Assembly: GCA_029882995.1 (NCBI GenBank) | Contig: JAOUJV010000016.1 | Location: 1-35,035, forward strand | Reading direction: 5' to 3' | DNA length: 35,035 nt | Origin: Gammaproteobacteria bacterium | GTDB lineage: Bacteria; Pseudomonadota; Gammaproteobacteria; DAOVJZ01 | Shown: positions 1 to 35,035 of the stretch, in pieces | Numbering within the stretch: the stretch's first letter is position 1 | How the letters are laid out: each line of letters begins with the position of its first letter | Made by a program: the position numbers and the translations under genes | Notes under the pieces: generated by a model | Database searches by the model: none | The model's input: the letters and a program-made list of their open reading frames with translations, nothing else | What the model was told of the DNA's origin: nothing

Positions 1-3000
1 GATGCCGGTATGCCAGCGGTGGCGGTGACCGATTTCTCTAATCTGTTTGCACTGGTCAAGTTTTATCGTGCTGCACAGTCAGCCGGCATAAAACCCATCA
101 CCGGTGTCGATCTGCTGGTTCACAATGATACCGATCCTAATCATCCCACTCGCTTGACCTTATTGTGTCAGCATCAGGCAGGTTATCTAAATCTGACGCG
201 TTTGATTTCCCGAGCCTGGCTGGAAGGACAGCATCGTGGCAAGCCCATGCTCAATCGAGCCTGGCTGGATGAAGAAGATACCTCGGGTCTGATAGCCCTG
301 TCAGGTGGTATCTGGGGTGATGTTGGTCGCGCTGTACTGGCAGATAAACCGGACGAAGCTAAAGAATTGCTCGAAGGATGGAAAACACTTTTTCCGAACA
401 GTTTTTATCTTGAATTGCAACGCACCGGACGACCAAACGAGGATGCATGGATTTTCTCTGCCGTAAAGCTGGCGGCGGAAACAAAAACACCGGTTGTTGC
501 CACAAATGATGTGCGTTTTATTAGCTCATCAGATTTTGAATCACATGAGGCACGTGTCTGTATTCACGATGGCCGTACATTATCTGATCCACATCGTCCC
601 CGAAAATACACCCGTCAGCAATATTTGCGAACACCTGAAGAAATGCAGGAACTGTTTTCGGATATACCCGAGGCAATTGAAAACACCGTTGAGATTGCCA
701 AGCGCTGCAACATCAAACTGACACTGGGGGAAAATTTCCTGCCTGATTTTCCGGTACCGAAAGGTGAAACACTGGAAAGCTGTCTGGTAAAAGATGCACA
801 AACCGGATTGAAAAAACGTTTTGAGTTTTTGAAATCACAACATGAAAACTTCGAAGAAAAAATACCCGAGTATGAGGAACGCTTGCAGATCGAACTCAAT
901 GTGATCAAGCAAATGGGTTTTCCCGGTTATTTTTTGATTGTTGCTGATTTTATCGAGTGGGCAAAAAACAATGATGTACCGGTCGGGCCAGGACGTGGTT
1001 CCGGTGCCGGTTCGCTCGTGGCTTACGCATTGGGTATTACCGATCTTGATCCGCTTGAATATGATTTGCTGTTTGAACGTTTCCTGAATCCGGAACGTGT
1101 GTCATTACCCGATTTCGATATCGATTTCTGTATGGCGGGTCGTGACCGGGTCATTGAATATGTGGCAGAGCGCTACGGACGTGACAAGGTTTCCCAAATC
1201 ATCACCTATGGCACCATGGCGGCCAAGGCAGTAGTACGTGATGTCGGTCGTGTATTAGGGCACCCGTATGGTTTTGTTGATCAAATTGCCAAACTGATTC
1301 CATTTGATCTCGGTATCACGCTGGACAAGGCGCTGGAACAGGAAGAAACCTTAAAGGAACGTTACGACAACGAAGACGAAGTACGTACATTGATTGATCT
1401 GGCGCGTTCACTCGAAGGTATTACGCGTAATGCCGGTAAGCACGCCGGTGGTGTAGTTATTTCTCCCTCGGTATTAACGGACTTTACTCCGCTTTATTGT
1501 GAACAGGGGGGCACCAATGTGGTGACCCAGTTTGATAAGGATGATGTCGAGGCTGTTGGTCTGGTCAAGTTTGACTTTTTGGGTTTACGTACGCTGACCA
1601 TCATTGACTGGGCAGTCAAGGATATAAACCGTACCCGAGCTGCGCTCGGTGAAGAGCCGTTGAATATCAGTGCAATTGCACTGGATGATCCGGTGACATT
1701 CGAATTCTTACAAGGCAAGAAAGGGGCAACGACACGCGCTGTGTTTCAGCTGGAATCACGTGGTATGCAGGAGCTGATCAAAAAACTGCAACCCGATACG
1801 TTTGAAGATATCGTGGCTCTGGTAGCCTTGTTCCGTCCCGGTCCACTGCAGTCCGGCATGGTAGATGATTTTATTGATCGTAAACACGGTCGCATGAAAG
1901 TGGAGTATCCACATCCCGATATTGCGCCGGTTTTAAAACCGACCTACGGCGTTATCCTGTATCAGGAGCAGGTAATGCAGATTGCACAGGTACTCGCCGG
2001 GTATTCACTCGGTGCAGCGGATCTGTTACGTCGTGCCATGGGTAAAAAGAAACCCGAGGAAATGGCCAAGCAGCGTGAGATATTTGTAACCGGTGCAAAG
2101 GAAAATGATGTTGAGGAATCGGTTGCAACCTACATTTTTGACTTGATGGAAAAATTTGCCGGTTATGGTTTTAACAAATCACATTCGGCAGCCTATGCAT
2201 TACTGTCCTATCAAACCGCCTGGCTGAAGACACATCATCCGTCTGCATTTATGGCCGCCGTATTGTCATCAGATATGGATAACACAGACAAGGTCATGAT
2301 GTTGATTGAAGAATGTCGCGACATGAAACTTAAAGTCGAGATACCTAATATCAACACCAGTGAATATTCGTTTACAACGAATGGCGACAGCACCATCTTA
2401 TATGGTTTAGGTGCGATTAAAGGGGTAGGAGAGGCCGCGATTGAAGGCATCATATTAAATCGCAGTGAAAATGGCACATTCAGTGACCTGTATGATTTTT
2501 GTCGTCGCATTGATTTGCGCAAGGTAAACCGGCGAGTAATGGAAGCCTTGATTCGTGCCGGGGCAATGGATGAGTTGGGACCAAACCGGGCAACACTCAT
2601 GACCTCATTGGGTTCGGCAATACAAACAGCTGAACAACATCAGCGTAATCATAATGCCGGCGTGCAGGATATGTTTGGCTTTGCTGAAGTCGAGAAAGAT
2701 GAAACTCATCCTGAATACAAACAGCAGCAGGAGTGGGATGAAGATGTACTCCTTAACAATGAAAAGGAAACGCTGGGTGTTTATTTGACAGGTCACCCGA
2801 TCACAAAATATGAACCTGAACTAAAACAGTTTACCTCTGATCGTTTAATCAATATTGATACCAGCCGGGAAAGGAAGGTCACTGTTGCCGGATTGATTTT
2901 TGATTTACAAACACGCAACACGCGCAAGGGTGATCGTATGGCATTTATAACACTGGATGATCGTACAGCGCGTAAGGAGATTACGGTTTTTTCAAAAGAC

Positions 3001-3378
3001 TATGCCCGCTTTCAACATTTGATAGCCAAGGACAAACTGGTTGTCATTAAGGGACTGGTTGGTCCTGATCCCTATTCAGGTAATGAACGTTTTCGTGCTG
3101 AAGAAATCTACGATATTGATCAGGCACGTAATATGTTTGCCAAACGACTGGTAATTAATATCAATGCAGCACAAACTGATCACGGTTTTGCCGGATCACT
3201 GGCCAAGGTACTTGATCCTTTTCGCGAAGGACAATGTCCGGTTGTGGTCAATTACACCAGTGAATCGGCCAGAGCACCGCTGGTGCTGGGCGCCGACTGG
3301 CGTGTCCAGCCTACCGATACACTTATTCAGCGCCTGCGGGAATTAGCTGGTTCTGAAGATGTTTCGGTTCAGTACTAG
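1..3378 (+). CDS. dnaE: DNA polymerase III subunit alpha (5'-truncated by window edge)
   Basis: Catalytic alpha subunit of the replicative DNA polymerase III holoenzyme. The frame is open from base 1, and the residues before the first in-window ATG (position 10) still match the family, so the gene begins outside the window; only about 40 N-terminal residues of the PHP domain should be missing. Counting from that ATG, the C-family polymerase motif P-D-F-D-I-D-F has its catalytic aspartates at residues 368 and 370. The finger region with GPGRGSGAGS lies just upstream (about 327-336). A C-terminal OB-fold (about residues 955-1040, beginning VTVAGLIFDL) and the tau-binding tail follow. It is followed by accA, the common gammaproteobacterial order. 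No frameshift or missing motif is visible. Confidence 0.98.
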   Translation, partial: DAGMPAVAVTDFSNLFALVKFYRAAQSAGIKPITGVDLLVHNDTDPNHPTRLTLLCQHQAGYLNLTRLISRAWLEGQHRGKPMLNRAWLDEEDTSGLIALSGGIWGDVGRAVLADKPDEAKELLEGWKTLFPNSFYLELQRTGRPNEDAWIFSAVKLAAETKTPVVATNDVRFISSSDFESHEARVCIHDGRTLSDPHRPRKYTRQQYLRTPEEMQELFSDIPEAIENTVEIAKRCNIKLTLGENFLPDFPVPKGETLESCLVKDAQTGLKKRFEFLKSQHENFEEKIPEYEERLQIELNVIKQMGFPGYFLIVADFIEWAKNNDVPVGPGRGSGAGSLVAYALGITDLDPLEYDLLFERFLNPERVSLPDFDIDFCMAGRDRVIEYVAERYGRDKVSQIITYGTMAAKAVVRDVGRVLGHPYGFVDQIAKLIPFDLGITLDKALEQEETLKERYDNEDEVRTLIDLARSLEGITRNAGKHAGGVVISPSVLTDFTPLYCEQGGTNVVTQFDKDDVEAVGLVKFDFLGLRTLTIIDWAVKDINRTRAALGEEPLNISAIALDDPVTFEFLQGKKGATTRAVFQLESRGMQELIKKLQPDTFEDIVALVALFRPGPLQSGMVDDFIDRKHGRMKVEYPHPDIAPVLKPTYGVILYQEQVMQIAQVLAGYSLGAADLLRRAMGKKKPEEMAKQREIFVTGAKENDVEESVATYIFDLMEKFAGYGFNKSHSAAYALLSYQTAWLKTHHPSAFMAAVLSSDMDNTDKVMMLIEECRDMKLKVEIPNINTSEYSFTTNGDSTILYGLGAIKGVGEAAIEGIILNRSENGTFSDLYDFCRRIDLRKVNRRVMEALIRAGAMDELGPNRATLMTSLGSAIQTAEQHQRNHNAGVQDMFGFAEVEKDETHPEYKQQQEWDEDVLLNNEKETLGVYLTGHPITKYEPELKQFTSDRLINIDTSRERKVTVAGLIFDLQTRNTRKGDRMAFITLDDRTARKEITVFSKDYARFQHLIAKDKLVVIKGLVGPDPYSGNERFRAEEIYDIDQARNMFAKRLVININAAQTDHGFAGSLAKVLDPFREGQCPVVVNYTSESARAPLVLGADWRVQPTDTLIQRLRELAGSEDVSVQY

Positions 3379-3461
3379 ACTGAACTATCCATTAGCCTCG
3401 ATTTCTAATAAAATACCTGCAAATTCCTTTCATTTTGATACTTTTAGGGTATTTTTTTAAT

Positions 3462-4421
3462 ATGGATCTTAATTTTCTCGAATTTGAGCAGCCGATTGCC
3501 GAGCTGGAGGCAAAAATAGAAGAACTGCGCTATGTAGGCAGTGACAACGAAATCAATATTTCCGAGGAAATCACCCGTCTTCAGACCAAGAGCAAATCTC
3601 TGACTGAGTCTATTTTTTCATCCTTAAGTTCATGGCAGATTTCACAGCTGGCGCGCCATCCACAGCGTCCTTATATGCTGGATTATGTCGAGCGGATTTT
3701 TACCGATTTTGAAGAACTGCATGGTGACCGTCATTATGCAGATGATGCGGCGATCGTAGGTGGTCTGGGTCGTATTGAAGGTAAACCGGTGATGGTTATT
3801 GGCCAGCAAAAAGGACGTGATACCAAGGAAAAGCTTAAACGTAATTTTGGTATGCCGCGACCGGAAGGTTACCGCAAGGCATTACGTCTGATGAAAATGG
3901 CAGAGCGGTTCAAATTGCCGGTACTGACCTTTATTGATACACCCGGTGCCTATCCCGGTGTTGGTGCAGAAGAGCGTGGCCAAAGTGAAGCGATCGCACA
4001 AAACTTGCTGGTTATGTCGGCATTACGTACACCGATTATTGCAACCGTGATTGGTGAAGGGGGCTCTGGTGGAGCGCTGGCGATCGGTGTTGCTGATCGT
4101 GTCATGATGCTGCAGTACAGCACCTATTCCGTGATTTCACCTGAAGGCTGTGCTTCCATTTTATGGAAGAGCGCAGAAAAGGCCGAGGATGCAGCCGAGG
4201 CATTAGGAATTACTTCAACCCGATTGAAAGAACTGGAATTGATCGATTTTATTATTAATGAACCTCTTGGTGGTGCGCATCGTGATGTAGATGCGATGGC
4301 GGCTAATATCAAACATGCCTTGCTCGAAAGTCTTGAAAATCTGGAATCAGTACCTGCCGACAAGTTACTGGATTCACGCTACGCACGTCTGCTCAGTTTT
4401 GGTGAATTTAAAGAAGGCTGA
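3462..4421 (+). CDS. accA: Acetyl-CoA carboxylase carboxyltransferase subunit alpha
   Basis: Alpha half of the carboxyltransferase that moves the carboxyl group from biotin (on AccB) to acetyl-CoA, the first step of fatty-acid synthesis; it works with AccD. The protein starts [12 protein letters not shown], the typical AccA N-terminus, and is 319 residues long, the same as the E. coli protein. The crotonase-fold core contains the segment with [12 protein letters not shown] that forms the oxyanion hole. The ATG at 3462 is preferred over an in-frame TTG at 3435, which would add nine residues absent from the family; a weak AGGG lies about 13 nt upstream of the ATG. It sits 83 bp downstream of dnaE and 61 bp upstream of tilS. 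Confidence 0.97.
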
Positions 4422-4434
4422 TTTTTATATCTTG

Positions 4435-4462
4435 ATTCCTCCCTTCTTTAAAGGGGGGGATT
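4435..4462. repeat. Imperfect hairpin between accA and tilS
   Basis: The left arm ATTCCTCCCTT and the G-rich right arm starting AAGGGGGGGA can pair over about 11 positions, with two G-T wobbles and a 5-nt loop. No T-run follows on either strand, so it is not a textbook intrinsic terminator. It could still end or stabilise the accA transcript, or be a copy of a small dispersed repeat. Confidence 0.5.
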
Positions 4463-4482
4463 AAAACGTAAATATATCCAGC

Positions 4483-5790
4483 ATGCTCTCAATCACACAA
4501 CATCTTCCGGAAAGAGTGAATCGTTTTATCATCGCCTACAGTGGCGGTATGGATTCCCATGTTTTACTGCACGCCATGGCGTCATTACGTGAGCTATCAC
4601 CTGACAAGGTATTACATGCTGTGCATATTGACCACGATTTGCAGGCAAAATCCGGAGAATGGTCAGAACATTGCCAGACTGTTTGCAAACAACTGAATAT
4701 TTCTTGTGATGTGATCAAGGTAAACGCCAGAGCAGAGGCGGGCGAGAGTCCGGAAGCCGCTGCCCGTGACGCACGTTATCGGGCATTGTTGGAAGTGGTG
4801 GAAGAAGGAGATTGTTTGTTAACTGCTCACCATCAGGATGATCAGGCTGAAACCCTGTTATTGCAATTACTTCGCGGCGGCGGACCGCGCGGTTTGTCCA
4901 GCATGCCGCAGTGTAATGAGTTCGGAGTTGGACAGCATTGTCGTCCGTTACTGGGGTTGTCGCGTGAGCAATTGCATGAATATGCCAGAGAACACCAATT
5001 TGTCTGGATTGAAGATGAATCGAATTTTGATACCGGTTTTGATCGCAATTACCTTCGTCATGAAATTGTGCCTGCATTAAAAGCACGCTGGCCAGCGATG
5101 GCACAGACGATTTCGCGTGTTGCCAGCCACAGTGCCGAAGCATCGGAGTTGCTGGATGTGCTGGCCAGTATGGATTTGCAGGCAGTACAGAAGGGTGAAT
5201 CCCTGTCTATGTTGCCACTTTTACAGTTGGATGATGCACGCAAGCGAAATCTCCTGCGTTACTGGTTACGTCAACTGAACCGACCCTTGCCTGATACACG
5301 CCAGATGGACCGTATTCTGGTTGATGTCCTGCAGGCAGATGAAGACCGCAATCCTTGTGTTGCATGGGCAGGGGTTGAGCTCAGGCGCTATCGTGATCAT
5401 TTGTATGTTGTCAGTCATTCAGTCAGCCCGAAACCGGATACATCACTGGAATGGGACATGAAATCGCCTTTGCGACTACCCGGTAATGCCGGTATTTTAC
5501 GGCCGGTCATCACGACGGGTACTGGTTTGAAGCAGAGCCTGTGCAATTCCGTTACTGCCAGCGTGAAATTTCGTCAGGGTGGAGAGAAGCTCAAACTGGC
5601 TGGTCGTGACCATACCCATGACCTGAAAAAACTGTTTCAGGAAAAAAGTGTGCCGCCGTGGGAGCGTGATTGCATCCCTTTTGTGTATCTGGGTGATGAA
5701 TTAGCCGAGGTGGTGGGTTACTGGATTGGTGAGGGGTTTTCTGCTGTTAAAGGTGAAAAAGGCATTCAGATTGAGTGGAAAAAACAGTGA
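4483..5790 (+). CDS. tilS: tRNA(Ile)-lysidine synthase
   Basis: ATP-dependent enzyme that attaches lysine to C34 of the CAU-anticodon tRNA-Ile, making it read AUA and accept isoleucine; essential in most bacteria. The N-terminal PP-loop ATPase motif S-G-G-M-D-S is at residues 20-25. The TilS signature with TAHHQDDQAETLLLQLLRGG follows near residue 113, and the R-N-Y-L-R-H motif near residue 187. The C-terminal substrate-binding domain ends with the conserved PPWERDCIPFVY segment (about 387-398). Its length of 435 residues matches the family. Its position after accA resembles the E. coli neighbourhood. No good ribosome-binding site precedes the ATG; the nearest purine-rich tract is the right arm of the hairpin about 22 nt upstream. 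Confidence 0.96.
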   Translation: MLSITQHLPERVNRFIIAYSGGMDSHVLLHAMASLRELSPDKVLHAVHIDHDLQAKSGEWSEHCQTVCKQLNISCDVIKVNARAEAGESPEAAARDARYRALLEVVEEGDCLLTAHHQDDQAETLLLQLLRGGGPRGLSSMPQCNEFGVGQHCRPLLGLSREQLHEYAREHQFVWIEDESNFDTGFDRNYLRHEIVPALKARWPAMAQTISRVASHSAEASELLDVLASMDLQAVQKGESLSMLPLLQLDDARKRNLLRYWLRQLNRPLPDTRQMDRILVDVLQADEDRNPCVAWAGVELRRYRDHLYVVSHSVSPKPDTSLEWDMKSPLRLPGNAGILRPVITTGTGLKQSLCNSVTASVKFRQGGEKLKLAGRDHTHDLKKLFQEKSVPPWERDCIPFVYLGDELAEVVGYWIGEGFSAVKGEKGIQIEWKKQ

Positions 5791-5796
5791 TTTCAT

Positions 5797-5897
5797 GTTC
5801 AGTTAAAGAACAAACTTCATGTGAGTTAATGTAGAATATTAACTTCATTTAACTGGACTCGAGAGCGAAAATCCTTTATCGTTTCTTCCCGTCCAGT
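5797..5897 (+). promoter_or_regulatory. pyrG leader with overlapping inverted repeats
   Basis: The tilS-pyrG gap holds an 11-bp inverted repeat with one wobble (5797-5807 with 5848-5858). Inside it is a 6-bp repeat GTTAAT/ATTAAC (5825-5830 with 5838-5843). The segment ACTGGAC at 5852-5858 can pair instead with GTCCAGT at 5891-5897, so two mutually exclusive stems share one arm. A possible -10 element, TAGAAT, is at 5832-5837 inside the first structure, with no convincing -35. It could be a DNA operator over the pyrG promoter or an RNA switch in its leader. Confidence 0.4.
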
Positions 5898-5928
5898 GAT
5901 ACACATTCACCCACTTTCGGAACCCTGA

Positions 5929-8414
<2,486 letters not shown>

Positions 8415-8446
8415 ACAGTTAGTCTTTTCTCCCATTCTCAAACTAA

Positions 8447-9766
<1,320 letters not shown>

Positions 9767-9773
9767 AAAACAG

Positions 9774-9842
9774 GAAAAAAGGGGTAGGAGTCAATTTTTT
9801 GATATAGTATAAAAAGCAAAATTGACTCCTACCCCTTTTTTC
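9774..9842. repeat. Long perfect inverted repeat between eno and ftsB (REP/MITE-like, terminator-like)
   Basis: Two perfectly complementary 25-base arms (9774-9798 and 9818-9842) flank a 19-base AT-rich loop. The arm core reads GGGGTAGGAGTCAATTTT and its outer end is a run of A, so the transcript ends in a T-run on either strand. The G/A-rich core followed by GTCAATTT resembles, from memory, the small palindromic repeats spread by REP-associated (IS200-like) transposases. It lies 7 bases after the eno stop and could act as a bidirectional intrinsic terminator, although ftsB follows immediately. Confidence 0.85.
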
Positions 9843-9855
9843 TTTGTGAGGCTCA

Positions 9856-10128
9856 ATGAAACCAGCCATCATTATTTTGACCTTGTTACTGTTAGCACTC
9901 CAGTACAAACTCTGGTTTGGTGATCGTGGTTTACGTGATGCACATCTTCTTGATATCACAGTTCAGGAACAACAGCAGGAAAATATCAAACTCAAACAAC
10001 GCAATGAACAGCTCTCTGCGGAGGTCAAGGATCTGAAAGAAGGTAAGGAAGCCATTGAAGAACGTGCCCGCAGTGAACTCGGCATGGTAAAAAAAGGTGA
10101 AACCTTTTATCAGATTGTTGAGGAATAA
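9856..10128 (+). CDS. ftsB: Cell division protein FtsB
   Basis: Small bitopic inner-membrane protein that forms the FtsQ-FtsL-FtsB divisome subcomplex and helps trigger septal peptidoglycan synthesis by FtsW/FtsI. The 90-residue protein has one N-terminal membrane segment (about residues 3-17) ending in [10 protein letters not shown], characteristic of FtsB. A periplasmic leucine-zipper coiled coil (about 30-65) follows, then a short tail with [14 protein letters not shown]. The position eno-ftsB-ispD is the conserved one. The ribosome-binding site GTGAGG (9846-9851) lies right behind the inverted repeat. Confidence 0.93.
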
Positions 10129-10133
10129 TATTG

Positions 10134-10868
10134 ATGACTTCACAACCCAAATTCTGGTCTGTTGTTCCTGCTGCAGGTATTGGTACACGCATGAAGGCCG
10201 ATGTGCCCAAGCAATATCTGCCGTTAAATGGCCGTATGGTGATCGAGCATACGCTCGAAAATTTGTGTAGTCATAAATCTATCAGTGGGGTTGTGGTTGC
10301 TCATGCCCCCAATGATGAACATCTCAAGCATTTAAAACTGAATTGCAGTATGGCACTGACCATGGTGGAGGGCGGAGCCGAGCGTTGTCATTCTGTACTG
10401 AACGGGCTGAATAAATTATCTGAACTGGCAGATAATAATGACTGGGTATTGGTGCATGATGCGGCACGGCCCTGTGTTCGTACGTCTGATTTAGATAAAT
10501 TGATTAATACCCTGAAGGATCACAAGGTTGGTGGCTTGTTGGGTATTCCGGTGCGCGATACCATGAAGCGCAGTGATACCGAGAGCAGTGTTTATGAAAC
10601 CGTGGAACGTGCCGGTTTATGGCATGCGCACACTCCCCAGATGTTTCGTTTAAAAATGCTCAAGGAAGCACTGGAAGATGCGCTGGATAACAGTGTGCTG
10701 GTTACTGATGAGGCCGCGGCAATGGAAAGACAGGGTCATCACCCGTTGATGGTGGAAGGTCATGCCGATAATATTAAAATCACACGACCGGAAGATTTGG
10801 TACTGGCCGGGTTTTATTTGAAACAGCAATCTGAAAAGAGTTTGGATGGTCTGGATGACGGGGAATAA
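10134..10868 (+). CDS. ispD: 2-C-methyl-D-erythritol 4-phosphate cytidylyltransferase
   Basis: Third enzyme of the MEP (non-mevalonate) isoprenoid pathway: it couples CTP to methylerythritol phosphate. The nucleotide-binding motif P-A-A-G-I-G-T-R-M-K lies near the N-terminus, and V-H-D-A-A-R-P-C-V (about residues 103-111) is the family signature. The ATG at 10134 is chosen over an in-frame TTG one codon upstream because GAGGA at 10120-10124 is better spaced from it. It is 244 residues long, begins 5 bases after ftsB and ends just before ispF, as in the common ispD-ispF pair. Confidence 0.96.
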   Translation: MTSQPKFWSVVPAAGIGTRMKADVPKQYLPLNGRMVIEHTLENLCSHKSISGVVVAHAPNDEHLKHLKLNCSMALTMVEGGAERCHSVLNGLNKLSELADNNDWVLVHDAARPCVRTSDLDKLINTLKDHKVGGLLGIPVRDTMKRSDTESSVYETVERAGLWHAHTPQMFRLKMLKEALEDALDNSVLVTDEAAAMERQGHHPLMVEGHADNIKITRPEDLVLAGFYLKQQSEKSLDGLDDGE

Positions 10869-10871
10869 CAA

Positions 10872-11339
10872 ATGCGTATAGGTTCCGGTTTTGATGCTCA
10901 TAAATTTGCCGAAGGACGCAGGCTGATCCTTGGTGGTGTCACTATCCCGCATGACAAAGGGATGGAAGCCCATTCAGATGGTGACGTGGTATTGCATGCC
11001 TTGTGTGATGCTCTGCTTGGTGCCGCAGCCCTTGGTGATATTGGTAAACACTTTCCTGATACCAGTGCCGATTACAAGGATGCCGATAGCCGTAAACTAT
11101 TACGTCATGTTTTTTCTCTGCTGAAGGACAACAATCTCTCTCTGGGCAATGCCGATATTACAATTATTGCGCAAGCACCTAAACTGGCGCCGCATATTGA
11201 TGCCATGCGTCACAATATTGCAGCTGATCTGGAAACTGATATAGCTAATATCAATGTTAAAGCCACGACCACCGAAGGTATGGGTTTTACCGGGCGTGGT
11301 GAAGGTATTGCTGTTCAAGCTGTCGTTCTTCTCAAGTAG
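10872..11339 (+). CDS. ispF: 2-C-methyl-D-erythritol 2,4-cyclodiphosphate synthase
   Basis: Cyclises the CDP-methylerythritol phosphate intermediate with loss of CMP in the MEP isoprenoid pathway; a homotrimer. The zinc ligands Asp8, His10 and His42 of the family are at exactly these positions (G-F-D-A-H and V-V-L-H-A-L). The C-terminal signature [13 protein letters not shown] is complete. It is 155 residues long and starts 3 bases after the ispD stop, so the two are almost certainly cotranscribed. Confidence 0.97.
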
Positions 11340-11351
11340 TTTGATTATTCT

Positions 11352-12374
11352 GTGACAACCTATTCTTTTGATTTTGCTTATGCTTATGGCAAACCAGTAG
11401 CAAAAGCAGTAATCAGATCCTGCCCGGAAGATTTTCAGGTGGAAGAAACCATTCGTTTTGAACCCACCGGCGAAGGTCAGCATGTTTATCTCTACATTAA
11501 AAAACGCAACACAAACACTGAATGGGTAGCAAAACAATTGGCTCGTTTTGCTGATATCAAGATCAGGGATATCGGTTATGCCGGTTTAAAGGATCGTAAT
11601 GCGGTAACAAAACAATGGTTCAGTATTGATCTGGCAGGTAAACCGGAACCGGATTGGCAGGTCTTTAATAATGATGAATACACTATTGAGACAGTCACTC
11701 GCAGTACGGGTAAGCTGAAACGCACAGCAGTGAAAGAAAACAGATTTACCCTTGTTTTACGTGAACTGGAAGGGGATATTGCTGAACTGGAATCACGGTT
11801 ACAAAAAATAAAACAGGAAGGTGTGCCCAATTATTTTGGTGAGCAGCGTTTTGGTCGTGATGGTAATAACCTCATTGTTGCTGATGACCTGTTTAGCGGT
11901 AGAGGAAAACTCAAAAAGCACCAGAGGGGAATTTATTTATCTGCAGTACGTTCGTATTTATTCAATCAGGTGCTTTCCAGACGTGTAGAGGCAGGGAACT
12001 GGAATCAGGCTATTGCGGGTGATGTGATGCAACTGGCTGGAAGCCACAGTTGTTTTCTGGCAGAAGAAATCACAGACGAGATACAACAACGCATTCAGGA
12101 AAATGATATCGCTCCTACCGCACCACTATGGGGCAGAGGGGAGCTACAGTCGGTTAATACCGTCAGGCAATTTGAGACGGATGTAATATCCGATTTTCAG
12201 GATTGGGCTTCAGGCCTGGAAACAGCCGGGTTGAAGCAGGACAGGCGCTCATTGTGTACCCGATTGAATGATTTTAGCTGGGATTTTAACGAAAATTCAG
12301 GCCTGACCCTGTCCTTTGGTTTGCCATCAGGTTGTTATGCTACCAGCGTATTGCGTGAACTTGTTGATTATTAA
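11352..12374 (+). CDS. truD: tRNA pseudouridine(13) synthase TruD
   Basis: Makes pseudouridine at position 13 of tRNA-Glu. The catalytic motif G-Y-A-G-L-K-D-R-N-A-V carries the nucleophilic aspartate at residue 81 (Asp80 in E. coli). The 340-residue length and the TRUD insertion region are typical. It starts with GTG 12 bases after ispF with no clear ribosome-binding site. In most relatives the next genes are surE, pcm, nlpD and rpoS; here about 5 kb of other genes intervene. Confidence 0.94.
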   Translation: MTTYSFDFAYAYGKPVAKAVIRSCPEDFQVEETIRFEPTGEGQHVYLYIKKRNTNTEWVAKQLARFADIKIRDIGYAGLKDRNAVTKQWFSIDLAGKPEPDWQVFNNDEYTIETVTRSTGKLKRTAVKENRFTLVLRELEGDIAELESRLQKIKQEGVPNYFGEQRFGRDGNNLIVADDLFSGRGKLKKHQRGIYLSAVRSYLFNQVLSRRVEAGNWNQAIAGDVMQLAGSHSCFLAEEITDEIQQRIQENDIAPTAPLWGRGELQSVNTVRQFETDVISDFQDWASGLETAGLKQDRRSLCTRLNDFSWDFNENSGLTLSFGLPSGCYATSVLRELVDY

Positions 12375-12507
12375 GGTTATTTTTTTATTTTCAGGTTTGG
12401 GATCATCGCCTATTTTCCCCTAATTATATGGAGTAACCAGCCGACACATTATTCAGATAACAAAAAATAATGATATCAATGGATTCTTGCAAGAATATGT
12501 GTTCATC
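12375..12507 (+). promoter_or_regulatory. Upstream region of the chemoreceptor gene, with a 14-bp palindrome
   Basis: A candidate sigma-70 promoter is TTGGGA (12397-12402) with TAATTA (12421-12426), spacing 18. A perfect palindrome ATTCTTGCAAGAAT occupies 12483-12496, ending 11 bases before the chosen ATG, exactly where a ribosome-binding site should be. No Shine-Dalgarno sequence is visible. The palindrome might be an operator or an RNA hairpin near the translation start. Confidence 0.4.
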
Positions 12508-14253
12508 ATGAAAAACCTGGTTGAATTTTTAGGAAGTAAAGGAAGCATCCGCCGCCGGATGATGGTGGTTATGATCATGGCTAATATCTTTATTGCCATG
12601 ATTGCTGTTTGGGGATATTTAAAAAACAGTTATTATCTGGAAACGCTGAGTGATATTAATTCAACTCGGCAACTGTTTTTTGAAACTGACCATCTGGTTG
12701 AAGATTTATATGAATTGCGTTTGCTATTTTTGCGCGCAAAAGACAAGCAGGATTTCTCTTCAGCCGTTTCCGATTTTCTTGTAGAACACGAACAACATCT
12801 TTCTGTCTTGCGAGAAGGAGTCAAATTATATGATCGCCATAACCATGAACATTCAACACAGATAAATCAGGTATGGAACAATATTGAACAATCCCATAAG
12901 CAGTTTGAATCAGAATTAAATAATATCCTGAATTATCACGGGCAGGAATTGCCTGAAACAATTGAGCAGTCCTTTGACAAGACTATTGTTGTGTACACAA
13001 CATCACTGATGGGTATGGATGCAGCTCTGAAAGCGCTGTCTGATCTTCATACCAATGAAATGCTGGCTGATTTCAAAATAACAATCTGGTTAATTAGTGT
13101 GTTTTTATTGATTGTCATACCTGTTTTAATGTTTTTTCCGGTGCTGGTCTCAAGGTTTGTTGTTATTCCACTGAATAATTTACAAAAGAATATGAAAAAC
13201 CTGATATCCGGTTCAGGCGATTTGAATAGCATGTTGCCTGAGGAGAAAGGTGAGGCCGGGGAAGTGGCGCATTTATATAATGACCTGATGATCAAATTAC
13301 GGGTTTCCCTGTTGCAAGTGCTGGAAGTATCCAGTTTATTAGGTGGTGCTTCACGCCAGTTGCATAAAAATGCCGAGCAAACACGTGTTGGTCTTGTCGG
13401 GCAGGAGACTGAGGTTAACGATGTTATTGCCAGCATGCAACGGGTCGAGAGCGAGGTAAATTCTATAGGTGATATCACAAAAATTGCTGCAGATATTTCT
13501 ACAGAAGCTCAGGCAAAGACCTCTGATGGTCAGGCGCTAATGAATAAAACGGTTGGTGTGGTTAAAAAACTGAATGAAGACTCAATTGAATCATCAGAAA
13601 AAATTGAGCGCGTAGTAGATAGTGCAAATCTGATTGGAACAGTAACCGGGGTTATTAATGAAATTGCAGAGCAAACCAATTTGCTTGCGCTGAATGCAGC
13701 AATTGAAGCTGCACGGGCTGGCGAACAAGGGAGAGGTTTTGCTGTTGTTGCTGATGAGGTCAGGAAACTGGCATCACGCACCCAGAAATCAGTCGGTGAA
13801 ATCAATGGCATTATCGAGGAATTAAAATCAAATATCAGTGATTCACAACAGGCAATGATGAATAATCAGGAGTCATCAAATGTTGCGTTGGAAGGGATTA
13901 ATGAAATGTCTATTTCATTACAGGGTATTGGCGATTCCAACAACAGGATTGCTGATATGAATCAGGAAATTGCGGATGCAATAACACGTCAGGTTGAACT
14001 GACCAGTAACATTAATCAAACCACTGTTAACCTGCAGTCAACAACGAAACAGGCCGAGAGCAATGCCATAGCCATGGAGAGCCTGAGTGACAAGCTGACC
14101 GAGTTGGTATCACGTCTTGATATTACAGTTGAAACATTCAATTTGCAGGAGCAGCTTGTTCAGATTGAACGGGACATGCTTGCCCAGGAAGGGGTTGCGA
14201 TCAGGGATGAAGCCACAGGAAACAAATCGGATGATGATGTCGAGCTTTTCTAA
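12508..14253 (+). CDS. Methyl-accepting chemotaxis protein (transmembrane chemoreceptor)
   Basis: Receptor that passes a periplasmic or membrane signal to a CheW/CheA array. From the ATG at 12508 (581 residues), TM1 is about residues 17-38 and a helical, charged periplasmic region of about 150 residues follows with no recognisable PAS or Cache motif, probably a four-helix bundle. TM2 is about 190-213 and a HAMP segment about 214-265. The long coiled-coil signalling domain has the conserved hairpin tip at residues 386-422, including [19 protein letters not shown]. The C-terminus lacks the NWETF-type pentapeptide. In-frame TTG (12487) and GTG (12499) starts are possible. No che genes lie nearby; the next gene starts 3 bases downstream. 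Confidence 0.93.
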
Positions 14254-14256
14254 CGC

Positions 14257-14658
14257 ATGATTAAAAACCTGTCAGGCTATGTATTAATTATTTTTCTTTT
14301 TATTTCAGGCTGTACTTTTCATCAGTTAGACAATTCAGGACAAAGTATCCAGCATGTTGTGATTGTCTGGTTTAAGTCGGACACATCAGAAGAAACGATT
14401 AAAACCATTATTGAAGAAACCCGTAGACTGAAACAGATCCCGGGCATTCTTGGTTTGAGTGTTGGACACTCTGTGCCAAGCCAACGCAAGATAGTTGATG
14501 ACAGCTTTGATATCGGAATTGTCATGCGTTTTCCGGATAAAACCACGATGGATCGTTATATCAACCATCCGCAACACATAGACTTCGTCAAAACATGGGT
14601 AAAACCACACATTAGAAAAATTATTGTGTATGATATTCTGGACACACATCCGGAGTAA
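14257..14658 (+). CDS. Lipoprotein with a stress-responsive alpha/beta-barrel (Dabb) domain
   Basis: A 133-residue predicted lipoprotein. Residues 1-18 are a hydrophobic signal ending in the lipobox I-S-G-C, with Cys19 as lipid anchor. The remainder begins H-V-V-I-V-W-F-K and contains the loosely conserved Dabb pattern (a single ferredoxin-like alpha/beta-barrel unit, usually dimeric), including a helix of E-E-T rich residues and the segment Y-I-N-H-P-Q-H. Soluble Dabb proteins are common, but an exported lipidated form is unusual. It lies 3 bases after the chemoreceptor and 5 before a permease gene, so the three look like one operon. The substrate is unknown. Confidence 0.75.
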   Translation: MIKNLSGYVLIIFLFISGCTFHQLDNSGQSIQHVVIVWFKSDTSEETIKTIIEETRRLKQIPGILGLSVGHSVPSQRKIVDDSFDIGIVMRFPDKTTMDRYINHPQHIDFVKTWVKPHIRKIIVYDILDTHPE

Positions 14659-14663
14659 CAGTT

Positions 14664-15422
14664 TTGGAAGACATTCTTATTTCGCCATTCCTGCTGGCAG
14701 CCATTTTCTTTTTTGTCGCATTCATCTATTCCATGGTAGGTCTGGGTGGAGGTTCATCCTATACCGCACTGATGGCAATAGTCGGCATGAACTATCTGGC
14801 GATTCCTCTCGTCAGTCTCATGCTGAATCTTTTTGTTACAACAATTGGCAGTTTTAATTACATCAGACGTGGACATGCTCGCTGGAACCTGATCCTGCCA
14901 TTTGTACTTTCATCTATCCCGGCGGCATTTGTGGGTGGCTCCCTGCAATTACCAAAAGAAATGTTCTACTGGGTGTTACTGGCATCACTCGTTTTTGTCG
15001 CATTGCGTATTTATTTCTGGGATAGCCTGTCGCTAAAAATATCCCTGAGCCGGAAAAATCAATTAATTATATCTATCCTCAGTGGTGCAATACTGGGTTT
15101 GATTGCCGGTATTGCGGGTATTGGTGGTGGCGTTTATCTTGTGCCACTGATTATTTTGTTCGGGTTAGGCACCGAAAAAGAAGCGGCAGCCTGCGGAACC
15201 ATATTTATCTGGTTGACTTCCTGTTCAGGACTGATAGCACGTCTACAATTTAATGCGATAGATGTCGGTGATTATACCCCGCTGATTGTAGCTGTTCTTG
15301 CTGGTGGATTTGCTGGGTCATGGCTGGGTTCATCACGCTTGTCACCACGAACCATGCAAAAAGTGCTGGGTTTGATTGTTCTGATAGCTATCGGTTTTTT
15401 GATAAGGAAATTGGTGTTTTAG
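14664..15422 (+). CDS. TauE/SafE family permease (probable anion or sulfur-compound exporter)
   Basis: Integral membrane protein of 252 residues with about eight hydrophobic segments. The two inverted-repeat signature motifs of the family are present: S-M-V-G-L-G-G-G-S near residue 22 and G-I-A-G-I-G-G-G-V-Y near residue 151. Characterised members move sulfite, sulfoacetate or similar organic anions; the substrate here cannot be told. The start is TTG, supported by GGAG at 14652-14655 with 8-base spacing and by the 5-base gap to the preceding gene. Probably cotranscribed with the chemoreceptor and lipoprotein genes. Confidence 0.88.
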   Translation: MEDILISPFLLAAIFFFVAFIYSMVGLGGGSSYTALMAIVGMNYLAIPLVSLMLNLFVTTIGSFNYIRRGHARWNLILPFVLSSIPAAFVGGSLQLPKEMFYWVLLASLVFVALRIYFWDSLSLKISLSRKNQLIISILSGAILGLIAGIAGIGGGVYLVPLIILFGLGTEKEAAACGTIFIWLTSCSGLIARLQFNAIDVGDYTPLIVAVLAGGFAGSWLGSSRLSPRTMQKVLGLIVLIAIGFLIRKLVF

Positions 15423-15447
15423 CATATTGTTTTGAAGAGAGTGTTGC

Positions 15448-15891
15448 ATGGGTTTTTTAAAAAATCTGTTTGGCAAAAAAGAAAAGTTATCTGGTGATGA
15501 GTTACCAAAAAATCTGTACATGGGTAACACTCGACTGGATTTATTGTGTATTTCATTCCAGTTGTTTGATCATGAACAGATGCGAAAGCTGGATGAAGAT
15601 ACCATGATGTCTTTTGCCGAAAAGTTGATACCTGATATTTCAGAGTGCAGGAGAAGAGATTTGCAAATTACCTATGCAAAAGATCATGAAGAGGCGGTGG
15701 CGAATACAGCATGGATTAAAAGTAATGCAGTCGCTAAACATGGTTCTGTCTTTTTCGGTGAAATGGGTTTTCGTCATGAAAATATGGGTGTGGTCTTTGC
15801 GCTCTCGCTGGTCGTTTATGGCGGGCAAAAAGATACTTTTACCATTATGCACAAGCCCATTCAGTGGGCGACTACATTCAAGGTCAAATAA
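15448..15891 (+). CDS. Hypothetical protein, 147 residues
   Basis: Not recognised. It is a soluble-looking protein with a basic, glycine-containing N-terminus (G-F-L-K-N-L-F-G-K-K-E-K) of the kind found on small peripheral membrane proteins. A mixed alpha/beta body follows, with C-R-R-R-D-L-Q-I-T-Y in the middle and a C-terminal beta-rich part (V-V-F-A-L-S-L-V-V-Y-G-G). A purine-rich GAAGAGAG (15434-15441) precedes the ATG, and base use resembles the neighbours, so it is likely a real gene. It is 25 bases after the permease gene and may belong to that operon. Confidence 0.7.
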   Translation: MGFLKNLFGKKEKLSGDELPKNLYMGNTRLDLLCISFQLFDHEQMRKLDEDTMMSFAEKLIPDISECRRRDLQITYAKDHEEAVANTAWIKSNAVAKHGSVFFGEMGFRHENMGVVFALSLVVYGGQKDTFTIMHKPIQWATTFKVK

Positions 15892-15964
15892 TTCCCTGTT
15901 ATCATTTCCGGTGATCGATTAAAATTCACCGGTATTTTGAATTATCTGCCCGGAGTTATTCCCT

Positions 15965-16165
15965 GTGAGTATTGAAGAATTTGAGAGTATTTCCATCACC
16001 CTTGGGGTAGGGGGATTGATCCTGTATATGATGTTTATCATGTACAAGCTGGGGAAGGAATCCAAGGCCGGTAAATTCGGGATGTTTATTATATTTTTGG
16101 CATTAGGTCTGGGTATATTTGGTTTTGTCGCCAAGACCATCATCGTTGAGATGATGAAACAGTAA
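15965..16165 (+). CDS. Small two-segment membrane protein, DUF2788-like
   Basis: A 66-residue protein with two predicted membrane helices (about residues 12-28 and 38-60) joined by a short basic loop, K-L-G-K-E-S-K-A-G-K-F-G. This arrangement and loop resemble the DUF2788 family of small proteobacterial membrane proteins, whose function is unknown; the assignment is from memory. It starts with GTG, preceded by GGAG at 15952-15955 with 9-base spacing. Its stop codon is 1 base from the stop codon of the convergent SIMPL gene. Confidence 0.75.
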   Translation: MSIEEFESISITLGVGGLILYMMFIMYKLGKESKAGKFGMFIIFLALGLGIFGFVAKTIIVEMMKQ

Positions 16166-16166
16166 T

Positions 16167-16853
16167 TTAATCTATTAATTCGATCGTTCCTGACACAGTC
16201 ACCTTGATTTCTGTCGTTCCGCTTTTCATGGCCGGAGAAGGCATCATTGAACTGGTACGCATCTCGGTCATCATCACAGGTGTATATCCTGCCGGTGTGG
16301 TATTAACAGAGACGTTCACCAGCTTGTATGATTTTGCACTCATGTTCTTCTGAATAAGCAATGCTCTGGCCTTGAATGCAGACAGTGCGTCTGAAATCAA
16401 TTTGTCTTCACTGTTCTTTCTTAACTCGGGAGAAACAATGAACTGTACAGTCTTCATTTGCAGTCTGGTTTGAAGATGACCGATGAGTGTACTCAGCGCC
16501 TCAATATCACTGCTTTCCAGAATGAGGGACTGTTGACCAACCCAGTGCTGGAAAACCGACTTTTGGTAGGCGGTGTGAATGGTGTAGTTGCCGGTACTGG
16601 TTTTGATGTTTTTATGTGGCTGAACAAATTGTACTGCCCAGGTCATATCAGTATTGATTTGTTTTGCAACAACTGCCGGATCCTTGTTTTCTGCCTGTGC
16701 CGAAAGTTGCACCTGCATGCGGTTATTATTGACCTCTTCCGAGGCCTCTGCCTGCAGATTGATACGGTTATACTGTGATTGTTCAGTTACTGCGAAAAGC
16801 GTGCCCGCATACAGGCCGAGCAGGGGAACCAGTAATAGCCTCATGAATCTCAT
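16167..16853 (-). CDS. Periplasmic SIMPL-domain (DUF541) protein
   Basis: Exported protein of 228 residues. The signal peptide (M-R-F-M-R-L-L-L-V-P-L-L-G-L-Y-A-G-T-L-F-A) ends near residue 21. The mature part has the alternating beta/helix pattern of SIMPL proteins, with an N-terminal V-Q-L-S-A strand, a central helical ALSAFKARAL segment and a final I-K-V-T-V-S-G-T-I strand. The second of two nearby ATGs is chosen: AAGGAG (16860-16865 on the minus strand) abuts the first ATG (16859) but is 6 bases from this one. The same motif overlaps the stop codon of the upstream Smr gene, so the pair is probably translationally coupled. Function is unknown for most of the family. Confidence 0.82.
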   Translation of the reverse strand: MRFMRLLLVPLLGLYAGTLFAVTEQSQYNRINLQAEASEEVNNNRMQVQLSAQAENKDPAVVAKQINTDMTWAVQFVQPHKNIKTSTGNYTIHTAYQKSVFQHWVGQQSLILESSDIEALSTLIGHLQTRLQMKTVQFIVSPELRKNSEDKLISDALSAFKARALLIQKNMSAKSYKLVNVSVNTTPAGYTPVMMTEMRTSSMMPSPAMKSGTTEIKVTVSGTIELID

Positions 16854-16863
16854 ATTCATCTCC

Positions 16864-17406
16864 TTAACGTATTTTCAATAATACATAAACTGCACCGGTA
16901 CCACCATCGACAGGTCGGGCAGAACAAAAGGCCAACACTTCGTCTCGTTGCCGTAGCCAGTTATTGACCTTGTTTTTCAGAACCGGTCTCTGATTTTTGG
17001 AGCGAAAACCCTTGCCGTGCACAATGCGTATACAACGCATTCTGCGACCAAGCGAATGATGTAAAAATTCAGTGAGTGCAACGCGTGCCATATTGGCCGT
17101 TTGTCCATGCAGATCCAGTTCAGCTTCAACCGGAAACTGTCCGCGACGCAGTTTGCGCATGACACTGTGTTGCAGACCGGAACGGGAAAACATGATTTCT
17201 TCGCCGGTTTCTACCTCGGATGCGTCAAAATCATCAGATAACAGATCATCCATTATCATTTGCTCATCGCGCAGTCGCTGACGCGGTACAGGCCCGGGTC
17301 TGTTCCTTCTGAGCGGTATTTTGTCCTGACGCAAAGGCCGCGTATGCTTCATCGCATCGCGAAATAACTGGACATCTTCATCAGAGACTTTTTTATTTTT
17401 AGTCAT
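16864..17406 (-). CDS. Smr-domain protein (SmrA/YdaL-like putative endonuclease)
   Basis: A 180-residue protein with an N-terminal extension typical of proteobacterial stand-alone Smr proteins. The C-terminal Smr domain (about residues 95-180) shows the family motifs L-D-L-H-G-Q-T, I-V-H-G-K-G-F-R-S and G-G-T-G-A-V-Y-V-L-L. It looks closer to E. coli SmrA (YdaL) than SmrB, notably in F-S-R-S-G-L-Q-H-S-V. Smr domains are nucleases; SmrB-type members cut mRNA at collided ribosomes. Divergent from surE, upstream of the SIMPL gene. The start lacks a Shine-Dalgarno sequence and is only 10 bases from a perfect TATAAT, suggesting a near-leaderless mRNA. Confidence 0.88.
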   Translation of the reverse strand: MTKNKKVSDEDVQLFRDAMKHTRPLRQDKIPLRRNRPGPVPRQRLRDEQMIMDDLLSDDFDASEVETGEEIMFSRSGLQHSVMRKLRRGQFPVEAELDLHGQTANMARVALTEFLHHSLGRRMRCIRIVHGKGFRSKNQRPVLKNKVNNWLRQRDEVLAFCSARPVDGGTGAVYVLLKIR

Positions 17407-17416
17407 AACGTCTGTT

Positions 17417-17445
17417 ATTATACTGGCACTGGAAACAAGGGATAA
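17417..17445 (-). promoter_or_regulatory. Predicted promoter of the Smr-SIMPL gene pair
   Basis: On the minus strand, TATAAT (17422 to 17417) is a perfect -10 with TTATCC 17 bases upstream (17445 to 17440) as a weak -35. Transcription would start around 17410, leaving a 4-5 base leader before the Smr ATG at 17406. Confidence 0.5.
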
Positions 17446-17451
17446 ATAACG

Positions 17452-17480
17452 TTGGATATATGATCAGTTTACAGTATAGT
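17452..17480 (+). promoter_or_regulatory. Predicted promoter of surE
   Basis: TTGGAT (17452-17457), a 17-base spacer and TATAGT (17475-17480) form a plausible sigma-70 promoter. The predicted start is near 17487, giving a leader of about 45 bases before surE. It lies in the divergent 125-bp gap with the Smr gene. Confidence 0.4.
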
Positions 17481-17531
17481 GTTGTTTGCAGGGTGTTGAA
17501 ATCTAATCTTTTTTAATTTTGTTGGTCCCGT

Positions 17532-18284
17532 ATGAAAATATTGATCAGCAATGATGATGGCTACCAGGCGCCTGGCATTGTGTGCCTGGCTGATGCGCTT
17601 TCCTCTATTGCCGACATTACCGTAGTAGCTCCTGATCGTAATCGCAGCGGAGCCAGTAATTCTCTTACTCTGGATAATCCTATTCGTGCTGTTTACACAG
17701 AAAATGGTGTTATCAGTGTGGATGGAACACCGACAGATTGTGTACATCTCGCCATTACCGGTTTACTGAAAGAAGAACCTGATATGGTTGTGTCCGGCAT
17801 TAACGCAGGCGCCAATCTGGGCGATGATGTTCTTTATTCCGGCACAGTGGCTGCTGCCATGGAGGGACGTTTTCTTGGGTTGCCAGCCATAGCGGTCTCA
17901 ATGGTAGGTGACAGTATTGAGCATTATGAGACAGCCGCACGTGTAATAGTGGATGTCGTGCAGCGCTTGCATCATGAACCATTACCGGCAGATACTATAT
18001 TAAATATAAATGTACCTGATATCCCCTGGGAACAGATTCAGGGTCTGGAAGTAACCCGTTTGGGACACAGACATAAATCAGAGCCGGTAATAAAAATGGA
18101 AGACCCGCGCGGTCGTGATATATACTGGGTTGGTCCACCGGGGGGAGAACAGGATGCAGGGCCGGGAACGGATTTCCACGCGGTTAATAATAATAAAGTA
18201 TCTATAACACCTATTCAGATTGACCTGACCTGTTACAAGGCGATCGATCAGGTTAGCGAATGGGTCAAGGGTATGAATGCTTAA
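17532..18284 (+). CDS. surE: 5'/3'-nucleotidase SurE
   Basis: Metal-dependent phosphatase acting on nucleoside monophosphates and short polyphosphate, linked to stationary-phase survival. The metal ligands of the family, Asp8, Asp9, Ser39 and Asn91, are at exactly these positions (S-N-D-D-G, R-S-G, G-I-N-A-G-A-N). It has 250 residues. It overlaps pcm by 8 bases, in the conserved surE-pcm-nlpD-rpoS order. The start has no good ribosome-binding site. Confidence 0.97.
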
Positions 18285-18960
18285 AGCAACCAATATGACA
18301 GTAAATCATCGCGGCATCGGTATGACATCACAGCGTACACGTGATCGGCTGGTCAATCGTTTGCGCGATGAAGGTATTAAAAACACATCAGTTCTGCAGG
18401 CAGTACGCGATGTCCCGCGACACCTGTTTGTCGATGAAGCACTGGCAAGTCGTGCTTATGAAGATACAGCCCTTCCCATCGGACATGGTCAGACGATTTC
18501 ACAACCCTTTATTGTTGCCAGAATGACAGAGGCATTATTGTCAGGTGGTATTCAGATAAAGAAAGTGCTGGAGGTAGGAACCGGTTCCGGTTATCAGGCA
18601 GCGATTCTTGCCCAGCTGGTCGAAAAGGTATTCAGTGTTGAGCGTATTGAGCCATTACTGCAGCAGGCGCGTGAAAGGTTTTTCAAGCTTGGGGTGCGCA
18701 ACATTCGACTGAAACACAGTGATGGCTCATGGGGCTGGCCTGATTATGCTCCCTATGATGGCATTATTGTAACAGCGGCACCGGAAGCAGTACCCAATGA
18801 TCTGCTTGAACAACTTGCTTTGGGTGGACGTCTGGTAATCCCGGTAGGGGCATCCGGCGGGGTACAGATACTCAAAATGTATACTCGCACTAATGATGGT
18901 TATGAGATAGAAGAACTCAACGCGGTCAGTTTTGTCCCAATGATAAAAGGCGGTGTGTGA
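18277..18960 (+). CDS. pcm: Protein-L-isoaspartate O-methyltransferase
   Basis: Repairs damaged proteins by methylating L-isoaspartyl residues with S-adenosylmethionine. The SAM-binding motif [11 protein letters not shown] follows the substrate-side signature [17 protein letters not shown] at 18267-18270 supports the ATG at 18277, which gives 227 residues. E. coli Pcm (208) would align from the internal ATG at 18322, so the first 15 residues are an extension or the start is later. It overlaps surE by 8 bases. Confidence 0.95.
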
Positions 18961-18967
18961 CCACATA

Positions 18968-19747
18968 ATGATCATTTTGAGGGTAGTTCTACTTTCATTA
19001 ATATCTGTCATTCTTGTTTCCTGCAGCGGCAACTCAACTGTTGCTCCTGTCACCAGTCGTAGTTCAGAGACATCCCAACCTACTATTGTCGTTTCCGGAA
19101 AATCGGGACAGTACATTGTTCAGAAAGGGGATACGCTTTATTCAATCGCATGGCAGCACGGACATGATTACAAAACGGTTGCCCGATGGAACGAGATTCG
19201 CCCCCCATACCGCCTGTTTGCAGGTCAGAAATTGCGCCTTACTCCACCAGCTCAAAAGGCAGCCAGAGCTGAGAAGCAGGTCACAATACCGGATAAAAAA
19301 CAGGTTAAAAACACTAATAAGAAGACAGATACAGCCGCTAAACAAGAGAGAACATACAGTAAATCGGCAAAGCTTGTCTGGCACTGGCCGGTCGATGGAA
19401 AGATCATTCAGCGATACTCATCGCGGCAACCAGGTAAAAAAGGAATTGTGTTTGGTGGTAAAAGCGGACAACCGGTTTATGCAACAACAAATGGAAAAGT
19501 TGTTTACAGTGGCAGTGGTCTAGTAGGATATGGGAAATTGATCATTATTAAACACAATGAAAAATTTCTTAGTGCTTACGGACACAATAAAACATTACTG
19601 GTAAAAGAAGGTGACCGTGTGAAATCAGGACAACGTATTGCAGAGATGGGACAAAGCGGTGCGGATCGTGTTATGTTACACTTCGAAATAAGACGTGACG
19701 GAAGACCGGTGAATCCTTTATTATATTTACCGAAACAAAAATCCTAA
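18968..19747 (+). CDS. nlpD: NlpD-type murein hydrolase activator lipoprotein
   Basis: Outer-membrane lipoprotein that activates a cell-wall amidase (AmiC in E. coli) at the division site. A signal sequence ends in the lipobox V-S-C. A LysM peptidoglycan-binding domain follows ([10 protein letters not shown] onward), then a basic linker and a C-terminal LytM/M23 domain with [13 protein letters not shown]. The zinc site is degenerate: the H-x3-D motif is replaced by V-F-G-G-K and the usual H-x-H by M-L-H-F-E, as in E. coli NlpD, so it should regulate rather than cut. An in-frame GTG at 18953, overlapping the pcm stop, is an alternative start; neither has a well-spaced ribosome-binding site. 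Confidence 0.93.
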
Positions 19748-19750
19748 CTA

Positions 19751-19770
19751 CCAATGGAGGAAATCCATGG
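19751..19770 (+). promoter_or_regulatory. Hairpin over the rpoS ribosome-binding site and start codon
   Basis: The Shine-Dalgarno GGAGG (19756-19760) and the ATG (19767) are inside a short inverted repeat: CC, bulged A, ATGGA, loop GGAAA, TCCAT, GG. The stem is 7 bp with one bulge. It could lower rpoS translation, though a stem this short may arise by chance. Confidence 0.35.
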
Positions 19771-20801
19771 CGGCTCGTAAAAAAACAACAACGAGGAAGA
19801 AGAGAGCCAGGAAGGCAGAAGCAGAGTTAGCGGTACTGGGCGGTGATGCACATGACGAGGAAGTAAAAGACGAAGATGAGTCTTTTCTTGATGATGATGC
19901 AATAACCGAGGAAGACGAGGAAGAGGAAGAGGAGAAAGCCTCATACTCTCCCGGTGAAGTTCCCAGTAGCCAAATGGACGCCACTCGCCTGTACTTGAGC
20001 GAGATAGGTTTTTCACCTCTTCTTACCAGTGAAGAAGAAGTGAAGTATGCGCGTATGGCCCAGCGTGGTATTGAAGAAGGCCGCAAGCGCATGATTGAAA
20101 GTAATTTGCGTCTGGTAGTAAAAATCGCACGCCGTTATATGAATCGTGGACTGGCATTACTGGATCTGATCGAGGAAGGCAATCTGGGTCTGATTCATGC
20201 AGTTGAGAAATTTGATCCCGAGCGCGGCTTCCGGTTTTCAACCTATGCAACATGGTGGATTCGCCAAACGATTGAGCGTGCCATCATGAACCAGACACGT
20301 ACCATTCGATTACCGATCCATGTAGTGAAAGAAATCAATGTTTACTTGCGTGCGGCACGTCAGCTGTCCCAAAAACTGGATCACGATCCGACTCACGAGG
20401 AAGTGGCCGAGTTGCTGGACAAGCCGATTTCTGAAGTGAAGCGCATGCTGGGGCTGAATGAACGCATTACCTCGGTTGATTCCCCTTTAAGTAAGGATGC
20501 GGATAAATCGATCCTTGATGCCATACCGGATGAAAATAATATCGATCCGGCAACTGCACTACAGGACGAAACGGTCAAGGCCAATCTGGATGAGTGGCTG
20601 GCGAAGTTGTCAGACAAACAGCGTGAAGTAGTGGAACGCCGGTTTGGTCTGCATGGCCATGAGATCTCCACACTGGAGGAAGTCGGTAACGAGATCGGGG
20701 TAACCCGGGAACGTGTGCGTCAGATCCAGGTAGAGGCGCTCAGGCGCTTACGCGAGATTCTGGAAGAGGATGGTTATTCTCTGGATGCCTTGTTCAAGTA
20801 A
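19767..20801 (+). CDS. rpoS: RNA polymerase sigma factor RpoS (sigma-38)
   Basis: Master sigma factor for stationary phase and general stress. Region 1.2 begins [12 protein letters not shown]. Regions 2.1-2.4 include [12 protein letters not shown] and [14 protein letters not shown]. Region 4.2 ends with [13 protein letters not shown], and the tail Y-S-L-D-A-L-F-K matches RpoS rather than RpoD. It is 344 residues long, slightly longer than E. coli (330), owing to an unusual N-terminus: a Lys/Arg-rich stretch (residues 4-16) followed by a very acidic one (about 30-56). The ribosome-binding site GGAGG has 6-base spacing. It follows nlpD by 19 bases and ends at a strong terminator. Confidence 0.97.
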
Positions 20802-20822
20802 AAATTAGTTAGATGCTCCATC

Positions 20823-20849
20823 AGGCCCGCTTTAAAGTGGGCCTTTTTT
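20823..20849 (+). terminator. Rho-independent terminator after rpoS
   Basis: The stem AGGCCCGCTTT pairs with AAAGTGGGCCT (one G-T wobble, with the central A/T pairs acting as loop) and is followed by a run of six T. It lies 21 bases after the rpoS stop and just past the stop of the convergent minus-strand gene. Confidence 0.9.
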
Positions 20850-21219
20850 ATTCCAGCAGTAAGGCCGCTACTACACGGCGGTATTCCGACACCAGTACGT
20901 TATAGGTGCGGCAGGCAGCTGCCGTGTTCATGCTCTCCAGGCCAATCCCTTTTTTGATCAGAGGCGCCATTAGTTCAGGAGATGGGAACTGCTGTTTTTC
21001 ACCCGAGCCAAAAATGATAATTTCCGGCTTGAATTCAAGTAATGTCTCAAAATGGTCAGGGGTCAGATCAGACACCTTGTTTGGTGGCCAATCAGACAGA
21101 ATCCGGTCTGTTCCAACCACAATACTGGTGGTAAAAGTCTGTTCATTGACCATGATTTGTCCCTTTTCATAGGACTTGATCAGATTGCCTTTTTCGGGGT
21201 TTTCGAGATGAAATATCAT
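20848..21219 (-). CDS. Mth938-like domain protein (DUF498 family)
   Basis: A 123-residue protein of the Mth938/NDUFAF3-like fold. The family pattern is visible: a central I-I-I-F-G-S-G strand-loop after an acidic helix (H-F-E-T-L-L-E-F-K-P-E), then I-G-L-E-S-M-N-T-A-A-A-C-R-T-Y-N with the conserved M-x-T-x-A-A-x-R-T-Y-N signature near the C-terminus. The mitochondrial relative is a complex I assembly factor; the bacterial role is not established. It converges on rpoS, and its stop codon overlaps the T-run of the rpoS terminator. AAGG lies about 10 bases upstream of the ATG. Confidence 0.85.
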   Translation of the reverse strand: MIFHLENPEKGNLIKSYEKGQIMVNEQTFTTSIVVGTDRILSDWPPNKVSDLTPDHFETLLEFKPEIIIFGSGEKQQFPSPELMAPLIKKGIGLESMNTAAACRTYNVLVSEYRRVVAALLLE

Positions 21220-21307
21220 TATTTACTGCCTTGAGCCCAAATTTGGCTATATTAGAGCATAACTTTGGCTTTATAACCCATCGGATTCTGGATTAACCCT
21301 CTCGCAG

Positions 21308-21337
21308 TTTGGGGCATCCATTCGTATAATAGGCGGC
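21308..21337 (+). promoter_or_regulatory. Predicted promoter of the alaC-hom-thrC operon
   Basis: A perfect TATAAT sits at 21325-21330 in the 171-bp divergent gap, with no convincing -35 at the right distance. It would start transcription near 21337, about 54 bases before the alaC GTG. Confidence 0.4.
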
Positions 21338-21390
21338 CTTTAGTTCCGGATTTCTGGACAATAACCAATACAATAGAAGATGATTTTGAA

Positions 21391-22599
21391 GTGATTACCG
21401 AATTTCCCCGCATCAAGCGGTTACCCCCATATGTCTTTAATATAGTGAATGAGCTCAAGGCGCAGGCACGCGCGCGGGGAGAAGATATTATTGACTTCGG
21501 GATGGGCAACCCGGATCAGCCCACCCCGGATCATATTGTGAAAAAGCTGATTGAAGCCGCTCAGCGTGATGATACTCACCGCTACTCCATGTCACGTGGT
21601 ATTCCACGTCTGAGGCGCGCAATTTGTCGCTGGTATAAAGAACGGTTTAATGTCGATCTGGATCAGGAATCCGAAGCCATTGTGACTATCGGTTCAAAGG
21701 AAGGATTGGCTCATTTGGCGTTGGCAACAATGGGGCCGGGTGATGCGGTGCTGGTGCCGAATCCGGCGTATCCGATCCATCCCTACGGTTTTGTGATCTC
21801 GGGTGCAGATATTCGTCACGTACCCATGATTGATGGTGTCGATTTCTTTGATGAACTGGTAAAGGCGATTAATGACTCATGGCCAAAACCCAAAATGTTG
21901 ATTTTGAATTTTCCGGGCAATCCAACAACACAATGTGTTGAACTCGATTTCTTTGAAAAGGTAGTCGCAATCGCAAAGGAACATGAAATCTGGGTTGTGC
22001 ATGACCTGGCCTATGCCGAGATTGCGTTTGATGGATACAAGGCACCTTCGATTTTACAAGTGCCCGGTGCAAAAGAAGTGGCGGTTGAGTTTTACAGTTT
22101 ATCTAAAACCTACAACATGCCAGGCTGGCGTGTTGGTTTCATGTGCGGCAATGAAGTACTGGTTTCTGCATTGGGACGAATCAAATCCTATCTGGATTAC
22201 GGCACATTTACACCGATTCAGGTTGCTGCGATTGCTGCTCTGGAAGGGGATCAATCTTGTGTACAGGAAATATCAGATATGTATCAGAGTCGCCGTGATG
22301 TGTTATGTAATGGTCTAAATGCATTAGGTTGGGAAGTTGAAAAGCCCAGAGCAACCATGTTTGTGTGGGCACCAATTCCAGAGCCCTATCGCGAAATGGG
22401 TTCACTGGAGTTTTCCAAGAAATTATTGTCCGATGCCAAGGTGGCGGTATCACCGGGTGTTGGATTTGGCAGCTATGGTGACGACCATGTGCGTTTTGGT
22501 TTAATTGAAAATGAACATCGTACTCGTCAGGCGGTTCGCGGTATTCGTGAAATGTTTCGCAGAGACGGGTTAGTAAAGGATAAGGGAGTAGGTAGTTGA
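21391..22599 (+). CDS. alaC: Glutamate-pyruvate (alanine) aminotransferase AlaC
   Basis: Pyridoxal-phosphate class I/II aminotransferase making alanine from pyruvate and glutamate. It matches E. coli AlaC almost throughout, including R-L-P-P-Y-V-F-N-I near the start, the H-D-L-A-Y-A-E-I segment and [18 protein letters not shown]. The PLP lysine is residue 239 in [12 protein letters not shown]. It has 402 residues and starts with GTG (a nearby ATG at 21380 is out of frame). Its stop codon overlaps the TTG start of hom by four bases; being first in a threonine operon ties alanine and aspartate-family synthesis together. Confidence 0.94.
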
Positions 22600-23909
22600 A
22601 GCCAGTTAAAGCAGGATTACTCGGGTTAGGCACTGTCGGTGGCGGTGTTGTAAATGTATTGTCACGTAACGGCAAGGAAATCGCTCGCCGTGCCGGCCGT
22701 GAGATTGAAATTTCACATGCCTCGGCGCGTGATCTGAAAAAGCCACGTATTTGTGAGACCAAGGGGATTCAATTAACTTCCAATATTATGGAAGTGGTCA
22801 ATGATCCTGAAATTGATATTGTGGTTGAATTGATTGGCGGCGATACAATTGCCCATGAGGCCGTCATGAAGGCGATCTCGAACGGTAAACATGTTGTGAC
22901 TGCCAACAAGGCGTTAATTGCCAAATACGGCAATGAGATCTTCTCAGAAGCCCAGAAGAAGGGTGTGATGGTGGCGTTTGAAGCTGCTGTTGCTGGTGGC
23001 ATCCCAATCATCAAGGCGATCAGGGAAGGTCTGGCCGGTAATAGTATTGAATGGCTGGCGGGCATTATTAACGGTACCGGTAATTTCATACTGACAGAAA
23101 TGCGTGACAAGGGGCGGGCCTTTGCGGATGTGTTGGCTGAAGCCCAGCGTCTGGGTTATGCCGAAGCCGATCCGACTTTTGATATTGAAGGCGTAGATGC
23201 AGCTCACAAGCTGACTATTCTGGCCTCCATTGCATTTGGTATTCCCTTGCAGTTTGACAAGGTGTTTATGGAAGGCATTACTGCGATTACTCAGGAAGAT
23301 GTTTCCTATGCAACCGAGCTGGGTTATCGCATCAAGCATCTGGGTGTTTCGCGTCGCACTGATAAAGGTATTGAGTTACGTGTTCATCCAACCTTGATTC
23401 CACATCGCCGTTTGATTGCTAACGTTGATGGCGTCATGAATGCGGTATTGGTAAAAGGCGATGCCGTTGGTCCAACACTTTATTATGGTGCCGGTGCCGG
23501 TGCTGATCCGACAGCCTCTGCTGTCGTTGCTGATATTGTGGATGTTGTACGTACCCTGACAACCGATCCGGAAAATCGAGTCCCACATCTGGCCTTCCAG
23601 CCGGATGCATTGTCTGATATTCCGATCTTGCCTATGGATGAGGTTGAGACAGCTTACTACTTGCGTATGAGTGTGGCCGACAAACCCGGTGTGCTAGCTG
23701 AAGTGGCCAGTATTCTTGGCGGTAAAGGCATCAGTATTGAAGCCATGATACAGAAAGAGCCGGCTAAAGAAGGCAGTAATGCAGACTTGATTATGCTGAC
23801 ACATAAAGTGATAGAGAAAAACATGAATGAGGCCATTAGCGCGATTGAAGCATTGAATTCGATCAGTGGCAAAGTGGTGCGCATTCGTATGGAACGACTT
23901 GATAGTTAA
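22596..23909 (+). CDS. hom: Homoserine dehydrogenase
   Basis: Reduces aspartate semialdehyde to homoserine with NAD(P)H, the branch toward threonine and methionine. The Rossmann motif [13 protein letters not shown] is at the N-terminus, the T-A-N-K-A-L-I-A segment near residue 105 and the catalytic-domain signature with [14 protein letters not shown] near residue 155. A C-terminal ACT domain (about 355-435) suggests allosteric feedback, normally by threonine. It is monofunctional (437 residues), without the aspartokinase domain of E. coli ThrA. The start is TTG in a TTGA overlap with alaC, supported by AAGGGAG at 22582-22588. Confidence 0.96.
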
Positions 23910-23945
23910 ACAGATTGAATAAAAGATTTGGATTGAGGAAATAAA

Positions 23946-25028
23946 ATGACTTTTCGTACTCGTTATACAGGTTTGATTGATAAATACCGTGATCGTTTAC
24001 CAGTACATGATGACACACGTATTATCAGTCTGGGTGAAGGGAATACACCACTGATTCGTTTAAATAATATCCCCGGCGATCTTGGCAAGGATGTTGATAT
24101 CTATGTGAAGTACGAAGGTCTGAATCCAACCGGTTCATTTAAAGACCGTGGTATGACTATGGCCGTAACCAAAGCGGTGGAAGAAGGCAGTAAGGCAATT
24201 ATTTGTGCTTCTACCGGTAATACATCTGCAGCAGCGGCAGCCTATGCGGCGCGTGCCGGAATCACTGCGTTTGTGTTGATCCCGGATGGCAAGATTGCGC
24301 TGGGCAAACTGGCACAAGCCATGATTCATGGTGCAGTTGTGATCCAGATTAAAGGTAACTTTGATGCCGGTATGGAACTCGTTAAACAGGTAGGAAAGGA
24401 AGCGCCGGTCACGATTGTAAATTCAATCAACCCGTTCCGTTTACAGGGACAGAAGACAGCTGCGTTTGAAATTCTGGAAGAGCTCGGTGCCGCACCGGAT
24501 TATCATTGTTTGCCTGTCGGTAATGCCGGCAACATTTCAGCGCACTGGATGGGATATTGTGAATATCATGAACACGGTATCGTGAACAGCCGTCCAATCA
24601 TGGTGGGATATCAGGCCGCTGGTTCAGCCCCTTTCATGCGCGGTGAAATGGTCGATAATCCGGAAACAGTAGCAACGGCAATTCGTATTGGTCATCCACA
24701 AAGCTGGGACAAGGCGTGGAATGTACAAAAGGAATCCAGCGGCTGGTTTGATGAATGTACTGACGAAGAAATACTGGCGGCACAAAAAATGCTGACCGAA
24801 CGTGAAGGTATATTTTGTGAACCGGCTTCTGCTACTTCACTGGCTGGCGCAATGCGTGATATCAAGTCCGGCAAGATACCGGAAGGCAGTAAAGTGGTGT
24901 GCACCTTGACCGGTCATGGTTTGAAAGATCCGGATACAGCTATCAAGCAATGTGAAGGTTCAAATAAAATGTTAAAAGTGGATGCGACATTGGAAGAAGT
25001 GAAAAAAGCGATTCTTGATAATATGTAA
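23946..25028 (+). CDS. thrC: Threonine synthase
   Basis: PLP enzyme converting O-phosphohomoserine to threonine. The PLP lysine is residue 66 in G-S-F-K-D-R-G, and the phosphate-binding glycine loop and the A-S-T-G-N-T-S-A-A motif follow. Its 360 residues and this N-terminus place it in the shorter class found in many Gram-positives and non-enteric proteobacteria, unlike the 428-residue E. coli protein. GAGGAA precedes the ATG. It is 36 bases after hom. No thrB (homoserine kinase) is present here, so the phosphorylated substrate must come from a gene elsewhere. Confidence 0.96.
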   Translation: MTFRTRYTGLIDKYRDRLPVHDDTRIISLGEGNTPLIRLNNIPGDLGKDVDIYVKYEGLNPTGSFKDRGMTMAVTKAVEEGSKAIICASTGNTSAAAAAYAARAGITAFVLIPDGKIALGKLAQAMIHGAVVIQIKGNFDAGMELVKQVGKEAPVTIVNSINPFRLQGQKTAAFEILEELGAAPDYHCLPVGNAGNISAHWMGYCEYHEHGIVNSRPIMVGYQAAGSAPFMRGEMVDNPETVATAIRIGHPQSWDKAWNVQKESSGWFDECTDEEILAAQKMLTEREGIFCEPASATSLAGAMRDIKSGKIPEGSKVVCTLTGHGLKDPDTAIKQCEGSNKMLKVDATLEEVKKAILDNM

Positions 25029-25074
25029 AGACACTGTCATTTTGCCAAGTGCATGGTACATATACAGAAATCCA

Positions 25075-25098
25075 AAAAGGCCGCTAATGCGGCCTTTT
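25075..25098 (+). terminator. Rho-independent terminator after thrC
   Basis: The stem AAAAGGCCGC, loop TAAT and stem GCGGCCTTTT form a perfect 10-bp hairpin whose right arm ends in four T. The A/T ends make it usable on both strands. It closes the alaC-hom-thrC operon. Confidence 0.88.
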
Positions 25099-25126
25099 CC
25101 TTATGCGTTATACGGGAAATAGTTTT

Positions 25127-25175
25127 TTGATTAAGGTCAATTACGTTACACTAGTAAATTCTTACTATTGCGCTG
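25127..25175 (+). promoter_or_regulatory. FNR/NNR-type box and promoter of nnrS
   Basis: TTGAT-TAAG-GTCAA (25127-25140) matches the FNR/DNR/NNR consensus TTGAT-N4-ATCAA in nine of ten arm positions. A -10 candidate TACTAT (25163-25168) puts the start near 25175, so the box is centred at about -41.5, the classic activating position for this regulator family. This fits control of nnrS by oxygen or nitric oxide. Confidence 0.7.
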
Positions 25176-25202
25176 TGTTATTTAGTTCACCCTGGAGTGT
25201 TA

Positions 25203-26399
25203 ATGCTGAATATTGAAGAAAGTTCTGCGACACCGAATCAGTTTGCCTTGTTTGCCCTTGCATTCCGTCCGTTTTTTATAGGGGCAGGAATATTCGCTGT
25301 TCTGTCGGTCCTATTATGGATGGCTATTTATGTGTTTAATTGGCAGCACGAGTTTGCTGGTGTCTCTCCCCAGAACTGGCATGCACATGAAATGATCTAT
25401 GGTTTTGCCATGGCTGTGATAGCAGGTTTCCTGTTAACGGCGATCAAAAACTGGACCGGCATACAGACCCTGCATGGATGGGGTTTGGCATTCATGTTTT
25501 CATTGTGGGTGATCGCCCGTGTATTGTTCATGATCGGTACTGTGCCAATCAGTGTGGTTGCCGGAGCCGATCTCTTGTTCATGCTGTTGTTGATCATTTT
25601 TTCCATGATACCGATCCTCAAGGTCAGGCAGTGGATTAATTTTGCCATTGTTACAAAACTATTATTAATGACGGCAAGTAATGTAGTGTTTTATCTGGGA
25701 GCCATGGGGATCGTGGAAGACGGTATACGTATCGGTTTGTATTCCGGCTTATATCTTATTGTTGCACTGATCTTTACCATGGGTCGTCGGGTGATCCCGT
25801 TCTTTATTGAAAGAGGGGTGGATGAGACAGTTGAATTAACCAATCGACGCTGGGTTGATCTGAGCAGTCTGGCTTTGTTCCTGTTATTCTGGATTTTTGA
25901 AATAATGGAACCGAATGGTTTTGTTGTCGCAATTTTAAGTATCGCGCTCTTTGTCCTGCATAGTCTGAGATTGGCTGGCTGGTATACCCCCGGTATTTGG
26001 CACAAGCCCTTGTTATGGAGTTTATACCTGGCATACGGGTTCTTGATTGTTGGTTTGTTTTTAAAGAGTGCATCCTATTTCTGGGGATTGTCACCGTTCT
26101 TTTCTGCCCATGCCTTTGCCTACGGCGGTATTGGATTAATGACAATTGGTATGATGTCGCGCGTGGCGCTGGGCCATACCGGGCGTGATGTGTTTTCACC
26201 GCCGCCGATTCTGTTTTGGGTATTTGCCTTTATGTTTGTTGGTGCGGTTATCCGGGTATTTTTCCCGATGTTTGACAATGGACTTTATGGTTTGTGGATT
26301 GGAATTTCACAGGTCTTATGGGTAGTTTCCTTTACCACGTTTGTCGTGATCTACACACCGATTTGCATCAAGCCACGTATTGATGGACGCCCTGGCTAA
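25203..26399 (+). CDS. nnrS: NnrS family membrane protein (nitric-oxide stress)
   Basis: Polytopic heme- and copper-binding membrane protein tied to nitric-oxide tolerance and often found with denitrification genes. About ten to twelve hydrophobic segments cover the 398 residues. Family motifs are A-L-A-F-R-P-F-F near residue 20, the W-H-A-H-E-M-I-Y-G-F segment with histidines that may bind metal, G-R-R-V-I-P-F-F near residue 196, and a late M-M-S-R-V-A-L-G-H-T-G-R. The ATG at 25203 is preferred because TGGAG (25193-25197) is 5 bases upstream; a GTG at 25197 overlaps it. No nitrite or NO reductase is in the window. A cupin gene starts right after the stop codon. Confidence 0.92.
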   Translation: MLNIEESSATPNQFALFALAFRPFFIGAGIFAVLSVLLWMAIYVFNWQHEFAGVSPQNWHAHEMIYGFAMAVIAGFLLTAIKNWTGIQTLHGWGLAFMFSLWVIARVLFMIGTVPISVVAGADLLFMLLLIIFSMIPILKVRQWINFAIVTKLLLMTASNVVFYLGAMGIVEDGIRIGLYSGLYLIVALIFTMGRRVIPFFIERGVDETVELTNRRWVDLSSLALFLLFWIFEIMEPNGFVVAILSIALFVLHSLRLAGWYTPGIWHKPLLWSLYLAYGFLIVGLFLKSASYFWGLSPFFSAHAFAYGGIGLMTIGMMSRVALGHTGRDVFSPPPILFWVFAFMFVGAVIRVFFPMFDNGLYGLWIGISQVLWVVSFTTFVVIYTPICIKPRIDGRPG

Positions 26400-26765
26400 A
26401 TGAAGCCTGGCATTAAGAAAGCTTCATTAGTCACAGAGTTCTCAACAGCAGAGCGCTGTTTTATTTCTGAAATTGCCAATGATGCTGATGATAACGAAGT
26501 TTCAATTGCACGCGCACGCGTAGAACCCGGCGTGACCACGGCATGGCATAAACTAAACGGTATCACGGAACGTTATCTGATCATCGAAGGTGAAGGTCAT
26601 GTCGAAATCGAGGGTCTGGAACCAGCAAATGTAAGTGTCGGTGATGTGGTACGTATTCCTGCCGAACATGCACAGCGTATTACCAACACCGGCAAGACTG
26701 ATCTCGTTTTTTACTGCATCTGTTCACCACCATTTCGACAGGATTGTTATGAGTCATTGGAATAG
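26400..26765 (+). CDS. Small single-domain cupin protein
   Basis: A 121-residue single cupin barrel. Motif 1 is represented by W-H-K-L-N-G-I-T-E-R-Y-L-I-I-E-G-E-G and motif 2 by V-R-I-P-A-E-H-A-Q-R-I-T-N. The histidine and glutamate of motif 1 and the histidine of motif 2 could bind a metal. The ATG follows the nnrS TAA directly, with no gap and no separate promoter, so the two genes should be cotranscribed under the FNR-type box. The substrate is unknown; a sensing or dioxygenase role is a guess. The C-terminus contains two cysteines (C-I-C-S). Confidence 0.85.
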   Translation: MKPGIKKASLVTEFSTAERCFISEIANDADDNEVSIARARVEPGVTTAWHKLNGITERYLIIEGEGHVEIEGLEPANVSVGDVVRIPAEHAQRITNTGKTDLVFYCICSPPFRQDCYESLE

Positions 26766-26999
26766 TTTTAACATTGATTCATTTCAATCACATAGGGCTT
26801 GTTCTTAATAGAATGCAGTAAAAATCTGTTTATTTTTCCCCCAACATCCAATCTACTTTAAGTTGTTTTCTTTAGTTTTGAATTTCAAAACGTTTTTTCA
26901 TTTAATTCAAATTTAGGGTTTTTGATCCAAAAATTCAGACTAGAATTGGCTCAGTGGGGATAAGTTATTCTAACAGATACCTAAACAAAAATTATAACC
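26766..26999. other. AT-rich intergenic region before recJ
   Basis: The 234 bp hold no convincing ORF. An interrupted palindrome, TGATT-N6-AATCA (26775-26790), follows the cupin stop by 9 bases and also reads as a one-mismatch FNR-like box (TTGAT-TCAT-TTCAA). No T-run follows, so it is not an obvious terminator. No good sigma-70 promoter for recJ was found; TAGAAT at 26941-26946 is the best -10. Confidence 0.5.
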
Positions 27000-28733
27000 A
27001 TGTGTAACTATGCCATCATTCGCCGGGAGTCGAAGGCGCAGAGCGAATTGCCTGCGGATTTGCATCCCTTGCTTGCCCGTATCTATGGTACGCGCAACCT
27101 GTCTTCAGCCAACGAGCTGGAATATTCTCTCGACAAACTTCATCCGTATTATTTATTAAAAGGCATTGATCAAGCTACGCAAGTACTGGCTGATGCGCTG
27201 GATAAACAAAGACGCATTTTGATCGTGGGTGATTTTGATGCCGATGGAGCAACGAGTACGGCGCTGGCTGTACGTGCATTGCGTTTATTTGATTTCAAGC
27301 ATGTTGATTTTCTGGTGCCAAACCGGTTTGAGTATGGTTATGGTCTAACACCTGAAATTGTCGAGGTGGCAGCGAGATCAAAACCTGATCTGATTATCAC
27401 TGTTGATAATGGTATTTCAAGTATTGAAGGCGTAAAAGTAGCAAATGAGCATGGTATTGATGTATTGGTAACCGACCATCATTTGACCGGAAACGATTTG
27501 CCGGAAGCCGTTGCGATTGTGAATCCCAATCAGGCAGGTTGTGATTTCCCAAGCAAGTATCTGGCCGGTGTAGGTGTGATCTTTTATGTCATGTTGGCAT
27601 TACGCACACATTTACGAGACAAGGGCTGGTATGAATTACAGGATACACCGGAACCTAATCTGGCCACATTGCTCGATCTGGTGGCACTTGGCACGATAGC
27701 TGATGTTGTACCGCTTGATCACAATAACCGTATTCTGGTTGAACAGGGTATACGCCGTATTCGTGCCAGCCAGTGTTGTGCCGGTATTCGGATGCTGGCC
27801 GAAGTGGCGGGAAGAAAAGTGAATCAGCTTGTCTCATCTGATCTTGGTTTTGTTATTGGGCCACGCTTGAATGCCGCTGGTCGTATGGATGACATGCGGC
27901 TCGGTATTGAATGTTTAATTACCAATGATGACACTACAGCACGTGTCATGGCCTATGAACTTGATTCGTTAAATAAATCACGCCGCGAAGTAGAAGAACA
28001 AATGAAGGAAGATGCCTTGCAAAGTCTCTCTGTAATGCAACTGACCGATAAGGATGAAACACTGCCGTTTGGTGTGTGCCTTTATGATCCGGAATGGCAT
28101 CAGGGCGTAATCGGGATTCTGGCATCACGGATTAAAGACAAACTGCATCGTCCGGTGATTGCATTTGCCAGAGGCGATGAAGAAATGATCAAGGGTTCGG
28201 CACGTTCTATTCCCAGTGTGCATATTAGAGACATACTGGATGCAATTGCGGTACGTCATCCTGATTTGTTAAGCAAATTTGGTGGTCATGCAGCCGCCGC
28301 CGGTTTAACCATGCGGTTGTGCGATCTGGATGCGTTTGTCTCGGCTTTTGACAAGGAAGTACGGCGTCATGTTAGCCCGGATGAATTAAAGGGTGTGATC
28401 GTCACTGACGGCGAACTGGAGGCACAGGAACTGAATCTGGAGATTGCCGAATTATTACGTCATTCCGGCCCCTGGGGGCAGGGTTTTCCGGAGCCGGTCT
28501 TTGATGGTGTCTTTGAGGTCATTAATCGTCGTATTGTTGGAGACAAACACCTTAAATTATATTTACGCCACCTCGGTGCCGAGAGCGGGATTGATGCAAT
28601 CGCATTTAATTTTGATGCCAGTAAATGGCCTGAAAACAGTTCAAAGGTTGAAGTCGCCTATCGGCTGGATGTCAATGAATTCCGTGGCCAACGTACACCC
28701 CAGATGATTGTGGAGCATGTCTGGCCAGTGTGA
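27000..28733 (+). CDS. recJ: Single-stranded-DNA-specific exonuclease RecJ
   Basis: 5'-3' exonuclease on single-stranded DNA used in RecF-pathway recombination, base-excision and mismatch repair. DHH-family motif I, V-G-D-F-D-A-D-G, has its aspartates at residues 78, 80 and 82. The D-H-H triad is at residues 159-161 in V-T-D-H-H-L. A DHHA1 domain with F-G-G-H-A-A-A-A-G and an OB-fold with V-G-D-K-H-L-K complete the protein. Its 577 residues match E. coli RecJ (577). There is no clear ribosome-binding site. The order recJ-prfB-lysS is the same as in E. coli. Confidence 0.96.
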   Translation: MCNYAIIRRESKAQSELPADLHPLLARIYGTRNLSSANELEYSLDKLHPYYLLKGIDQATQVLADALDKQRRILIVGDFDADGATSTALAVRALRLFDFKHVDFLVPNRFEYGYGLTPEIVEVAARSKPDLIITVDNGISSIEGVKVANEHGIDVLVTDHHLTGNDLPEAVAIVNPNQAGCDFPSKYLAGVGVIFYVMLALRTHLRDKGWYELQDTPEPNLATLLDLVALGTIADVVPLDHNNRILVEQGIRRIRASQCCAGIRMLAEVAGRKVNQLVSSDLGFVIGPRLNAAGRMDDMRLGIECLITNDDTTARVMAYELDSLNKSRREVEEQMKEDALQSLSVMQLTDKDETLPFGVCLYDPEWHQGVIGILASRIKDKLHRPVIAFARGDEEMIKGSARSIPSVHIRDILDAIAVRHPDLLSKFGGHAAAAGLTMRLCDLDAFVSAFDKEVRRHVSPDELKGVIVTDGELEAQELNLEIAELLRHSGPWGQGFPEPVFDGVFEVINRRIVGDKHLKLYLRHLGAESGIDAIAFNFDASKWPENSSKVEVAYRLDVNEFRGQRTPQMIVEHVWPV

Positions 28734-28787
28734 TTGGCATTGTGTAGAATACCTGCAACATAAAACGCAGTACCGATTATCATCTGA

Positions 28788-29886
28788 ATGTTGGAAATTA
28801 ATCCCATTATCTCCCGAATCAAGGATATGCAAGGGCGCAGTGATGCCCTGAGGGGGTATCTTTGACTTCGATATCAAGCAGGAACGGCTGGTAGAAGTCG
28901 TTCGCGAACTGGAAGACCCTACCGTCTGGAATAATCCCGAACGTGCCCAATCTCTGGGTAAGGAACGAGTTCAGCTGGAAAAAATTGTTGATACCCTGAC
29001 ACAGCTGGGGGAATCTCTGGGTGATGCCAGTGAACTACTGGAAATGGCCGCGGATGAAAACGATCAAAATACCGTTGATGAGATCGTTTCCGATCTGGAC
29101 TCACTGGAGTCTTCTCTGGAAGAGCTGGAATTTCAACGCATGTTTTCCGGTGAAATGGATGCGAACAATGCGTTTCTTGATATTCAGGCCGGTTCCGGCG
29201 GTACCGAAGCACAGGACTGGGCCAATATGTTACTGCGCATGTTTTTGCGTTGGGGTGAGCGCCGCGGTTTTAAAACTGAATTAATGGAAGTCTCTGACGG
29301 GGAAGTGGCGGGCATCAAAAGTGCCACCATTCGGTTTGAGGGTGAGTATGCCTATGGCTGGCTCAGAACAGAAACCGGTGTACATCGTCTGGTACGCAAA
29401 TCACCTTTTGATTCCGGTAACCGTCGTCATACATCATTTGCGTCGGTCTTTGTTTCTCCCGAGATTGATGATGATATAGATATCGAGATCAATCCGGCCG
29501 ATTTACGCATTGATGTCTATCGTGCCAGTGGTGCCGGTGGTCAGCATGTAAACCGGACTGAATCAGCAGTACGCATCACGCACGCACCGAGTGGAATCGT
29601 GGTACAGTGTCAAAACGATCGCTCGCAACACAAGAACAAGGATCAGGCCATGAAGCAGTTAAAGGCCAAGTTGTATGAGCTGGAAATGCAAAAACGGCGT
29701 TCGGAATCAGATGCAGTTGAAGAATCCAAGGCGGACATTGGCTGGGGCAGTCAGATTCGATCCTATGTGCTTGATCAATCGCGCATCAAGGATTTGCGTA
29801 CCAATGTAGAAACCGGAAATACTCAGGCCGTGCTGGATGGCGATCTGGATCAGTTTATTGAAGCAAGCTTGAAGTCGGGTTTGTAA
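28788..29886 (+). CDS. prfB: Peptide chain release factor 2 (programmed +1 frameshift)
   Basis: Releases finished proteins at UGA and UAA codons. Frame 1 runs from the ATG at 28788 (M-L-E-I-N-P-I-I) through 25 codons to an in-frame TGA at 28863-28865. A +1 shift on CTT-TGA-C continues from 28864 to the stop at 29886, giving 365 residues, the same as E. coli RF2. The anticodon-like S-P-F tripeptide lies in R-K-S-P-F-D-S-G, and the catalytic G-G-Q in [10 protein letters not shown] simple ORF scan would miss about 85 N-terminal residues. It starts 54 bases after recJ. Confidence 0.96.
28851..28866 (+). promoter_or_regulatory. prfB autoregulatory +1 frameshift site
   Basis: AGGGGGTATCTTTGAC contains the internal Shine-Dalgarno-like AGGGGG, three bases before the slippery CTT and the UGA stop. 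To my knowledge this is identical to the E. coli element. When RF2 is scarce, ribosomes pause at UGA and slip forward, making more RF2. Confidence 0.97.
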
Positions 29887-29922
29887 AGTTGAAAGGTTAT
29901 CAAAGTTAAAAGTTGGAAAGTT

Positions 29923-31425
29923 ATGGCAGAAGAAGAAACAATACAAGACGAACAGGAACAAATTAAACAGCGCCGTGAAAAGCTGAGCACCTTACGCGAG
30001 GAAGGCATTGCGTTCCCGACGGATTTCCGACGTGATGTCGTGGCTGGTGAGCTCCATGCCGAGTATGGAGAGAAAGCGGCAGAAGATCTGGAAGCGACTC
30101 CTGTTCGTGTGAAAGTGGCGGGCCGTATGATGACACGTCGTGTGATGGGTAAGGCCAGCTTTTGTCATATTCAGGATATGTCAGGCAAAATACAGTTGTA
30201 TGTGACACGTGATGTATTACCGGAAGGTTACTATAACCAGCAATTCAAAAAATGGGACATTGGCGATATTCTGGGTGCAGAAGGTATCCTGTTCAAGACC
30301 AAGACCGGTGAGCTGAGTGTCAAGGTCGATAATATCCGTCTTTTAACCAAGGCGTTGCGTCCCTTGCCAGAGAAGTTTCATGGTCTGGCTGATCAGGAAA
30401 CCAAGTATCGTCAGCGTTACCTTGATCTGATTATGAATGACGTGACACGCGAGACATTTCTGGTGCGTACACGCATTATCAGTTTTATTCGTGAGTTTTT
30501 GACACACAGTGGATTTCTGGAAGTGGAAACCCCAATGATGCAGGCAATTCCCGGAGGTGCCACAGCACGTCCTTTTGAGACACATCATAATGCGCTCGAT
30601 ATGGGGTTGTATTTGCGTATTGCACCGGAACTTTATCTCAAGCGTCTGGTGGTGGGTGGTTTTGAAAATGTATTTGAAATAAACCGTAATTTCCGCAATG
30701 AGGGTTTATCAACCCGCCATAATCCGGAATTTACCATGCTTGAGTTTTATCAGGCGTATGCAGATTATCATGACCTGATGAACCTGACAGAAGACATGTT
30801 ACGTCAACTGGCAAAACAGGTTCTGGGGAAAACCAAAATCACCTATCAGGGTGAAGAATATGATTTTGATAAACCGTTTACCCGCATGTCAGTGAAGGAA
30901 TCTATCCTGCATTACAACCCTGAACTCAAACCAGAGGATATTGATAATATTGACTCTGCATGCAAGGTGGCAGAAGGTCTGAAAATCCCGTTAAAGGATT
31001 CCTACGGTCTGGGCAAGATTCAGATCGAGATTTTTGAAAAAACGGTTGAACACCGATTAATGGATCCTACTTTTATTACTGCCTATCCGGTTGAAGTATC
31101 ACCACTGGCACGACGTAATGATGATGATCCGTTTGTAACCGACCGGTTTGAGTTCTTTGTTGGTGGTCGTGAAATTGCCAATGGCTTTTCCGAGTTGAAT
31201 GATGCAGAAGATCAGGCTGAGCGTTTCCGCAAGCAGGTAGAGGAAAAAGATGCCGGTGATATGGAAGCCATGCATTTTGACGCTGATTATATTACAGCAC
31301 TGGAACACGGTATGCCGCCAACAGCAGGAGAAGGTATCGGTATTGATCGCCTGGTCATGTTGTTTACTGATGCTCCTTCCATTCGGGATGTATTATTGTT
31401 TCCACACATGCGACCCAAAGCGTAA
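29923..31425 (+). CDS. lysS: Lysine--tRNA ligase, class II
   Basis: Charges tRNA-Lys. An N-terminal helical and OB-fold anticodon-binding domain (about residues 1-150; V-A-G-R-M-M-T-R-R) precedes the class II catalytic domain. Motif 2 is in [11 protein letters not shown] and motif 3 in [10 protein letters not shown] near the C-terminus. It has 500 residues, the normal bacterial size. GGAAAG before the ATG serves as ribosome-binding site and lies in one copy of a short imperfect direct repeat that fills the 36-bp gap to prfB. Confidence 0.97.
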
Positions 31426-31443
31426 TTCCATTTTTTAATTCCG

Positions 31444-31902
31444 ATGGCCATTGAGATAGAACGCAAATTCCTTGTTACCGGGGAGGGCTGGCGTTCTGGC
31501 GACAAAGGTCAATTTTGCCAGCAAGGCTATTTATCTATTACGGATGAAATGGCAGTGCGTGTGCGCATTCTGGGTGAAACCGCTTCTATTACAGTCAAGG
31601 CTATGGGCGCATCTTTATCACGTCCTGAATTCGAATATCCTGTCCCGTTTGATGATGCACAGGAAATGCTGACCAGATATTGCCTGAAGCCGATTGTAGA
31701 AAAAATACGGTATCACGTTGAGCATGCAGGAGAAACATGGGAAGTGGATGAGTTTCAGGGTGTCAATGCGGGGCTGGTGTTGGCTGAAATAGAGTTGGAA
31801 AATGAGCAACAGGCGATAGAATTACCTGAATGGACGGGGAATGAGGTCACGGAAGATAAATACTATATAGAAATCAATCTTGGTCTGGTCACGTATAAAT
31901 AA
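31444..31902 (+). CDS. CYTH-domain protein (triphosphate tunnel enzyme, probable triphosphatase)
   Basis: A 152-residue single-domain member of the CYTH family. The defining E-x-E-x-K motif is at residues 4-8 (E-I-E-R-K-F-L), and further charged residues that would line the tunnel are in R-V-R-I, T-V-K-A, E-F-E-Y and E-I-E-L-E. Compact bacterial proteins of this type usually hydrolyse inorganic triphosphate; adenylate cyclase activity is less likely. It follows lysS by 18 bases and may be the last gene of the recJ-prfB-lysS run. It converges on the SelO-like gene, with 23 AT-rich bases between the stops and no hairpin. Confidence 0.9.
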   Translation: MAIEIERKFLVTGEGWRSGDKGQFCQQGYLSITDEMAVRVRILGETASITVKAMGASLSRPEFEYPVPFDDAQEMLTRYCLKPIVEKIRYHVEHAGETWEVDEFQGVNAGLVLAEIELENEQQAIELPEWTGNEVTEDKYYIEINLGLVTYK

Positions 31903-31925
31903 TTAATATTATCTTTATAATTGAT

Positions 31926-33767
31926 TCATATTTCATCTCGATAAGTATGGACAATGTCCATAATGCCGTTAAAAATCTTTTCAGCATGTTGTTTCTGTGC
32001 TTTTCTGGTAATACTGTGTTTTGATTCCGGTTTGAGCGTCTGTTCATAGACAAAATTATCTATGATGGCCTGAAAGTCCTCAGGTGAAATCCGGTTGCGA
32101 TATCTTGAAAGCCTCTGGGCGATATAAACCATGGAGTTACCGGTAATTCTGTCATAGCGATTAATAATGGCAGAGCGTTTAGCCATTTTATTTAAAATAG
32201 TAACCGGTTTCTTGTCAGACAGTGTTGCGCAGCGATTAACAAGCCGGGAATAGATTTTCCTGAAGTCAGCGATATGAGTATGTCTTCCGGGAGTAATTAA
32301 CATGTCTTTCTTGCTGGCATATTTACTCTTCATGATTTCAATAAATTCCTTGTCTGAAATATCCTCACCAGCCGCCAGTTTTATCGGGAATTCACGCAAA
32401 ATATCACGCAAACAAAATACCGCATCCCAGGTAATACCATCTTCAACCTTGTGCGGGCCTTTGACAGATTTGACATATTCAAAATAGTTGCAGGCCTTCA
32501 TGAAGTCACGTGTAAGCTTTTTACCTGCAGTATCAGCTAAAAGGGATTTTATCTGGGTAGAATCAAATCCTGTCTTGTAAAGAATGAGTTCGTTTTTTGT
32601 GTTTTCAAAAATACGATCAAAGGATTTAAGTGATTTGTGCTGACTGAATTTCTCGATACTTTTCTTTTTTCCGGTGATCAGAAAATCTGTAATCTGTGCA
32701 AAAGTCTGGATAATATATTTTGCCTTGTTTTTCTGCTCAGTAATGGTTGTTGACATGCGTTCAACATCATCAAATCGATAATCATGATGGAACAGGCCAA
32801 ACTGTCTTACCGAGCCATAGTCGATAATGCCGCAGTCCATCAAAATATTGTCACCATCCCAGTCAAGCCAGCAGAATATATATTCCATTTCAAATCTGGC
32901 GGTAGTACGGGCAAAACTTTCTGTTATTTTTTCAAGGAAGTATTGATAGGTTTCTTTTCTGGATTTGTTTTTTGGCCATTTTTCATTTTTCTTCTGGCGA
33001 TCGATGTAATAATCCACGACCTGTTTTACTCGGGTCAAGTCCCCCTGCTTTATATGATGGAAAAAATGGGCAGGGCGCAGCAGGTTTTTTGATGCGCGCA
33101 CATTGATGGATGTGCTGTCATCAAATGAAATAACAGCCAGTGTACGCTCTGTCGGGATGTCATTTTTATGAAAAATTTCACTCATAATGGTCGTATAGAT
33201 ACCGTCCATTAGATCGGCGAGCCCACAACCATACGAGACGTTTTTGTCACCGGTTTTAAAGAATTTGTTTTGTATTGCAGTGGCAGGGCTTAACGACGTT
33301 GCGCCGGTTCCACAACTGGAGATATCCCATATGCTATTGGTGGTCTCAAAGTAACCATTCCATACACCGCGCCCATCCCCTGATGTGCGACCGGTTTTAT
33401 CCGGGTGTTGCATTTGCAGGTAGCGTGTAGCCATGTATGTTCCATCAAGCTTGTCTTTTTCCGGAACACGGGTTTTATGAATAATATCGTATTCATTAAT
33501 AATCTGGATTGAAAAGGTATCCAGTATGGTTTTGCACAAACCGGCATTGAGTTTTTCAGGATGATTTTTTTGCAGTAGGCCCATTTCTTTTGCCAGTTGG
33601 AAGTTAAAATAAAATACCTTGCCGCCATGACGTTTTTTGGCACCGTAATCAATAAAGCCATCAGGTACAGCCTGTTTGAAAGGATGCTTGCCATTGATGC
33701 GTCTGAAACGTGGATAGTGGGTCGCAGGGGTACGCATTTTTCTGTTTTTACTGGTTACACTGGACAT
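31926..33767 (-). CDS. Divergent SelO-like (YdiU/UPF0061-related) pseudokinase-fold protein, putative protein AMPylator
   Basis: A 613-residue protein without an obvious close family. By eye it aligns with SelO, which transfers AMP from ATP to proteins. R-T-S-G-D-G-R-G (127-134) matches the G-D-G-R-A turn, and E-R-T-L-A-V-I (207-213) the T-T-R-A-L-A-V strand. R224 and R231, seven apart, match the two phosphate-contacting arginines. D-G-D-N-I-L (304-309) with D-Y-G (316-318) gives the ten-residue Asp-to-Asp spacing of the metal site. The position of the ATP-binding lysine (L-K-G-S-G) reads S-C-G-T-G, with Cys152. About 65 N-terminal residues and the C-terminal 200 are unlike typical SelO (about 480-500 residues). 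The gene stands alone, and its ATG follows a perfect TATAAT by 7 bases without a ribosome-binding site. Confidence 0.7.
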   Translation of the reverse strand: MSSVTSKNRKMRTPATHYPRFRRINGKHPFKQAVPDGFIDYGAKKRHGGKVFYFNFQLAKEMGLLQKNHPEKLNAGLCKTILDTFSIQIINEYDIIHKTRVPEKDKLDGTYMATRYLQMQHPDKTGRTSGDGRGVWNGYFETTNSIWDISSCGTGATSLSPATAIQNKFFKTGDKNVSYGCGLADLMDGIYTTIMSEIFHKNDIPTERTLAVISFDDSTSINVRASKNLLRPAHFFHHIKQGDLTRVKQVVDYYIDRQKKNEKWPKNKSRKETYQYFLEKITESFARTTARFEMEYIFCWLDWDGDNILMDCGIIDYGSVRQFGLFHHDYRFDDVERMSTTITEQKNKAKYIIQTFAQITDFLITGKKKSIEKFSQHKSLKSFDRIFENTKNELILYKTGFDSTQIKSLLADTAGKKLTRDFMKACNYFEYVKSVKGPHKVEDGITWDAVFCLRDILREFPIKLAAGEDISDKEFIEIMKSKYASKKDMLITPGRHTHIADFRKIYSRLVNRCATLSDKKPVTILNKMAKRSAIINRYDRITGNSMVYIAQRLSRYRNRISPEDFQAIIDNFVYEQTLKPESKHSITRKAQKQHAEKIFNGIMDIVHTYRDEI

Positions 33768-34036
33768 ACTATTTATTATAGGCAGTAAAACAGATGTCTT
33801 TAGCTATATAACTATATGAAAAACAATAAAATATTGATGATATTTGCCAGAGCAAGGGGAAAATCAGCGAAAAATGCTTAATCTGCGTAATTTTTGTCGC
33901 GTTCAAGCAAGGTCTTGAATTGGTGATATTCGGGGAAATTCAGTGTGAATCAAGCCTGGTTTCCCGGTAGAAAAAGATAAAAAATGATTTTATCCAGACA
34001 CTGAAATCTCGCTTACCTGTTCTGTGTATATTGATA
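33768..34036. other. Intergenic region upstream of the SelO-like gene, with its -10 element
   Basis: The 269 bp hold no convincing ORF, tRNA or hairpin terminator. On the minus strand TATAAT (33780 to 33775) lies 7 bases before the ATG of the SelO-like gene, predicting a start at or beside the A of ATG. No -35 is recognisable at 16-18 bases (CTAAAG at 17). The rest is AT-rich with scattered G-runs and nothing I can name. Confidence 0.5.
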
Positions 34037-34873
34037 TCAGCTTGTGACCAGCTTCTGTAATTCGGCAACGTCATCGCGTGCCTTTTCCAGCGCCTCAATA
34101 CTTTCTTTTGGTGTCAGTCCCAGTTTTTTGAAGGCGGGAATACTGGTCCAATTGAGTTTGGTGTAAGGGTGATCTGATCCCATATAGCTGTGCAGGTTTG
34201 CAATCATCACGACATCGGCATAATCAACATCATCACTGTGATAACGCTCAAGACTTTCATGTTCAACAACAACGGTGATCAGATCTTCCGGGAAATTCCA
34301 TAGTTCCATAATGGCTCGACCGATAGTGATATGATGGTCAAAAACGGTTTTTTCCAGAAAGCCATCCTGCTTAAGCAGCTGCATGTTTTGTTCGAAGCGT
34401 TTAATAATAGGTAATGCACCAATATCATGAACGAGGCCTGCCAGCATGGCCTGATCCGGTTCAAGTTTGGTATATCGATCGGCAAACACATAACTGATGG
34501 CAGCAACCTGTGTGCTGTGTAGCCAGACCTTGCGCATGTATTTTTTCAGAATGGCAGATTTGGAGTGATAGAGCTGCTCCATCACGAGACTGGTAACAAG
34601 ATTACGTACCAGTTTATTACCAAGACGGGTTACCGCCATTTTTAGATCAGTGATTTCGGAGCGACCACGCATCAATGGACTGTTGGCTACCTGCAGCATG
34701 CGTGCAGCAAGAGCGGCATCGGCACTGATAATACGGGTTATTTCACTTGCATCGGCATTATGGTCTTCAACAGTTTCCCTTACTTTGTTGGCAACCTCGG
34801 GCAGGGTAGGGAGCACAACACGATTGTGCTGGATGTCTTCAACCAGTCCTTCCAGAAATTGCGCTGTTTCCAT
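34037..34873 (-). CDS. HDOD-domain signalling protein
   Basis: A 278-residue single-domain HDOD protein. The N-terminal half has the family pattern L-P-T-L-P-E-V-A-N-K-V, then I-S-A-D-A-A-L-A-A-R-M-L-Q-V-A-N-S-P-L-M. A metal-like H-D pair remains in G-L-V-H-D-I-G-A-L, followed by H-H-I-T-I-G and V-E-H-E-S-L. HDOD proteins are generally non-enzymatic relatives of HD phosphohydrolases that act in signalling, motility and stress control. It has no attached GGDEF, EAL or receiver domain. It starts 14 bases after the ygfZ stop, so the two are probably cotranscribed. Confidence 0.9.
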   Translation of the reverse strand: METAQFLEGLVEDIQHNRVVLPTLPEVANKVRETVEDHNADASEITRIISADAALAARMLQVANSPLMRGRSEITDLKMAVTRLGNKLVRNLVTSLVMEQLYHSKSAILKKYMRKVWLHSTQVAAISYVFADRYTKLEPDQAMLAGLVHDIGALPIIKRFEQNMQLLKQDGFLEKTVFDHHITIGRAIMELWNFPEDLITVVVEHESLERYHSDDVDYADVVMIANLHSYMGSDHPYTKLNWTSIPAFKKLGLTPKESIEALEKARDDVAELQKLVTS

Positions 34874-34887
34874 TCGGTTCTTATTCT

Positions 34888-35035
34888 TTATTTGGTGGGT
34901 TCTTCCAAAGTATAGGGTAATTCCGTCAATTCGAGTACAGGGCCATTTTTATCTTTCAGATGTATTTTTGATTTTTCAGCACTGGCTATTTGTATTACGG
35001 CCAATACATCATAGCCGCCGCTGTCGGATGGATGG
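34888..35035 (-). CDS. ygfZ: tRNA-modifying / folate-binding protein YgfZ, C-terminal end (partial)
   Basis: Only the last 48 codons are in the window; the gene continues beyond base 35035. The frame reads G-G-Y-D-V-L-A-V-I-Q and ends L-E-L-T-E-L-P-Y-T-L-E-E-P-T-K. The terminal L-P-Y-x-L-E-E is the characteristic end of YgfZ, a tetrahydrofolate-dependent factor for iron-sulfur cluster proteins such as MiaB. The fragment is too short for more checks. It is upstream of the HDOD gene on the same strand. Confidence 0.75.
   Translation of the reverse strand, partial: HPSDSGGYDVLAVIQIASAEKSKIHLKDKNGPVLELTELPYTLEEPTK

Follow-up and report, generated by a model that had tools for sequence, protein, structure and literature searches.

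A remote SelO relative from a gammaproteobacterial genome, lacking the Lys-Glu pair of SelO, probably belongs to a third branch of the SelO superfamily

The stretch of DNA that was analyzed (hereafter the window, 35,035 nucleotides of a gammaproteobacterial contig) carries a gene for a protein whose relation to the AMPylating pseudokinase SelO (YdiU) is firm, and whose predicted active site differs from that of SelO in a consistent way. Judging from the alignment of 92 members of its family, the metal- and phosphate-binding half of the SelO site is kept in all of them, and the Lys-Glu pair that holds ATP in SelO is replaced in all of them. On the strength of these comparisons, we favor the reading that within the SelO superfamily the family forms a third branch, next to SelO/YdiU and MchC/MceJ, and consists of probably active metal- and nucleotide-dependent transferases in which the N-lobe half of the triphosphate pocket has been rebuilt.

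The gene and its kinship with SelO

The gene lies at positions 31926..33767 of the minus strand and encodes 613 amino acids, as the earlier note on this DNA had described. It starts with ATG, and the reading frame stays open for 12 further codons upstream. Comparison with a copy from the same genus (L003, 81% amino acid identity) yielded a dN of 0.117 with saturated dS, which indicates purifying selection on the window gene. The GC content of the gene is 40.6%, versus 45.3% for the window. A convergent CYTH gene (PF01928) is found 23 bp away on one side and an HDOD gene (PF08668) at least 163 bp away on the other (269 bp lie between 33768 and 34036), and lysS is also among the neighbors. The flanking genes, as well as the solitary position of the gene in this genome, agree with what had been reported. 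No conserved operon was found in the lineage of the window; throughout Gammaproteobacteria the gene stands alone, and neighbors vary among genera. Elsewhere in the window, prfB (release factor 2, 28760-29100, plus strand) is split over two frames, with an in-frame stop after which the gene continues in the next frame; this is the usual programmed +1 frameshift of RF2.

SelO was the only significant Pfam match of the window protein (PF02696, 33.6 bits against a cut-off of 22.8, E 2.5e-8), with no better match to an unrelated family, and 19 of 31 family members matched the same model at E up to 0.1. The NCBI models for YdiU and SelO were matched only weakly, below their subfamily and equivalog cut-offs (49.3 vs 431 bits and 28.6 vs 900 bits, respectively). 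Profile-profile comparison against 19 canonical SelO sequences (hhalign) gave a probability of 98.6% (E 8e-16 over 307 columns), in a match that was colinear from the N-terminal FN..LA..LGL motif to beyond DYG; an E of 1e-16 was obtained with the 92 family members. Structure prediction by AlphaFold2 with 31 relatives resulted in a model of the window protein with a pLDDT of 89.9 and a pTM of 0.90. When the predicted model was queried against the PDB with Foldseek, nine significant matches were retrieved, all of them SelO/YdiU structures (E 6e-14 to 4e-12, probability 1.0, TM 0.69-0.73 on the target). The next-best PDB match was an ordinary kinase at E 0.05, so that SelO/YdiU was the only PDB family below E 0.001, and comparison with viral kinase-like folds likewise returned nothing below this value. 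A WhiA LAGLIDADG identity was also considered and rejected (match below cut-off, E 0.07).

The Pfam match, the predicted structure, and the colinear profile-profile alignment together make the SelO relation firm and indicate that the N-terminal region is homologous as well. The proposal that this protein is a remote SelO relative with a SelO kinase-like fold was thus upheld, the fold being that of a predicted model. The accompanying claim of a different N-terminal region was not, since residues about 47-126 align with the N-terminus of SelO (hhalign).

The active site and its probable chemistry

P. syringae SelO binds ATP in a flipped orientation, with the gamma-phosphate coordinated by Lys113, which is steadied by Glu136; Arg176 and Arg183 assist, and Asn253 and Asp262 bind the metal (PMC8097203). 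An orthodox SelO is encoded on another contig of the window genome (485.8 bits), and its numbering was used for a table of positions that compared the 92 family members with 19 SelO sequences.

On the one hand, D94, R96, R179, R186, D255, N256, D265, and Q295 of the genome's SelO are invariant in 19/19 SelO and kept in 92/92 family members. In the window protein (all coordinates on the minus strand), GDGR 130-133 (33369..33380) is equivalent to the first SelO GDGR (G93-R96), with D131 and R133 invariant in 92/92; the second of the two SelO GDGR motifs is degraded to YGCGLA. R224 (33096..33098) is the equivalent of the gamma-phosphate ligand R176 of P. syringae SelO and R231 (33075..33077) that of R183, both in 92/92 members, and R231 opens an RPxHF motif common to MchC. 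D306-N307 (32847..32852) includes the metal-binding Asn (SelO N253) and D316-Y-G (32814..32822) the DFG-type metal ligand (SelO D262), both invariant. The earlier note had drawn attention to R224, R231, D306-N307, D316-Y-G ten residues on, GDGR at 130-133, and ERTLAVI at 207-213. All of these positions were verified, and they are not due to chance, as R133, R224, R231, D306, N307, D316, and G318 are found in every one of the 92 relatives. However, the claim that these residues define the SelO site goes too far, because the list leaves out the beta3 Lys and the alphaC Glu, both of which are absent here.

On the other hand, K116, R125, D128, R138, and E139 of the genome's SelO, invariant in 19 SelO, are all replaced in the family. 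The position of the beta3 Lys (P. syringae K113) is taken by C152 in the window protein (33312..33314) and by Cys in 61, Arg in 21, and Ser in 7 members, but never by Lys. That of the alphaC Glu (E136) is taken by T192 (33192..33194), with Ala in 44, Thr in 30, Ser in 16, and Cys in 2 members, but never Glu; the alphaC register is safe because the stretch is gap-free between the anchors GxG and PTxRxL. The 21 rows with Arg at the Lys position form one Bdellovibrionota clade. Cys152 as a catalytic novelty, an idea that came from 29 sequences, failed with 92, in which a whole clade has Arg and others have Ser; what is constant at position 152 across the 92 members is the absence of Lys. R115 (33423..33425) is present in 91/92 members, invariant in MchC (R62), and absent from SelO. 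An acid (Asp or Glu) occupies position 188 in 90/92; it lies one turn of the helix ahead of the position that has lost its Glu and may be a migrated partner.

Could the family nevertheless act as an orthodox SelO-type AMPylator, transferring AMP from ATP onto protein Ser, Thr, or Tyr, with Arg152 (in one clade), R115, or D/E188 as compensation? Neither the metal ligands nor the two gamma-phosphate Arg vary in the family, the acid near the Glu position recurs in 90/92 members, and the Arg at the Lys position in 21/92 members keeps a positive charge, so that the pocket may still grip the gamma-phosphate at position 152. There is also a precedent for a moved lysine in WNK kinases, in which the beta3 Lys is replaced by Cys; no conserved substitute lysine of this kind was identified among the 92 aligned members. 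Against this reading, the Lys position is Cys in 61/92, the window protein included, and the five N-lobe charged residues have been replaced together. Moreover, there is no functional gap to fill, because a canonical SelO is still encoded in the window genome and in most of the relatives. We regard orthodox AMPylation as unlikely, and the "AMPylator branch" suggested in the earlier note was not borne out: the Lys/Glu pair is absent in 92/92 and R125, D128, and R138 of the SelO N-lobe are replaced.

The family has an acid at the position of the kinase HRD Asp (N307 minus 5): D302 in the window protein (32862..32864), Asp in 82, Glu in 9, and Ala in 1 of the members, where SelO has Val or Asn. 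Phosphotransfer regained on the SelO fold, with D302 serving as base in catalysis and the nucleotide oriented as in ordinary kinases, would fit this acid in 91/92 members together with the retained N and DYG metal ligands. However, kinases also require the Lys-Glu pair, and R224/R231 are kept, the SelO equivalents of which bind the flipped gamma-phosphate, and this explanation appears quite improbable to us. Family-specific invariants among the 92 members are E207, H234, K240, W300, D304, and R321. We give little credence to a non-catalytic pseudoenzyme, serving as a nucleotide or metabolite sensor or as a scaffold, for although loss of Lys and Glu is the classic pseudokinase signature and the gene is often solitary, every metal and phosphate ligand is retained across the 92 sequences, and the new polar invariants E207, H234, K240, D304, and R321 speak of enzyme-like constraint. 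As a whole, the residue pattern does not look like decay and would rather reflect a shifted constraint. The C-terminal Cys tail of SelO is tied to redox control and to NADase activity. An NADase activity like that of human SelO was discarded, since the C-terminal Cys that it requires is missing from the window protein, the tail of which ends in ...HTYRDEI; Cys occurs within the last 6 residues in 15/92 family members vs 19/19 SelO.

Since half of the ATP site is kept and the Lys-Glu pair that holds ATP is replaced, a chemistry different from that of SelO is probable. In a transferase with a rebuilt N-lobe pocket, the reading that we prefer, ATP or another adenine nucleotide would be bound between the lobes, with a metal held by N307 and D316 and with R133, R224, and R231 also binding, and the gamma-phosphate would be gripped in another way than in SelO, as far as pocket geometry can be derived from the alignment. 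D302, E207, H234, and K240 are candidate new active-site residues. AMP or another nucleotidyl group might be transferred, with the leaving group held differently or a different donor used, or else a carboxyl or peptide substrate might be activated, a reaction also suspected for MchC/MceJ. The substrate would be other than the usual SelO protein hydroxyl.

Distribution and genomic neighbors of the family

A single scan across GTDB genomes retrieved 32 loci from Gammaproteobacteria, Nitrospirota (Manganitrophus), and Bacteriovoracia/Oligoflexia. Profile searches detected the family in 13/369 gammaproteobacterial genomes, 120/241 genomes of Bdellovibrionota (the phylum of a Bacteriovoracaceae MAG), and 6/246 genomes of Nitrospirota (the phylum of Manganitrophus). 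By sequence, the 92 aligned members make up a separate family that is present in about half of the sampled Bdellovibrionota and sporadic in Gammaproteobacteria and Nitrospirota. A quick tree, rooted at the midpoint only, placed the window copy in a clade of Gammaproteobacteria and some Nitrospirota, with Bdellovibrionota as the deeper branches; with the caution that such a root calls for, this points to a spread from Bdellovibrionota. Most carriers also have a canonical SelO, and one 100%-complete carrier (G023) has none. Broken or frameshifted copies were observed as well (L088-L090 and L034, of G088; L032/L033; and L028, the last from a complete Manganitrophus chromosome). An origin from phages or plasmids was rejected, as no relative was found in phages or IMG/VR and plasmids yielded only SelO-like matches of about 25% identity. 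PADLOC defence models gave no match. Neither Pfam nor NCBI was found to have a model of its own for the family, and no description of it was found in the literature searched, which covers few subscription journals, so that an earlier account is possible. The family is apparently undescribed, and its novelty is one of sequence and predicted structure.

In 17 Bdellovibrionota loci of the Bacteriovoracia type, a gene for a serine peptidase of the S51 family follows on the same strand, as a conserved pair within one clade, with a 4-nt overlap in most (L014, L022, L024, L025, L030, L152-L156, L158, and L170-L172, and also L015, L179, and L180). It is divergently adjacent in two further loci (L167 and L174), one of them from Nitrospirota. 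The partner matches PF03575 at 80-100 bits and has conserved GLSAG and H residues; among solved structures, Asp-dipeptidases and cyanophycinase come closest to it. MccG, an S51 enzyme, cleaves an isoaspartyl-nucleotide (PMC9239234). This S51 type (>200 bits) was present in 10/80 genomes tested, all 10 of which carry the family, and was adjacent or near in nine. In the window genome, no S51 gene adjoins the family gene; a distant S51 peptidase is encoded far from it (G000:C16:4550-5137, 121 bits). Another neighbor, gene cluster c4, which encodes a conserved, unclassified protein of ~390 aa, is often located just upstream in the Arg152 clade (L141-L149, L160-L166, L177) as part of a larger syntenic block. 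It has no Pfam or PDB match, and by eye resembles an ATP-grasp ligase.

Comparison with MchC/MceJ, SelO, and other systems

MchC/MceJ is a known distant SelO subfamily (PMC3281104), and MceJ, together with MceI, joins salmochelin to microcin E492 at the Ser that forms the C-terminus of the latter (PMC6071977). A profile of E. coli Nissle MchC and six plasmid relatives (seven sequences) matched our family at 97.7% (E 1.6e-12) and SelO at 96.6% (E 5.6e-10), that is, about equally. With a single sequence no match to the family had been found. Membership in MchC was rejected on residues, as the family is without the Lys and the Glu. Wider sampling of MchC in Gammaproteobacteria genomes added nothing. 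Nissle MchC itself has no Pfam match to SelO, its kinship being visible only by profile-profile comparison, and the MchC proteins L075:20652-22202, L182, and L186 carry the product name "hypothetical protein".

Kinship with MchC and the pairing with S51 weakly suggest that a peptide or amino-acid carboxylate may be modified, and that in some lineages the co-encoded S51 peptidase may reverse or process this modification. It would be a long shot to go further and see here a new class of SelO-fold enzymes that lack Lys-Glu and use a nucleotide to activate a carboxylate or peptide, and that in Bdellovibrionota team up with the translationally coupled S51 serine peptidase, the two making and breaking an (iso)peptide or peptide-nucleotide.

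SelO set the precedent that a "dead" kinase fold can act as a nucleotide transferase. The present family drops the next pillar, the Lys-Glu pair, yet the rest of its active site is frozen in 92 sequences from three phyla, which amounts to a natural experiment on the catalytic needs of the SelO fold. As SelO and a paralogue from this family co-occur in one genome, the difference between them is directly testable. The family also links SelO to the microcin-maturation enzymes of the MchC type, the chemistry of which is also unsettled.

Among known systems, peptidases of the S51 type (PepE, cyanophycinase, MccG) are genomic neighbors of some members and not homologues. WNK kinases show the same kind of beta3 Lys substitution but belong to another branch of the kinase fold. 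MchC resembles the family, and differs from SelO, in the R-Y pair (R62/R115) and in RPxHF after the second Arg (R166-P-A-H-F in MchC), and it has the metal Asn in common with the family, as well as the Asp of DF. Unlike the family, it keeps the Lys, which belongs to a conserved K-G-I-G, and the Glu (K86/E115) in 7/7 sequences, as it does both Arg, the Asn, and the Asp; since SelO and MchC both keep the pair, the simplest account is that the window family lost it secondarily. MchC also has SSN in place of WDGDN, and its genes adjoin an HlyC-like acyltransferase and microcin/export genes, none of which lies near the window gene. SelO/YdiU (PF02696; NF000658), at about 495 aa compared with the 613 aa of the window protein, has HGVMNTDN where the family has W-L/M-D/E-W-D-G-D-N, and shares with it the fold, the colinear core, GDGR, and the equivalents of R176/R183, TDN, DYG, and Gln295.
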